A stretch of DNA of 64,000 nucleotides. Source: Synechococcus sp. CBW1107. Its GTDB lineage: Bacteria > Cyanobacteriota > Cyanobacteriia > PCC-6307 > Cyanobiaceae. Each line of letters opens with the position of its first letter. Position 1 is the first letter of the stretch. The position numbers and the translations under genes are program-made. The notes beneath the pieces were generated by a model, which was given only the letters and a program-made list of their open reading frames with translations, was not told the origin of the DNA and did not search any database. The stretch spans positions 1,550,001-1,614,000 of the forward strand of contig NZ_CP064908.1 in assembly GCF_015841355.1 (NCBI RefSeq). Reading direction: 5' to 3'. Below, piece after piece: positions 1-64,000 of the stretch.

Positions 1-288
1 CGGACCTACAACGAGACCCACGGCATCACCCCCAGCGCTGCCGGCAAACGAGCCGGCAATGCCATTCTCAGTTTTCTGGAGGTGTCCAGGCGCGCTCAGG
101 ATGAGGCGCCGACAGCCGAAGCTGAGCCGGCATCCTTCGCGATGGTGCCCCTCGATGCCCTGCCGGAGCTGATTCTGGAGCTGGAGGACAAGATGAAGGC
201 CGCTGCCAAGAACCTGGAATTCGAGGAGGCCGCCAATCTTCGCGATCGCATCAAGAAGCTGCGCCAGAAACTCGTCGGCCGCACCTGA
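1..288 (+). CDS. uvrB: UvrB excinuclease subunit, C-terminal fragment (5' end outside window)
   Basis: The reading frame is open from base 1 and ends at TGA 286-288, giving 95 residues of a protein that begins outside the window. It opens with [16 protein letters not shown], which matches the tail of the UvrB helicase core, and ends with a UVR motif ([19 protein letters not shown] then LRDRIKKLR), the coiled hairpin by which UvrB binds UvrC. UvrB loads onto damaged DNA with UvrA and then recruits UvrC for nucleotide excision repair. The stretch between the two parts (about residues 35-55) is Ala/Glu-rich and probably a linker. A GCGATCGC (HIP1-type) octamer common in cyanobacterial genomes lies at 242-249. 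Confidence 0.93.
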
Positions 289-328
289 GTTGACCTGTGG
301 CTGCCGGCTGGTCGAGCCGCTTCGAGCT

Positions 329-1663
329 TCAGCGGCCGGCGGCCTTGAGCACGATCTTGATCGTCTTGACCAGGATGAGCAGATCCAGCCAGACGCTGCA
401 GTTGCGCAGATAGAAGAGGTCGTAACTGAGTTTCAGTTCAGCGTCCTCAACCGTGGAGGTGTACGGCATGTTCACCTGGGCCCAGCCGCTCAGGCCCGGC
501 CGGATCCAGTGACGCAGGCGGTAGTTGGGAATGCACTGTTCCAGGTCCGTCTCCAGCTCGGGTCGCTCCGGGCGTGGACCGATCAGGCTCATCTCACCCC
601 GCAGCACATTGATCAGCTGCGGCAGCTCGTCGAGGCGGGTGCGCCGCAGCCAGAGGCCCACCGGTGTGATCCGTCCGTCGTTCGGACCCGACCAGATCGC
701 CTCCCCCTGTCCCTCCGCATCGGGGACCATCGTCCGCAGTTTGATCACCTCGAAGGACTTGCCCCTCAGGCCCGTGCGCTTCTGCCGGTAGAGCACCGGT
801 CCGCCATCGCCCAGGCGGATCAACGCGGCGGTGATGGCCAGCACCGGAGACGACAGCAGCAGCAGCAGCAGACTCACCATCACATCGGCATAGCGTTTGA
901 GCTGACGCTCGAAGCCACCACCGCGCTGCTCGCTGCGATCGGAGAACAGCAGCCATTGATCCTCCACCCAGTGGGGCGGGATGCGCTGCAGCTCCTGTTC
1001 CGCCGCCAGAGCCAGGGAGGTGACGGGCCGGCCCTCCGCCAGAGCCCTGGCGCAGGAGTCGAGTCCATCGGATTGCTTGAGCACCCCCTGACTGAGGGCA
1101 AGGCCGCAGGCCTCGTTGCCCTCGGTCCCCTGCATCAGCTGGACGATCTCCTGACCCAGCACATGGATGGAGGGGGCCTGAATGGCCCCGATGCGCTCCC
1201 ATTCAGCCCTGATCGCCTCCCGCTCGCCGGGAAGACTGACGATGTCCCACTGGTCCTGTCTGGTGGAGTGGGCCAGCTGGCGCAGCAGCAGGCGCACGCC
1301 ACCGCTCCAGAGCGCCGCCAGGGTGAAGAGCGGCATCAGGCTGCCGCGGTGCAGCAGTGTCACTTCCGGTGACGTGCGCAGCAGCCAGCCCACAAGGGCA
1401 CCGGTGGCCGTGGTGGCCGCACTGGTGATGGCCAGGCGTAACACCAGCTGGCTCCAGCGCAGTCGCCTCGCCTTGAGGAGTGTGAACGACCCGAACAGCC
1501 AGCCGAGGCTGAGATAGATGACGACCAGCATCGCCAGCAGGCCCAGCTGGTTGTCCAGGAAGCCATTCCGTTCCCGGTCGATCCAGGCCGCCAGCAGGCA
1601 GACCCCGAGGGCATCCAGGCCCGCGGCCAGGGCCAGCCAGCGGCGGTGGCGCAACCAGTGCAC
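329..1663 (-). CDS. Polyprenyl-phosphate sugar-1-phosphate transferase (WbaP/CpsE-like)
   Basis: This 444-residue membrane protein should transfer a sugar-1-phosphate to undecaprenyl phosphate, the first committed step of many surface polysaccharides. The C-terminal half is the bacterial sugar transferase domain: a membrane hairpin after KRYADVMVSLLLLLLSS, then YRQKRTGLRGKSFEVIKLRT, then LPQLINVLRGEMSLIGPRPE, and finally RPGLSGWAQVN. The N-terminal half has about four hydrophobic segments, as in the long WbaP type, and no obvious complete Rossmann domain. The GTG start overlaps the lysC stop by one base, so the two are probably cotranscribed. A sugar transferase with no neighbouring glycan genes at this end is unusual; the glycan island begins about 7.5 kb away and may be its partner (inference). 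Confidence 0.85.
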   Translation of the reverse strand: MHWLRHRRWLALAAGLDALGVCLLAAWIDRERNGFLDNQLGLLAMLVVIYLSLGWLFGSFTLLKARRLRWSQLVLRLAITSAATTATGALVGWLLRTSPEVTLLHRGSLMPLFTLAALWSGGVRLLLRQLAHSTRQDQWDIVSLPGEREAIRAEWERIGAIQAPSIHVLGQEIVQLMQGTEGNEACGLALSQGVLKQSDGLDSCARALAEGRPVTSLALAAEQELQRIPPHWVEDQWLLFSDRSEQRGGGFERQLKRYADVMVSLLLLLLSSPVLAITAALIRLGDGGPVLYRQKRTGLRGKSFEVIKLRTMVPDAEGQGEAIWSGPNDGRITPVGLWLRRTRLDELPQLINVLRGEMSLIGPRPERPELETDLEQCIPNYRLRHWIRPGLSGWAQVNMPYTSTVEDAELKLSYDLFYLRNCSVWLDLLILVKTIKIVLKAAGR

Positions 1664-3468
1664 TAGGCCATGGCCTCCTGCGCCGTGGTGGTGCTGTCGC
1701 CCAGCTGGAAGCAGGCATGCACCGCCTGGAGCGCTTTGACCCCATCGGCTTCCGCCACCACACAGCTGGTGCGGATTTCGCTGGTGGCGATCATCTCGAT
1801 GTTCACTCCGGCCTCCGCCAGGGCCCGGAACATGCGGGCGGCGGTGCCGGGGGTGCAGGGCATGCCCGCGCCCACGGCGCTCACCCGGGCGATGGCCAGG
1901 CCTTCTTCGAAGCGGGCCTCGGGCCAGGGGGCGAGCACCGGTTGCAGGGCGCCGCGGGCTCGGTTGAGATCGTCACGACGCAGGGTGAAGCTCATGTCGC
2001 GGCTGAGCTGCGAGCCGGACCCGTGGGTGCGCTCCGACTGGACGATGGTGTCGAGACTGATGCCGGCGTCGGCCAGGGCCCGGCAGACGGCCGCGGCCGT
2101 GCCGGGCCGGTCGGGAACCTGGCGGACCACCACCTGGGCCTGGTTGCGGTCGAGGGCCACGCCGCGCACCGCCGGATCGCTCACGTCACAGGGGAGCGGG
2201 TTCTGGCGCAGCTGGTGCTCCTGCAGCTCGAACACCTCGGCGGCGGCACGCAGGGCACGCGCACCCTGGCTGCCTTCCACCAGGCAGCTCACCTTCACTT
2301 CACTGGTGGCGATCATGCGCAGGTTGATGCCGTACCGGGCCAGGGTGTCGAACAGGCGCGCGGCGATGCCCGGCCGCCCCATGATCCCGGCCCCGGAAAT
2401 ACTCAGCTTGGCCAGCCCCGCCTGGGTGCTCAGGGCGCTCTCCTCCACCCCCAGCTCCTGGAGCAGGCCCCGGCAGACCTCGCGGGCCGCCTCCAGCTGG
2501 CTCTCCGAGAGTGTGAAGGCGATGTCGTTGCTGGCGCCGACATGGGTGGCCTGCACGATCAGATCCACGTTCAGCCCCGCCGTGGAAAGGGCCTCGAACA
2601 GCAGGGCGGCCACCCCGGGATGGTCAGGCACCCGGGTCAGGGCCAGCACCGCCTGCTGGTTCTCCAGATCCGCCCCATCCACCGGACGGCCCAGCTCAAG
2701 CCCCTCACTGCCGATCGGCCTGGGCCTGCCGCTGGTGAGCCGGGTGCCGGGGGCGTCGCTCCAGCTCGAGCGCACCACCAGGGGCACGCCGTAGTTGCGG
2801 GCGATCTCGACGGCGCGGGGATGCAGCACCGCCGCGCCGAGGCTGGCCAGCTCCAGCATCTCGTTGCAGCTCACCTCCTCCATCAGGCGGGCCTCGCTCA
2901 CCTGGCGCGGGTCGGTGGTGAGCACCCCGGGCACATCGGTGTAGATCTCGCAGGCGTCAGCCCCCAGCGCCGCGGCCAGGGCCACGGCCGAGGTGTCGGA
3001 GCCGCCCCGGCCCAGGGTGGTGATCTCGGGCGTGCCGGCACTGCCGCTGCTGGTGCCCTGGAAGCCGGCCACCACCACCACCTGGCCATCCTCGAGCCGT
3101 TTGCGCAGCCGCTCGGTGCGCACCTCGAGGATGCGGGCGCGGCCATGGGCCGATTCGGTCACGATGCCCACCTGCGGTCCCGTCATCGACACGGCAGGCA
3201 CGCCGATGCTGTGCAGGGCCATCGCCAGCAGGGCGATCGACACCTGCTCGCCCGTGGCCAGAAGCATGTCCATCTCCCGCTGGGGGGGGTCTGAGCAGAG
3301 GGCCCGCGCCAGGGAGGTGAGCTCATCGGTGGTGTGGCCCATTGCCGAGACCACGATCACCAGGTCGTGACCCTGTTCGCGGCTGGCGGCGATCCGCTGC
3401 GCCACCGCCTGGATCCGCTCCACGCTGCCGACGGAGGTTCCCCCGAATTTCTGAACCAGCAGGGCCAT
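1663..3468 (-). CDS. lysC: Aspartate kinase with four ACT domains
   Basis: The 601-residue enzyme phosphorylates L-aspartate, opening the pathway to lysine, threonine, methionine and diaminopimelate. The ATG at 3468 puts the signature KFGGTSVGS at residues 6-14. The kinase domain (about 1-250) includes GRGGSDTSAVALAAALGA and the EIYTDVPGVLTTDPR segment. Two pairs of ACT domains follow, each pair showing the FTL.../CLV or CVV pattern, so four in all. That is the long cyanobacterial form, which feedback inhibition by lysine and threonine is known to control. The frame stays open 87 bases upstream to 3555, but that extension does not look like the family. It ends one base into the sugar transferase gene. 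Confidence 0.95.
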   Translation of the reverse strand: MALLVQKFGGTSVGSVERIQAVAQRIAASREQGHDLVIVVSAMGHTTDELTSLARALCSDPPQREMDMLLATGEQVSIALLAMALHSIGVPAVSMTGPQVGIVTESAHGRARILEVRTERLRKRLEDGQVVVVAGFQGTSSGSAGTPEITTLGRGGSDTSAVALAAALGADACEIYTDVPGVLTTDPRQVSEARLMEEVSCNEMLELASLGAAVLHPRAVEIARNYGVPLVVRSSWSDAPGTRLTSGRPRPIGSEGLELGRPVDGADLENQQAVLALTRVPDHPGVAALLFEALSTAGLNVDLIVQATHVGASNDIAFTLSESQLEAAREVCRGLLQELGVEESALSTQAGLAKLSISGAGIMGRPGIAARLFDTLARYGINLRMIATSEVKVSCLVEGSQGARALRAAAEVFELQEHQLRQNPLPCDVSDPAVRGVALDRNQAQVVVRQVPDRPGTAAAVCRALADAGISLDTIVQSERTHGSGSQLSRDMSFTLRRDDLNRARGALQPVLAPWPEARFEEGLAIARVSAVGAGMPCTPGTAARMFRALAEAGVNIEMIATSEIRTSCVVAEADGVKALQAVHACFQLGDSTTTAQEAMA

Positions 3469-3499
3469 TCCGGTCGGCAGATGTGATGGGATGCCGCGA

Positions 3500-4468
3500 T
3501 TATCGGGCTGTGGCCAGCAGCAGCCCATCGCGGAAGGCTTCACCGGCCTCGGCACCCCGTTTGAGGGCGGCCTCCACCTCCAGCACCTGGGCCAGCAGGG
3601 TCAGCAGCCTGGAGGGGGGCCGCCCGCGGATCTGCCGGCGCATGACGTAGATCCGCTTGGGGTTGCCGATGCCGGCGGCCTTGGCAATCACGGCCACGTC
3701 CTGCTCGCCGCGGGTCTCCAGCAAACTGACCCACAGCCAGCCTCTGACCTGGCTGGTGAGCGAGGCCACCAGCCGCAGCGGAGGCTCCCCCGCCTGCAGC
3801 AGATCATCGACCAGGGCAATCGCCGCGCCGGCGTTCCCCTCCAGCAGGGCATCTCCCACCGCCAGGCTGGTGGTGCTGTGGCCGCCCACTAGGGCCGCCA
3901 CAGCCGCCACCTGAACCGGGGCCTCGCCGCTGTAGAGAGCCAGCTTCTCCAGCTCGCTGCTCAGCCGGGCGCTGTCGCTGCCGATCGTCTCGGCCAGGGC
4001 CTCCGCCGCCCCCGCCGCCAGCTTCACCCCCAGCTCGCGGGCGGTGCGCGCCACCAGCTCCACCTGGCCGGCCCCATCCCAGGAGGAGGGCAGCTGAAAG
4101 CTCTTCTCCAGGGCCCGCTCGCGCAGCGCCTTGGTGGTCCGCAGGCGGGCATCGGGTTTGCCGCTGCTCACCAGCACCAGGTGACAGCTCTCGGGGATCA
4201 GATCCAGACAGGCATCCAGCTGGCCTGCCAGCTCGGCGGAACAGGGGCTGGTGAAGGGACTGCGCTGCACCAGGACCAGCCGGGCGCCGCTGCCGAAGGG
4301 CGGGGTCCGCGCTTCGCTCAGGGCCTGGGCGGCCTGGGCGTTGTCGGATCCATCGAGACGGGTGAGGTTGATGCTGTGCCAGGCCGGATCCACCTCCCTG
4401 CTGATCAGCTCATCGACCGCCCGGGTCCTGGCGGCTTCGTCGTCACCCCAGTAGAGATGGATGGGCAT
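3500..4468 (-). CDS. holA: DNA polymerase III delta subunit
   Basis: A 322-residue protein matching the clamp-loader delta subunit, which opens the beta sliding clamp and binds the gamma/tau ATPases. The family pattern is visible: an N-terminal MPIHLYWGDDE strand, a degenerate AAA+ domain without a Walker A site, the segment LVLVQRSPF, and a C-terminal helical domain with LRGWLWVSLL-type helices ending in KRGAEAGEAFRDGLLLA. The ATG at 4466-4468 (read on the minus strand) overlaps the start of the divergent cobH gene. The gap to lysC downstream is 31 bases. Confidence 0.88.
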   Translation of the reverse strand: MPIHLYWGDDEAARTRAVDELISREVDPAWHSINLTRLDGSDNAQAAQALSEARTPPFGSGARLVLVQRSPFTSPCSAELAGQLDACLDLIPESCHLVLVSSGKPDARLRTTKALRERALEKSFQLPSSWDGAGQVELVARTARELGVKLAAGAAEALAETIGSDSARLSSELEKLALYSGEAPVQVAAVAALVGGHSTTSLAVGDALLEGNAGAAIALVDDLLQAGEPPLRLVASLTSQVRGWLWVSLLETRGEQDVAVIAKAAGIGNPKRIYVMRRQIRGRPPSRLLTLLAQVLEVEAALKRGAEAGEAFRDGLLLATAR

Positions 4469-5534
4469 GGGGCGGCCTGGCTTGGATCTGGATCATCCGA
4501 TCTTCAGCGAAAGTGTGCGGCGCATCCGCCAGTGGCTGGGCCCCACCGGTCTGGATCCGGTGCAGCAGGAGGTGCTGGAGCGACTCGTGCACAGCAGTGG
4601 CGATCTGACCATCGCCGCCGACCTGCGCTTCAGTGCGGACGCTTGCGCCATCGGGCTCGCGGCTTTGGCAGGGGGCGCTGTGATCCTCACCGACACGGCC
4701 ATGGCAGCCGCGGCGGTGTCGCCGATGGCCCGGCGCACCTTCGCCAATCCGGTGCGCAGCATCCTTGAGTGGGCACCGGATGCGGCACCGCCCGGGGGCA
4801 CCCGCAGCGCCGAGGGCCTGGAAGCGGCCCTGGCGGCCTGTCCCGGCGCGGTGGTGCTGATCGGCAGTGCCCCCACCGCTCTGGAGCGCCTGCTCGATCA
4901 GCCCCGCGGCCCCAGCCGGCCAGCCCTGGTGATCGGCATGCCGGTGGGCTTCGTGGGGGTGGCGGAGAGCAAGCGGCGGTTGGCCGCCAGTGATCTGACC
5001 CAGATCCGGCTCGACGGCAGCCGGGGTGGTGCCGGCCTGGTTGGAGCCACCTGCAACGCCCTGCTGCGCCGGGCCTGGCTGGAGGCGTCTCCCCCGCCAC
5101 CAGGCACTCTCCTCCCGGCAGTCGGGCCGGAGCTGCCTGACGGCCGGCCGCTGCCCCGGGTCCCTGTGTCGGTGGGGGAGCTGATCGACAAGCTCACCAT
5201 CCTGGCAATCAAGCGCGAGCGCATTCAGGAGCCTGAGCGTGCCTGCCTCGTCAGAGCCGAGCTCGATCAGCTGCAGGCGGTGGCCCGGCAGCTGGGCCTC
5301 GGAGCGGACCATGGGGTCGTGGCGGAGCTGGGCCGGCGGCTCGAGGGGGTGAACAGGGAGCTCTGGGATGTGGAGGAGGCGATCCGTGCCCAGGAGCGGG
5401 CCGGATGCTTCGATGCCACTTTCATTGCCCTGGCGCGTTCGGTGTATCGCCTCAACGATGAGAGGGCCGCGCTCAAGCGCCGCATCAGTGAGTGGAGCGG
5501 CTCGGCCCTGGTGGAGGTGAAGTCCTACGGCTGA
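4461..5534 (+). CDS. cobH: Precorrin-8X methylmutase fused to a DUF6165 domain
   Basis: Residues 1-209 are a complete precorrin-8X methylmutase (CobH/CbiC), which moves the C-11 methyl group to C-12 to form hydrogenobyrinate in cobalamin synthesis. The likely catalytic histidine is His44 in RLVHSSGD, and FANPVRSILEW and IGMPVGFVGVAESK follow. After a Pro-rich linker (210-233) the frame continues without a stop into a DUF6165 domain (234-357): PVSVGELIDKLTILAIK, LWDVEEAIR, ARSVYRLNDERAALKR, and a terminal SALVEVKSYG. CobH alone is normally about 210 residues, so this is a real in-frame fusion in the given sequence. DUF6165 has no known function; it is usually a separate small protein. A second ATG at 4467 is equally possible. 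It converges on mutS with one base between stops. Confidence 0.85.
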   Translation: MGMGRPGLDLDHPIFSESVRRIRQWLGPTGLDPVQQEVLERLVHSSGDLTIAADLRFSADACAIGLAALAGGAVILTDTAMAAAAVSPMARRTFANPVRSILEWAPDAAPPGGTRSAEGLEAALAACPGAVVLIGSAPTALERLLDQPRGPSRPALVIGMPVGFVGVAESKRRLAASDLTQIRLDGSRGGAGLVGATCNALLRRAWLEASPPPPGTLLPAVGPELPDGRPLPRVPVSVGELIDKLTILAIKRERIQEPERACLVRAELDQLQAVARQLGLGADHGVVAELGRRLEGVNRELWDVEEAIRAQERAGCFDATFIALARSVYRLNDERAALKRRISEWSGSALVEVKSYG

Positions 5535-5535
5535 T

Positions 5536-8286
5536 TCAGGCTGCGGCCTGGAGACCCACGGCCACATGACTGTTGGCCTCGATCCGCCCCAGCACCTGGC
5601 GGGCCCGCTGCACCACCTGGGGCGGCACGCCCGCCAGGCGGGCCGCCTCGATGCCGTAGCTCCGGCTGGCGCCGCCCGGACGCACCTGGTGCAGAAAGAG
5701 GAGGCGGTCGCCAGTTTCCTCCACCAGCACCTGGTAGTTGGCGACACCCGGCAGCAGCGAGGCCAGTTCGTTGAGCTCGTGGTAATGGGTGGCGAACACC
5801 GCCCGTGCCCGCAGCCCCGCCGCCAGGTGCTCCGCCACGGCCCAGGCGATCGAGAGGCCATCGAAGGTGGCGGTGCCGCGGCCGATCTCATCGAGAAGCA
5901 CCAGGGAGCGGTCGGTGGCGTGGTGAAGGATGTTGGCGGTCTCGGCCATCTCCACCATGAAGGTGGACTGGCCGCTGGCCAGGTCATCGACGGCCCCCAC
6001 CCGGGTGAAGATGCGATCGGCCAGGCCGAGGCGGGCTGATCGGGCTGGAATCCAGCTGCCGATCTGCGCCATCAGCTGCAGCAATCCGTTCTGGCGCAGG
6101 TAGCAGCTCTTGCCGCTGGCGTTCGGCCCGGTGAGCACCACCAGGTCGGGGCGCCCCTCCTCACCCAGGTGCAGATCGTTGGCGCTGAACGACTCCTCCA
6201 CCAGGAGTTGCTCCACCACCGGGTGCCGTCCCGCCTCCACCTGAAGGCAGCGGCTGTGCTCCAGTTGCGGCCGGCAGTAGGCATGGCAGGCGGCCACCTC
6301 CGCCAGCGACGCCAGGGCATCGAGGCCCGCCACGCGCCGGGCGGCCTGACGGATCGGTCCGGCCAGCTCCCCCACCTGCTGTCGCAGCTGGCTGAACAGC
6401 TCGTATTCCCGTTGGGCCGCCCGGGCCCGGAGTTGCAGGATGCGGCCTTCGCGCGCCTTGAGCTCGGGGGTGACGAAGCGCTCCTCGTTGGCCAGGGTCT
6501 GACGGCGGATCCAGTGTTCGGGCACGTGCCCGGCACGCGCCCGGCTCACAGAAAGGAAGTAGCCGAAGCTGCGGTGGAACTGCAGCCGCAGAGTGGGAAT
6601 GCCGCTGCGACGGCGCTCCTCCTGCTCCTGCGCCGCCAGCCACCGGTCCTGATCGTCGAGCCGGTTGCGCAGTCCATCCAGGCGGCCGTCGACGCCGTCG
6701 TGGATCAGGCCGCCCTCACTGAGGCTGAGCGGTGGCGTGTCCACCAGGGTGTGGCGCACCAGGGCCGCCAGCTCTGCCAGCTCCGGATCGGTCTTCTGCA
6801 GGGGGCCGAACACGGCCGCGGTCGCTGGCTCCAGCAGGGCGGCGAGGCGGGGCAGGCGTTCCAGTCCATCGGCGAGGGCCACCAGATCGCGGGCGGAGGC
6901 GCTGCCGGCCCCGGCCCGTCCTGCCAGGCGCTCGAGATCACCCATGGGCCGCAGCAGCCGGCGCAGGGCCAGGCGCAGGGGCCGTTGCTGCACCAGCACA
7001 CCGATGCCGTCCTGGCGCCGCTCGATCGCCTCCAGCTCCATCAGGGGGGCGTCCAGCCAGCGTCGCAGTGCCCTGGCCCCCATGGCGGTCATGGTGCGAT
7101 CCAGGGCCCAGAGCAGCGACCCCTGAAACTGTCCATCCCGCTGGGTCTGGGTGATTTCCAGGTTGCGGCGGGTCTGGGCATCAAGCACCAGCTGATCGCC
7201 GCGCTGCTGGAGGGTGGGCCGATCCAGAGGGATGCGGTCGGCGATGGCGACCGCTGTCTCGTCGGTGACCGGCTGGGTGTCATCGAGATAGCGCACGAGG
7301 CCGCCGGCGGCTCTCAGGGCCAGGGGCGCCTCGCCCAGGCCCAGGCCCTCGAGGCTGGCCAGCTCGAAGCGCTCCATCAGGGTGCGGCGTGCCTCCGGCA
7401 TGGTGAAGGGAGTGAGCGGCAGCGGAGTGCGGTGGATCGACTCCGGCGCCCAGGCCGGCTCGCCGGACTCCGCAGTGGGCCAGAGAAGCTCGGCCGGCTC
7501 CAGCCGCAGCAGGTCCTGGTGCAGCTGATCGCTGCCCTGGCGCTGCATCAGCTGGAATTCGCCGGTGCTCACATCCGCCACAGCCAGCCCCCACTGCCCC
7601 TGCTCCAGCACCACAGCCGCCAGCCAGTTGTTGCGGCGTGCCGCCAGCATCCCTTCCTCCAGCACGGTGCCGGGGGTGAGAACGCGGGTGATCCCCCGCC
7701 TGAGCAGAGCGCCCGGGGCCGGTGTGCTCTCCAGCTGGTCGCAGAGGGCCACGGCCAGGCCACGGCGCACCAGTTCGCCGCAGTAGCGCTCGGCGGCGTG
7801 GTGGGGGATGCCGGCCATCGGCACCCGCCCGATCCGTTTGCCCCCCTCCTTTCCCGTGAGGGTGAGCTCCAGCAGCCGCGACACCCGGATGGCGTCCTCG
7901 AAGAAGCACTCGTAGAAGTCGCCGAGGCGGTACAGCAGCACCCGCTCGGGGTGAGCCGCCTTCAGCTCCACGTAGTGGCGCAGGACCGGTGGCAGGGCCT
8001 CGGGATCCACCAGGCCGTGGTGGTGCCAGGGGGGCAGGGTGTCGGCGGGATCTCCGGGCTCGGCCGGATCCGGGGGGCCGGCAGGCTCGGGACTCCCTGC
8101 GGGGACTTCGGTCCCCTTGCCCTGGCGCCGCCGGGGGCGGGCGGCCGCCTCCGCCATCAGGTCATCATCACTCTCGCCGGTGGGGCCATCCGGGGAGGCT
8201 GTCCTGGCGGGACTGCTCGGGGTGGGGTCGGCTTCCAGGCCAAGGGCAGCCACCAGCGAGAGCTGTTCTTCCGGCGGCGTGGCCAC
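5536..8286 (-). CDS. mutS: DNA mismatch repair protein MutS
   Basis: The 916-residue ATPase recognises base mismatches and small loops. The mismatch-reading Phe-X-Glu motif is visible in [11 protein letters not shown] after an N-terminal extension of about 110 Ala/Pro/Asp-rich residues that looks disordered. The connector, lever and clamp domains follow, then the ATPase: Walker [14 protein letters not shown], Walker [17 protein letters not shown], and FATHYHEL. The C-terminal end [16 protein letters not shown] fits the family. The GTG at 8286 is the first start in the open frame; a later start inside the disordered extension cannot be excluded. It converges with the cobH fusion gene. Confidence 0.95.
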
Positions 8287-8488
8287 GGCTTGCTCAGGGC
8301 TGGGGCGATCGTAGGAGGGATCAGTCGAAGCCCAGCGTCAGCCTGGCGGGGCTCGCGCCTTGGCACTCCCCACAACTTGTGAAGGATGCCGCGCGAGGGC
8401 CGGAAAACCCTGGAAGCCCCATGGGAGAATCCAGCCACTGCCTGCCCCGGCCCGTGTGCCAGGGACCGCGCACCCCGCCCTCCCAACC

Positions 8489-8677
8489 ATGCAGATCCTC
8501 AACACCCTCACCGTTCTGGCCCTGGTGGTGATGTCGTTTGCCCTTGTGGTGGCGGTGCCGGTGCTCTACGCCAGTCCCGACGAGAGCGGCCGCTCCAACC
8601 GCCTGATCCTGCTCGGTGGTGCCGCCTGGGTTGCCCTGGTGCTGCTCAACTGGGGCATGAGCTACTTCGTGGCCTGA
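8489..8677 (+). CDS. psbZ: Photosystem II protein PsbZ
   Basis: A 62-residue protein with two membrane helices (about 3-23 and 39-60) separated by a short polar loop, [11 protein letters not shown], exactly the PsbZ (Ycf9) layout. PsbZ sits at the edge of the photosystem II core beside CP43 and affects PSII stability and its contact with antenna. The start ATG at 8489 follows the upstream mutS gene by about 200 bases, which must hold its promoter because the two genes diverge. The next gene, ribH, begins five bases after the stop. This gene is strong evidence for a cyanobacterial host. Confidence 0.93.
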
Positions 8678-8682
8678 GTCCA

Positions 8683-9186
8683 TTGACCGTTTTTGAAGGC
8701 CGCTTCACCGACATCGGCGGCTTGCGCATCGGCATCGTGGTGGGTCGTTTCAACGATCTGGTCACCGCCAAGCTGCTCAGTGCCTGCCTGGATGCCCTCT
8801 CCCGCCACGGCATCGACACCAGCCCCGGCAGCGAGCAGCTGGACCTGGCCTGGGTGCCCGGCAGCTTCGAGATTCCCCTGGTGGCCCAGCGCCTGGCAGC
8901 CTCGGGCCGCTACCAGGTGCTGATCACCCTGGGTGCGGTGATCAAGGGTGACACCCCCCACTTCGACTATGTCTGCGCTGAGGTGAGCAAGGGAGTGGCC
9001 GCCGTGTCGCGCAGCACCGGTGTGCCGGTGATCTTCGGCGTGCTCACCACCGACACCATGCAGCAGGCTCTCGAGCGTGCCGGCATCAAGAGCAACCTGG
9101 GCTGGAGCTATGCCCTTCAGGCGCTGGAGATGGGAAGCCTGATGGCGGCATTGCCTTCAGCAGGCTCAACCAACCCTCCGTCATGA
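8683..9186 (+). CDS. ribH: 6,7-dimethyl-8-ribityllumazine synthase
   Basis: The 167-residue enzyme condenses 5-amino-6-ribitylaminouracil with dihydroxybutanone phosphate, the penultimate step of riboflavin synthesis. Visible motifs are [17 protein letters not shown], the [13 protein letters not shown] active-site strand, [15 protein letters not shown] with the catalytic His, and [20 protein letters not shown]. The start is chosen as TTG 8683 because it gives the family N-terminus [10 protein letters not shown] and no ATG or GTG is available there; the frame itself is open further upstream inside psbZ. It is closely linked to psbZ and may be translated from the same transcript. This is the last core gene before the accessory island. 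Confidence 0.9.
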
Positions 9187-9279
9187 GACGGACGCGGAAC
9201 GTCCTGTGAAGGTCGATTCCAGCCGCTCGATCGCTCTCGCTGCCGCCAAGGCTCGACAGGGATACGTCCGCCTGAGACG

Positions 9280-10413
9280 GTGACCATTCAGCTGTTGCGG
9301 GAGTGGCCTCCCGGTTACGGCGGGGTGGAACGGGTGGCTCACGAGCTGGCTGTCGCCTGGCAGGCCATGGGACGTGAGGTCAGAACCTATTGCCTGCAGG
9401 GGCCGGGTCGGCCACCCGTATCTGATCCGCTGCCGGTGAACTACCACCGGCTTCACTTGCCAAGACTGGCGTTCGGGCAGCTGTTGCTGCCCCTCCCCTC
9501 CCGTCAGTTGATCCGTCTGGTGGTGACCAGCGATCCTCTCCACGTGCACTTGCCCTGTCCTGCACTGTTGGCCGTCTGCGTGGTGGCCCGGGTGCTGAGG
9601 CCACGCCGCTGGATCCGTCTCCACTGGCATGCCTTCCTGGAACCCGGTGCGGGTCCGGGGGGGCGCCTCGTCGCCGTGTATCAGTGGCTGGCGCTGCGCT
9701 GGGCCGCCGCTGAGGCCGACCAGGTGGTCACCACGTCTCCAGTGCTCGCGACCGCTCTGATCGCCGAGGGGGTGAAGCCCCAGTGCCTGGTGGTGCTGCC
9801 CTGCTGCCTTGGTGAGTGTCAGGAGCGCCAGGCCGATGCAGCCTGGGAGCGGCGAGTGGCCAGAGGGCCAAGGCAGGACGGAGACCCATTCCGGTTGCTG
9901 TACGTCGGCCGTCTCGACAGTTACAAACGAGTGGAGTGGTTGATCGCGGCTTTCCCGGCCAGTGGGGCTGAGGAACTGCATGTTGTGGGGGAGGGCCCCC
10001 GTCGTCGGGAGCTTGAAATGCTGGCCGCCTGTTCCAGCCATGGCGGGCATGTCATCTTCCATGGACGTTTGAACGAGAGACAGAAGCAGCAGCTGCTGGA
10101 GACCAGTGACCTGCTGGTGTTGCCCGCTGATCGCAGTAACGAGGCGTTCGGCATTGTTCAGCTGGAGGCCATGGCCTGCGGGGTGCCAGCTCTGGCCTTC
10201 GGCCGTGAGCGATCCGGCATGGCCTGGGTGGGCAACCTGGCCGCGGTTTTCGGCCGTCCGGATGCTCGTCCGGACGAGCTGCCACAGATCGTGGCCAGCC
10301 TTGTCCACGATCCTGATCTCTGGGCAAAGGCCAGTCTCGCGGCGAGGCAACGTTTCATGCTGTTGTTCTCCAGACGAGTCTGGAAGCAGGGGCTGGAGGC
10401 TCTGTTGCCGTGA
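9280..10413 (+). CDS. GT4-family glycosyltransferase
   Basis: A 377-residue retaining glycosyltransferase of the GT-B fold. The N-terminal acceptor domain begins with the glycine-rich PPGYGGVERVAHELA. The C-terminal nucleotide-sugar domain shows LLYVGRLDSYKRVEWLI, HVVGEGPRRRELE, and the E-x7-E motif EAFGIVQLEAMACGVPALAF. The GTG start at 9280 precedes the residues TIQLLREWPPG. Its stop overlaps the start of the next gene in a GTGA junction, so it is the first gene of a four-gene operon with another glycosyltransferase and an ABC exporter. The sugar donor and acceptor cannot be told from sequence. Confidence 0.85.
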   Translation: MTIQLLREWPPGYGGVERVAHELAVAWQAMGREVRTYCLQGPGRPPVSDPLPVNYHRLHLPRLAFGQLLLPLPSRQLIRLVVTSDPLHVHLPCPALLAVCVVARVLRPRRWIRLHWHAFLEPGAGPGGRLVAVYQWLALRWAAAEADQVVTTSPVLATALIAEGVKPQCLVVLPCCLGECQERQADAAWERRVARGPRQDGDPFRLLYVGRLDSYKRVEWLIAAFPASGAEELHVVGEGPRRRELEMLAACSSHGGHVIFHGRLNERQKQQLLETSDLLVLPADRSNEAFGIVQLEAMACGVPALAFGRERSGMAWVGNLAAVFGRPDARPDELPQIVASLVHDPDLWAKASLAARQRFMLLFSRRVWKQGLEALLP

Positions 10414-11501
10414 CCCTGCTCAGCAATCTTCTCCTCTACACGCCGGGCCATTCGGGCTTCTCGAGCTATGTGCGGCGAGTGATGCCTGGGATCCCAGGCC
10501 ATCGGTTGCTGATGGATGGTGAACACGGTGCACGATGTTCAGAGAGTGATTGGCTCCCGGAGCGATTGCCGTCCTCAAGGCTCCAGGCCCTGTTGCACAG
10601 GCTGTCACTCAGTCAGCATGGACTCAACGTGAAGGCTGTGCTCGCTTCAGCCGGACTGCGTTCAGAGGATGTGGCGGCGGTCTACAGCCCCTACTGCGAT
10701 GTGCTGTTTGCCTTGCCGTTGGTTCCTCAGGTGATCACCTGTCATGATCTGACACCCCTTCACTGTGCCAATAGCAGAAAGGCAAGATGGCGGTATCGTT
10801 TCTGGACCCCGGTACATCTGCGACGAGCTCAGAAGGTGATCGCCATCAGTCACTTCGTCGCAGACCAGTTGATGGCTTTTGGAGTTCCGGCTGAAAAGAT
10901 CGAGGTTGTTTGGAATGGTGTCACCATCGAGCGCGACCCAGTCGCCGCCCCGGCGAGCCATGACCTCGTGATGCTGGCCCGCCACGATGCCAATAAAAAT
11001 GTTGGATTCGTGGTAAAAGCATTTGCTAAACTCCTCGAGAAAAAGCCCGGTTGGCCCGGGCGGCTTGTGGTGGTAGGGCGCCAAGGTCGCCAGACGGCGC
11101 TCCTGAAACGTCTCCAGCAACAGCTGCCTCGTCCTGATCGTCTTCTGTTGATCGAGTCGATGGATTCTTCTGCATTGGTGGAGCTCTTGCGCCAATCACT
11201 GGCCCTGGTTTCAGCCAGCAGCATGGAAGGTTTCGATTACCCCGTACTTGAGGCCAAGGCGGAAGGTCTGCCAACGCTGGTCAGCGCCATTCCAGTACAC
11301 AAGGAGCTTCATCATGAGTCATCTCTATTTTTCGACCCTATGGGGAATGGAGAAGATCTGAACCATGGCGTGATTGAATTAGTCAACAACCACTCTCTAT
11401 GGAATCAGCTGTCAATTCGGGGACTCAAGCTGGCGGCCGCTTTGACTCTCCAGCGTCAACAGGAGGAGATCAGGACGGTCATCAATCCACTGATCCAGTG
11501 A
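10410..11501 (+). CDS. GT4-family glycosyltransferase
   Basis: A 363-residue GT-B glycosyltransferase. It carries the acceptor-side segment VITCHDLTPLH and the helix RRAQKVIAISHFVADQL, then the donor domain starting at LVMLARHDANKNVGFVVKAF, with MEGFDYPVLEAKAEGLPTLV supplying the E-x7-E motif. The combination of CHDLTPLH and ISHF is typical of mannosyl/rhamnosyl transferases of O-antigen clusters, but that does not fix its substrate. The start GTG overlaps the previous stop, and its own stop overlaps the GTG of the ABC ATPase, so translation of the three genes is probably coupled. Confidence 0.85.
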   Translation: MTLLSNLLLYTPGHSGFSSYVRRVMPGIPGHRLLMDGEHGARCSESDWLPERLPSSRLQALLHRLSLSQHGLNVKAVLASAGLRSEDVAAVYSPYCDVLFALPLVPQVITCHDLTPLHCANSRKARWRYRFWTPVHLRRAQKVIAISHFVADQLMAFGVPAEKIEVVWNGVTIERDPVAAPASHDLVMLARHDANKNVGFVVKAFAKLLEKKPGWPGRLVVVGRQGRQTALLKRLQQQLPRPDRLLLIESMDSSALVELLRQSLALVSASSMEGFDYPVLEAKAEGLPTLVSAIPVHKELHHESSLFFDPMGNGEDLNHGVIELVNNHSLWNQLSIRGLKLAAALTLQRQQEEIRTVINPLIQ

Positions 11502-12238
11502 TTGAGCTGCGAGATGTCTGGTTGAGGATCCCTGTGACCTCCTCAGAGACCCGCAGCCTCAAGACAGCACTGCTTCGTTCTGTGACAGGCGGTAAACTCA
11601 GGCACTCCCGTTCGGGTGCTGTTATTGAGGCGTTGCGGGGAATCTCGTGCACGATCCGGCATGGTGAACGGGTTGCCTTGATCGGACATAATGGAGCTGG
11701 AAAGTCCACTTTTCTCAAGCTTATATCTGGAATTTACTTTCCCACTTCAGGGTCTTTCAAGGCATCTTGTCATGTTTTTCCTATGATCCAGAAGAGCTTC
11801 ATCACCAGCCCTGAGCTCAGCGGGGTTCAGGCTGTGAAGGCTCACTATCTACTCACACACAGTAATCTTCGCGGCTTCCAATCATTTCTCGACAATGCCC
11901 TGGAGTTTTCCGGGCTCGGAGATTTTATTCATCTCCCCGTAAAAAGCTATAGCGAGGGGATGGCCTCCAGGTTGTTGTTTTCGGTATTGACTGAATCGAA
12001 GCATGAGTGCCTCGCGCTTGACGAGGGTTTTGGTGCTGGCGATAGTCGATTTTTTGAAAAAGCCCAGGAAAGGATGCATGAGTTCATTGCAAAAGCAGGG
12101 ACGTTGATACTTGCGACTCATTCTGATGTTTTACTTCACCAGTTCTGCTCTCGCGGAATTGTCTTTGACCAGGGGACGATCGTTTATGATGGGGAACTCG
12201 AAGGGGCACTCGACTACTACCATCGCATCAATTACTGA
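11498..12238 (+). CDS. Polysaccharide ABC exporter, ATPase subunit (Wzt/KpsT-like, short form)
   Basis: The 246-residue ATPase drives export of a glycan across the inner membrane. Walker A is GHNGAGKST, the signature is YSEGMASRLLFSV, Walker B is CLALDEGFGAGD, and the H-loop is LATHSD. The altered signature SEGM and the DE..GAGD string are characteristic of O-antigen and capsule exporters rather than importers. It stops right after the ATPase core, so it lacks the C-terminal sugar-binding domain of E. coli O9a Wzt. I chose GTG 11498, which gives a 4-base overlap with the previous gene; an ATG at 11399 would overlap it by 103 bases and add a low-complexity leader. The permease follows, overlapping by about 50 bases. 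Confidence 0.85.
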   Translation: MIELRDVWLRIPVTSSETRSLKTALLRSVTGGKLRHSRSGAVIEALRGISCTIRHGERVALIGHNGAGKSTFLKLISGIYFPTSGSFKASCHVFPMIQKSFITSPELSGVQAVKAHYLLTHSNLRGFQSFLDNALEFSGLGDFIHLPVKSYSEGMASRLLFSVLTESKHECLALDEGFGAGDSRFFEKAQERMHEFIAKAGTLILATHSDVLLHQFCSRGIVFDQGTIVYDGELEGALDYYHRINY

Positions 12239-13007
12239 TACTCTTAATTATGCCTGGCGTACACGTAGAGTTTGGTGGTTTACGGCAACATCACGTACAC
12301 GAGCCAGATTTGCACGCACATTTTTTGGTAGCTTCTGGCTGGGTTTTTCAAACATGTTGTCGATTGCGGCACTGGCCCTTGTTTATGGAACGGTGTTTAA
12401 AGTGGAAAACTTTCAAATTTATATAGTTTATCTGGGACTGGGACTCGTAATCTGGAATTCAATCGCTGGTGCCATCAGCGCTGCGCCTAACCTGTTTGAG
12501 CAAAATTCAGCGCACGTGCAGAATACCAATCTTAACCCAGTCTTTTATACATTAGAGGAATGGAGTTTTCAGATTCAAACCTTTGTCCAATCATTTGGAC
12601 TTGTATTGCTGGGCCTGGCTTTTTTTCAGCATTCGCTTTTGGCTAATTTCTTATTATTTTCATGGCTGCCTATCGTCAACTTAATCCTGATCTTATACTG
12701 GGTGCCTCTGATTGTTTGTCTGTTGGGCGCTCGCTATCGTGATCTTTATCAATTAGTGCCAATAGCCCTACAGCTGCTGTTTCTCCTGTCTCCGATTTTA
12801 TATGATAAAAAAAATCTGGGCCCACTCGCTTGGACTGCTGATATCAACCCGTTGTATCGTGTCTTGAGTCCACTTAGGCATAGCCTGATGCATGGTGGAA
12901 TACTTTGGGGACAGGTAGCTTCTATGCTGCTACTAAATGTAGTAGGAATAATATTCGGCATTTGGCTGCTGAATCGTGCTCGGAAAACCCTTCCTTTTTT
13001 GATCTAG
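12186..13007 (+). CDS. Polysaccharide ABC exporter, ABC-2 type permease
   Basis: A membrane protein of 273 residues with about six hydrophobic segments, the ABC-2 permease pattern seen in Wzm, TagG and KpsM. The N-terminal cytoplasmic helix contains RTRARFARTFFGSFW, typical for the family, and IYWVPLIVCLLGARYRDLYQLVPIA-type segments follow, with LLSPILYDKK in the last third. The start ATG at 12186 has AGGGGA about eight bases upstream; an immediately following ATG at 12189 is an alternative, and the frame is open further back to 12111. It partners with the ATPase just upstream; the usual order in such pairs is permease first, so this pair is reversed. It ends ten bases before the stop of a convergent gene. 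Confidence 0.8.
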   Translation: MMGNSKGHSTTTIASITDTLNYAWRTRRVWWFTATSRTRARFARTFFGSFWLGFSNMLSIAALALVYGTVFKVENFQIYIVYLGLGLVIWNSIAGAISAAPNLFEQNSAHVQNTNLNPVFYTLEEWSFQIQTFVQSFGLVLLGLAFFQHSLLANFLLFSWLPIVNLILILYWVPLIVCLLGARYRDLYQLVPIALQLLFLLSPILYDKKNLGPLAWTADINPLYRVLSPLRHSLMHGGILWGQVASMLLLNVVGIIFGIWLLNRARKTLPFLI

Positions 13008-13017
13008 CGTAAAGCAC

Positions 13018-14514
13018 TCAGCCTTCAATGCAGATGCTGATAGTGGAGCAAAAGTCTGCCCATATCTTGCTATGCATATCATCAAAGCGTTGAGATCTTG
13101 ACTTAAGAAGATTCACTGTCGATGCTTCTGTATAGCTGCTGCCAGGGCCAGATTTATTCCGACATGTTGCGAGTATAGCCGTTCCCCAATCTTCAACATT
13201 ATAGTTCTCAATGATTTGGATGTATTTTTTAAAGTCATAAAGATTGTAGATTTCATGATGGGATGGAATACTGCTGGCCAAAACAGGAGTGCCCATACAA
13301 GCAGCATCCAGAACAGGGATTCCAAAGCCTTCAGCAGCAGACGCGCTGACAACGCATGCTGCTTGCAAGAAAGCCTGATCTTTGATTACGTCGTTAACAT
13401 AGTCGGTAAAAATGATTGTTTCGGAGGCCATACTGAGCATACTCATGGCATAATTAGTATCGATAATCTTTCCCATAAGAATTAGCTTGTAACCAGTTCG
13501 GGACAGGCCAGAGGCCTGAAATGCTCTGATGATCAGTTCTACATTTTTCCGGGCCTCAAGAGCAGAATTAAATAGAAGATATTTAAACGCCTGTAATGTT
13601 GTAAACTCTTTTTGAATCAGCCCGTCTTCTCCGACTCTTGCGGTGGGGATCGTCAACGATTGCTGATTGTATTGAGCACGGCGAATAGAGGGAGGCTGAA
13701 TGACTACCTTAGAGGGCTTGGATTCCTGCAAGGGAAAGAATGTAGCATACAAGTTCCGAGTGTGCTCTGAAATGTATACCTTTTTGCTTTTAATACTTAA
13801 AGAACCTGCAAACTGAATTGCAGGTCTCCCTGAGGGAATTTGCAGCAAAGGTATAAAATCATGAATAACATCAAGGGTTCGTGCGCCATTCCCTCCAAGT
13901 GTTATGTAATGTGGACAGGTTTTAATCAATAGGTCAAAGTCATTAGTCACGATCGTAAATGGCCTGAGTCTCTCGGCTTGGGAAGCTGCATCTGAGCGCA
14001 GAAAAATATCTTGAATGGAGACGATGCCAGAAAGATTAGCGAGGTAATGAGTCCGTTCTTCGTTCAGAAACGGACTATCCTTAAAGTAATGCCGAGGAAA
14101 AATATTGATCTTCTTCCCTTTCGCCGTCAGCCCGATCGAAGTCTTGAGAAAAATGTGCAATATATTGAACTTTAACTTCAAAATAGAAGATGCAGTTGGA
14201 AGCCTTAGGATTCTGGCTAACCGGCTCTTTTTTTCTGATTGTGTTTCAGTATTGACATTGTGAAGCCCAAGCCGACTCACTACGTCTGACGCTCTAATCA
14301 GTCGCAGCGCCTCGATGCCAACTTTGCTTCTTTTGAATTCTTTTTGCTTAGGTGCAAACTCAGTCAGTATCCATACTTCGTGCCCTAGATCATGCAGGGC
14401 TGTGATCAGATTCTTTGAAAATACGGCAATTCCACGATGCTCTTTCTGCTGGAGCTCCCAGGCTGTGACGAGGATCTTCAAGGTCTGATGGAGAGTGATC
14501 AGATCGTAGCCCAC
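13018..14514 (-). CDS. Glycosyltransferase, GT4-like
   Basis: A 498-residue protein. The N-terminus LKILVTAWELQQKEHRGIAVFSKNL is the usual glycine-bearing start of a GT-B acceptor domain, and the C-terminal domain shows LLFNSALEARKNVELIIRAF and EGFGIPVLDAACMGTPVLAS. The second acid of the E-x7-E motif is Asp here, which many active members tolerate. It is longer than the usual 350-400 residues by an insertion in the N-terminal half. The first start in the open frame is GTG 14514, but TTG 14481 would give LKILVTAWEL directly and is plausible. Low GC compared with the core genes suggests acquisition from elsewhere. It is 77 bases downstream of the propeller gene and likely cotranscribed with it. 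Confidence 0.75.
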   Translation of the reverse strand: MGYDLITLHQTLKILVTAWELQQKEHRGIAVFSKNLITALHDLGHEVWILTEFAPKQKEFKRSKVGIEALRLIRASDVVSRLGLHNVNTETQSEKKSRLARILRLPTASSILKLKFNILHIFLKTSIGLTAKGKKINIFPRHYFKDSPFLNEERTHYLANLSGIVSIQDIFLRSDAASQAERLRPFTIVTNDFDLLIKTCPHYITLGGNGARTLDVIHDFIPLLQIPSGRPAIQFAGSLSIKSKKVYISEHTRNLYATFFPLQESKPSKVVIQPPSIRRAQYNQQSLTIPTARVGEDGLIQKEFTTLQAFKYLLFNSALEARKNVELIIRAFQASGLSRTGYKLILMGKIIDTNYAMSMLSMASETIIFTDYVNDVIKDQAFLQAACVVSASAAEGFGIPVLDAACMGTPVLASSIPSHHEIYNLYDFKKYIQIIENYNVEDWGTAILATCRNKSGPGSSYTEASTVNLLKSRSQRFDDMHSKIWADFCSTISICIEG

Positions 14515-14591
14515 CGATTACCCTGGGGCCAGTTTTAAATCGTAATGGCGTGCCCAAGTGCTTGTTTTACTGTCAATATTCTTATAAGTTT

Positions 14592-15986
14592 TCAGGTTGT
14601 AATGCGTTGAGTTCGCACATGGAATGCGTTGACTTTGACACCATGGCGAACAAAGAACCTAAATTCCAGCAGCTTGCCAATCGAGCCAGCTGTGTTGAAT
14701 GTTACTCGAGAAGTCGCCATAGAACCATGGCAGGAGTGAACCTCAGCCATACCGAGTGTATGAAAATCGTGTTGAACTCTTGCTGAGTCAAGTCGACTTG
14801 ATGTTACATCAAAAAAACCAATAACTTCTTCATTAGATGCAAGTGTTAGATAGCTTAGTTCTGCATAGTACTCTGCTTCAGCCTCAACTGTGACGTATGG
14901 CCCATGGAACAGATGTCCTTCCTCAATCCCGAGAGAAAGACGTCCTCCCAGCTCATGAACACTAGTCACGGCAGTCGGCATTTCAATGCAAAAGAAGAGG
15001 TGACGGTCAAGATTTGGCTTTCCGTCAGACTCGGTGGGAACCTTGGAGAGAAAATAGGACTCTAAGGAATTGCTTGGACCAATCGTTCTTTCAGAAAAAC
15101 GAACCAAGAGATTCAAAACTTCCTGCCCGTGTGCCCAATCTCGTTCACTGCAACACAAGCCGAAATAAAGCTCATCATCATGCAGGAAGAGACATGTTGG
15201 GTCAATAATATTAAAGCCATAGCGTTGAAACTTGTAGAAAAATTCAGTAAACAGAATCAGCAGTTTCTTGTTATCGCCAAACTTCCAGAAGAAAGGGTGA
15301 TGCTTATATCTCTCTGAGGTGGCCCTTCCCACGCCAAAGATATTCTGATCTTTGGCAATGGCATTACTGCCTCCACGGAAGAATGGATAGGGATAGTGAT
15401 ACGAGGACGGGGCGTGAGACTGATTGATTTTAAATGAGATATCAACCTCCAGTACTTTGCTCAATAGGCCGCTCGCCAGATCAACTTCCATAATTCGGAA
15501 GGGGGTAATTTCATGAACGATAAATAGTCTATTGTCTTTGAGGTATGGCTGCCAATTCTTGCCAAACTTAAAATCAGGATCATCGCACTTCAGCTTAATT
15601 TTTCGCTGGTATCTGATATCATAGATAAGAGTCTGAAAGTCAGAAAACGGATTTCCGATGATAAATACATAGGCATCTGTCCCATTGGAAACAGTTCTAG
15701 GATCTCCGCCGGGTCCAAGCGAAACTGTTTCAGAGACCTCTAACTGCCCTCCTTCTGCCTGCGTGTATTTTCTGAGTACTACACCGTCATCATGAAACTC
15801 TTTATTCCCGATTCCGTAGTAAGGCAGAAGGGGATATGTACCATTTGCCGAGTATAGCGTACCTTCAAGAAAAAAGAAGCTATAGAAAAAGTCAACGTAT
15901 TCGCTCTGTGCGGCATTCTTTTCGGATAAATAGATGACCTCGGCATTCTCATGTGAAAATTGTTCTGCAAACTGCTCAAGATTCAT
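14592..15986 (-). CDS. Uncharacterised protein, inferred beta-propeller (family member A)
   Basis: A 464-residue protein I cannot name. It has no signal peptide and no membrane helix. Conserved blocks shared with two other genes of this island are GPGGDPR (91-97), KNWQPYL (143-149), TPFRIMEVDL (161-170), FRGGSNAI (203-210), HHPFFW (229-234), FNIIDPTCLF (258-267), and ERDW (281-284). The repeating pattern of an acidic or Gly-rich loop, a Trp-Gln-Pro strand, and a short 'sugar-site-like' motif recalls five-bladed GH43/GH130-type propellers (inference only; no catalytic residues can be assigned). The C-terminal 110 residues look like a separate beta-rich domain. It lies between a glycosyltransferase and the radical SAM gene on the same strand. 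Confidence 0.6.
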   Translation of the reverse strand: MNLEQFAEQFSHENAEVIYLSEKNAAQSEYVDFFYSFFFLEGTLYSANGTYPLLPYYGIGNKEFHDDGVVLRKYTQAEGGQLEVSETVSLGPGGDPRTVSNGTDAYVFIIGNPFSDFQTLIYDIRYQRKIKLKCDDPDFKFGKNWQPYLKDNRLFIVHEITPFRIMEVDLASGLLSKVLEVDISFKINQSHAPSSYHYPYPFFRGGSNAIAKDQNIFGVGRATSERYKHHPFFWKFGDNKKLLILFTEFFYKFQRYGFNIIDPTCLFLHDDELYFGLCCSERDWAHGQEVLNLLVRFSERTIGPSNSLESYFLSKVPTESDGKPNLDRHLFFCIEMPTAVTSVHELGGRLSLGIEEGHLFHGPYVTVEAEAEYYAELSYLTLASNEEVIGFFDVTSSRLDSARVQHDFHTLGMAEVHSCHGSMATSRVTFNTAGSIGKLLEFRFFVRHGVKVNAFHVRTQRITT

Positions 15987-16153
15987 GGCCGATGCCGGTT
16001 GATGGGATTGCCGAGAGACAGGCGCAAATCAGTGTTCTTCAGCTCAGTTGTTGAGTCGGAAGAAAACTAAGCAAAGTTCACCGAAGCGTTAAATAATGGC
16101 ATGTCAGCCATGGAGGGGGCTCAGCCTGCTTAAGCCTTCGCATTAGCTGAAAA

Positions 16154-16186
16154 CCATAAAGGCCTAATTCAATTAGGCCTTTATGG
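16154..16186 (-). terminator. Perfect 16-bp inverted repeat, probable terminator of the radical SAM gene
   Basis: Bases 16154-16169 and 16171-16186 are exact reverse complements around a single centre base. It lies 15 bases beyond the radical SAM stop. On the minus strand the stem is followed by TTTT. The AT-rich ends of the stem make it symmetric, so it could also act on the other strand, but nothing is transcribed toward it from the left. Confidence 0.6.
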
Positions 16187-16200
16187 CGCCAGGGGAAGGC

Positions 16201-17202
16201 TTAAATGAATGTATTGTCCGAATGATCATTGACAATATATTTTTCAATAACCTCGTTTATTTTGTATTTAGCACATCCAATGCACTGTTTTGGCTGAATG
16301 GAGCTGATCAGCTCCTGGTGCTGATCTCCGCCCCACAGGCTTGGCAGTTCGTTCCAGTCGTCACGAGTGTAATCGTCGGTGAGCACATAGACGCCCCGTG
16401 CATCGCAGCACAGGTGAAAATTATGACTTGCATCGAAAACCCCGCCCAGAGCGGTTGCCCTGCAGGACTCGAAGCCATAGTGCGAGGGAAAATCTTTAGG
16501 ATAAGCATTCTTGATGATGGCTCTAATGTTGAGCTCATCGGCAAGTTTAGAAAAAAGATCTACTTCATTTTCGTTGGAGAATACTTCATTTTCGTCGCTC
16601 GCATGTTTGAAGGTAGGCGCAAATTCGTTAACAACAAAGTCGGACTTGATAAGGTTATCAGCCGAGCTCCATCGCAGGAACTTGATTGAGATATCCAGTT
16701 CGGGGGCAAGAGCACGCGCGTTCTTGATATTATCTAAAATCTGATCAAACTTGTCAGGAGTCTCCCGTTTCAGTGAGGACCAGGTAGCGGCCGTGGCAGC
16801 ATCCAATGAAACGCCAAGCCAATTGAGTTTCTTGAGATCATCTTTATCCAGTCTGTTCAGGAATACTCCATTTGTGATCAATCCCATGGGGATTGCGTTG
16901 CTGCGACCTGATTCAAGCAGGATTGAGATATTGCGATTCAGCAGTGGTTCCGAGTCGCCGGCGATACGCCACGACCGAATCCCCCAGGACTTGCTGAATG
17001 ATCCCAGTCTTTCCATCGTTGAGTCAGGCATGAATCTGCTGGGCCTTGATTCTCGACTGGCTGCCTGACAGCACCACGCACAATCAAGGTTGCAAGACCC
17101 ATCGACAGGGTCGATATCTACCATTACAGGTGGCCGGTAGTCTCCAGTTTTGATCCCGCTCAACTGATCAAGATGAGAAAGGAGCTTGAATGACTGGGAC
17201 AT
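16201..17202 (-). CDS. Radical SAM protein with SPASM-like C-terminal cysteines
   Basis: The 333-residue protein has the radical SAM cluster motif C-x3-C-x2-C at Cys37, Cys41 and Cys44 (GSCNLDCAWCC), then the (beta/alpha) barrel features SWRIAGDSEPLL and GLITNGVFL. The C-terminal third carries more cysteines in the SPASM/Twitch pattern: FESCRATALGG, FHLCCDARG, and CIGCAKYKINEVIE. Such enzymes use a second iron-sulfur cluster to modify peptides or other substrates, but no precursor peptide is visible nearby. ATG 17202 is preferred; the upstream GTG at 17277 lies inside the IS3 element and cannot be the native start. The IS lies only 30 bases upstream of this ATG, so its original promoter was probably separated or replaced. 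Confidence 0.75.
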   Translation of the reverse strand: MSQSFKLLSHLDQLSGIKTGDYRPPVMVDIDPVDGSCNLDCAWCCQAASRESRPSRFMPDSTMERLGSFSKSWGIRSWRIAGDSEPLLNRNISILLESGRSNAIPMGLITNGVFLNRLDKDDLKKLNWLGVSLDAATAATWSSLKRETPDKFDQILDNIKNARALAPELDISIKFLRWSSADNLIKSDFVVNEFAPTFKHASDENEVFSNENEVDLFSKLADELNIRAIIKNAYPKDFPSHYGFESCRATALGGVFDASHNFHLCCDARGVYVLTDDYTRDDWNELPSLWGGDQHQELISSIQPKQCIGCAKYKINEVIEKYIVNDHSDNTFI

Positions 17203-17451
17203 GAGGGTGAGCCTGCTGAAATGAGTGTATCGGGACCTATCAGGGAAGTTGTCCGCTCGGGGTGCTGAGCTGAGCACCGAGATGGACTGTACTGCGAGTT
17301 GAGGTTCAGGGGCCGCACGGCCGGGGTGTTGTTGTCATCGATGGCTGTCTTCGGTCGGGGTTGGGGCGTCCGGCCCCTGATCGCGGCTGTTGCCGATCGC
17401 GCCCTTGGAGGGGCGCCATCGGACAGCCACGGGGGCCTGGATTGTTGAGGG

Positions 17452-18531
17452 TCAAGCAGCCACAGGTTTCTGCGGTCGGGGATGGTTGATGCTCACAACC
17501 TGTGGCTGTAACCAGTTGCGGGGTGGCCGGCTCCAGCGCTGAGGATGCCTCTGCCGAGCTTCCTCATAGGTCTGTTGGCGGATGGCGCAGATCGCGTCAG
17601 CCTGGCCGTAATGGCGCTGATTGGGCGTCACGTACTTGATGCCGCTGTGCCGGTGCTCAGCGTTGTACCACTCGACAAAGCCATCCACCCAGGCTTTCAC
17701 CGAAAGCAGATCCCGGAATCGCCTGAGCGGATAACTCTGGTGGTATTTCATCGTGCGGAACCACGACTCGGCATAGGCGTTGTCATTGCTGACGCGTGGC
17801 CTCGAGAACGAAAGCGACACCCCCAGCTCCGCCATCTTGGCCGCCAGAGTGAATGAGCGCATGGGGGCGCCATTGTCCGAGTGCAGGACCGCAGCAGTCT
17901 CCTTGCTGATCCCTTCATCGCGGCAGACACGATCAAAGAATGCGCTGGCCAACTCGCTACATTCATGCTCATGCACCTCTGCGCCGAGGATGCGCCGGCT
18001 CCATACATCCATCACCATGTAGAGGTAATAGAACTGCCCCTTCACGGGGCCGGGGAGGAGGGTGATATCCCAGGCCAGTACTTGATGGATGCCCGTTGCT
18101 TCCAACACCGGAACCTCCCTGGGCTCACGCGGCAGGCGGGTTCTGCCACGGTGGTTCAGCAGACCCTCTTGCCGCATGATGCGGTAAATCGTGGACTCTG
18201 AACCCACATAGATTCGCTCCTCGGCAAGGATGGCCACGATCTGGGCGGGAGTGAGGTCCGCGAATCGCGGATCATTGACGATGTGAATTAAGCGCTGCCG
18301 CTCTTCTGGTGTGAATCGGTGCGCCACATTCCGTGGAGATCCTTTGCGGCGATCCTGGCTGAATCCATGTGTCTGGAACGCAATGCCCCAGCGCCGTAGC
18401 GTGCGTGAGCAGATACCGATCAGATCTGCAATCGCCGTGGCAGAAGCCCCTTCTTTGAGACCTTCTCGGAACAATTCCATCAGCTGGCTTCTATCCTCTG
18501 GCGGGATCATTGTTCCTCGTCCCGTGGCCAC
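17452..18531 (-). CDS. IS3-family transposase OrfB (integrase catalytic part)
   Basis: A 359-residue reading frame that supplies the catalytic part of the IS3 transposase. The DDE residues are in VLAWDITLLPGP, VLHSDNGAP, and the segment NDNAYAESWFRTMK. An HTH_21-like region (TPEERQRLIHIVNDPRF and LTPAQIVAILAEE) precedes the catalytic core. The in-frame sequence RGTMIPPEDRSQLM suggests an internal ATG start, but the normal product is likely an OrfAB fusion made by -1 frameshifting from orfA, which overlaps it by 25 bases. No stop or frameshift interrupts it, so the element may still be active. Confidence 0.9.
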   Translation of the reverse strand: MATGRGTMIPPEDRSQLMELFREGLKEGASATAIADLIGICSRTLRRWGIAFQTHGFSQDRRKGSPRNVAHRFTPEERQRLIHIVNDPRFADLTPAQIVAILAEERIYVGSESTIYRIMRQEGLLNHRGRTRLPREPREVPVLEATGIHQVLAWDITLLPGPVKGQFYYLYMVMDVWSRRILGAEVHEHECSELASAFFDRVCRDEGISKETAAVLHSDNGAPMRSFTLAAKMAELGVSLSFSRPRVSNDNAYAESWFRTMKYHQSYPLRRFRDLLSVKAWVDGFVEWYNAEHRHSGIKYVTPNQRHYGQADAICAIRQQTYEEARQRHPQRWSRPPRNWLQPQVVSINHPRPQKPVAA

Positions 18532-19016
18532 AGCTGATCGAGCTTTTTTGAGAGCATCAGCAGTGTTGCCGCCTCCGAGAGAGCCTTCTCCTTCTTCTCC
18601 AATTCGCGTTGTAAGCGGCGATTCTGGCGAATCAGCTCCTGATTCTTACGCTGAAGTTCTCGCTGATCAGCCATGCTCGGAGCGCTGGGGCCATTGGCAT
18701 CCTCGGCGGCCTGCCGCCAGCGGGCAAGCTGTTTGGGGTAGAGGCCCCGCTCACGGCAGAAGGCCCCGAGATCAGGGCCACTCAGGCCGGCCGCCTGGAT
18801 CACAGCGGCCAGCTTGTCGAGAGCGCTCCACTGCTCTGGCGGCTTGGTGGTGGCTGGCACGAGCTGACCCTGCTTCTGCCACTGGCTGCGCCAGTTGTAG
18901 AGGGTCTGGGTCGTGATCCCGGTAGAGCGGGCGATCTCGGCCACGCTCTCCCGGTTTGGCGGGCTCATGCGCTGGCGGACTTGGTCCCGCACAGCGGTGT
19001 CATAGGTCGGTTTCAT
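18507..19016 (-). CDS. IS3-family transposase OrfA (DNA-binding part)
   Basis: A 169-residue protein beginning MKPTYDTAVRDQVRQRM. Its helix-turn-helix ESVAEIARSTGITTQTLYNW binds the terminal inverted repeats, and the C-terminal stretch from about 125 (QRKNQELIRQNRRLQRELE) is a leucine-zipper-like coiled coil used for oligomerisation in this family. Near its 3' end lies an A6G slippery heptamer that would direct some ribosomes into orfB. The same gene can be recognised in decayed form at about 23840-26010. Confidence 0.9.
   Translation of the reverse strand: MKPTYDTAVRDQVRQRMSPPNRESVAEIARSTGITTQTLYNWRSQWQKQGQLVPATTKPPEQWSALDKLAAVIQAAGLSGPDLGAFCRERGLYPKQLARWRQAAEDANGPSAPSMADQRELQRKNQELIRQNRRLQRELEKKEKALSEAATLLMLSKKLDQLWPRDEEQ
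18543..18549 (-). other. Programmed -1 ribosomal frameshift site (A AAA AAG)
   Basis: On the minus strand the orfA codons TCA AAA AAG form the heptamer A AAA AAG. Slipping back one base there continues as AAA GCT CGA TCA GCT GTG GCC, which is exactly the orfB frame, with no stop between. This is the standard IS3 mechanism for making the OrfAB transposase. Confidence 0.8.
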
Positions 19017-19146
19017 GGTCGTCGGTTTGGCCCCCTGGTGGATGGGTCAGACCGAGCGGACAACTTTCCTGACGCAGGGGGTATCGTGCTTGACAAGAGT
19101 ACTGTACCCTGTTCTCCAGAGTTTGAAGCGGGAGGACATCTTGTCG

Positions 19147-19560
19147 GTTGTCCGCTTGGGCTGCTGAACTGAGCAGGAATGATGGACTGGACGTTGAGTT
19201 GGGGTGGAGTGGTTCTGTGCCACCAGTGCTGTCATTATCTCAAGACAGTTTTTCGACTGAGGTCGGAGCTGTCAGCTTCCGTTGGTGGCTGAGCCCAGTG
19301 GCGAGCATGAAGGTGAGTCATCGGTGAGTCATGGGGTTCTGGATTGCTGATGCTGCTGCGGGTTTCTGCAGCAGGACAAGGTGGATGCCCACAACCCGTT
19401 GTGGTGTCAGCGTGGCAGCGGAGATACGTTCACCACGCTTCTGCATGGGAATTGCACGCTCATGCTGTTGCTCAGGGGACTTGAGAGGACTGCGTCTGCA
19501 CTTGTGGAATGTACCTGTTGGAATCTGAGCCAACCTTTCGAATCTAGGGAAGTCGACCCA
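19147..19560 (-). mobile_element. Decayed IS3 remnant (left end plus orfB tail)
   Basis: Starting at 19147 the sequence GTTGTCCGCTTGGGCTGCTG repeats the left end of the intact IS3 element (GTTGTCCGCTCGGGGTGCTG at 17248), and GATGGACTG and GAGTTG follow at matching distances. Further on, GGTTTCTGC and TGATGCCCACAACC-like words correspond to the orfB 3' end (17467-17501 in the intact copy), with many indels. No reading frame survives. The right limit is approximate, and I cannot follow the match past about 19560. Confidence 0.5.
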
Positions 19561-19803
19561 TCGACCTGCTCAGGTGTAACAACTGCAAAGACCAATCGCT
19601 GTGATCCCCTATGATGCACCGATCGGGAGCTTAGGGCGTTGCCAGGGCATGGAGCAAGCTCACATACCTGACCAGAATCTCTTCAATATGGGTGATGTCA
19701 CTCTGTCCAGCCAGTCCTGTGATCACAGCTCAGAAGCAAAGGCTATGGCTTCTCTCTCATCACCTGGCGCCCGCGGTGAACTCTGCCAGGTGAGGGATTG
19801 TCC

Positions 19804-20769
19804 ATGACCTGTTCTATTGCTTTCTATGCTGTCGCCAACGACGCCTATGTACCGACTGCGGTGATGGCTCTGCGGTCGTTTCAGCGATGGCACCCTGAAT
19901 TCGCATACTTTCTTCTCGGCACGATCAACACCTTCAGTCCCCAATCCCACGAGCTGATCAGGCGCTACGGGATTGAACTCATCGATGTGGATGAGGCAGG
20001 CCGCTTCATCACCCAGGGTACGAATAAGGATCGCTATCCTGTTGAGGTGTTCTATCCACTGAAAGCACCGGAGTTGCTGGCGGAGCGCGGCTATGACTAC
20101 AGTATTGAGGTTGATGGAGATGTGTTTGGGCCGGAGCCATTTGATATCCCCCGCTTGAAATCCCTCTTTAAACGCACTAGGGGATATGCAGCAAGACCGG
20201 TGGGTTCGTTGGCGCGCACGCTCATGCACAAGCGTCAGGAACTCAACGAGGAGTTCGACTTCAGCCCCAAAACTGTCTCAGCCACCTTGGGCTTGACCCG
20301 AAGAAAAATTTGGAGGAGGTACGAAGCACAGGCTGGGATCATCTACTGGAACAACACCGCGATGGCGAAGATTGGCCTCTTTGAGAAGTGTGTCGAGATC
20401 TTCCGCAAATGTCATGGGTGTTTTGAAGCCGACCAGGACTTGCTGGCCTTTGCAACGGCTATTCACGACATCCCTGTTCGGAAAATAGGTCATCCCTATA
20501 ACTTTGGCTTCTTTGAGGACTCTCCCTGGGTGGATCACCGCATGGAGCGCCGCTTTGGCAGGGGGGAGTTTGCTGGCGTGTATGCGTTGCATTTTGTCTT
20601 TGCCAAGCCGTGGGCTGAACTCGAGCAACCCACTCCCGTCAAGATTCATTTTGTCAATGCATGGCGAGATTTTGTATGCCAAGAACTTGGGGCTGATGCT
20701 GGTCGGTATTTCCGCGAGGTGCAGCCCATCGGTGTTATCGAAGAAACCCTAAGCCAGGTGACAGGATGA
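19804..20769 (+). CDS. Nucleotide-sugar transferase, GT8-like
   Basis: A 321-residue protein beginning with a GT-A type strand MTCSIAFYAVANDAYVP and PTAVMALRSFQRWHP, the pattern of GT8 and related transferases in which YVP and the following helix bind the nucleotide. The metal-binding DxD is DGD at 104-106 in YSIEVDGDVFGPEPFD. The later segments EAQAGIIYWNNTAMAK and FEADQDLLAFA fit the acceptor side of that fold. ATG 19804 is preferred to TTG 19798, with GGTGAGGG upstream. The stop overlaps the next start in an ATGA arrangement, so it forms a pair with the GT2 gene. Confidence 0.7.
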   Translation: MTCSIAFYAVANDAYVPTAVMALRSFQRWHPEFAYFLLGTINTFSPQSHELIRRYGIELIDVDEAGRFITQGTNKDRYPVEVFYPLKAPELLAERGYDYSIEVDGDVFGPEPFDIPRLKSLFKRTRGYAARPVGSLARTLMHKRQELNEEFDFSPKTVSATLGLTRRKIWRRYEAQAGIIYWNNTAMAKIGLFEKCVEIFRKCHGCFEADQDLLAFATAIHDIPVRKIGHPYNFGFFEDSPWVDHRMERRFGRGEFAGVYALHFVFAKPWAELEQPTPVKIHFVNAWRDFVCQELGADAGRYFREVQPIGVIEETLSQVTG

Positions 20770-21770
20770 TAATAAGACTCACAGATCTCCTCAATCCTTT
20801 CAGGTCGTTGCGCCGAGCTGTGTCGGCATGGCGGGAGCGACGACTGACGGCCAGGGTGAAGCAAGCCAAGAAAGCAGCGCGTGCTTTCCCCTATGACGAA
20901 CATCCCAGGCTATCTCTCATCGTGCAGTCGTTCAATCATGTGAGGAACATAGATCAGATCATGCGTGGTCTTCGGCAGGCAGAAGTCGACGAGATCATTA
21001 TCTGCGAAGATGGTTCAATTGATGGATCACGTGAGCGTTGGGCCAAGCATCTCAAGCGACGCAACGACTTTGTGCTCCTCTCCAATGACCTTCATGAAAT
21101 CCGTGCCTCTGACAGAGCGATTTCTCTGAGTCGCGGAGAGTTTATTTGCATGATTCAAGATGATGACTTATTGCCTCCAGATGGCCGCTGGATCCAGCGA
21201 GCACTTGCTCTTTTTGACGCCTATCCCTCTCTCGGTTGCTTGGGGGGGTTCATGGGTTTCAGGCAATATACCTGGATGCATGAGTGCTTCCAGAACTTTG
21301 AAGATGGTCATGAGTCAAGCCCTGTTTGCGACAATCCGATCCCCACCATTGATCCTCGCACTGGATTTCCTTTCATGTTCATTGAAAGTGTGAACATCGG
21401 GCCGTTCTTTATGCGAAGGAGTGCCTTTGAAGCAGTCGGAGGTTGGGATTTTTCATATTCGGATGCAGGTAATCCTGGGATGGGTTATGATCACGAATTG
21501 GGTTTTCGGATGTGGTCCAGCGGATTTATGACTGGACTTTATTATGCTCCTCAGTACGACAGCACGTTCAACGAACTTGCCCGCAAGGGGGGCACTTATC
21601 TCTGGGGGAGAGAAGACCGTGAGAGAGCCGCAGAGACTTTCCCTGAAAGGCTCCGACAGCGGTATCAGGATGTCTATGCACAGATCCGCCAGCGGGTGGA
21701 TGAGTCCAACGCGTTGCTGATACCCAGTTCGGCCTCATACTTGGAGTGGCCCTCAAGATATAGAGCATGA
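20766..21770 (+). CDS. GT2-family glycosyltransferase
   Basis: A 334-residue inverting glycosyltransferase of the GT-A fold. After a basic, probably membrane-associated N-terminus (RSLRRAVSAWRERRLTARVK) comes LSLIVQSFNHVRNIDQIMRGL, then EDGSIDGS at 81-88, the DXD motif QDDD at 131-134, and the acceptor loop FFMRRSAFEAVGGWD followed by GMGYDHELGFRMW. The last segment supplies the ED/HE pair at the catalytic base position. It is translationally linked to the preceding GT8-like gene. Sugar specificity cannot be read from sequence. Confidence 0.85.
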   Translation: MIIRLTDLLNPFRSLRRAVSAWRERRLTARVKQAKKAARAFPYDEHPRLSLIVQSFNHVRNIDQIMRGLRQAEVDEIIICEDGSIDGSRERWAKHLKRRNDFVLLSNDLHEIRASDRAISLSRGEFICMIQDDDLLPPDGRWIQRALALFDAYPSLGCLGGFMGFRQYTWMHECFQNFEDGHESSPVCDNPIPTIDPRTGFPFMFIESVNIGPFFMRRSAFEAVGGWDFSYSDAGNPGMGYDHELGFRMWSSGFMTGLYYAPQYDSTFNELARKGGTYLWGREDRERAAETFPERLRQRYQDVYAQIRQRVDESNALLIPSSASYLEWPSRYRA

Positions 21771-22276
21771 TGAAATAGCGTCAGGGGACATAGTTTTCAG
21801 CCATTCAGTCTGAGTTTTCAGTTGTGGCTTGCCAATGGATCCTTGTTTCGTGCTTCGTTCCTAGGTGCTCTGGCCCTTCGTGAGATGAGATCAGCAAATC
21901 CATACTCTTTCGCGCGCTTTCTTCTGCTTCTGCGCTAACGGGCGATGTGTCAGAACTTCTGGGATACTCCGAAGGTCTTGAAGGATCCCGTTGGTTGACC
22001 TGTTTGTCTCACCGATCATTAAGTCCCAGCTTGAATCAGTTCAATAGTAATAAGCGTTGTCTCAAGATTCAACTTCGCCTGATTCTGAGAAAGTGTCCTA
22101 TAAAAATCCATTATGTATTGATACCTCGCATGACGCCTCCTTGTCCAGGTAAAGAATTGGTCCGCTTGGATAACGTCTTTACGATAATTTCCGCTTTTGT
22201 CAGTGTTTCGATCTGTATCCGAAGGCTTTTGCCTGAGTAAACTATAGATATTCTTGGTTGCTCAGAGCCAGATTAC
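21771..22276. other. Intergenic region without a recognisable gene
   Basis: About 500 bases of moderate GC with no convincing reading frame. A 9-base inverted repeat, CCTGAGTAA / TTACTCAGG, lies at about 22231-22280 with its right arm covering the stop of the propeller gene; it could be a weak transcription end for that minus-strand gene. Nothing else stands out. Confidence 0.4.
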
Positions 22277-23734
22277 TCAGGAATCACTTTCTAAGATCAT
22301 GGGCGTTGATGTGCTGTTGGTCGAGGTGTCGACGACGTCCCATGTGCGGATGTGATATGCATTCAACAGAACACCTTCTTCCACGAACACACGAAACTCC
22401 AAGAGATCGCCAAGGTGAGTAGTGGCCTCAAATTCTATACGGACTTCGCCCATTGTCATGTTGGTAGACACCAAGTCAACGATCCCAAGTGTCTCGAAAC
22501 CAATTTGATTGCCACTGCTATCCAGTTTGCACGCAGTAACTTCAAAATTTCCGACAATCATTTCATCTGGATGAGTCGACTTTGTTAAATAGCTGAGCTC
22601 TGCACAAAAACGACCTTCAGTTTTGACTGGCAGGTAGGGCCCATGAACCAAGTGTCCACGTTCCCCTACGGAAACACGGCCACCAAATTCATGGATGCTC
22701 GCTATCCCACAAGGCATCTCGATGCAAAAGAACATATGACGACAGAGGTTTGGGACTCCCCCTTTTTCGCAAATTGCGCGCTCTTCAAAAAATTCTGATA
22801 ATCGTAATCCAGACTTGGCTTCATCGCCTCTAAAAACTACCAATAAGTGTAGTAGTGCCTGATTGTGTGCCCAATCTCGCTCCGTACAGCACAGCCCAAA
22901 GTAAAGGTCACCGTTGTGATAAAAAATACTCGTAGGATCAATTATATTAAAGCCGCATCTGTAAAAGTCATAAAAAAATCCAGTCATGACGATTGTGAGG
23001 TCGCTGCCATCGCGTGCCGACCAGAAAAATGGATGATGCCTATATCTTTGGGATGTTGCTCTCCCAAGGCCATAGATCCAGCCATTGCTCTCTAATGCAT
23101 TGCCACCACCCCTGAACATTGGGAAGCTTTGAAAGGAGTCCGCGCCTGTATTTGAGTGAAACTGAGGGAGCTTGAAGTTTATATCTGCTTCACGGACCAA
23201 CTCAGCAATCCCGTCTTGGACGTTAAGCTTGTAGACTCGGAATGGCGTTAGTCGATGTACAAAAAACAATTCGCCGTTGGATAGATATGGCTGCCAATTC
23301 TTTCCGTATACAAAATCAGGATCTTTGACGCGTATCGCCACTCTTCGCTTTTCGCGAATATCATAGAGTGAGGCTCCGAGTGGGTCCTTTTCGCTTAAAT
23401 TGACTGTTATGATAATGGCATATGCATTTTTTCCATCTGAGACAACTCTGGGGTCCCCGCCCGGGCCAAGGTCCACGATGTCGTCAATTTCGTATCCATT
23501 CCCATTCTTGCGATAGCGCTTCAGGAAAACCCGGTCATCATGGAAATCAGGCTTTCCTAAATTGTAGTATGGCTGTACTGGGAATCTCCCATTTACGGAA
23601 TACAAGATGTCTTCAAGCATGAAGTATGCATAAAAGAAATCGACGTGATCTCCAAGTTTGATCGCCTCTTCTTCCAGTATCAGTATTTCAGCCTTGGTTG
23701 GATCGAATATTTTGTAAAAATCTGAAACTTCCAT
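22277..23734 (-). CDS. Uncharacterised protein, inferred beta-propeller (family member B)
   Basis: A 485-residue paralogue of the protein at 14592-15986. Corresponding blocks are GPGGDPRVVSDG (90-101), GKNWQPYL (144-151), FFVHRLTPFRVYKL (157-170), FRGGGNALE, GLGRATSQRYRHHPFFW, GFNIIDPTSIF, LYFGLCCTERDWAHNQ, and in the C-terminal part CIEMPCGIASIHEFGGRVS and GHLVHGPYLPVK. It differs mainly in longer loops and about 20 extra C-terminal residues (Ser/Thr-rich). No signal peptide or membrane helix. It stands alone on the minus strand between two mobile-DNA zones, with its own upstream region of only about 70 bases before an IS3 relic. Function is unknown; the fold assignment is inference. Confidence 0.65.
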   Translation of the reverse strand: MEVSDFYKIFDPTKAEILILEEEAIKLGDHVDFFYAYFMLEDILYSVNGRFPVQPYYNLGKPDFHDDRVFLKRYRKNGNGYEIDDIVDLGPGGDPRVVSDGKNAYAIIITVNLSEKDPLGASLYDIREKRRVAIRVKDPDFVYGKNWQPYLSNGELFFVHRLTPFRVYKLNVQDGIAELVREADINFKLPQFHSNTGADSFQSFPMFRGGGNALESNGWIYGLGRATSQRYRHHPFFWSARDGSDLTIVMTGFFYDFYRCGFNIIDPTSIFYHNGDLYFGLCCTERDWAHNQALLHLLVVFRGDEAKSGLRLSEFFEERAICEKGGVPNLCRHMFFCIEMPCGIASIHEFGGRVSVGERGHLVHGPYLPVKTEGRFCAELSYLTKSTHPDEMIVGNFEVTACKLDSSGNQIGFETLGIVDLVSTNMTMGEVRIEFEATTHLGDLLEFRVFVEEGVLLNAYHIRTWDVVDTSTNSTSTPMILESDS

Positions 23735-23802
23735 CGGACGCGCTCCGTTGATCGAATTGTTTGATTTCCAACCGCTTGGCGGTATGGATCTTGACTGATC
23801 TT

Positions 23803-24185
23803 ATCCCCCCCTGCGTCAGAAAAGCAGTCCATTCGGTCTCTCCTCTTCACAAGGAGCCAAGACGACGCCCAGGCATCTGACAGGGACGTCGGAGCGTGCC
23901 GCCAGTTCCCCGGAGCATGAGAGACGCCATCCTCCCACGCAGGAGCCCAACCCAGATCGACGACAGCTGGTGTGCAGCCAGCGGCAGAGGCAGCTCAAGC
24001 TGTTGCCTGCCAGAGCTCTGCTCTCGACCCATTCGGCCGCAGCCGACACTCTGACCGTCGTGATCCAGGCTTCCGGCCTTGACGGCTTGACAGGCTTGAG
24101 CCGGGATCCTTGTGCGAGTGATTGTGCCTTCTACTCCAAGCGCTAGACTGTCGGTGGAAGAGCGCTGAGGAAGCCCAGTCTCCCA
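23803..24185 (+). mobile_element. Decayed IS3 remnant, 5' part (orfA), cut by IS256 copy 1
   Basis: The start ATCCCCCCCTGCGTCAG then GTCC and TCGGTCT repeats the right end of the intact IS3 (read in reverse at about 19050-19085). Downstream, CTGGTGTGCAGCCAGCGGCAGA matches the orfA codons for NWRSQWQKQ, GCTCTCGAC and GTGATCCAGGC match the next part, and GCCTTCTACTCCAAG follows in the same order. Reading frames are destroyed. Orientation is opposite to the intact element. It ends where the IS256 copy begins and resumes on its far side. Confidence 0.65.
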
Positions 24186-24220
24186 AGCGGCGTCCCAGCA
24201 AGTGGTGTAACTCAGGAGGA

Positions 24221-24245
24221 TCAGCCCCGGCGTAGCCGGGGCTGA
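24221..24245. repeat. 11-bp stem hairpin inside the IS256 left end (copy 1)
   Basis: Perfect 11-base arms around GTA, 36 bases into the element and before the transposase. Such hairpins in IS elements can block read-through transcription or hide the ribosome site; here that is inference. The same structure is at 36196-36220 in copy 2. Confidence 0.6.
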
Positions 24246-24335
24246 CGGCTCACCTCCCTCAGATTTCAGCTGTGGCAATGGGTGGGCCGGTCTGTGACCC
24301 TGTTCGGAGAACTACCACCAAACCGAACACAGACC

Positions 24336-25592
24336 ATGACCCTCACCCATAGTGGCGCCTCCGAGCTGAGCCAGCTCATGGAGGGCACCACCGCTGGCGC
24401 CCTGATCCCAGAGATCGTGCGCCGGGGTTTCCAGGACCTGCTGGAAGCCGAGGTTTCTGCCCTCACGGGCGCTCAACTCCATGAGCGCTGCCCCGATCAG
24501 CGCTCCACCCATCGCAACGGCTACCGGGAGCGGCTGCTCACCACCCAGGTGGGCGACCTCAGCCTGGCCATTCCCAGGTTGCGGCAGGGCAGCTTCTTTC
24601 CCAGCTGGCTGGAGCCACGCCGCCGGGTGGACAAGGCGCTCTACGCCGTGGTGATGGAGGCCTACACCGGCGGGATCTCCACCCGCAAGGTCGACGCCCT
24701 GGTGGAGGCGCTGGGCGGGGCCAGCGGCATCTCCAAATCGGAGGTGAGCCGCATCTGCCAGGGGCTCGATGAGCAGGTGAAAGCCTTTCTGGGCCGGCCG
24801 CTTGACCATGCCCGCTTTCCCTACGTCTACCTCGACGCCACCTACCTCCACGGCCGCCTGGGCCGAAATATGCAGGTGGTGTCGCGGGCGGTGGTGGTGG
24901 CGATCGGCATCAATGCCCTCGGCTACCGCGAAGTTCTCGGCATTGCCGTGGGCGACAGCGAGGCGGAGGGCTTCTGGCGTCAGTTCCTGGGCTCACTCAA
25001 GGAGCGTGGCCTCGACGGCACCCGCCTGGTGATCTCGGATGCCCACCTGGGCCTGACGGCAGCGATCAAGCGGATGTTCCAGGGCAGTAGCTGGCAGAGG
25101 TGCCGGGTGCACTTCCTGCGCAACCTGCTGAGCCATGTGCCCAAGGCCGGCCAGGACATGGTGGCCGCTGCCATGAAAGCGGTGTTCGTGATCCAGGCTC
25201 CAGATCAGGTGCGCGCCCACTGGCAGCGGGTCACCGAGATGCTGCGCAAGCAGTTCCCCGGCGCCGTGCCCGTGATGGAAGCCGCCCGGGACGACGTGCT
25301 GGCCTTCCTGCACTTCCCCCAGGAGCACTGGCGCAAGGTCTGGAGCACCAACCCGCTCGAGCGCCTCAACAAGGAGATCAAACGCCGCACCAACGTGGTC
25401 GGCATCTTCCCCAATGATCCAGCGATCGTGCGCCTGGTGGGCAGCCAGCTGCTGGAGCAGCAGGAGGAATGGCAGCTGGAGCGTCGCCGCTTCTTCTCTG
25501 AGGCCACCATGGCCAAGATCCCAGAGCCAGAAGAGCCCTTGGAGCTCACCGATGCAGATCCGAACGCCCAGCCGGCTGCAACCATCAGCTGA
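24336..25592 (+). CDS. IS256-family (Mutator-type) transposase, copy 1
   Basis: A 418-residue DDE transposase. The catalytic residues are in YVYLDATYLHGR (first Asp), LVISDAHLGLTAAI (second Asp), and NPLERLNKEIKRRTNVVGIFP (Glu), with the Mutator signature GISTRKVDALVEALG and WQRCRVHFLRNLLS between them. ATG 24336 is chosen; an in-frame GTG at 24282 would add 18 residues with no family support. The gene is intact and identical to the second copy, which suggests recent activity. Confidence 0.95.
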   Translation: MTLTHSGASELSQLMEGTTAGALIPEIVRRGFQDLLEAEVSALTGAQLHERCPDQRSTHRNGYRERLLTTQVGDLSLAIPRLRQGSFFPSWLEPRRRVDKALYAVVMEAYTGGISTRKVDALVEALGGASGISKSEVSRICQGLDEQVKAFLGRPLDHARFPYVYLDATYLHGRLGRNMQVVSRAVVVAIGINALGYREVLGIAVGDSEAEGFWRQFLGSLKERGLDGTRLVISDAHLGLTAAIKRMFQGSSWQRCRVHFLRNLLSHVPKAGQDMVAAAMKAVFVIQAPDQVRAHWQRVTEMLRKQFPGAVPVMEAARDDVLAFLHFPQEHWRKVWSTNPLERLNKEIKRRTNVVGIFPNDPAIVRLVGSQLLEQQEEWQLERRRFFSEATMAKIPEPEEPLELTDADPNAQPAATIS

Positions 25593-25785
25593 AGCGCACC
25601 AGCTTCTACCTCGATCTACACAGAACACATCGATCGCTGAGTTGCCAATTCAGCGATCAGGGTTCATAATGGATCAATGGAGCTGCGCAATCAGCTTCCA
25701 AGCAGTCATCCCCTGACTGCTCCTGTTCACCCTCCGGAGAGGGTCACAGGACCTCCTGAGTTACACCACTCGGAGGGGCGCTACC

Positions 25786-26195
25786 GTCTCCCAGTGCATC
25801 GAGCAGCGCTCATCAGCGAGAACACCCTTGGGAGAATCGCGGTCTTTTCCTTAAACCTGCCAAGAAGGGCAATGCTCTCATGGTGGCTGCACTGCTGTCG
25901 ATGCTGTCAAGACTGTTCGTTCAGCAGTGGTCCCGTCACATGGATCATCAAGCCGGTAGGTGTGGTGATTCTGAGAGCGCGAACCAGATTTGATCGTTCT
26001 CGGTTGATGAGCGCTCGAGGATTGCGTTTCAGACAGATTGATTCCGGCAGTATTGCATAAGCGGCCTTATGCGACGCTATTCCGCCTTATTCCACTGAGG
26101 ATCAGCCATGCGTGATTCAAATGTCAACGATCCGGCTTTGCCGAGCTTATCTCTGCCCAGATCGTGGTTTTTGTTCTTGAGATGCTGATTGGTCT
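25786..26195 (+). mobile_element. Decayed IS3 remnant, 3' part (end of orfA, start of orfB)
   Basis: The IS3 relic continues after the IS256 copy. ATCAGCGAGAAC matches orfA exactly, GCACTGCTG and GATGCT match the frameshift region, ATTGCGTTTCAGACA matches orfB ATTGCGTTCCAGACA, and TGCCCAGATCGTG matches the orfB codons for PAQIV. Many substitutions and indels leave no frame. Beyond about 26195 I cannot follow the similarity; 26196-26469 shows no gene. Confidence 0.65.
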
Positions 26196-26469
26196 GGCCT
26201 AAGAGCTCATCATCGACGAAGCCATGCTGAAGGAGGAGCTATCGAAATACTGGCCGCAATTCTTATATTGTAGAACATATGGTGAGATTCTCTGCTACTT
26301 TGAATACGGATAGCCCTTCACTTTCGAGTTGTGGGCACGCTGTAGAAGCGCACTTCTGCAGGATATCAGGAATATGATTTCCTTCAATCATGATTCAGGG
26401 CGAGTTGGCCATGTATGTGATCCCTGGCCAGAGGGTGATACTTGGATGACGGCCTGTTGGTGTTGAGAC

Positions 26470-27210
26470 TTATCGGCATACTTCGACAAGCCTGATGTCA
26501 AAAATCTCAAGGTTTGACTGCTTACTTGCGAATATCCTGGTTTCCAGAGAATACCCTATTTTCCCTATGGTAGAAAATGCTACCTCGAATTCGCTCAACT
26601 TCCCGTTCGTTCCATGAAGACGGAACTCTGCCAGCGTTTCTACAGTGCCTTCTAGGCTGATGCTGATATCAAAAACACCCAGCTCCTCTGTCCCATGAGG
26701 ATGTCCACATGAGTAGACCACGATGGCTACATAGTCGCACTCGTGTTTGATTGTTAGGTAGGGACCGTAGGCAAGGCAGCCTTCCGCGTCAGAACTGCCA
26801 ATCCCATCAGTAGTTCGAGATAGTGGATAGTCGCTATGCAGCTGGTCTGGGATTATTGTGATGCTTGCTGGAATATCGCTTCTGGCCTCAATGCATGAAA
26901 GGCCATGCTCCATTAATTCTGCTGCCTGCTCAAGGGTTGAGCTGCTTTGCGTGATAGAGGCAGCAGGAATCTGAATCAATAGATTCCAGAAACGCTGAGC
27001 AAAAAACCATTCTCTCTCAGTTGCACATATACCTAGATAGAGGTTCTCCTTCCAGAGGAAAAGAGATGTTGGGTCTATGATATTGAATCCCTTTTCGCGA
27101 AAACCTGAAACTTTGGTGGGAATGACTACCCTAAGCCTGTTCGATTCAGAAATACCCCAGATGAATGGCCGATGCTCATGTCTGCTTGTGGTTAGATGCC
27201 CTGCACCAAT
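26470..27210 (-). pseudogene. 3' part of a third propeller-family gene, cut off by IS66
   Basis: The frame carries IGAGHLTTSRHEHRPFIWG, KGFNIIDPTSLFLW, LGICATEREWFFAQRFWNLL and the C-terminal domain of the family, matching the second halves of the genes at 14592 and 22277. It has no start of its own; the in-frame ATG lies in the IS end. Removing the IS66 element and one copy of its 8-base duplication rejoins it in frame to the fragment at 28912-29526 as GSGVIGAGHL, giving 451 residues. Confidence 0.75.
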
Positions 27211-27218
27211 AACGCCTG

Positions 27219-28911
27219 GTATGCGTTCAGGGGTCGGGACGCCCCACCGCACGAATGCAAGCCTGATCGCTCACCGCTGAGCGATCAGAGACTCTTCCTT
27301 GTCCTTTCTTCTGCCTTCAGGGATCGCTCAGCAGTGACGGCATCACCCCATCGCGGTGATGGGCGATCCAGGCCTGCTCCAGGAACTCCCAGACATCCCG
27401 CCCCTGTTGCCTGAGGGTAGTGGTGACCGTGAGCAGGCGGCTCCGGCAGATCGCACCTTGGCGGGATTGGACTCCTTGACTGATCTTGCGCTGAATCACC
27501 GATTGGCGCAGGGCACGTTCTGCGGCGTTGTTGGTGGGCTCTATTCCCTCGTTCTCCAGGAAGGTCCACAACCCACCTGTCACCTTCTGGAGCTGCTGGC
27601 ACGTGCGCACTGTGCTGGCCCAAGGCGTTCGCTCGCCGCGCTGGTAGCCGAGCTCTACTACCCGCTGCAGCGTGGTCTCAAAGGTCTGGCGGATCGGCCG
27701 GCAGCTTTGCTGCAAGGCGGGCCAGTCAATCTTTCCCTCCTTGTAGCGGTGCCAGTGGCCAAACAGCTGCTGCTGCAGGCCCAGCAGCTGGGCTCCGAAT
27801 TCAGCGCTGGCGCCCGGGCGTTCGGCGATGGCCGTCAGGTCGCGGATCAGGTGCGCCCAGCACAGCTGGCGCTGCTTGGTGGGCAGGTGGTTGTAGGCCG
27901 AGAAGCGATCGCTCACCACAATCCCGCCAAAGGCGTTCCCCAGCAGCTCGATGGCAGCGGTCGTCGATCGACTCAGCCCTTGCACAAATACCGTCACCAC
28001 GGCGGTGACCATGACCCACTGCCAGCCCCGCTTTCCAGTGGGATTGTTGCCGTCGGCATTGCCGGTGGGGGCGCCAGTTTCATCTACGTAGGCCACCGGC
28101 TGCACGCGGGCAAAAGCAAGGGCCTCCTGCATGGGCTGCTCCAGTGCTGCACTCAAGCGCTGGCGGACCCGTCCAATCGCGCCGCGGCTCATCTCCACTC
28201 CTACCAGCTGCTGGAGCAGGGCCTGGGTCTTGCTGAAACTCAACGGAAAGGCACTGCCCAGCAGGCCCACCAGTGCACTGAGCCTTGGGCCGTAGTGACT
28301 GGCCTCCACATCCGCCGGCAACGAGGCGCAGGTGCTGGTGGAACAGCAGGGGCAGACCAGGCGATGCAGCCGGTGCTCGATCACCAGCGGGGTAATCGGC
28401 GGGATCTCGATCACCTGATGGCGCAGGGGATCGAGATCCTCTCCCTGGAGCAAGGTGCCACAGCGGCGGCAGGCATCAGGGTGGTGATCCACCACCTGAT
28501 CCACCCGCTCGATCGACAGCAGCTCTGGTCCGGATCCGGGATGGCCCTGCTGGCCGCCCCGCTTGCGGCCACTGCCCTTGCGCCGTTCTGGCGGCTTAAA
28601 ACCCAGACCATCACTGGAGGGAGGTTTGGATGAGTTGCGAGAGCTGCGTCCGATCCGCTCACGCAGGTTTGCCAACTCGGTGGCCAAGGAGGTGAGTTGG
28701 CCGCGCAACAGCTCGATCTCCTGCTGCTGGGCGTTGATCAGCGCTCTGACGCTGGCGGGAGTTTCCAGCCAGTCGGCTTCTGGAATTCCAGCCGGATGTG
28801 CGGTCATCATAGGCGGGTCTCTACCTGAGATGCAACCGGAAATCAAGCTGTCGTCAAGGGTTCAGCAGGGCCGATGTTCGCCGCGAGCTGTCACGCCCCC
28901 TGAACGGATAC
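27219..28911 (-). mobile_element. IS66-family insertion sequence (single-gene type)
   Basis: A 1693-base element flanked by the 8-base target duplication AACGCCTG (27211-27218 and 28912-28919). Its ends form an inverted repeat: GTATGCGTTCAGGGG on the left and GTATCCGTTCAGGGG read inward from the right. It carries only the transposase; the small tnpA and tnpB genes of classic IS66 are missing, as in the ISBst12 subgroup. Gene direction is the same as that of the gene it broke. Confidence 0.92.
27317..28810 (-). CDS. IS66-family transposase
   Basis: A 497-residue transposase with the IS66 layout: a coiled N-terminus (INAQQQEIELLRGQLTSL), the basic segment RSSRNSSKPPSSDG, a zinc-binding pair CRRCGTLL and CPCC, and the DDE core with VAYVDETGAPTG, GIVVSDRFSAYNHL, and GIEPTNNAAERALRQ. 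The start could be either of two adjacent ATGs (28810 or 28807); the frame is open 36 bases further. The gene is intact. Confidence 0.93.
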   Translation of the reverse strand: MMTAHPAGIPEADWLETPASVRALINAQQQEIELLRGQLTSLATELANLRERIGRSSRNSSKPPSSDGLGFKPPERRKGSGRKRGGQQGHPGSGPELLSIERVDQVVDHHPDACRRCGTLLQGEDLDPLRHQVIEIPPITPLVIEHRLHRLVCPCCSTSTCASLPADVEASHYGPRLSALVGLLGSAFPLSFSKTQALLQQLVGVEMSRGAIGRVRQRLSAALEQPMQEALAFARVQPVAYVDETGAPTGNADGNNPTGKRGWQWVMVTAVVTVFVQGLSRSTTAAIELLGNAFGGIVVSDRFSAYNHLPTKQRQLCWAHLIRDLTAIAERPGASAEFGAQLLGLQQQLFGHWHRYKEGKIDWPALQQSCRPIRQTFETTLQRVVELGYQRGERTPWASTVRTCQQLQKVTGGLWTFLENEGIEPTNNAAERALRQSVIQRKISQGVQSRQGAICRSRLLTVTTTLRQQGRDVWEFLEQAWIAHHRDGVMPSLLSDP

Positions 28912-29526
28912 AACGCCTGAGCCAACAGTAAGGCCATTGCTTCCTCCTCTGAATATTGTGTAGCCATCATGAGGGGCAGAAATATTGAGTTCAGTTTCGT
29001 CATGATGTTCAATCTGAGCGGCATAGTTCTCGTCAAGCTTAAGGATAATGAATGGCGAGAAGCCATGAACAATATGGAGAATCCCCTCCTTGAGGAATGG
29101 TTGCCAGTTTTTCCCAAGCTTAAGCCTTTCAGGCAGGTTTACTTGATATTCGAGCCTAGATGGCAAATGAATAACTTTGATGCTGGAAGTATTGCCACTG
29201 GCTTTGTATGATCCACAAAAGTAAACAATAAAAGCTTGTTTGCCGTCCGAAACTACTCTTGGGTCTTCTCCCTGAGTTAAAAGCTCTTCCCTTGATATCT
29301 CCAGGCTTCCGTCGTTTTGGTAGTATTCGCTTAGAATTAGCATACTAGAGTAAAGCTCCTCGGTATGACTCATGCGAGGGATGTCAAGATTGAAGCGTCG
29401 ATGGACTGAGTAAATCTTTTCGTCAAGAACATAAAACGAAAAGAAAGCATCAGCCATCTCATTGATGGGACAGTAGTCTACTGTCGACCATGCAATAGTG
29501 CTGGCACCAGGATTAAGTGAATTCAT
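28912..29526 (-). pseudogene. 5' part of a third propeller-family gene, cut off by IS66
   Basis: ATG 29526 has AAGGGATGAG just upstream. The fragment encodes 205 codons of the family: DAFFSFYVLDEKIYSVHRR, GEDPRVVSDGKQAF, GKNWQPFLKEG, and FRGGSNG. Reading on into the IS adds seven residues (VSVQGA-like) and a stop at 28891. It is the broken paralogue of the genes at 14592 and 22277; rejoining it to 26470-27210 restores a full-length frame. Sequence is somewhat more diverged than that between the two intact copies. Confidence 0.78.
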
Positions 29527-30654
29527 TTCTCATCCCTTGTCTGTCACTGCTCGTGGTCATTGCCGTTGGAGGGTTCATTCATTTCCGAGACTTGTGTGGA
29601 CTGCTCAGATATGACGGCTTGTGAAGTCGCACGCTTCTCGAGGTGTCATTGTCGTTTTGCTCAGTTTTAATCCAAGTATGCTGACGCCAAGTGATGGCGT
29701 GAAATCGGATAGTTGTGCCAGGCTTGTGGAATGTTTCATGGCAGTCAAGAACGAAGAGACACTTGCCGGCTTGAGGAGCATCTCGAGTATGTCGCTTGTC
29801 TGCGCTTATAATATCATCTATTGTGATTGAGGTCTTCGCGATGCATTGTCAGGGTTCAAGGCGGACCTGACTGGTCATGGAGTGCCGCCTGTGCTGAGCA
29901 TGCACGGACATGCGCCACTCACTTTGAATCTCTGAGAGGTGTCCTGGATGCTATCTCTTGAGATTGTTTATCTCAAGTTTTTGCGACGCTGTCGCTGTCA
30001 GTCATCAGAGGCGTTAGACGACATGATGCTCAAGCGTCGGCACGAGGCCAGGCCCATCCTGGCTCAATTGCCTGAGGATTGGATTATGGCCAACAGGCCC
30101 AGCATGTTTCCATCAATCCGGTTCTCCTTCTCAACAGCTCCTTCGCCTTGAGGTTGATCAGTTTGTTGTGCCTGTTTGCCGGTCCCTGCACGACTGGCCG
30201 GCAGGGACTATTCTTGACGTGATCTAATATCATACCGAGGCGAGGACCAATGAAGTGCTCATTCCAGTCCAGGGCCTGAGCTGGCTTGTCGTGCCGATGG
30301 AGTAGGCCAAGTGGTTATAGTGGAGAGTCCTAAGATGTACCAAATTAGCCTATGAAAACATCTCCGCTATTGTGCGTGCGGAATGCAGGGCCTTGTCAGC
30401 AACAGGATGTCTGCACCCACCTTTTGAAACTTTAACCCATAGATGCATGATTCCTATTTCGATACTCACCTGTCCAGGATTCTTTTCTTGCTCCTTGTGT
30501 AAGAACTGGCTGCTCAAGCGATTGGGAAACCTCATTCAGCCAGTGGCTGAGCATGAAAAGAAGCTGTCCTCGTGCGGTCACTAGCGCCCGTATCTCAGCC
30601 TGTGAATATTATAACTATGGGGTCATTTCTTCAATGGTCTGCGAATTCATGACC
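29527..30654. other. 1.1-kb region with no recognisable gene
   Basis: Several short frames, none with a family match, a good ribosome site or consistent codon use. An 8-base stem, GTCCCTGC / GCAGGGAC, at about 30182-30210 followed by a T-rich stretch could be a terminator. The composition resembles the decayed mobile DNA further left, but I could not align it to any element in the window. The acyltransferase gene ends at its right edge. Confidence 0.4.
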
Positions 30655-32763
30655 CTATCTCTGTACTTGACTGGCAACTTCAAGAATCGCTTTGCGAATA
30701 AATTCTTCTGATTTTCTTGCCGCTTCAATTGATGGATGACCCCATTCATCTCGGTAAAGGATCATCCCTTCAGGAGTGACATATGTGCAGAGATGTGTAG
30801 GGCAAAAAATATCTATTAGATCAAGTATCTTGATTTTTTTGGTTTTATTCAGGCGAGCTAGAGCCATGTCAAGCTCCTTTCTCCTGATTAGGGTTTGCTC
30901 TTTATCGGGGATCATGCATCTATTGCTCCACGGCGGTGCATACCACTGAGGAACTGCCATATCAGGCGTGCAATTGGCCTCTCTCTCAAATGGCAAGGTA
31001 TGAAGGAAAACAAATCCGATGCCTCGGCTCGATAAATGGTCTGAAAATCGAGCGATCCCTTGCTCTAAAGTCCTGATCGCATTAGCATCAGCGGTTGACA
31101 TTATTTTTGGTGCAAAATCATCGGTCTTGAAGATCGAGAAAACAATGTCTCCAGGCCGCAATTTGGCTATCATCTCGGGAACAACTGAATTCCAGTAATA
31201 GTTATTCGCAGCCTCCTCGTCTTCCGAAGTATTTTGAACTTCCTTTGCAGGCGAAGCACCCCATGATGATGTTATAGTGATGGAATATTGATCACGTTTG
31301 ATGAGATCATCGAATGCCTCAACGAATGATGCGGAATATGAATTCCCAATTACAAGGACCCTTTTTTTTGCATTATTGAAATCACCCAGTGTGCAATCCG
31401 AAATCTTAATTATATCACCTGCTTCATCATTACTTGATAGGACGCAGTCTTCTCCTGCCCAGCGTCCAGGCGCTCCCGGAACCTTATATTCGTCTGTCAG
31501 GGATTCCCCTCCTCGTCCCTTCAGATTGGCTTTAACTCCAAGAAAGATGTGGTTCGTGTTCCCTTCAGCCTCTTCGGCTGCCAGGCTTACCGGAATTGAA
31601 AAGGCCAGCAGAGCACCCAGGCCGGCGACAATGGTGATAGGTCTTCTTCCCTGGGCAACTTGAATCCCTCTGAACGGCTTTTCAATAAGCCTGTAGGACA
31701 AAATCGCTAAAATAAGTATCAAACTGGCTTGTACGGGCACTGACCACCAGTGAATCCCAATCGTCCAGCGACTGATTGCAAGCACTCCCCAGTGCCACAA
31801 ATATAACGAATATGAAATCAGGCCAATATAAACAACCTTTTCTGCGGTGAAAGCCTTGAATGCTGCTGTTCCATTCTTGAGGCACGCGATGAGAACCGCA
31901 GACAGAGCTACGATTGATAGGGTTGCTGCTCTTGCCTGGCTTACTGGCAGGAACATCACCCCTACCATGGCTGCCACAACTATGAATGGCGGTACTCGCT
32001 CCAGCGCCTGCTCAATCCAGACTCGCTTCTGAAAACCAACAAAGATCAAGCAACCAGCCGCCATCTCCCAGAAACGGTTTGGCATAAGAAAGTAGGCGGC
32101 TGGCTGATTGATTGGGTAGTAATACATAAATCCGATTAAAGATGCGATTGAAAATGATCCCACCCACAGGAAGAGATTTCGAGCGCCGTTAGTGGTTTGC
32201 CGTCCAAACCCAGAAAACCAGATCAGGAATGGAAAAAGAAGGTAAAATTGTTCTTCAACCCCTAGCGACCATGTGTGGGCAAAGGGGTTGAAATCTGTAT
32301 ATTGTGAGAAATAGTCGGCTGACTCACTGAAGAGTGATATATTCGACATTCCAAAGAGTGCCTTCTGTCCGATGCCAAGTGCCAATTGCGGCTCGGGATT
32401 GACCAGGCTGATTAAAACGCTGGTGATCAGAACGAAGACCACCAATGCGGGCACCAGGCGCTTGATGCGGCGTTCGTAAAATCCAGATAAAAAATCACCA
32501 AAGTTCTTACTCTTTCTATCCGCCAGCGAAGAAGTAATCACGTAGCCAGATATTACAAAAAATATATCCACTCCAAGATATCCGCTTGGAAGAATCTCCT
32601 TGTTGAAGTGGTTGACGATGACCGCTATCACTGCATATGCCCTGAGGCCATCAATCTCGGGGCGATATCTGCCTCCCCCCGTTCTGGGTTGTGATGTAGG
32701 CAATCTTGCCTCTTTGGATGTAATCACTCTTTCTACGAAAGTGTGGGTGATCATACCCTGCAT
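30655..32763 (-). CDS. Membrane acyltransferase (OafA type) with SGNH-like domain
   Basis: A 702-residue protein that probably O-acetylates a surface glycan. The first 370 residues are the acyltransferase-3 membrane domain: EIDGLRAYAVIAVIVNHF, GYLGVDIFFVISGYVIT, and FAHTWSLGVEEQFYLLFP, with about ten hydrophobic segments. A C-terminal domain resembles the SGNH fold, with VLVIGNSYSASF near residue 470 and DEWGHPSIEAARKS near residue 676. The usual GDSH block is GNSY here, so Asp is Asn and His is Tyr, though the Ser is kept. The final Asp-x3-His pair is present. Low GC; it stands alone between mobile elements. Confidence 0.88.
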   Translation of the reverse strand: MQGMITHTFVERVITSKEARLPTSQPRTGGGRYRPEIDGLRAYAVIAVIVNHFNKEILPSGYLGVDIFFVISGYVITSSLADRKSKNFGDFLSGFYERRIKRLVPALVVFVLITSVLISLVNPEPQLALGIGQKALFGMSNISLFSESADYFSQYTDFNPFAHTWSLGVEEQFYLLFPFLIWFSGFGRQTTNGARNLFLWVGSFSIASLIGFMYYYPINQPAAYFLMPNRFWEMAAGCLIFVGFQKRVWIEQALERVPPFIVVAAMVGVMFLPVSQARAATLSIVALSAVLIACLKNGTAAFKAFTAEKVVYIGLISYSLYLWHWGVLAISRWTIGIHWWSVPVQASLILILAILSYRLIEKPFRGIQVAQGRRPITIVAGLGALLAFSIPVSLAAEEAEGNTNHIFLGVKANLKGRGGESLTDEYKVPGAPGRWAGEDCVLSSNDEAGDIIKISDCTLGDFNNAKKRVLVIGNSYSASFVEAFDDLIKRDQYSITITSSWGASPAKEVQNTSEDEEAANNYYWNSVVPEMIAKLRPGDIVFSIFKTDDFAPKIMSTADANAIRTLEQGIARFSDHLSSRGIGFVFLHTLPFEREANCTPDMAVPQWYAPPWSNRCMIPDKEQTLIRRKELDMALARLNKTKKIKILDLIDIFCPTHLCTYVTPEGMILYRDEWGHPSIEAARKSEEFIRKAILEVASQVQR

Positions 32764-33217
32764 GGGCCTTTGCCTGCTGCGTCAATTGCCGTGCCTCCAG
32801 GGGCTGCGCACTTCCTCTTGCCGACGTCAGTCCAGTCGCACTGCGCAGAGGTCAGTCACAGCCCTGCTGCTCTGATGTCATCGGAGCGCATGTTCATCAT
32901 CTGATCCACCCTGTCCTCTCCTGGCTGGGTTCGGCTGGATCCGCGGATTCGGTTCATGGGTCTGGTGTTCGGCCATAGGACGGATCCACCCCTGATCAGC
33001 GCAGCTCCATTGGCCAGACTTCGCCCGACGTGGACCCTTTCAGCCGCGAACCCTTTCCCGGGGTACCCATCCCCAGAAGCCTCGCCTGGGTGGCTGTTGC
33101 TGAAGGCTCAGCTCCTCAAGGCTTCAGTGCTGATCAGAGCTGCAGGCGTGTTCCTCTGATGCCAGAGCTCCCTCAGCGAGACCAGCCACCCCCAGATCAG
33201 CTCGCGCCGCCTCCGTT
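32764..33217. other. Intergenic DNA left of IS21, no recognisable gene
   Basis: About 450 bases. If the IS21 element and one copy of CGTGT are removed, this joins 35662 onward. No joined reading frame gives a protein I recognise. Confidence 0.35.
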
Positions 33218-33386
33218 CGTGTTGTCAAGCGACATCCGCTTTTGGTCCTCCGGCGACACGAAAACTGGTCCACCTGATGGCTTGCTGATGGGGGCCTTAC
33301 GGCTGCCCTTGGATCGGTGTTTCATCGGTGGGTGTCGTGTCGTTGTTGTTGGCTGCGGCATCTGTGCCGCTTGATCCGGGTTCCCC

Positions 33387-34253
33387 TTAGGCCTTCTCAC
33401 CGGGCGGTGGTGGCCGTAGGCCAGCGCTGTCCGGTGAGGAGGAACCGCCCGCCTGCGGGCGGATCAGGCCGCTGCGCCGCTTCTCCCTGAGCCGGTAGCT
33501 GTCGCCCCGGATCGTCAGCACGTGGCTGTGGTGCAGCAGCCGGTCGAGGATCGCTGTGGCGACCACCTGATCGCCAAACACCTCGCCCCATTCCATGACG
33601 GGGCGGTTGGAGGTGATCAGCACGCTGCCGCGCTGGTAGCAGCGGGAGATCAGCTGGAAGAACAGGTACGCAGCGTTCGGCTCCAGCGGCAGGTAGCCCA
33701 GCTCATCGATGATCAGCAGCCGGGTTTTGGCGTACTGCGTCAGCCGGCCCTCCAGGGCGTGCTGCGCCTGGGCCTTGGCCAGGGCGCTGATCAGCTCCAT
33801 GGCACCGACGTACTGGACGCTGTGACCGAGACGCACCGCCTCCCGGCCCAGCGCCACCGCCAGGTGGGTCTTGCCCACACCCGGCGGCCCGAGCAGCAGC
33901 AGGGTGTCGCCGTTGGCCACCCAGCGGCAGGTGGCCAACTCACGGATCTGGGCCGGGTCGATCGACGGCTGGGCCTCGAAATCGAACGCTTCCAGCGTGC
34001 GCACATAGGGGAAGCGCGCCAGCCGCAGCGCCATCTCCATCCGCAGCTGGTCTTTGCGTGCCACCTCGGCCGCGCACAGCCAGGCCAGGGCCTCGCGCAG
34101 GTTCATCTCCCGCCTTGCCGCTTCCTCCAGCAGCGCATCGAGGCGGTCGCGGATTGCTGGGAGCCGTAGGCGGGTGAGCATTGCCTCCAGCTCCTCGGTC
34201 GGTACCGGTGGTATCGCCGCTGTGGATCGGTTGCGTGGGTTGGTGGGACTCAT
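33387..34253 (-). CDS. istB: IS21 helper ATPase IstB
   Basis: A 288-residue DnaC-like AAA+ ATPase that helps IstA choose target DNA. Walker A is GPPGVGKTHLAVALG, Walker B is LLIIDELGYLP, and sensor region NRPVMEWGEVFGD follows, all standard for IstB. Its ATG overlaps the istA stop by four bases (ATGA). Intact. Confidence 0.95.
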   Translation of the reverse strand: MSPTNPRNRSTAAIPPVPTEELEAMLTRLRLPAIRDRLDALLEEAARREMNLREALAWLCAAEVARKDQLRMEMALRLARFPYVRTLEAFDFEAQPSIDPAQIRELATCRWVANGDTLLLLGPPGVGKTHLAVALGREAVRLGHSVQYVGAMELISALAKAQAQHALEGRLTQYAKTRLLIIDELGYLPLEPNAAYLFFQLISRCYQRGSVLITSNRPVMEWGEVFGDQVVATAILDRLLHHSHVLTIRGDSYRLREKRRSGLIRPQAGGSSSPDSAGLRPPPPGEKA

Positions 34254-35545
34254 GCCGCCACCTCCCCGATCAGCTCGGCATAAACCGCCAGAGGCCGGGC
34301 CAGTTCAGAGCTGCGGACCGGGCGCTGCTCCTGATCACGTCTTGCGTTGCCATCCCGCAGCGATCGCTCCGCCTCGCGCTGCTGCCGTTGCGGCAGCAGG
34401 CCCTCCCAATGGCCGTCGATCACCTGGCGGCTGCGGCTACCGGGCCGCTGGCGCCTGTGCTCAGCGACGATCCGGCCGCCGTGGCGGATCAGTACCTGTT
34501 GATCGCGCACCAGCACGCTCACCCGCTGACGGATCAGCGCCTGCGGCGCCGAGTACCAGTTCGCCTCCACCTCCACGCAGCAGTCGCTGTGCACGATCCG
34601 CACCAGCTCCCGCTCCGCCAGGAACGACGGCTTGGCCTCCAGCGGCTGCAACGCCTGGGCTTCTGCCCGCACAAACCGGTCCAGCGGCGCCTCGCCGGTG
34701 GTGCCGTGCACCCGCAGGTCGGCCACCTCGCGGGTCCAGCGCACCAGATGGGCCTCAAACTCCGCCCAGCTGCTGAACTCCCGCCCAGCGATGGCGTTCC
34801 TCTTGACGTACGCCACCCCACGCTCGTCCTTGCCTTTGGTTCTGGCCCGGTACGGCCGACAGGCACGGGGCTTGAACCCCCAGTAACGGGCGAACTCCTC
34901 CAGCCGCTCGGCAAAAACCAGGATGTTGCGCTCGGGATCGTGCTGGCTCACCAGCGCACGGGCGTTATCCACCAGCACCTCCTGCGGTACCCCGCCCCAG
35001 TGGCGGAAACCCTCCTCCAGGGCCTGGAGCCAGTGGTCCTGCTTCTCGCTGCGGAATGCCCGCACCAGCAGCCGGCGCGAGTACCCCAGGGTGAGCACCG
35101 CCAGGTGCACCCGCACCCGCTCGCCGCCAATGCTCACCAGGCACTGGCCAAAGTCTGCCTGCAGTTGCCGGCCCGGCGGGGTCTCAAACCGCACCGTCGC
35201 CAGGGCCGCGTTGCGCAGCTCCCGCCGCCACGGCTCCACGGCACGCTCCACTGTCCGCAGGCTCACCTCGATTCCCTTCTCACTGGCCAGCTCCTGCCGC
35301 ACCACATCGGCATTGCCGCGGTGGGCCATAAACCGCTGCCGCAGCCACTCCCGTTGGCCATCGAGAACCGTGTTGCGGCAGGGCTTCCCGTAGGGCTGCC
35401 AGCCACCCTGCCGCAGGTACTTGCGCACCGTCTCCGGTGAACAGCCCAGTTCTTTAGCAATCCGCCTCCGGCCCCAACCTGCTGCCGATAGCCGTCGCAT
35501 CGCCTCCACGTCCTGAGGGGTCTGCACAGCTGTCTCCAGAACCAT
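34250..35545 (-). CDS. istA: IS21-family transposase IstA
   Basis: A 431-residue transposase. An N-terminal helix-turn-helix (DVEAMRRLSAAGWGRRRIAKELG, SPETVRKYL) is followed by an integrase core with LQADFGQCLVSIGG (first Asp), VLVDNARALV (second Asp), and KDERGVAYVKRN (Glu). ATG 35545 gives the usual IstA N-terminus; the frame remains open to 35842, but the extra 99 residues run through the IS end and out into flanking DNA, so they are not native. Confidence 0.93.
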   Translation of the reverse strand: MVLETAVQTPQDVEAMRRLSAAGWGRRRIAKELGCSPETVRKYLRQGGWQPYGKPCRNTVLDGQREWLRQRFMAHRGNADVVRQELASEKGIEVSLRTVERAVEPWRRELRNAALATVRFETPPGRQLQADFGQCLVSIGGERVRVHLAVLTLGYSRRLLVRAFRSEKQDHWLQALEEGFRHWGGVPQEVLVDNARALVSQHDPERNILVFAERLEEFARYWGFKPRACRPYRARTKGKDERGVAYVKRNAIAGREFSSWAEFEAHLVRWTREVADLRVHGTTGEAPLDRFVRAEAQALQPLEAKPSFLAERELVRIVHSDCCVEVEANWYSAPQALIRQRVSVLVRDQQVLIRHGGRIVAEHRRQRPGSRSRQVIDGHWEGLLPQRQQREAERSLRDGNARRDQEQRPVRSSELARPLAVYAELIGEVAA

Positions 35546-35661
35546 CGGCTCCAGAGATGGCGCCCCTGCGCTGCCCTTGTCGTCCTGCCTGGCTCGCTCC
35601 ACGGGGTGGACCAGTTTTCGTGTCGCCTCCGGACCAGTTTTCGCTGTCGCCTGACACGTGT

Positions 35662-36152
35662 GTTGCAGAGCAGGCTCCCAGGGTCCCCATCCCAGATTGG
35701 GTGCTGTACCGCTGGGGCGATCATGCCCAGGGTGCTCCCACCACCCGCTACCCGCCTGATCAGACATCCACCTGCCGATCCCAGGCGGTGCAGTGGGTGC
35801 TTGTGGCCTTCGATCACGGAGCCCCGGCTTTGCCCGGTTCACGACCTGGTGGCCCCCGTGATGACCCGCACCTGTCAGGAGTCTGTTTCTGCCTGTGTCG
35901 TTCAGGAGAAGACCTGCCTCCTCTGCCGGTGCTCCAAGGCCCTGCAGCCCTGATCCCGGGCAGGGGTCGAGGTCATGTGGGGAGTACCCAAGGCCGCCAT
36001 GAACAGCTCCCCGTGGGTCGGTGAACGCGGCAGCGAGGGAGTCTGAATGAGCTTCAACGGCTGCGCTGTTGGCAGGCCTGACGGTTCACTCAGGGAGCAT
36101 GGGCGCACCAGGCCGAATCATCACGCATGTGCCGGGGCTGCTGCGGGCTGTG
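35662..36152. other. DNA between IS21 and IS256 copy 2, no recognisable gene
   Basis: About 490 bases, high GC. Open frames exist but overlap each other on all strands and resemble nothing I know; one ends in a Cys-rich tail (CLLCRCSK) that I do not consider coding. It continues the sequence left of the IS21. Confidence 0.35.
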
Positions 36153-36160
36153 CTGCCGGC

Positions 36161-37760
36161 AGCGGCGTCCCAGCAAGTGGTGTAACTCAGGAGGATCAGC
36201 CCCGGCGTAGCCGGGGCTGACGGCTCACCTCCCTCAGATTTCAGCTGTGGCAATGGGTGGGCCGGTCTGTGACCCTGTTCGGAGAACTACCACCAAACCG
36301 AACACAGACCATGACCCTCACCCATAGTGGCGCCTCCGAGCTGAGCCAGCTCATGGAGGGCACCACCGCTGGCGCCCTGATCCCAGAGATCGTGCGCCGG
36401 GGTTTCCAGGACCTGCTGGAAGCCGAGGTTTCTGCCCTCACGGGCGCTCAACTCCATGAGCGCTGCCCCGATCAGCGCTCCACCCATCGCAACGGCTACC
36501 GGGAGCGGCTGCTCACCACCCAGGTGGGCGACCTCAGCCTGGCCATTCCCAGGTTGCGGCAGGGCAGCTTCTTTCCCAGCTGGCTGGAGCCACGCCGCCG
36601 GGTGGACAAGGCGCTCTACGCCGTGGTGATGGAGGCCTACACCGGCGGGATCTCCACCCGCAAGGTCGACGCCCTGGTGGAGGCGCTGGGCGGGGCCAGC
36701 GGCATCTCCAAATCGGAGGTGAGCCGCATCTGCCAGGGGCTCGATGAGCAGGTGAAAGCCTTTCTGGGCCGGCCGCTTGACCATGCCCGCTTTCCCTACG
36801 TCTACCTCGACGCCACCTACCTCCACGGCCGCCTGGGCCGAAATATGCAGGTGGTGTCGCGGGCGGTGGTGGTGGCGATCGGCATCAATGCCCTCGGCTA
36901 CCGCGAAGTTCTCGGCATTGCCGTGGGCGACAGCGAGGCGGAGGGCTTCTGGCGTCAGTTCCTGGGCTCACTCAAGGAGCGTGGCCTCGACGGCACCCGC
37001 CTGGTGATCTCGGATGCCCACCTGGGCCTGACGGCAGCGATCAAGCGGATGTTCCAGGGCAGTAGCTGGCAGAGGTGCCGGGTGCACTTCCTGCGCAACC
37101 TGCTGAGCCATGTGCCCAAGGCCGGCCAGGACATGGTGGCCGCTGCCATGAAAGCGGTGTTCGTGATCCAGGCTCCAGATCAGGTGCGCGCCCACTGGCA
37201 GCGGGTCACCGAGATGCTGCGCAAGCAGTTCCCCGGCGCCGTGCCCGTGATGGAAGCCGCCCGGGACGACGTGCTGGCCTTCCTGCACTTCCCCCAGGAG
37301 CACTGGCGCAAGGTCTGGAGCACCAACCCGCTCGAGCGCCTCAACAAGGAGATCAAACGCCGCACCAACGTGGTCGGCATCTTCCCCAATGATCCAGCGA
37401 TCGTGCGCCTGGTGGGCAGCCAGCTGCTGGAGCAGCAGGAGGAATGGCAGCTGGAGCGTCGCCGCTTCTTCTCTGAGGCCACCATGGCCAAGATCCCAGA
37501 GCCAGAAGAGCCCTTGGAGCTCACCGATGCAGATCCGAACGCCCAGCCGGCTGCAACCATCAGCTGAAGCGCACCAGCTTCTACCTCGATCTACACAGAA
37601 CACATCGATCGCTGAGTTGCCAATTCAGCGATCAGGGTTCATAATGGATCAATGGAGCTGCGCAATCAGCTTCCAAGCAGTCATCCCCTGACTGCTCCTG
37701 TTCACCCTCCGGAGAGGGTCACAGGACCTCCTGAGTTACACCACTCGGAGGGGCGCTACC
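36161..37760 (+). mobile_element. IS256-family insertion sequence, copy 2
   Basis: Same 1600 bases and orientation as the copy at 24186-25785, with the inner hairpin at 36196-36220. Its flanks are a different 8-base duplication, CTGCCGGC (36153-36160 and 37761-37768), showing that it arrived by its own transposition event. Confidence 0.93.
36311..37567 (+). CDS. IS256-family (Mutator-type) transposase, copy 2
   Basis: The 418-residue protein is identical to the one encoded at 24336-25592, with the same DDE residues and start choice (an in-frame GTG at 36257 is the longer alternative). Intact. Confidence 0.95.
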   Translation: MTLTHSGASELSQLMEGTTAGALIPEIVRRGFQDLLEAEVSALTGAQLHERCPDQRSTHRNGYRERLLTTQVGDLSLAIPRLRQGSFFPSWLEPRRRVDKALYAVVMEAYTGGISTRKVDALVEALGGASGISKSEVSRICQGLDEQVKAFLGRPLDHARFPYVYLDATYLHGRLGRNMQVVSRAVVVAIGINALGYREVLGIAVGDSEAEGFWRQFLGSLKERGLDGTRLVISDAHLGLTAAIKRMFQGSSWQRCRVHFLRNLLSHVPKAGQDMVAAAMKAVFVIQAPDQVRAHWQRVTEMLRKQFPGAVPVMEAARDDVLAFLHFPQEHWRKVWSTNPLERLNKEIKRRTNVVGIFPNDPAIVRLVGSQLLEQQEEWQLERRRFFSEATMAKIPEPEEPLELTDADPNAQPAATIS

Positions 37761-37768
37761 CTGCCGGC

Positions 37769-38365
37769 TTGACTGTGCCCGCAACCCGCTGCGGCGGCTG
37801 GGCAGCGCGTGGGGACCACGGCGTCCCGCTTCTTGGAGCACCCTGACCCCCGCATGGCGCCGATGGACTGGCCTCAGTTGCCGGCAAGGAGCAGACAGCT
37901 TGCCCGGTTGCCCGCTCCCATCAGGCCCAGGTCGGCGGGCTGCGGCAGCGATGCCAAACCCATGAACCGCCTTCTGAGCCAGCCTGATCGTGATGGGCGT
38001 TTCGCCTTTGCTTCAGCGCATCCGAGCAAGTCTCCGACACTCCTTCCGCCCAGTGGCGCGAGACCCTTCACTTTGGAATCTTGCTGCCTGAAGGGGGGTG
38101 GAGGGAACCGCCAGGAATGCAGGTCCTGCTGACACGGTCCGTCGTCACGGTTGAGCCGACGCTCATCCAGAGTCGCGCAGCGTCGTTCTCATCCCTGGGC
38201 TTTCGCCGCTTCAGCCTGTCGCTCCGGGCCACTGGTGCAGGTGTCAGCAGGCTCAGCCGATGGCCTGGCGGAGTTTCGGCAAGAATTGACCGGGGGCCCC
38301 TCCATGGGGCATGCTCAAGTGATCGGTCGCCCGGCGACGGAGAGGTCAGGGAATCTGGCCGCAAT
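37769..38365. other. Region before tRNA-Gly, no recognisable gene
   Basis: About 600 bases of high GC. Overlapping frames on both strands have no recognisable product. The right part carries the likely tRNA promoter. Confidence 0.4.
38286..38315 (+). promoter_or_regulatory. Candidate sigma-70 promoter of tRNA-Gly
   Basis: TTGACC at 38286-38291 and CATGCT at 38310-38315 are spaced by 18 bases, and the tRNA begins about 50 bases further. The -35 box differs from consensus at one base, the -10 box at two. Confidence 0.4.
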
Positions 38366-38437
38366 GCGGATGTAGCTCAGTGGTAGAGCATCTCCTTGCC
38401 AAGGAGAGGGTCGAGAGTTCGAATCTCTTCATCCGCT
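38366..38437 (+). tRNA. tRNA-Gly (anticodon GCC)
   Basis: A 72-base cloverleaf. The acceptor arms GCGGATG and CATCCGC pair fully, the D arm is GCTC...GAGC, the anticodon stem TCTCC/GGAGA carries the loop TTGCCAA, and the T loop is TTCGAAT. CCA is not encoded. The last nine bases overlap the 3' end of a minus-strand acetyltransferase gene. It marks the right edge of the accessory island. Confidence 0.96.
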
Positions 38438-39013
38438 TGAATCTGTCGAGACCTGATCCAGCATCAGCAGGTTCTGGCTGCCGACGTCCCTGAAACCGAG
38501 TTGGCGGTAGAACCGCTGACCTCGTGTGGTCATCAGGTACACCCGTTCGGTTTGGGCGAGGGCGGGATCCTCCAGCAGGGTGCGCACCACGCGACGGCCG
38601 ATCCCCTGGCCACGGTGGCTGCCTGCGACCACCACATCCCACAGCACCGCCCGGAACAGTCCGTCGCTGGTGGCCCTCCCGAATCCGACCAGCTCCATCG
38701 CCCTCCCCAGGCCACCGGGTCGCGCTCCCCAGGCGGTGACCACGGCGTCGCTGCCGCTGAGCATCCTCCGCAGCTGCCGGTGGCTTCGCCCCTGGGCCCA
38801 GAAGCTGTCTTCATCCAGCAGCCTCTTGAGTTGCCCGAGCGCCCCGAGCGGGAGTCCCCCAGGTCCAAGCCCCAGCTGCAGGCCAGGGGCCCCCGGGCGA
38901 TGTCGGATCAGTCGCAACCCGTCAGGATCGGGGCGACCGCGCCGGTCATCGTTCGCGGCAGGGGGTGGGCTCGGCGATGTCAACGGCTGGCCGGTCCGTC
39001 GGAAGCGGGCCAT
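38429..39013 (-). CDS. GNAT-family N-acetyltransferase
   Basis: A 194-residue protein whose second half is a GNAT domain: LWDVVVAGSHRGQGIGRRVVRTLL (the acetyl-CoA binding RGQGIG loop), VYLMTTRGQRFYRQLGF, and DVGSQNLLML. The first 45 residues are Arg/Pro-rich and may not all be translated. ATG 39013 is my choice from several; the open frame extends to 39121. The substrate is unknown. Its stop lies inside the tRNA-Gly sequence on the other strand, so the two genes converge with a nine-base overlap. Confidence 0.75.
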   Translation of the reverse strand: MARFRRTGQPLTSPSPPPAANDDRRGRPDPDGLRLIRHRPGAPGLQLGLGPGGLPLGALGQLKRLLDEDSFWAQGRSHRQLRRMLSGSDAVVTAWGARPGGLGRAMELVGFGRATSDGLFRAVLWDVVVAGSHRGQGIGRRVVRTLLEDPALAQTERVYLMTTRGQRFYRQLGFRDVGSQNLLMLDQVSTDSSG

Positions 39014-39136
39014 CAGCCTATGGAAGCGGCCTGACCTGGACCGTTGATCGGCCCTTCTGTCCCTGAATGAACCTCCGCTTCGATCCCTGAAAAGCCTTGC
39101 CACAGCTCCCTTCTGCCCCACTCACAGGAAGGTGGC

Positions 39137-39149
39137 GGTGGTAGAGTGG
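39137..39149 (+). promoter_or_regulatory. secA: Candidate extended -10 promoter element of secA
   Basis: GGTGGTAGAGTGG, with TAGAGT at 39142-39147 as the -10 box, 25 bases before the secA ATG. Nearly the same string (GGTGGTAGATTGG) lies upstream of gyrB. Confidence 0.4.
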
Positions 39150-39171
39150 TTCGATTCGGCTGGATTTCTCC

Positions 39172-42015
39172 ATGCTCAAGCTGCTGCTTGGTGATCCCAA
39201 TGCCCGCAAGCTGAAGCGCTACCAGCCGATCGTCTCCGACATCAACCTGCTGGAGGAGGACATCTCCCCCCTCAGCGATGATCAGTTGCGCGGCAAGACC
39301 GCTGAGTTCCGCCAGCGGCTGGAGAACGCCGGCAGTCCTGCCCGGCAGCGCCAGCTGCTCGACGAACTGCTGCCCGAAGCCTTCGCCGTGGTGCGTGAAG
39401 CCGGCAAGCGGGTTCTTGGCATGCGTCACTTCGATGTGCAGCTGATCGGCGGCATGGTGCTTCATGAGGGGCAGATCGCCGAGATGAAGACGGGCGAGGG
39501 CAAGACCCTGGTGGCGACCCTGCCGGCCTACCTGAACGCCCTCACCGGAGCAGGAGTTCACGTGGTGACCGTGAACGACTATCTCGCCCGCCGCGATGCC
39601 GAGTGGATGGGCCAGGTGCATCGCTTTCTCGGTCTCTCGGTTGGCCTGATTCAGCAGGACATGGCGCCGGCAGACCGCCGCCGCAATTACGCCTGCGACA
39701 TCACCTATGCCACCAACAGCGAGCTCGGGTTCGATTACCTGCGTGACAACATGGCGAACGATATCGAGGAGGTGGTGCAACGGGATTTCCACTACTGCAT
39801 CATTGACGAAGTTGACTCCATTCTCGTCGATGAAGCGCGCACGCCTCTGATCATTTCAGGTCAGGTGGAGCGACCCCAGGAGAAATACATGCGGGCTGCA
39901 GAGATTGCCGCCCTGCTTGAGCGTGCTGAGGGAATGGCTAAGGACGGAATTGATCCTGAGGGTGATTACGAAGTCGACGAAAAGCAGCGTAACGTTACCC
40001 TCACCGATGAAGGGTATGCCAAGGCTGAGAGTCTGCTGGGCGTTTCCGACCTGTTCGATCCTGCGGATCCCTGGGCCCACTACATCACCAATGCTCTGAA
40101 AGCCAAGGAGCTCTTCATCAAGGACGTGAATTACATTGTTCGCGGCGATGACGCCGTGATTGTGGATGAATTCACTGGCCGCGTCATGCCAGGCCGGCGC
40201 TGGAGTGATGGCCAGCACCAGGCGATCGAGGCCAAGGAAAACCTGCCCATTCAGCCGGAAACTCAGACTCTTGCCAGCATCACCTATCAGAACTTCTTCC
40301 TCCTGTATCCGCGACTGGCGGGCATGACCGGCACCGCCAAGACCGAGGAAGTGGAATTCGAGAAGACCTACAAGCTCGAGGTCACGGTGGTACCGACCAA
40401 CCGTCCCCGTTCCCGTCAGGATCTGGTGGATCAGGTCTACAAGAACGAGGCGGCCAAATGGCGTGCCGTAGCGGCGGAAACGGCCGAGATCCACCGTGCC
40501 TCCAGGCCGGTGTTGGTGGGAACGACCAGTGTCGAGAAATCGGAGTTGCTGTCGGGCCTGCTGGCGGAGCAGGGGATCCCCCACAACCTGCTCAATGCCA
40601 AGCCCGAGAACGTCGAGCGCGAGGCTGAGATCATCGCCCAGGCCGGCAGGGCCGGGGCCGTGACCATCGCCACCAACATGGCCGGTCGCGGCACCGACAT
40701 CATCCTGGGAGGCAACTCCGACTACATGGCCCGCCTCAAGTTGCGCGAGGTGCTGTTGCCGCGTCTGGTCCGTCCTGAGGACGGCCACCTTCCGCCTGTG
40801 CCGTCTCAGCAATCCCTGCCAGCACCAGCCGGTTTTGGCCGACAGTCGGATCCATCCAGTCTCCCGGCGGCGCCCAGCGAAGCCCGTGCGATCGGCGCCC
40901 TTTACCCCTGCGCCCTCAGTGAAGCCACGGAACGCGAGCTTGGTGAGCTGGCCCGGGAGCTGGTGAAGGCCTGGGGTGACCGGGCTCTCACGGTGCTTGA
41001 ACTGGAGGATCGCATCGCCCAGGCAGCGGAGAAGGCCCCTGCGGAGGATCCCCAGATCCAGCAGCTGCGCCGCACGATCGCCAGGGTGCGCGGTGAGTAT
41101 GACGCGGTGGTGAAGCAGGAGGAGGAGCAGGTGCGCCAGGCCGGTGGCCTGCATGTGATCGGCACCGAACGACACGAGTCGCGCCGGGTCGACAATCAGT
41201 TGCGCGGCCGTGCTGGCCGTCAGGGCGACCCCGGGAGCACACGCTTCTTCCTCTCGCTGGAAGATAATCTGCTGCGTATCTTCGGTGGTGATCGGGTAGC
41301 CGGGCTGATGAATGCCTTCCGCGTGGAGGAAGACATGCCGATCGAATCCGGGATGCTGACCCGCTCCCTGGAAGGGGCTCAGAAGAAGGTTGAAACTTAT
41401 TACTACGACATCCGCAAGCAGGTGTTCGAGTACGATGAAGTGATGAACAACCAGCGCAAGGCTGTTTATGCCGAGCGGAGGCGTGTGCTCGAAGGGCGTG
41501 AACTCAAACTGCAGGTAATTGGCTATGGCGAGCGCACCATGTCCGACATCGTCGACGCCTATGTGAATCCCGATCTCCCGCCCGAGGAGTGGGATCTGGG
41601 TCAGCTTGTGGCCAAGGTCAAGGAGTTCGTTTATTTACTGGAGGATCTCACCCCGGATCAACTCGCGGGTCTCAACACCGAGGAGCTCAAGGCCTTTCTT
41701 CGAGAGCAGCTTCGAAATGCCTATGACCTCAAGGAAAGCCAGATCGAGCAGGCGAGGCCGGGACTGATGCGGGAGGCCGAGCGCTTCTTCATCCTTCAGC
41801 AGATCGACACCCTCTGGAGAGAGCATCTTCAGGCTATGGATGCCCTGCGGGAGTCCGTTGGCCTGCGCGGCTATGGCCAGAAGGATCCTCTGATCGAATA
41901 CAAGAATGAGGGCTATGACATGTTCCTTGACATGATGACCGCGATGCGTCGAAATGTGATCTATTCAATGTTCATGTTCGCGCCCCAGATCCAGACTTCC
42001 GGGGTAGGCGCCTAG
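39172..42015 (+). CDS. secA: Protein translocase ATPase SecA
   Basis: The 947-residue motor pushes unfolded proteins through SecYEG at the plasma and thylakoid membranes. Visible are Walker [26 protein letters not shown], the [19 protein letters not shown] region, [30 protein letters not shown], and [17 protein letters not shown], then the scaffold helix and the wing domain. Between the [13 protein letters not shown] and [14 protein letters not shown] motifs is an insertion of roughly 120 residues, Pro/Ala-rich at first and then helical, typical of cyanobacterial SecA. The C-terminus ends at QTSGVGA without the Cys-x-Cys zinc motif. ATG 39172 gives the usual [17 protein letters not shown] start. 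Confidence 0.97.
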
Positions 42016-42133
42016 GCGGGAGAGGCTCCATGTCCAGTGCAACAGAGGGATGTGGTAATAGCACTTCCGGGAAATAATGACTGTGCCATCGTCATCACAA
42101 TCAAAGGCCTTGAATACAGGCTCGTGATGATCG

Positions 42134-42155
42134 AGAGGATCGATCACAATCCTCT
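42134..42155 (+). terminator. Possible terminator after secA
   Basis: AGAGGAT and ATCCTCT form a 7-base stem with an 8-base loop, followed by TTCCTTC. It is 118 bases past the secA stop. The stem is short, so support is modest. Confidence 0.35.
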
Positions 42156-42178
42156 TTCCTTCATGGGTTGTATCAGGA

Positions 42179-42988
42179 TTATGATGGCGCGTTCATCGCC
42201 GGATTGATTCGGCCACCTGGGTCTCCTTCGAGTTCGCTGTCGCCGCCGCTGCCGAGGAACTCCATGATTTCCCGATCCTTCAGGCTCTGGGCCCTGCCGC
42301 CGCAGGCTTCCTGGAGGGGGCGGCCGGCAGCCACCTCGCGCAGACAGGTCTGCAATCGGCTGAGTTCGCTCTCGAGGGTGTCGATGCGCTCCATCAGGTT
42401 GCGGATCACCTTGGCCTCCGCATCGGGCAGCTGGGAGTGGGCGAGGGGATCGATCCGCACGCCCGACTGGTGAATGACGCGACCGGGAACCCCGACGACC
42501 GTGCTGTCGGGGCCCACATCGCGCAGCACCACCGAGCCGGCTCCGATACGGGTGTTGGTGCCCACCGTGATGGCACCCAGCACCTTGGCGCCAGCGCCGA
42601 CCACCACGTTCTCCGCCAGGGTGGGGTGGCGCTTGCCGTGTTCCTTGCCGGTGCCACCCAGGGTGACGCCCTGAAACAACAGGCAGCGGTCACCGATCTC
42701 GGCGGTTTCACCAATCACCACACCCATTCCGTGGTCGATGAACACCCCGTGGCCGATCCTGGCTCCCGGATGGATCTCAATGCCGGTGAGCAGGCGGCCG
42801 ATCTGCGAGCACAGCCGCGGCAGCAGCGGCACGTTCAGCGTCCAGAGGCGGTGACTGAGCCGGTGCAGCACCAGGGCCTGGAAGCCCGGGTAGCAGAGCA
42901 GGATCTCGAGGGTGCCGCGAGCTGCCGGGTCGCGTTCCCGGATGATGCGCAGATCAGCGAGTATGGGGTTCAGGAGTCGTCTGATCAT
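42179..42988 (-). CDS. cysE: Serine O-acetyltransferase
   Basis: A 269-residue enzyme that acetylates L-serine with acetyl-CoA, the first step of cysteine synthesis. It has the helical N-terminal part and the left-handed beta-helix of hexapeptide repeats: [21 protein letters not shown], then [53 protein letters not shown], and GVPGRVI. The catalytic histidine lies in IDHGMG. After the hexapeptide domain it has an extra coiled tail of about 60 residues. The ATG overlaps the stop of the GntR-type regulator gene (ATGA), which suggests one transcript. Confidence 0.93.
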
Positions 42989-44013
42989 CCGGCCTGAGCG
43001 GCTTCGCCCTCGGCAGGGCTGTCGCGAGGACCGATCAGGCCGATTTCCTTGCGCAACAGGTCGATCGTGGCGGCCCCGAGATAGCTCTGGGCGCAGTGCA
43101 CCTGAGGCAGGCGCATCAGCTGGGACCGGTTCTGACGCAGGGTCTGCTCCACCAGGGGCAGGCTGGGGCGGTCACAGAGCACATGGCTGGCGGCCCGCAG
43201 CAGGGCCAGCAGGCGACTGCCCACATCAGGGTTGGCGGTCATCACCAGCAGCTCATTGCCGCGCATGCTGTGCAGGATCACCTCGGCGGCCCGCAGGATG
43301 CCCGGGCTGATGCTCACCAGGCCGACACAGCTCCCGGCCCGCAGCTCCTTGAGCAGGTTGAGCTCATGGTGGAAGTCGTTGAGGTCGACCGCCACGGCCC
43401 GTACGCCGAAACGCTGAGCCAGCTCCTCCACGGGCTGGAGAAAATAGCGGCTGGTGACCACCGTGCCGTTGCTGGAGCTCTCGAGCACGGCCTCGAGCTC
43501 CTCCATCGGCACCACCTCCACCGGCACCTCCAGAACGGGTCCCAGTTCCTCGGCGATCAGCATCGAGGCGCCGATGTCCTCGCGGGGGGTCGACACCAGC
43601 ACCCGGGCTCCGCAGCGCAGGCGCCAGTCGATCTCGCGGGTCAGCAACTCACGGGCCTGCTGCAGGGTGCAGCCGGCGTTGAGCAGGCCGTCGACGCACT
43701 GGCGCACCTCCCGGTCGATGTCGGGGCGCAGGCGGTTGCGCAGTCCCGGTGGCGCCTTGAGCTCACGGGGCTTCTGCTGGTCGCGCACATAGATGCCCGA
43801 GCCGGCCATCGCCTCCACGACCCCATCGTTCTCCAGCTGGCGGTACACCTTGCTGATGGTGTTGCGGTGCAGGCCGGTCTGCATGGCCAGCTGCCGCGTG
43901 CTCGGCAAGCGATGGCCCGGCGGGTAATGACGGGCCGCGATGGCGAAGCAGATCTGGTTGTAGAGCTGGGTCGACGCCGGGATGTCGCTTTCCTGCTGGA
44001 TGTGGAATCGCAC
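42985..44013 (-). CDS. GntR-family transcriptional regulator
   Basis: A 342-residue protein with an N-terminal winged helix ([37 protein letters not shown]) and a long C-terminal effector domain that does not look like the aminotransferase domain of MocR regulators. The segments [14 protein letters not shown] and [16 protein letters not shown] suggest a periplasmic-binding or Rossmann-like sensor. GTG 44013 gives the start [21 protein letters not shown]; the frame is open to 44538 but the extra part is the antisense of the next gene. Directly upstream of cysE with overlapping codons, so it may control sulfur or cysteine metabolism, which is inference. Confidence 0.8.
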
Positions 44014-44157
44014 GCCGGAGAGAACCTGAACGGGTGCGGCCACCCTACGGAGCTTCGGCGCTGGTGACAATTGCCCCTGTGGCATACGAGCCTGTGCCGG
44101 TTGCCGCCGGCACACGGACCAGCGGCTCCGGACCCCCGCCCTCGTCCAGTCCCAGCC

Positions 44158-44898
44158 ATGGCCCAGTGGATCTCGATCGAAACGGCTCCTGAGGCGGCCG
44201 CCCCCTGCACTCTGCGCTGCTGGTGGGAGCCCCCCACCGGTGCACCCCGCGCCGGCGTGCTGGTGCTGCCCGAGGTGTTCGGCATCAACGGCTGGGTGCG
44301 CAGCGTGACCGCACGGCTGGCCGGGGAGGGCTATGCGGCTCTGGCGGTACCGCTGATGGCCCGCACCGCACCGGATCTGGACCTGGGCTACAGCGACGCT
44401 GAGCTGGCCATCGGTCGCGCCCACAAGGAGCAGGTCAGGACCGACCAGCTGTTGGAGGATCTGCAGACGGCCGCCGCCTGGTTGAAGCGGCAGGTGCCAG
44501 GTCGCCTGGGATGCGTGGGGTTCTGCTTCGGTGGGCACGCGGCCCTGCTGGCGGCCAGCCTGCCGGCGATCGGGGCCACCGCCGCCTTCTATGGCGCCGG
44601 GATGGCCAGCGGCCGGCCGGGCGGCGGAGCGCCAAGCCTGGAGGTGCTACCGGATGTGGCTGGAGCGCTGACGGTCTTCTGTGGCCGCCTGGATCCGTTG
44701 ATTCCCCCTGCTGATGTGCAGGCGATCGCGGCGGCCCTGGCTGCAGCCGATCCGAGTGGCCAGCGGCTGACCCTGCAGATGGCCGAGGCCGGCCATGGCT
44801 ACATGTGCGACCAGCGGTCCGATTACCGCAGTGCGGCAGCGGCCGAGGGCTGGAGCCGGATGCTCGAGCTCTTCGCTGGGGAACTGGACACGGACTGA
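44158..44898 (+). CDS. Dienelactone hydrolase family protein
   Basis: A 246-residue alpha/beta hydrolase. The nucleophile is Cys123 in GFCFGGHAALLA, the acid is likely Asp179 in FCGRLDPLIP, and the base His213 in AEAGHGYM, the Cys-Asp-His triad of dienelactone hydrolases. Similar proteins in cyanobacteria have no known substrate. ATG 44158 is chosen over an upstream GTG in the same frame. It diverges from the GntR-type gene, sharing a 144-base promoter region, and converges with infC at a 7-base gap. Confidence 0.85.
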   Translation: MAQWISIETAPEAAAPCTLRCWWEPPTGAPRAGVLVLPEVFGINGWVRSVTARLAGEGYAALAVPLMARTAPDLDLGYSDAELAIGRAHKEQVRTDQLLEDLQTAAAWLKRQVPGRLGCVGFCFGGHAALLAASLPAIGATAAFYGAGMASGRPGGGAPSLEVLPDVAGALTVFCGRLDPLIPPADVQAIAAALAAADPSGQRLTLQMAEAGHGYMCDQRSDYRSAAAAEGWSRMLELFAGELDTD

Positions 44899-44905
44899 GG
44901 CCTGG

Positions 44906-45562
44906 TCAGGCCTCGCTGGGTGCAGGCTCGGCGTTGCTGAGCTGCCTGACCGGGGAGGGGATGGTGCGCACGGCCTTGGCGGCCTGGGCGGCGGCATCCT
45001 TCTCCTTGGTGAGCGGAGTCTTGCGGGGGGTGAGGAACATGATCATGTTCCGGCCTTCCCGCTTGGGATCCTGCTGGATCTCGGCGCTTTCCTCGAGATC
45101 CTTGGCCATCCGGAACAGCAGTTGCTCGGCCAGGGCCGTGTGCTGGATCTCGCGGCCGCGGAAGATCACCGTGCACTTGACCTTGTCACCGTCCTTGAGG
45201 AAGCGGACCGCCTGACCGATGCGCACCTGGTAGTCGTGCGAATCGATCTTGTAGCGCATCTTCACCTCCTTGACTTCGGTCTGGTGAGACTTCTTCTTGG
45301 CTTCCTTGGCTTTCTTTTCCTGCTCGAACTTGAATTTGCCGTAGTCCATGATCCGGCAGACCGGCGGATCAGCTTTCTCGCTCACCAGCACCAGGTCCAG
45401 GTCGCGGTCCTTGGCCACATCCAGGGCTTCCTCCCTGGTGATCACTCCGAGCTGGCTGCCGTCGGCATCAACCACCCTGAGCTGGGGGTAGCTGATCCGT
45501 TCGTTGATGTTGGGGAGCTCCCGGACGGGGGCTCGGCGATCGAAACGGGGACGAGGTGGCAT
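44906..45562 (-). CDS. infC: Translation initiation factor IF-3
   Basis: The 218-residue factor binds the 30S subunit, checks the initiator codon and keeps the subunits apart. N-domain: [20 protein letters not shown] and [16 protein letters not shown]; linker [17 protein letters not shown]-domain: [20 protein letters not shown] and [20 protein letters not shown]. It starts with ATG rather than the rare AUU of enterobacterial infC, so AUU-type self-control is not expected. A 35-residue Ala/Pro-rich tail extends past the C-domain. Confidence 0.97.
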
Positions 45563-45628
45563 TCAGAGAGGCGAGGGACCGGCAGTGGAGGTCGTTGGAC
45601 CTGGTCGAACCAGGGTTGTACCAGACAA

Positions 45629-46525
45629 TCACCCTAGGACGCGCTGCAGCGCCGGCAACGCCTGACGGATTGGATCGTCGTCCTCCAGCCACAGCGGTTG
45701 ATGCTGGCGGCGGAACCAGGTGCGCTGCCGCTTGGCGTAGCGGAGGGTGCGCTGGGTGGTCAGGGCGATGGCCTCCGCTTCTGTCAGCTCTGCGGCCAGC
45801 AGGGAGCGGGCCTCGCCGTAGCCGATGGTGGCCAGCAACGGGAGGTCGGCTCCATAGCGGGCGATCAGTTGCTCGGTTTCCTCCACCAGGCCATCGCTGT
45901 AGAGCTGCTGGCTGCGCCGGCTGATGCGCTCGCGCAGATCCGCAGGGTTCAGACCCAGCTCCAGCACCCGCCAGGGAGGCGGGCAGGCGCTCGGCTGGGC
46001 CGTGTGGGGCCGCCCGGTGGCGTAGATCACCTCCAGGGCCCGCTGGGTGCGCACGGCATCGGCTGAGGCGATCCGTCCGGCGGCGCGCGGATCCGCCTGG
46101 CCCAGGAGCTGATGGCAGAAGGGCTGCCCGAGCTCCTGGAGCTGGGCTCTCAGCTTGGGCTGGGGCGGCACCGCCGGAGGTTCCAGGCCCTGGATCAGAG
46201 CCCGCAGGTAGAGGCCACTGCCGCCCACCAGGAAGGCCACGCCCCGGCGGCGGTGTTCGGCGGTGATGGCGGCCCGGGCGGCCCCGCAGAACTCCTGCAG
46301 GTTGATCGGCTGGTCTGGGTCGCGCAGGTCGAGCAGGTCATGGCGCACCCGGGCGCGCTGTTCGGCGCTCGGTTTGGCCGTGCCGATGCTCATGCCCCGG
46401 TAGAGCTGGCGGGAGTCGACCGAGAGCACGGCCAGATCAAGGGCTTCGGCCAGCTCGATCGCCAGGGCGGTCTTGCCGCTGGCGGTGGGTCCCATCAGGG
46501 CGATCAGCAGAGGCGGCAGGGACAT
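45629..46525 (-). CDS. miaA: tRNA dimethylallyltransferase
   Basis: A 298-residue enzyme that adds an isopentenyl group to A37 of tRNAs reading UNN codons. It has the P-loop [52 protein letters not shown], the catalytic [16 protein letters not shown], and [16 protein letters not shown] at the C-terminus. The C-terminal zinc finger of eukaryotic forms is absent, as expected. It lies directly upstream of infC on the same strand (66 bases apart) and diverges from gyrB. Confidence 0.95.
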
Positions 46526-46589
46526 GGAATCCTGGGGGGTGCACCCCTGACTCGAATGGGCCGCCAGAGGCCCCTGGGGGCGGCTGTGA

Positions 46590-48676
<2,087 letters not shown>

Positions 48677-48677
<1 letters not shown>

Positions 48678-48994
48678 TGGCCTGGCGCTGGGCCTGGATC
48701 CTCGGCTTCGCCCTGATTGCTCCGGCGGCTCTGCCTGCCGGCGGCGGTGAGCACCGTTCGCCGCCGCTGCGTCGCCGCCAGGCCGGCGACCCCCTGCTGT
48801 CCGGCCTCACCCCTGAAACCGGGGATGCCCTGCGCGCATCCCCCCATCACCGCGCCCCGAGCCTGGTGGCCTTGCCTGCCGGTGAACCCCTGAGGCTGCT
48901 GCGGGTCTGGAAGGAGCCAGGTGGGGGACGTTGGTTCCATGTGGAGATCGCCGGGTCCTGTCGAACACCCAGGCGCGGTTGGCTGGCGGGCTGA
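48677..48994 (+). CDS. Small exported protein, SH3-like C-terminus
   Basis: A 105-residue protein I do not recognise by name. A signal peptide (residues 1-20, WRWAWILGFALIAPAALPAG) is followed by a basic region and a stretch, LVALPAGEPLRLLRVWKEPGGGRWFHVEIAG, with the spacing of an SH3-like barrel. Its ATG overlaps the gyrB TGA by one base, so it is translated from the same message. It is conserved-looking but has no known role. Confidence 0.65.
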
Positions 48995-49033
48995 CCGGCG
49001 CCATCTCGGCTCCGGTTCGCTTGCCCCGCCCAC

Positions 49034-50242
49034 TCATGCCGCAGCGGGGTGAAGCACCCGGTCGGCCAGGCGTGCGCTCAGCCAGGCTCCGGCCGGCGCT
49101 GTGACCACGATGCTCAGAACTGCCACGGCCAGGATCACCTCACCGGGGCCGCTGGGCTGCCCAGCGGCCTGCATCGTCAGCAGGGGCACAGCGCCGATGG
49201 CGGCCTGCACCGTGGCCTTGGGGGTGTAGGCCACCACCACGAACAGGCGCTCACCCGCCGTGAGCGGGCTTCTGGCCAGGCAGGCCAGGCTCCCCAGCGA
49301 GCGTGCCAGCAGACCCAGAGCCAGGACGGCCAGTCCCGCCAGTCCATGGCTCCAGGCCACTCCCACATTGAGCTGGGCCCCCACCAGGACGAACAGCACC
49401 AGCTCGGCGAACACCCAGATCGAGCTGAGCTTGGCGGAGATCGGGTGGGCCAGGTCTTCACGCAGCTCCAGGATCACCACCCCGAGGGCGATGGCCGCCA
49501 CCAGACCGGTGAAGGGCACCAGCTGGTTGATGGCGTCCTGCAGGCGCAGCAGCAGCAGGGCCAGGGCGAGCACCAGCAGGGTCTGGCGGTTGGCGTTGGG
49601 CCGGAAGCGCTCGAACCAGCGGATCAGCCCCCAGCCCAGCAGGCCTCCGGCCAGGGCCCCGAGGGTGAGTCCGAGAGGCAGCCCCAGCAGCCGGCCGCTG
49701 AGCGCCCCCCGGTCGTTCACCAGCAGGCCCAGCAGCACCCCGTTCACCACGATCACGGCGATGTCATCGAGGGAGGCGGCGGCCATCACCATCGAGGGAA
49801 TGGCCTTGGCGGTGCCGCGGTTCTCCTCGATCAGCCGCAGCATCAGCGGCACCACCACCGCCGGTGACACCGCCGCCAGCACCGAGCCCAGCAGGGCCGC
49901 CTCCAGCCAGCTGAGCTGCAGCAGGGGCTGGGCGACGGCGGTGATCATCAGGCCCTCGCAGCTGGCGGGAATCCAGGCCAGCAGCAGGACCCGCGGCCCC
50001 ACTCGCCGCAGGGTGGCCAGGTCGAGCCCGAAGCCAACCCTCAGCAGGATCACGATCAGCGCCATCTGGCGCAGATCGCCGCTGAGAGCCAGCAGGCGGG
50101 AGTCGATCAGCCCCAGGCCCGAGGTGCCCAGGGCCACCCCCACCAGCAACATGCCCACCAGCCCGGGGAATCCCAGACGCCGGAAGAGGCCATCGGCCAG
50201 CAATCCGGCGATGACCAGTTCGGCCAGGCCGAGCGGTGGCAT
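49034..50242 (-). CDS. Cation/proton antiporter (CPA2-like, KefB/NapA family)
   Basis: A 402-residue membrane protein with about 12 hydrophobic helices. The core half shows LLVGVALGTSGLGLID, ALLGSVLAAVSPAVVVPLML, and the ion-site helix AAASLDDIAVIVVNGVLL with two adjacent aspartates as in NapA-type exchangers. It has no C-terminal regulatory TrkA domain. The ion (Na+ or K+) is uncertain. Stop and gpx start are separated by four bases, so it is probably cotranscribed downstream of gpx. Confidence 0.85.
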   Translation of the reverse strand: MPPLGLAELVIAGLLADGLFRRLGFPGLVGMLLVGVALGTSGLGLIDSRLLALSGDLRQMALIVILLRVGFGLDLATLRRVGPRVLLLAWIPASCEGLMITAVAQPLLQLSWLEAALLGSVLAAVSPAVVVPLMLRLIEENRGTAKAIPSMVMAAASLDDIAVIVVNGVLLGLLVNDRGALSGRLLGLPLGLTLGALAGGLLGWGLIRWFERFRPNANRQTLLVLALALLLLRLQDAINQLVPFTGLVAAIALGVVILELREDLAHPISAKLSSIWVFAELVLFVLVGAQLNVGVAWSHGLAGLAVLALGLLARSLGSLACLARSPLTAGERLFVVVAYTPKATVQAAIGAVPLLTMQAAGQPSGPGEVILAVAVLSIVVTAPAGAWLSARLADRVLHPAAA

Positions 50243-50246
50243 GGCC

Positions 50247-50726
50247 TCAGGCGGCCAGGGCCGCTTCGATCGCGGCGGTCAGTTCGGCACCATCGGGTTC
50301 CACGCCGCTCTTGAAGCGGGCCAGCACAGTGCCGTCCCTGCCCACCAGGAACTTCTCGAAGTTCCACTCCACATCCCCGGCCGGCTCCACCGTGGTGAGG
50401 AGGTCGTAGGGAGGGGTCTTGACGCCCTTGGCGTGCACCTTCTCGAAGAGGGTGAAGGAGGCGCCGTAGGTGGTGGCGCAGAACTGCTGGATCTCGGGCA
50501 GCGTGCCCGGTTCCTGAGCGCCGAAATCGTTGCAGGGGAAGCCAAGCACCTGCAGGCCGCGAGGACCGTAGCTGTCCTGAAGCTTCTGCAGCCCGGCGTA
50601 CTGGCGGGTGAAGCCGCAACGGCTGGCCACATTCACGATCAAGAGCACCTGGCCTGCGAAGTCGCCCAGGCGTTGCTCCTTGCCCGTGGCGTCACGCACC
50701 ACCACATCCGACACATTCACAGCCAT
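50247..50726 (-). CDS. Glutathione peroxidase (Cys type)
   Basis: A 159-residue peroxidase with a thioredoxin fold. The catalytic triad/tetrad is visible: Cys37 in NVASRCGFT, Gln71 in NDFGAQEPG, and Trp121 in VEWNFEKFLVG, with the motif LGFPCNDFG providing the resolving Cys65. Cyanobacterial enzymes of this type mostly reduce lipid hydroperoxides using NADPH or thioredoxin. It is the first gene of a two-gene unit with the antiporter. Confidence 0.93.
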   Translation of the reverse strand: MAVNVSDVVVRDATGKEQRLGDFAGQVLLIVNVASRCGFTRQYAGLQKLQDSYGPRGLQVLGFPCNDFGAQEPGTLPEIQQFCATTYGASFTLFEKVHAKGVKTPPYDLLTTVEPAGDVEWNFEKFLVGRDGTVLARFKSGVEPDGAELTAAIEAALAA

Positions 50727-50818
50727 GGGAAATCCTCAATCGGCCGGACCCTAGGCGGGCGGCGTCGCTGTGACGGGCCTTCGCCCATACACTCGATGAG
50801 CCGCGATCCTTCAGGCCG

Positions 50819-52246
50819 ATGAGCGAGGGAACCAGCGGCAGTGGCGTCTCTGCCGCAGGGGTGGCCAGCAACGGCCGGGTGCCCGTGGCGGATGTGGTGG
50901 CGCGGCAGTTGCAGGCGCTGCTCACCGCAGGGAATTACGCCGGCGTCAAGCTGCTGCTGGAGCCGGTTCAGCCCGTCGACTGCGCCGAGGCGATCGGCGC
51001 CTTGCCGCGCACGCTGCAGGCCCTGGCCTTTCGCCTGCTGGCCAAGGATGAGGCGATCGAGGTCTATGAGTATCTCGATCCGCCGGTACAGCAATCCCTG
51101 CTGGAGAGGCTGCGCTCCGGCGAGGTGCTGGAGCTGGTGGAGGAGATGTCGCCCGACGATCGGGTGCGCCTGTTCGATGAATTGCCAGCCAAGGTGGTGC
51201 GCCGGCTGCTGGTGGAGCTGAGCCCGGCGGAGCGGCGCGTCACGGCCCAGCTGCTGGGTTATGAGCCCGAAACCGCCGGTCGTCTGATGACGACCGAATT
51301 CATCGATCTCAAGGAATTCCACAGCGCCGCCCAGGCCCTCGACATCGTGCGCCGCCGGGCCCGCGACACCGAAACCATCTACAGCCTCTACGTCACCGAC
51401 GCCTCCCGCCACCTCACCGGAATCCTCTCGCTGCGCGATCTGGTCACGGCCGATCCGGAGGACCGCATCGGGGATGTGATGACCCGGGAGGTGGTGAACG
51501 TGACCACCACCGCCGATCAGGAGGAAGTGGCCCGCATCATCCAGCGCTACGACTTTCTAGCTGTGCCGGTGGTGGATCTGGAGCAGCGGTTGGTGGGGAT
51601 CGTCACCGTCGATGACGTGATCGACGTGATCCAGCAGGAGGCCACCCGCGACCTCTACGCCGCCGGCGCCGTGCAGGCCGGAGATGAGGACGACTACTTC
51701 CAGAGCAATCTGTTCACCGTGGCCCGCCGCCGGGTGGTCTGGCTGCTGGTGCTGCTGGTGGCCAACACCGGCACCTCGGCGGTGATCGCCTCCGAGGAAG
51801 GGGTGCTCAAGGAGGTGGTGCGGCTGGCGGCCTTCATCCCGCTGCTGATCGGCACCGGCGGCAACGTGGGTGCCCAGAGCTCAACGGTGGTGATCCGGGG
51901 CCTGAGCACCCAGCGCATTCAGGCGCTCGGGCTGTGGCGCACGGTGGGGCGTGAAGCGCTCTCAGGATTGCTGCTGGGCCTGCTGCTGGTGATCGTGGTG
52001 GTGCCCTGGGCCTGGCAGGTGGGGGGCGGGATGCTGGTGGCCACCGCCGCCGGCATCAGCCTGGTCTGCATCACGACCCTGGCTGCCACGGCAGGCGCCT
52101 CGCTGCCGCTGCTGTTCGACCGGCTGGGCCTGGATCCGGCCCTCATGTCGGCGCCGTTCATCACCACGGCCACCGACGTGGCCGGGGTTCTGATCTACCT
52201 CAAAACGGCGTCCTGGCTGCTGAACCACGTGGGCATGCCGGCCTGA
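50819..52246 (+). CDS. mgtE: Magnesium transporter MgtE
   Basis: A 475-residue Mg2+ channel. The N-domain (about 20-150) contains LLLEPVQPVDCAEAIGAL and LVEEMSPDDRVRLFDELPAKV, the two CBS domains follow (IYSLYVTDASRHLTGILSLRDL and FLAVPVVDLEQRLVGIVTVDDVIDV), then the pore part with five hydrophobic helices, including PLLIGTGGNVGAQSSTVVIRGL, the Mg2+ selectivity region. ATG 50819 is the start. Confidence 0.95.
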   Translation: MSEGTSGSGVSAAGVASNGRVPVADVVARQLQALLTAGNYAGVKLLLEPVQPVDCAEAIGALPRTLQALAFRLLAKDEAIEVYEYLDPPVQQSLLERLRSGEVLELVEEMSPDDRVRLFDELPAKVVRRLLVELSPAERRVTAQLLGYEPETAGRLMTTEFIDLKEFHSAAQALDIVRRRARDTETIYSLYVTDASRHLTGILSLRDLVTADPEDRIGDVMTREVVNVTTTADQEEVARIIQRYDFLAVPVVDLEQRLVGIVTVDDVIDVIQQEATRDLYAAGAVQAGDEDDYFQSNLFTVARRRVVWLLVLLVANTGTSAVIASEEGVLKEVVRLAAFIPLLIGTGGNVGAQSSTVVIRGLSTQRIQALGLWRTVGREALSGLLLGLLLVIVVVPWAWQVGGGMLVATAAGISLVCITTLAATAGASLPLLFDRLGLDPALMSAPFITTATDVAGVLIYLKTASWLLNHVGMPA

Positions 52247-52338
52247 GCGGGCTGGATTCGGGGAACTCGTGCCAATCCTGAGAAGACCTTCACACTTCTT
52301 CAGGTTAGGCTTTACACACTGTCAGAAGTTCCGTCGTC

Positions 52339-53394
52339 GTGGTCGCCGCCCTTTCCACCCGTCCAACCGCCCTCCAGTCCGCCCCTGCGGTGGACGCCCG
52401 CCAGTCCCCCATCGCCGTTCGCACGCTGCCGCCGGTGGATGGCGACCTTGTGCGCTCGTACCTGCGCGACATCGGCCGCGTGCCTTTGCTGACCCATGAG
52501 CAGGAGATCACGCTGGGCCGTCAGGTGCAGGAGCTGATGCGCCTGGAGGAAACGGAGCAGGAACTGGAGATGCGCGCCGGAGGCCAGAAGCCGAGTGCGG
52601 CGGAATGGGCGAGCGCGGCGGGTCTGAGCCCGGCGCTGCTGAAGCGGAAGCTGGCGAGCGGTCGGCGTGCGAAGGAGCGGATGGTGGCGGCGAACCTGCG
52701 GCTGGTGGTGAGCGTGGCGAAGAAGTACACCAAGCGGAACATGGAACTGCTGGACCTGATCCAGGAGGGAACGATCGGTCTGGTGCGTGGCGTGGAGAAG
52801 TTCGACCCGACGCGGGGCTACAAATTCAGCACGTATGCGTACTGGTGGATCCGTCAGGGGATCACGCGGGCGATCGCGGAGAAGAGCCGGACGATCCGTC
52901 TGCCGATCCACATCACCGAAACGCTGAACAAGCTGAAGAAAGGCCAGCGGGAGCTGAGCCAGGAGCTGGGGAGGACCCCGACGCTGAGCGAACTGGCGGA
53001 GTCGGTGGAGCTGCCTGAGGAGGAGGTGAAGGATCTGCTCTGCCGTGCGCGTCAACCGGTGAGCCTGGAGACGAAGGTGGGGGACGGAGAGGACACGGAA
53101 CTGCTGGACCTGCTGCAGGCGGATGGGACGCTGCCGGCGGAGAGCGTGGACGGGGAGTGCCTGCGTGGAGACATGCGTGCACTGCTGGAGCAGCTGCCGG
53201 AGCTGCAGCGGAGCGTGCTGACGATGCGCTACGGCATCGACGTCGAAGAGCCCATGAGCCTCACGGGCATCGGTCGCATCCTGGGCATGAGCCGCGATCG
53301 CATCCGCAACCTGGAGCGCGATGGCCTCGCCGCCCTCCGCCGCCTCAGTGATCAGGTGAAGGAGTACAGCGATGCGGCCATGATTCAGGTCTGA
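52339..53394 (+). CDS. RNA polymerase sigma factor, sigma-70 family, group 2
   Basis: A 351-residue sigma factor without the long region 1.1 of the primary RpoD, hence group 2. Region 1.2 is [16 protein letters not shown], region 2 [24 protein letters not shown] and [20 protein letters not shown], region 3 [21 protein letters not shown], and region 4 [24 protein letters not shown]. The GTG 52339 is a reasonable start. Codon use shifts abruptly: from about 52560 to 53230 Ala is almost always GCG and Thr ACG, while the flanks use GCC and ACC. Which sigma of the group it is cannot be told. Confidence 0.92.
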
Positions 53395-53633
53395 CAAGAT
53401 GTGACGTGGACGTTGTTTCCAGCTGCCCACGTTCCACTGCAATCCTGAGTCACAGGTTGACAGTCATCTGGTCGTGGCCTTGTCATCCATGGCCAGATGC
53501 TTTTGTCTTGTAGCGCTCAGGAATGATTGGCTCGACCATGTTCAGATATGGTTGGTACGCTCGGGGTCACCGCAGGGTCGTGGATGCAGCACACCCGCGG
53601 TGCAGATCGGATTGGTGCTGATCCTGCGGCTGG

Positions 53634-55016
53634 TTGGTACGGGACTCCGGGGAGAGTCTGTTCGTCAGTTCAAGGTTTGTCTGGCAGCCGGGATTGCTGC
53701 TGGTGCTGCCGATTCTGCTCTTCGTTCATCGCTACATCGACGACTACGGCCGCTCGATGGACGGAGAGCTCCGCTGGACCGCAGTGGGGCGTCACCTGGC
53801 CGATGGTCTCTTCGCCCTGGTGAATCTGGGAGCACCGGCTGTGGCCGTGGCACCGCTGCACCAGTTGCTGGCCGTTGTCGTGCTGGCGCTGACCTTCGTC
53901 ATCGCAGCCCGTGCCTATGGCCTGCACTCACCCCTCTGGAGTGCCCTGGCCACGCTTCCACTGCTGGGGCAGCCCTATGCCCTGGAGAACCTGTCCTGCG
54001 GATTCGATTGTCTGGCGATGGCCCTGGCCCTGGGGCTTGCGGTTGTGGCTGCGGTGGTGCTCCACCGGGTCGTGACGCGGCAGGCGCTGCTTCTGGCCTC
54101 CCTCTGCCTGTACCAGCCAGCCACCAGCGGGTTTCTGCCCTTCGCGCTGATGTTGGCGCTGGGGGAAACCTTCGGTCTGGCGGCGCCGGTGCCCGAACGG
54201 CCCTCCCTTCTGCACCGGCTGGCATGGGTGATCGTCACCTATGACCTGGCCCTGGCCAGTTACCTGCTGTTGATGCGACCGGTGCTGAAGGAGCGCACGT
54301 CCTACGCCGCCGAACAGGGCCAGGCGCTCGTCATCGACCCCTCCTTGCCCGCCCAGCTCCTGCGCCATGCCCTGGAGTTCTGGCGGATTCACTTCGACGA
54401 CAGGAGTCGCTGGCCCATCAGTGTCCCCTGGCTGATGCTGGTTCTGGCCTATGCCGTCGTGGTCTGGATCGCGGCCGGGCGGTGGCCGAAGGCACGCCAT
54501 GGCCGCCTGTCGAGGCTGGCCGACACGGCTCTGGTGCAGGGCTCCGTGGCGCTGATTGCCCTGGTGTCCCCCGGTGCCCTCCTGGGTCTGGCGGATCCCC
54601 TGGCCAGGGTGCCGCGACTGTTGCTGTTTCTCGGCCCGTTGCTTTCGGCGCTCGCTCTTCAGATCGTGGCGGGGACGACCCGGTCCCGCAGGAGGGGGAT
54701 CACCCGGCTGCAGATGCGGCTGCCGGAGACCACGATCACGGCGATCCGCTTCGACGGCGGAATGCCTCAATCCCCGGTGCTGCGCAACAGTCCGAAGAAG
54801 TTTCCCCTGCTGGACCGACTGGTGCCCAGGCTGATCAACGACGACTGGAGCTGGGGCCGCAATCAGCTCCAGTTCCATGGTCTGGCGCTCGAGCACAGCC
54901 AGCTGGAGCCAGGGGCATTCCGTGATGAGCCCTGCGTTCCCTCGGACACCAGCGCCTGCTCGGCCGAATACAGCCTGCAGGTGCAGGGTGAGACCCTCCT
55001 GGTGCGCATGCTCTGA
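53634..55016 (+). CDS. Glucosyltransferase GtrII-like membrane protein
   Basis: A 460-residue integral membrane protein with about ten hydrophobic segments. The N-terminal LLFVHRYIDDYGRSMDGELRW and LPLLGQPYALENLSCGFDCLAMAL match the GtrII type (serotype-converting glucosyltransferases), which adds sugars to lipid-linked glycans from the outer side of the membrane. The C-terminal 120 residues are soluble. TTG 53634 is the first start after a stop at 53619; no ATG is available near it, so the true N-terminus is uncertain. About 240 bases without a gene lie upstream, between it and the sigma factor. Function in this host is unknown. Confidence 0.7.
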   Translation: MVRDSGESLFVSSRFVWQPGLLLVLPILLFVHRYIDDYGRSMDGELRWTAVGRHLADGLFALVNLGAPAVAVAPLHQLLAVVVLALTFVIAARAYGLHSPLWSALATLPLLGQPYALENLSCGFDCLAMALALGLAVVAAVVLHRVVTRQALLLASLCLYQPATSGFLPFALMLALGETFGLAAPVPERPSLLHRLAWVIVTYDLALASYLLLMRPVLKERTSYAAEQGQALVIDPSLPAQLLRHALEFWRIHFDDRSRWPISVPWLMLVLAYAVVVWIAAGRWPKARHGRLSRLADTALVQGSVALIALVSPGALLGLADPLARVPRLLLFLGPLLSALALQIVAGTTRSRRRGITRLQMRLPETTITAIRFDGGMPQSPVLRNSPKKFPLLDRLVPRLINDDWSWGRNQLQFHGLALEHSQLEPGAFRDEPCVPSDTSACSAEYSLQVQGETLLVRML

Positions 55017-55023
55017 AGCCCTG

Positions 55024-56175
55024 GTGGATGTGATCCTTCATCTGTCGGCCCTGCGCCGGGATCTGCTCGTCTGGTGGGGATTGCATGGCCGCCAGGGGAT
55101 TCCCTGGAAACTCAGGCCGGATGGCAGTGAGCCCGAGGACGGTGAACCCCTCTGCCCCTTTCGCATCTGGACTGCCGAAGTGATGCTTCAGCAGACTCAG
55201 CTGGCGGTGGTGCGCCCGTACTGGGAGCGCTGGATGCTGACGTTTCCAGACATCGACTCCCTGGCGGAGGCGAGTCAACAGCAGGTGCTGCTGCTTTGGC
55301 AGGGGCTTGGCTACTACTCCCGAGCCCGCCGGATGCACCAGGCCGCCGGATGGCTGGCCGCCCATGGCTGGCCCGGGGATCTGGAGGGCTGGCAGGCTCT
55401 GCCGGGGATCGGCCGCAGCACGGCTGGGAGCATCCTCAGTGCCGCCTTCGATCGCCCCTATCCGATCCTCGATGGCAACGTGCGACGGGTGCTGGCGCGC
55501 CTCCTGGCCTGGCCGCAGCCGCCCCAGCGTTCACTCGCCCGGTTCTGGGCCTGGAGCGAGGAGCTGCTCGATTCGCAGCGGCCGCGGGCCTTCAACCAGG
55601 CCCTGATGGATCTGGGCGCCACCGTCTGCACTCCCCGCCGGCCCCGCTGTGGTGAGTGCCCCTGGCGGTCCCACTGTGCTGCGTACGCTGCCGGGGACCC
55701 CACCCGCTACCCCGTGAAGGACTCCAGCTCGCCAGCGCCGTTCCAGGTGATCGGTGTGGGGGTAGTTCTCGATGGCGCCGACCGGGTGCTGATCGATCAG
55801 CGCCTGGAGGAGGGTCTGCTGGGCGGCCTGTGGGAGTTCCCGGGCGGCAAGCAGGAGCCCGATGAGCCGATCGTCGACACCATTCGTCGGGAACTGCGTG
55901 AGGAGCTGGCGATCGAGGTGGAGGTGGGTGAGGAGCTGATCCGCCTCGACCACGCCTACAGCCACAAGCGGCTGCGCTTCATCGTCCACCTCTGTCGCTG
56001 GAGCAGCGGCGAGCCCCAGCCTCTGGCCAGCCAGCAGGTGCGATGGGTTGAGCCGCAGCGGCTGGAGGAGTTTCCCTTTCCGGCCGCCAACGCCCGGATC
56101 ATTGCCGCCCTGCATGCCTGGGTCGGCCGTCAGGGCACCCCCCGTCATGCTGGTCGGAAGCTGCCATCGGTCTGA
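55024..56175 (+). CDS. mutY: Adenine DNA glycosylase MutY with NUDIX-like C-domain
   Basis: A 383-residue enzyme that removes adenine mispaired with 8-oxoguanine. The catalytic Glu is in TAEVMLQQTQL, the Asp in PILDGNVRRVLARL, and the helix-hairpin-helix in LPGIGRSTAGSIL. Four cysteines in CTPRRPRCGECPWRSHC (C-x6-C-x2-C-x5-C) bind a 4Fe-4S cluster. The C-terminal domain contains a near-complete NUDIX box, GGKQEPDEPIVDTIRRELRE, as in MutT-like recognition domains of MutY. GTG 55024 was chosen; the frame is open upstream to 54877 inside the previous gene. It overlaps the next start by one base. Confidence 0.93.
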   Translation: MDVILHLSALRRDLLVWWGLHGRQGIPWKLRPDGSEPEDGEPLCPFRIWTAEVMLQQTQLAVVRPYWERWMLTFPDIDSLAEASQQQVLLLWQGLGYYSRARRMHQAAGWLAAHGWPGDLEGWQALPGIGRSTAGSILSAAFDRPYPILDGNVRRVLARLLAWPQPPQRSLARFWAWSEELLDSQRPRAFNQALMDLGATVCTPRRPRCGECPWRSHCAAYAAGDPTRYPVKDSSSPAPFQVIGVGVVLDGADRVLIDQRLEEGLLGGLWEFPGGKQEPDEPIVDTIRRELREELAIEVEVGEELIRLDHAYSHKRLRFIVHLCRWSSGEPQPLASQQVRWVEPQRLEEFPFPAANARIIAALHAWVGRQGTPRHAGRKLPSV

Positions 56176-57182
56176 TGCCCCCCCCGCCCGAGGTGTTGTG
56201 TTTCGGAGAGGCGCTGGTCGATCGCCTCGGCCCTCCGGGAGGTGACCCTGCCACCGATCTGCCGGTCGAGGACTGCCTCGGTGGGGCACCCGCCAATGTG
56301 GCCTGCGCTCTGGCCAGGCTGGGCACGGGCTCGGCCCTGCTGGGGCGCCTCGGCGAGGATGCGATCGGCGCTGCTTTCCGGGAGCTCTTCACCTCCCGGG
56401 GCGTGGACATCCGTGCCGTGCAGTGGGATCCAGTGCGGCCCAGTCGCACCGTGCTGGTGCGTCGTGACAGCGCGGGGGATCGCAGCTTCGGTGGCTTCGC
56501 CGGTGAGCAGGGGGATGGGTTCGCGGATCAGGCCCTGGAGGCCTCCGCCCTGGCGGGCCCGCTGGAGGAGCTGCTCGCGACTGCCCGCTGGTTGCTGGTG
56601 GGCACCATTCCGCTCGCCTCCGACGCCTCTGCCGCTGCCCTGCACCTGGCCCAGGCTCGCGCCGAGGCGGCCGGGATCCCGCTGGCCCTGGATGTCAACT
56701 GGCGCCCAACCTTCTGGTCCTGCCCCCCTGACCAGGCCCTGGACGCCATCCGGCCCCTGCTGGCCGCTGCAGCCTTGATCAAGGTGTCTGCCGAGGAGGC
56801 CGACTGGATTGCCGGCAGCCGTGACCCCCGGCGGATCAGCGCCTCCCTGCCCCACGGTCCGGCCGTGCTGATCACTGATGGTCCCGGCACCCTGAGCTGG
56901 TGGCTGGGCGGCCAGGCCGGTCGCCTCGAGGCCTACAGGGTGCCTGTGGTGGACACCACCGGCGCCGGTGATGCCTTCCTGGCAGCTCTGCTGCACCGTC
57001 TCTGTCAGGAGCCAGAGCTGCTGGGCTCCGGCAGCGGGGAGCGGGTGATGGACGCCATGCGCTTTGCCAGTGCCTGCGGGGCCCTGGTCTGCCAGGGCGC
57101 CGGGGCGATCGAGCCCCAGCCCACTCAGGCTCAGGTGCTGGCGTTTCTGGACGCGATGGCCTCGGGCTCCCCGGGAGCCTGA
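56175..57182 (+). CDS. PfkB-family sugar kinase, probably fructokinase
   Basis: A 335-residue kinase that phosphorylates a sugar at the expense of ATP. The N-terminal LCFGEALVDRLGP and the substrate loop LGGAPANVACALARLG match fructokinases, and the catalytic motif DTTGAGDAFLAALLH carries the base Asp. Sucrose metabolism in picocyanobacteria would use it. Its ATG overlaps the mutY stop (TGATG). The 3' end runs 52 bases past the stop of tsaE on the opposite strand. Confidence 0.88.
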   Translation: MPPPPEVLCFGEALVDRLGPPGGDPATDLPVEDCLGGAPANVACALARLGTGSALLGRLGEDAIGAAFRELFTSRGVDIRAVQWDPVRPSRTVLVRRDSAGDRSFGGFAGEQGDGFADQALEASALAGPLEELLATARWLLVGTIPLASDASAAALHLAQARAEAAGIPLALDVNWRPTFWSCPPDQALDAIRPLLAAAALIKVSAEEADWIAGSRDPRRISASLPHGPAVLITDGPGTLSWWLGGQAGRLEAYRVPVVDTTGAGDAFLAALLHRLCQEPELLGSGSGERVMDAMRFASACGALVCQGAGAIEPQPTQAQVLAFLDAMASGSPGA

Positions 57183-57613
57183 ACCCGGGCCAGGCGACCG
57201 TCAGCATCGATCAGCAGGTGCACCTGCCAGGCCGGGGCTGGCGTGACACTCAGCCGCTCGGGCCATTCCACCGCCAGCACCGCCTCCTGGGCCAGGGCCT
57301 CCTCCTCCTCCTGGGCGAACAGCTCGTCGGCGGCTTCGGGCTGCTCCAGCCGGTAGAGGTCGAGGTGCACCAGGTGGGTGCTGCGGCCGGCCAGCTGGCC
57401 TCTGTAGTGCTGGGCGAGGGCGAAGGTGGGGCTGGTGATCGGCTCGGCGATGCCCAGCTCCTGGGCCAGACCCTGCACCAGGCAGGTCTTGCCGGCGCCG
57501 AGATCACCCCGCAGCAGCAGCAGCCGCGGCCCCTCGCCCAGCAGCAGCGTGGCCAGGTCAGCCCCCAGCCGGCGGGTGGCCGCGGCATCGGCCAGTGTCA
57601 GCTGCTCACCCAT
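57131..57613 (-). CDS. tsaE: tRNA threonylcarbamoyl adenosine biosynthesis ATPase TsaE
   Basis: A 160-residue ATPase that works with TsaB and TsaD to make t6A37 in ANN-reading tRNAs. The P-loop is GDLGAGKTCLVQGLA, with ITSPTFALAQHY (switch I), LVHLDLYRLEQPEAADEL (Walker B) and VLAVEWPERL following, all standard. The gene converges on the sugar kinase, and the last 52 bases are shared by both. Confidence 0.93.
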   Translation of the reverse strand: MGEQLTLADAAATRRLGADLATLLLGEGPRLLLLRGDLGAGKTCLVQGLAQELGIAEPITSPTFALAQHYRGQLAGRSTHLVHLDLYRLEQPEAADELFAQEEEEALAQEAVLAVEWPERLSVTPAPAWQVHLLIDADGRLARVQAPGEPEAIASRNAST

Positions 57614-57641
57614 GCCCTCGCCCCTGCCCTGGCAGCGCCTG

Positions 57642-57647
57642 TAGATT
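57642..57647 (+). promoter_or_regulatory. ahcY: Candidate -10 element of ahcY
   Basis: TAGATT, the same hexamer found upstream of gyrB, 82 bases before the ahcY ATG. No convincing -35 box is visible 17 bases upstream. Confidence 0.35.
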
Positions 57648-57728
57648 CGATTGCAGCGAGCCCGAAGCCTCGGCGTCTCTGCAGATATTTCAACCCATCG
57701 TCCTCCCTTGAGGGAGCGTCTTCAACCC

Positions 57729-59189
<1,461 letters not shown>

Positions 59190-59250
59190 GGTCGTCCACG
59201 GAACCGGCTGTCTCCCATGGAAGACTTGCGGGCACCGCGGATGACGCCCG

Positions 59251-59907
59251 ATGGCGATTGAACTGATCCAGAAGCTGCCCGATCTGATCGGTGCGGCCGT
59301 GGCTGCCAATCCGATCGCCGGTTATGGGGCCATCTTCGGAGCCATGTTCCTGGAGAACCTCTTCCCGCCCATCCCCTCAGAGCTCATCATGCCTCTGGGG
59401 GGCTTTTACGTGCAGCAGGGGCAGCTGGCCCTCGTGCCCGTGGTGCTGGCCGGCCTGGCGGGCACCGTGCTGGGGGCACTGCCCTGGTACGGCGTCGGCC
59501 GTCTGGTCAATGAGGAGCGGATCGAGCACTGGCTCGAGCGCCATGGCCGCTGGATCGGCATCAGTCCCCAGGAACTGCACCGCAGCCGCACCTGGTTCGG
59601 CCGCCACGGCACGGCTCTGGTGTTCTGGGGCCGGCTGGTACCTGGCATCCGCACGCTGATCTCCGTTCCCGCCGGCATCGAGATGATGCCGCTGGTGCCC
59701 TTCCTGATCTGGACCACGGCCGGCAGCCTGATCTGGACCTTGCTGCTGACGGTGGCCGGCATGGCCCTCGGGCAGGGCTACGCCAACGTGGAGGTCTGGC
59801 TGCAGCCCGTGACTCAGGTGATCAAGGTGGGGCTGGTGCTGGCGGTGCTGGCCTTCGCGGTCTGGCTGGGGCTGCGGACCTGGAAGAAGCGCCAGACCAG
59901 CCGCTGA
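59251..59907 (+). CDS. DedA family membrane protein
   Basis: A 218-residue protein with about five hydrophobic segments. The family strings are GAMFLENLFPPIPSELIMPLGG near the N-terminus and FWGRLVPGIRTLISVPAGIEM later, where the Arg residues and the Glu of ENLFP are conserved. Members are thought to move undecaprenyl phosphate or other lipids across the inner leaflet, which would fit with the surface-glycan pathways in this window. It follows ahcY by 61 bases. Confidence 0.88.
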   Translation: MAIELIQKLPDLIGAAVAANPIAGYGAIFGAMFLENLFPPIPSELIMPLGGFYVQQGQLALVPVVLAGLAGTVLGALPWYGVGRLVNEERIEHWLERHGRWIGISPQELHRSRTWFGRHGTALVFWGRLVPGIRTLISVPAGIEMMPLVPFLIWTTAGSLIWTLLLTVAGMALGQGYANVEVWLQPVTQVIKVGLVLAVLAFAVWLGLRTWKKRQTSR

Positions 59908-59928
59908 AGCAGGCCTTCGGGATCAGCG

Positions 59929-60324
59929 TCAGAACGGCACTTCCTCACTGCTGGGTTCGCCACCGCCGTAGGCACTGCCGCCATCGCCGTAGGCCCCCTG
60001 CTCGGCGTCCCGCTTGGAACCCAGCAGTTCCAGCCGGTCGACCCGGACCACCGGCTTGCTGCGCTCCTCACCGGTGGCACGGTCTGTCCAGCGGTCGAGT
60101 TTGAAGGATCCGATGATGCCCAGCAGGGAGCCCTTGCGGACGTAATCGGCGGCCACCTGGGCCTGCTTACCCCAGATCTCGAGGTTGAACCAGTCGGGTT
60201 CGTCGTCGCGGCTGCGGCGGTTCACGGCCAGCGTGAGATTGGCCACAACGGTGCCGGATTCGAAGTAGCGCACTTCGGGGTCGCGGCCGGCACGGCCGAC
60301 GAGGGTCACGGAATTCACACCCAT
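59929..60324 (-). CDS. ssb: Single-stranded DNA-binding protein
   Basis: A 131-residue SSB. The OB fold starts with MGVNSVTLVGRAGRDPEVRY and includes DWFNLEIWGKQAQVAADYVRKG, and the C-terminus ends in EPSSEEVPF, the acidic tip used to recruit repair and replication proteins. It is shorter than E. coli SSB (178), as usual in picocyanobacteria. ATG 60324; the open frame extends upstream to 60465 but without family support. It diverges from mreB and converges on DedA with a 21-base gap. Confidence 0.93.
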   Translation of the reverse strand: MGVNSVTLVGRAGRDPEVRYFESGTVVANLTLAVNRRSRDDEPDWFNLEIWGKQAQVAADYVRKGSLLGIIGSFKLDRWTDRATGEERSKPVVRVDRLELLGSKRDAEQGAYGDGGSAYGGGEPSSEEVPF

Positions 60325-60465
60325 GGGGTCTCCAGAAAAAGGGGGGGATGGGGTCTCTTGGACCCATGATGCGCCACGTCCTGCAGCGCTTCTCTCTGCT
60401 GGTTCCACCCTTTGGCCTGGGTGTCCCACCCCGGCTCCGGCCGAGGGCCTCTTCAGGGGGTCCAC

Positions 60466-60475
60466 CTATGATTCG
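60466..60475 (+). promoter_or_regulatory. mreB: Candidate -10 element of mreB
   Basis: TATGAT at about 60470, 25 bases before the GTG start, resembling the sigma-70 -10 consensus at five of six bases. A -35 box is not clear. Confidence 0.35.
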
Positions 60476-60495
60476 CGCCGCTTGGCTGCTCACCA

Positions 60496-61542
60496 GTGTT
60501 CTTTCGTCGTTTCCAGCTCTCCCGTGACATCGGCATCGATCTGGGAACGGCCAACACCCTGATGTATGTCTCAGGCAAGGGGATCGTTCTTCAGGAACCG
60601 TCGGTGGTGGCGCTCGATCTGGAGAAGGGGGTCCCCCTGGCGGTGGGCGACGAGGCCAAATTGATGCTGGGCCGCACTCCAGGCAATATCCGCGCCGTGC
60701 GTCCCCTGCGCGATGGGGTGATCGCCGACTTCGACGCCGCCGAGATGATGATCAAGTCGTTCATCCAGAAGGGCAACGAAGGACGCGGCATCGTGGCTCC
60801 ACGGCTGGTGATCGGCATCCCCAGCGGTGTCACCGGCGTGGAGCGCCGGGCGGTGCGGGAGGCCGGTCTGGCCGGTGCCCGCGAGGTGCATCTGATCGAT
60901 GAGCCGGTGGCGGCCGCGATCGGGGCCGGTCTGCCGGTCACCGAACCCGTCGGCACCATGATCGTCGACATCGGTGGCGGCACCACTGAAGTGGCTGTGC
61001 TCAGCCTTGGCGGCACCGTGCTCAGTGAGTCGGTGCGGGTGGCGGGTGATGAGATCAGTGATGCCGTCACGGTGTATCTCAAGAAGGTCCACAACCTGGT
61101 GGTGGGTGAGCGCACCGCCGAGGAGATCAAGATCCGGATCGGCTCCGCCTTCCCCGACGACGACCACGATGAGTTCTCGATGGATGTGCGCGGCCTGCAC
61201 CTGCTCTCCGGTCTGCCCCGCACGATCAACATCCGCGCCGGAGACATCCGCGAGGCGATGGCCGAGCCGCTCAACGTGATCGTCGAAGCCGTCAAACGCA
61301 CCCTGGAGCGAACTCCGCCCGAGCTTGCCGCCGACATCGTCGATCGCGGCATCATGCTCGCCGGCGGCGGTGCCCTGGTGCGCGGCATCAGCGAGCTGAT
61401 CAGCCACGAGACCGGCATCCTCACTCACGTGGCCCAGGACCCACTGCTCTGCGTGGTCAACGGCTGTGGCCAGGTGCTGGAGGACTACAAACGTCTGGAG
61501 CGGGTCCTCGACACTCCTGACTTCTCTCGTCTCTCCACCTGA
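60496..61542 (+). CDS. mreB: Rod shape-determining protein MreB
   Basis: A 348-residue actin homologue that forms membrane filaments guiding lateral wall synthesis. The phosphate-1 motif is IGIDLGTANTLMYV, phosphate-2 IVDIGGGTTEVAVLSLGG, and the adenosine motif GIMLAGGGALVRG. The GTG 60496 gives FFRRFQLSRDIGI; the N-terminal amphipathic helix that anchors MreB to the membrane is FFRRFQL. It is the first gene of the mre operon; mreC follows after five bases. Confidence 0.96.
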   Translation: MFFRRFQLSRDIGIDLGTANTLMYVSGKGIVLQEPSVVALDLEKGVPLAVGDEAKLMLGRTPGNIRAVRPLRDGVIADFDAAEMMIKSFIQKGNEGRGIVAPRLVIGIPSGVTGVERRAVREAGLAGAREVHLIDEPVAAAIGAGLPVTEPVGTMIVDIGGGTTEVAVLSLGGTVLSESVRVAGDEISDAVTVYLKKVHNLVVGERTAEEIKIRIGSAFPDDDHDEFSMDVRGLHLLSGLPRTINIRAGDIREAMAEPLNVIVEAVKRTLERTPPELAADIVDRGIMLAGGGALVRGISELISHETGILTHVAQDPLLCVVNGCGQVLEDYKRLERVLDTPDFSRLST

Positions 61543-61547
61543 GTCCG

Positions 61548-62312
61548 GTGCCGTTCGGACGCCTCTTCCGCGTCCCCTGGCTGAGGCCGGTGGTCGGAGC
61601 CTGGCCCTGGGCCCTGGTGGCCGTTGCCCTGGTGGCCGTGCGCCTCAGCAAGGGCGCCCTGCTCAGTGATGCCTATGCCGTGATCAGCCGCCCCTTCTGG
61701 CCCGGCAGCGCCCAGAAGGAGTGGCTGCAGGCGGCGCAGCAGCTGGATCAGCAGACCAGGCTCAGCCAGCTGGAGCTCGACAACCGCCGCCTGCGCCACC
61801 TGCTCGATCTGCAGCGGGCCGATCCCGGCAAGGTCACCGCGCCGGTGATTTCCCGTGAGCCGGGCGACTGGTGGCATCAATTGGTCCTGGGGGCCGGAGG
61901 GCTTCAGGGGATCCGCCCGGGGGATTCGGTGATCGCTCCCGGCGGCCTGATCGGGCGGGTGGACAGCGTCACCCCCACCACCGCCCGGGTGGTTCTGCTC
62001 ACCGACAGCGCCAGCAAGGTGGGTGTCTGGGTGGCGAGGACCCAGCGTCATGGGCTGCTCACCGGGGTCGGCAGCAGCAGGCCGGTTCTCCGTTTCCTTG
62101 AGAAGGATCCCCAGGTGCGCCCGGGCGATGTGGTGGTCACCTCCCCCGCCAGCACCCTGGTGCCGCCGGGCCTGAGCGTGGGGGTGATCCAGTCGGTGGA
62201 TGAGAAGGCGGTGCCGGCCACACTGGCGGTGGTGCAGCTGAGCGCGCCGGTGGCTTCGGTCGACTGGGTGCAGGTGCTCACCCGCCGGGGACCCGCTCCG
62301 GCGGGAACCTGA
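61548..62312 (+). CDS. mreC: Rod shape-determining protein MreC
   Basis: A 254-residue bitopic protein that links MreB to the wall-synthesis enzymes. A single membrane helix (WPWALVAVALVAVRLS, about 19-34) is followed by a coiled coil (AAQQLDQQTRLSQLELDNRRLRH) and two beta-barrel parts, with HQLVLGAGGLQGIRPGD and KDPQVRPGDVVVTSPASTLVPPGL as the MreC signatures. GTG start, four bases from mreD. Confidence 0.92.
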   Translation: MPFGRLFRVPWLRPVVGAWPWALVAVALVAVRLSKGALLSDAYAVISRPFWPGSAQKEWLQAAQQLDQQTRLSQLELDNRRLRHLLDLQRADPGKVTAPVISREPGDWWHQLVLGAGGLQGIRPGDSVIAPGGLIGRVDSVTPTTARVVLLTDSASKVGVWVARTQRHGLLTGVGSSRPVLRFLEKDPQVRPGDVVVTSPASTLVPPGLSVGVIQSVDEKAVPATLAVVQLSAPVASVDWVQVLTRRGPAPAGT

Positions 62313-62315
62313 ACC

Positions 62316-62828
62316 ATGGCCAGCCTGCACCGCCGCCCCCTCTTCGTGGTCAGCGCCCTGGTGGTGCCTCTGCTCACCCTGGCGGCGCCAGGCGTGCTGC
62401 GGATCGGCGGGGTTCCCCCCAGCTGGGCGGTGCTCTGGCTGCTGCCCTGGTCGCTCGCGGATGGGCCCCTCTCCGGTGCCCTGGCGGGGCTGGCCCTGGG
62501 CCTCCTGCTCGACACCCTCCACCTCGGCGGTGCCACCCAGATGCCTGCCCTGGCCCTGCTGGGCTGGTGGTGGGGGCGGTTGTCGCGGCGGGGCCCGCCG
62601 ATCGAGCGCAGCTTCAGTCTTGGCCTGCTGGCCATGCTCGGCACGGCTCTCCTGGGGCTGAGTGTGCTGCTGCAGCGGCAGGCGGCCAGCGGCTGGGCGT
62701 CGCTGCTCAGCGCGGCGAACCTGCACACCCTGCTGGCCCAGGTGCTGGTGACGGCCCTGCTGGCACCCATGATCTGTTCGTTGCTGCTGTTGCTCTGGCG
62801 ACGGCACAGTGCCGTCGCACGGGGGTGA
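62316..62828 (+). CDS. mreD: Rod shape-determining protein MreD
   Basis: A 170-residue membrane protein with about five hydrophobic helices, in the position always taken by MreD after mreC. Sequence similarity to the family is weak by eye, as is usual, so the call relies partly on context. ATG 62316. The next gene starts five bases past its stop, continuing the operon. Confidence 0.85.
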   Translation: MASLHRRPLFVVSALVVPLLTLAAPGVLRIGGVPPSWAVLWLLPWSLADGPLSGALAGLALGLLLDTLHLGGATQMPALALLGWWWGRLSRRGPPIERSFSLGLLAMLGTALLGLSVLLQRQAASGWASLLSAANLHTLLAQVLVTALLAPMICSLLLLLWRRHSAVARG

Positions 62829-62832
62829 TGGG

Positions 62833-64000
62833 ATGACGAAACCTTTGCTGAATCGGCCCTTCCATCCCGGACGACGCTGGAGCCGGCGTGAGTTGATGGG
62901 CGGCGCCCTGCTCGCCCTGCTGGCCGGCTGTGGGGTCCGTCGCTCCAGCGGACCGGAACTGCAGTTCTGGACCCTTGATCTGGCACCGAAGTTCAACGAC
63001 TACCTGCGTGGGGTCATCTCCGCCTGGGAACAGGAGAATCCGGGCCTCAAGGTGCGCTGGACGGATGTGCCCTGGGGGTCGGTGGAGCGCAAGCTGCTGG
63101 CGGCGGTGTTCGCCCGCACGGCACCGGATGTGGTGAACCTGAATCCGCTGTTCGCGGCCAACCTCGCCAGCAAGGGCGGTCTGATGGATCTGGATCCGCT
63201 CCTGCCTCCGGGGGCCTCCGCCACCTACCTGCCCCTGATCTGGCAGGCCAGCCGCCAGGGCGGCAGGCAGTTCGCCATTCCCTGGTACCTCACGGCGAGG
63301 ATTTCCCTCAGCAACAGCGACCTGCTCACCCAGGCGGGGTATAGCCAGCCCCCCGGCCGCTGGGAGGAGGTGCCGGCCTTTGCCGAGGCCGTCAGGCGCC
63401 GCACCGGCAAGTACGCCCTGTTCGTCACGGTGGTGCCCGATGACTCGGCCGAGCTGCTGGAGTCGATGGTGCAGATGGGGGTGACCCTGCAGGATCGGCG
63501 CCAGCGGGCTGCCTTCAACACTCCGGCTGGCCGCCGGGCGTTTGCGTTCTGGAGCGACCTCTACAGACGGGGACTTCTGCCTCGGGAGGTGGTGAGCCAG
63601 GGCTACCGCCGGGCCGTGGAGCTCTACCAGAGTGGTGAACTGGCCCTGCTCTCCAGCGGCGCCGAGTTCCTGCGCAGCATTCAGACCAATGCCCCCGGCA
63701 TTGCCGCCGTCACCCGGCCGGGGCCGCCCCTGACGGGCCCCGACGGCCTGGCGAACGTGGCGGTGATGAACCTGGCCGTCTCACGCCAGAGCACGAAGGC
63801 GAAGCAGGCGCTCAGCTTTGCCCTCTACCTCACCAATGCCGCCAACCAGGCCCGCTTTGCCGAGGAAGCCCGGGTGCTCCCTTCGGCGAGGCAGGCCCTG
63901 GAGCGCATCGAGCAGGGATTGCGCCGGCAGACCCCCGCGGATGCCCAGGAGCGGCTGGTGCGGCAGGCGCGGTTGCAGTCGGCGGAGACCCTCGGCCGGG
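62833..64000 (+). CDS. Extracellular sugar-binding lipoprotein (ABC transporter), 3' end outside window
   Basis: At least 389 residues of a family-1 solute-binding protein. The N-terminus has a twin-arginine motif with a lipobox, RRWSRRELMGGALLALLAGC, so it should be exported folded by Tat and lipid-anchored. The mature part shows QFWTLDLAPKFNDYLRGVI, AWEQENPGLKVRW, ARTAPDVVNLNP, and RWEEVPAFAEAV, as in maltose- and trehalose-type binding proteins. The specific sugar is unknown. It is linked to mreBCD by a five-base gap, an arrangement that suggests shared transcription with cell-shape genes. The stop codon lies beyond 64000. Confidence 0.88.
   Translation, partial: MTKPLLNRPFHPGRRWSRRELMGGALLALLAGCGVRRSSGPELQFWTLDLAPKFNDYLRGVISAWEQENPGLKVRWTDVPWGSVERKLLAAVFARTAPDVVNLNPLFAANLASKGGLMDLDPLLPPGASATYLPLIWQASRQGGRQFAIPWYLTARISLSNSDLLTQAGYSQPPGRWEEVPAFAEAVRRRTGKYALFVTVVPDDSAELLESMVQMGVTLQDRRQRAAFNTPAGRRAFAFWSDLYRRGLLPREVVSQGYRRAVELYQSGELALLSSGAEFLRSIQTNAPGIAAVTRPGPPLTGPDGLANVAVMNLAVSRQSTKAKQALSFALYLTNAANQARFAEEARVLPSARQALERIEQGLRRQTPADAQERLVRQARLQSAETLGR

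Follow-up and report, generated by a model that had tools for sequence, protein, structure and literature searches.

The locus examined here raises the question of why a corrin-synthesis enzyme, the precorrin-8X methylmutase CobH, carries a DUF6165 domain within the same reading frame, and what the second domain may do there. It lies in a stretch of 64,000 nucleotides of Synechococcus sp. CBW1107 (contig NZ_CP064908.1, positions 1,550,001 to 1,614,000), hereafter the window, in a genome of 3.2 Mb that consists of a single contig. The explanation favored here, at a little above an even chance, is a lineage-specific fusion of neighboring genes, in which the CobH enzyme would act as carrier and a flexibly tethered DUF6165 would retain a function linked to glycans.

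The fused reading frame

The open reading frame runs from ATG 4461 to TGA 5532–5534 with neither an internal stop nor a frameshift, and the initial annotation had delimited it correctly at 357 codons. Its view of an in-frame union of two complete domains, CobH and DUF6165, is confirmed by Pfam, in which CbiC matches residues 14–203 (E 9.6e-52) and DUF6165 matches residues 234–356 (E 3.8e-10, exceeding the cut-off); a DUF4254 match inside the second domain is weak and stays below the cut-off. The Pro-rich linker described there is also present, at about residues 208–233, and is predicted to be disordered, with pLDDT <50 at residues 210–224 of the AlphaFold model. The surrounding genes are those that we take to be lysC, holA and mutS, names assigned from the sequences and not by family search (Table 1).

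Table 1. Coordinates of the features at the fused locus (window positions unless a locus is named)
Feature	Position	Strand	Remark
cobH-DUF6165 fused ORF	4461..5534	+	357 aa, with stop; identical frame in G124, G157 and G035
CobH / CbiC domain (precorrin-8X methylmutase)	4461..5081	+	residues 1-207; Pfam match 14-203
TTG, alternative CobH start	4482..4484	+	sole start-like codon position common to 9 congeners; GTG in G076
Pro-rich linker	5082..5159	+	residues 208-233
DUF6165 domain	5160..5528	+	residues 234-356, predicted four-helix bundle
In-frame GTG Val codons at 5166 and 5172	5166..5174	+	sole usual-type internal start candidates
holA (DNA polymerase III delta), divergent neighbor	3500..4468	-	homologous ORF at this place in 9 congeners
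mutS, convergent neighbor	5536..8286	-	stops of fused gene and mutS 1 base apart
Direct repeat copies, G124	L002:1451-1472 and 1898-1919
Direct repeat copies, G157	L003:1451-1470 and 1898-1917

The search for the same fusion in other picocyanobacteria, as originally proposed, located it in G124, G157 and G035, all of the same genus. A junction produced by a sequencing error, which had been named as a possible refutation, or by faulty assembly is ruled out in practice by the separate assemblies of these three further species, since all four assemblies have the same continuous frame with different linkers.

No in-frame ATG is present in the four fused species in the stretch that begins 48 residues before the end of CobH and takes in 25 codons of the DUF6165 core, and because there is thus no such start between the two domains, the fusion is likely to make one product, as far as the codons indicate. 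In the free junction genes (G134, G064 and G165), by contrast, the DUF6165 core is closely preceded by an ATG. The only start-like codons between CobH and the DUF6165 core in all four fused species are valine GTGs, and an in-frame GTG stands at the start of the DUF6165 domain in 4/4 of them, which would fit two products, with DUF6165 translated from the internal GTG and the open linker being incidental, as would the mostly free state of DUF6165 in relatives. However, unfused relatives also frequently have valine there, inspection by eye finds no Shine–Dalgarno-like run in the 20 bases preceding the window GTGs (5166/5172), and no stop follows CobH, hence no CobH would be made alone. Furthermore, the linker, measured from the end of CobH to the motif GELIDK, is 31 residues long in the window against 15 in the other three fused species, and yet the frame is kept in 4/4 across this difference of 16 codons. 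Separate translation of DUF6165 is, for these reasons, unlikely to be what the locus encodes.

The start of cobH at 4461–4484 is itself doubtful, as ATG 4461 overlaps the start of the divergent holA. Because the TTG/GTG position at 4482 is the only one common to nine congeners and ATG 4461 has this overlap, the fused protein may consist of 350 residues instead of 357.

The CobH part

The CobH part matches CbiC (PF02570) over its full length, covering profile positions 2–195 of 196 with 175.9 bits against a gathering score of 22.5. Its predicted model superposes on the solved CobH 1v9c with a Z of 23.1 and an rmsd of 3.0 over 199 aligned residues, and on 4au1 with a Z of 21.5. The His of the LVHSSGD motif, which we presume to be catalytic in CobH, aligns with a His in five solved chains, namely 1v9c, 3e7d, 4fdv, 4au1 and 5n0g. 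Compared with the solved CobH/CbiC proteins (PF02570; 1v9c, 4au1, 1f2v), the window protein shares the near-whole profile, the aligned His and the fold (model Z of 21–23); it differs in bearing a C-terminal DUF6165 and in scoring under the NCBIfam equivalog cut-offs. The best of these, PRK05954, gives 156.6 bits against a cut-off of 264, and the single unfused Cyanobiaceae CobH tested likewise fails its equivalog cut-off, at 164.3 bits.

A CbiC search finds a single match per genome in the window genome and its eight congeners. Owing to this sole CbiC match, the solved-enzyme fold of the model and the aligned histidine, CobH is here most likely an ordinary precorrin isomerase and the only copy found. 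Whether the pairs compared are fused or unfused, its dN/dS is low, as judged by eye and not by a formal test.

The DUF6165 domain

The second domain matches DUF6165 (PF19662) over profile positions 3–115 of 134 with 40.1 bits, above the gathering score of 27, and has 41–58% identity with unfused relatives; the difference from these is that it sits here on a corrin-synthesis enzyme, whereas elsewhere it is free or placed behind a TPR-GT9 region. In comparison with 20 unfused Cyanobiaceae rows, the window copy keeps 26/27 constant columns, the exception being residue 112 (Ser for Asn), and departs at 1/13 nearly constant columns. In comparison with 43 rows from other named genomes, it keeps 29/29 constant columns and departs at 4/15 nearly constant ones.

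Modelled alone, with 44 of the 80 DUF6165 loci plus the window as input, the domain is predicted to form four helices with a pLDDT of 87.9 and a pTM of 0.81. The AlphaFold model of the whole fused protein, which used 36 further rows, three of them with CobH, reaches a pTM of 0.57 with no defined interface, and does not fix the placement of one domain relative to the other. Among solved structures, no convincing relative of DUF6165 emerged: the best Foldseek match has an E of 0.078, the best VIA match (8whn, Z 9.2, rmsd 5.2) lies in the chance range for helical bundles, and no sequence match to any solved chain occurs at E ≤1. A PHROGs search gave no match, and a full-text search of the available literature library found neither papers naming DUF6165 nor a described function.

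Distribution of the fusion and selection on DUF6165

The in-frame fusion is present in 4/9 genomes of the genus, that is, in the window genome (G000), G124, G157 and G035. In the five unfused congeners (G182, G102, G076, G170 and G142), cobH either stops no more than 11 bases from the mutS end or overlaps that end, and DUF6165 is absent between the two genes (0/5); because these 5/9 congeners have no DUF6165 at the locus, the fusion is dispensable. Across 400 family genomes, some of them incomplete and at least 125 of them with any match to the fused query, a frame spanning the CobH–DUF6165 junction occurs in 4 among the matches listed, all of this genus. DUF6165 itself has a match in 52/201 family genomes (48 over the cut-off). 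On these sequences, the locus is a genuine gene fusion that is limited, within this sampling, to a single picocyanobacterial genus; no paper on a CobH gene fusion in Synechococcus was found.

Between the fused species, the DUF6165 codons have a dN/dS of 0.20–0.29 over six pairs, with a bootstrap upper limit of ≤0.50 in 5/6 pairs and of 0.91 in the closest pair. Because of these low ratios, the fused DUF6165 is, on codon comparison, under purifying selection. Its silent-site divergence is at least equal to that of CobH: dS between clades is 0.38–0.61 for DUF6165 and 0.375–0.44 for CobH in the same pairs, and 0.10 and 0.09, respectively, in the closest fused pair. A casual read-through of adjacent genes, which the initial annotation had considered, does not agree with a fusion that four species retain and whose DUF6165 part is under selection.

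Genes surrounding DUF6165 elsewhere

Where DUF6165 is not fused to CobH, 109/188 of its loci have a GT9-type gene at a distance of up to 1.5 kb, comprising 19/29 cyanobacterial loci, 54/79 named bacterial genomes and 36/80 viral contigs, and leaving out the window locus (L059) and that of the fused species Synechococcus sp. J7-Johnson (L073); these counts are a survey and not an independent test, since the nine seeds of the final GT9 model, eight of them first chosen by eye, were drawn from these same loci, and the loci are partly kin (most of the 79 genomes belong to Rhodanobacteraceae or groups close to them, and some viral contigs nearly duplicate each other). The corresponding count is 0/44 in control loci, which are cobH, rpoB and gyrB neighborhoods of the same family and are not matched by phylum. 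Eight of the nine seeds reach the PF01075 cut-off themselves or via the parent protein, and L239 falls short with 21.0 of 22. An earlier GT9 model, built from one cyanobacterial protein, detected such genes in 19/30 cyanobacterial, 10/80 genome and 0/80 viral loci.

Seven of ten viral neighbors chosen by eye match PF01075, six of them over the cut-off, and three are without a match. Six bacterial neighbors scanned with Pfam comprise two GT9 proteins, one LpxK, and one each of the glycerophosphotransferase type, EamA and UvrA: in Dyella halodurans, DUF6165 is flanked by LpxK and by a Glyco_transf_9 protein; in a Caulobacterales genome, a Glyco_transf_9 gene adjoins it; and the last three types belong to Steroidobacter, a Bdellovibrio bin and Rhodoblastus, respectively. 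A GT9 gene that is adjacent (≤200 bp) and on the same strand occurs in 16/29 cyanobacterial, only 17/79 other bacterial and 23/80 viral loci, so many of the DUF6165/GT9 pairs are not operons. The neighborhood counts suggest that DUF6165 partners GT9-type glycosyltransferases when envelope glycans are assembled, in bacteria as well as in viral contigs.

The four fused loci themselves yielded no GT9 gene at a distance of 1.5 kb or less from DUF6165. The GT9 part of a protein from the congener G102, used as query, has a match somewhere in 7/9 congener genomes, the fused four included; in the window genome, this is one GT9-like gene, 1.2 Mb away and with 34% identity. A GT9 partner of the fused DUF6165 is therefore putative, with none nearby and the one matching gene so distant in place and sequence. 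The fused DUF6165 most likely still takes part in the assembly of envelope glycans and rides on CobH.

DUF6165 is also common in viral contigs (L211–L290), where at least 565 of the 600 pattern matches listed encode a relative. In the cyanophage S-SRM01 (L210:3457–6379), DUF6165 overlaps a GT2-methyltransferase gene and precedes an annotated nucleotide-sugar epimerase; the gene preceding DUF6165 in this phage is thus of the GT2-plus-methyltransferase type and not GT9. In the window itself, positions 12000–38500 contain many ORFs that look, by eye, like glycosyltransferases and transposases, and two 436-aa ORFs (24282–25589 and 36257–37564) are identical in their first 50 residues.

Relation to corrin synthesis

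A tie of DUF6165 to corrin or another methyl/tetrapyrrole process, as first suggested, is not borne out by gene neighborhood: compared with the 109/188 loci that have GT9 within 1.5 kb, a CobH gene is near unfused DUF6165 in at least 2/188, a lower bound because most cyanobacterial loci show only a 1.5 kb flank, and one that leaves out L063–L068, loci fetched for having cobH nearby. Both belong to the same Synechococcus lysC-holA-cobH locus. A DUF6165–corrin link by neighborhood is hence rejected, and a part for DUF6165 in corrin synthesis, though conceivable, has no support here.

CobH-like domains are nevertheless known in multidomain proteins. NCBIfam has a model for a bifunctional sirohydrochlorin cobalt chelatase / precorrin-8X methylmutase (PRK05782), and CoaR of Synechocystis (PDB 9ikt) matches the CobH model with a Z of 20.8. 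CoaR is described as a cobalt sensor with a CobH-like domain that was deduced to be a putative tetrapyrrole-binding domain (PMC7689651). The likeness is that a CobH fold stands within a larger cyanobacterial protein; the difference is that the CobH-like domain of CoaR, a MerR regulator, is the deduced tetrapyrrole-binding part of a cobalt sensor, while CobH of the window is N-terminal and the only CbiC match of its genome. No Pfam match to a MerR DNA-binding domain precedes the window CobH, which starts at residue 14.

These precedents, together with the purifying selection that keeps the fusion in four species, agree with a functional coupling in which DUF6165 would act on or through CobH, for example as a binding module that positions CobH in a membrane metabolon or through which the supply of corrin would control envelope glycosylation. 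Such coupling is unlikely, given that the few unfused neighborhoods with CobH are one and the same locus, that 5/9 congeners manage without DUF6165 at the locus, that CobH is, by eye, equally constrained in fused and unfused pairs, and that the model has a disordered linker with no defined interface between the domains. A regulatory coupling, with CoaR as its precedent, is conceivable, but no result obtained here is in its favor. A broader proposal, that DUF6165 is a general GT9 partner in bacteria and phages and was set on CobH to couple corrin synthesis and envelope glycosylation physically, seems very unlikely.

Origin of the fusion

Relatives with two separate genes and an intact stop between them had been proposed as evidence against the fusion. 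Such a relative exists in another genus, as G165 has the order cobH–DUF6165–mutS with separate adjacent genes and a stop between cobH and DUF6165, and the five unfused congeners have no DUF6165 at that place; the fusion itself stands, and these arrangements speak for an origin by the joining of neighbors and do not undo it. In G134 and G064, the gene order is cobH–TPR/GT9-like–DUF6165–mutS. In addition, DUF6165 lies between lysC and holA in G199, G150 and G137, and also in G226 and G153, of which the last two are not in the domain tree.

In this tree of 38 DUF6165 domains, the rows of which were gathered by a motif that missed at least L034 and the free G182 copy, the four fused domains form one clade with a support of 100/99. 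The clade groups with DUF6165 genes from the lysC-holA-cobH-mutS locus of two other genera at a weak fork (89/78), and the next branch beside them is the TPR-GT9-DUF6165 protein of the congener G102 (91/82), the long branch of which makes its place unsure. This protein, of 755 aa (L069:1025–3289), is a natural fusion of DUF6165 with its likely usual partner. Its GT9 part has a Pfam GT9 match (E 1.2e-5), and the C-terminal part of the TPR protein of G134 and G064 is similar to it. These systems resemble the window protein in that DUF6165 is C-terminal or the next gene, and their DUF6165 domains are some of the closest to the fused one; they differ in that the partner is a TPR/GT9 protein and not CobH, GT9 being recognized by Pfam in G102 and by similarity in G134 and G064. 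No paper on GT9 with TPR in cyanobacteria was found. The cobH–mutS junction is not a general insertion hotspot, as inserts are present at 0/20 loci of other genera with a visible mutS end (out of 21 loci of other genera in the best 30 matches).

Exact direct repeats of the cobH 3′ end flank the DUF6165 segment, with 22 bases in G124 and 20 in G157, and the outer copy continues into a stop resembling the intact unfused cobH end of G102; in the window and G035, such repeats were looked for and none were found. Either an unfused end predated the insertion in the G124/G157 clade, or recombination between the copies can restore one. Meanwhile, a species tree of rpoB and gyrB places fused and unfused species in each of three clades. 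Because all three clades are mixed in this manner, about five losses or several transfers are needed: about five losses may have followed one old gain, or fewer gains may have been combined with interspecies exchange, and both histories remain on this tree.

The patchy presence in each clade and the repeats around the insert would also suit a passenger, with the DUF6165 tail being a functionless, decaying remnant of an inserted segment, and so would the absence of a GT9 partner from the locus and the departures of the window copy (Ser for Asn at one of the 27 constant columns, and the four of 15 nearly constant ones). Against this stand the low dN/dS, the lack of any stop or frameshift in four species and the agreement of the window copy at all other constant columns, which make a decaying remnant distinctly unlikely.

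The simplest history, the direction of which we infer, is a glycan-type insertion at the locus, followed by the loss of the glycosyltransferase gene and the joining of DUF6165 to cobH. According to the favored fusion of neighbors, glycan-type genes would have entered the junction of the convergent cobH and mutS in this genus and at least one other, and, either in the ancestor of the genus or early in its history, the DUF6165 gene at the junction would have lost its start codon and joined cobH in frame. The resulting single protein would consist of the precorrin isomerase CobH and, attached by a flexible linker, the four-helix bundle of DUF6165. This second part would still do what it did ancestrally, most likely by partnering GT9-type glycosyltransferases in envelope polysaccharide/LPS assembly, and CobH would mainly be its carrier. 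The fusion offers a clean case of an inserted gene becoming part of a housekeeping neighbor, in which fused and unfused species can be compared side by side.

At the same junction in G035 (L004, about 1480–1547), the tail of mutS is 23 codons longer than in the window and enters DUF6165 in the antisense direction.
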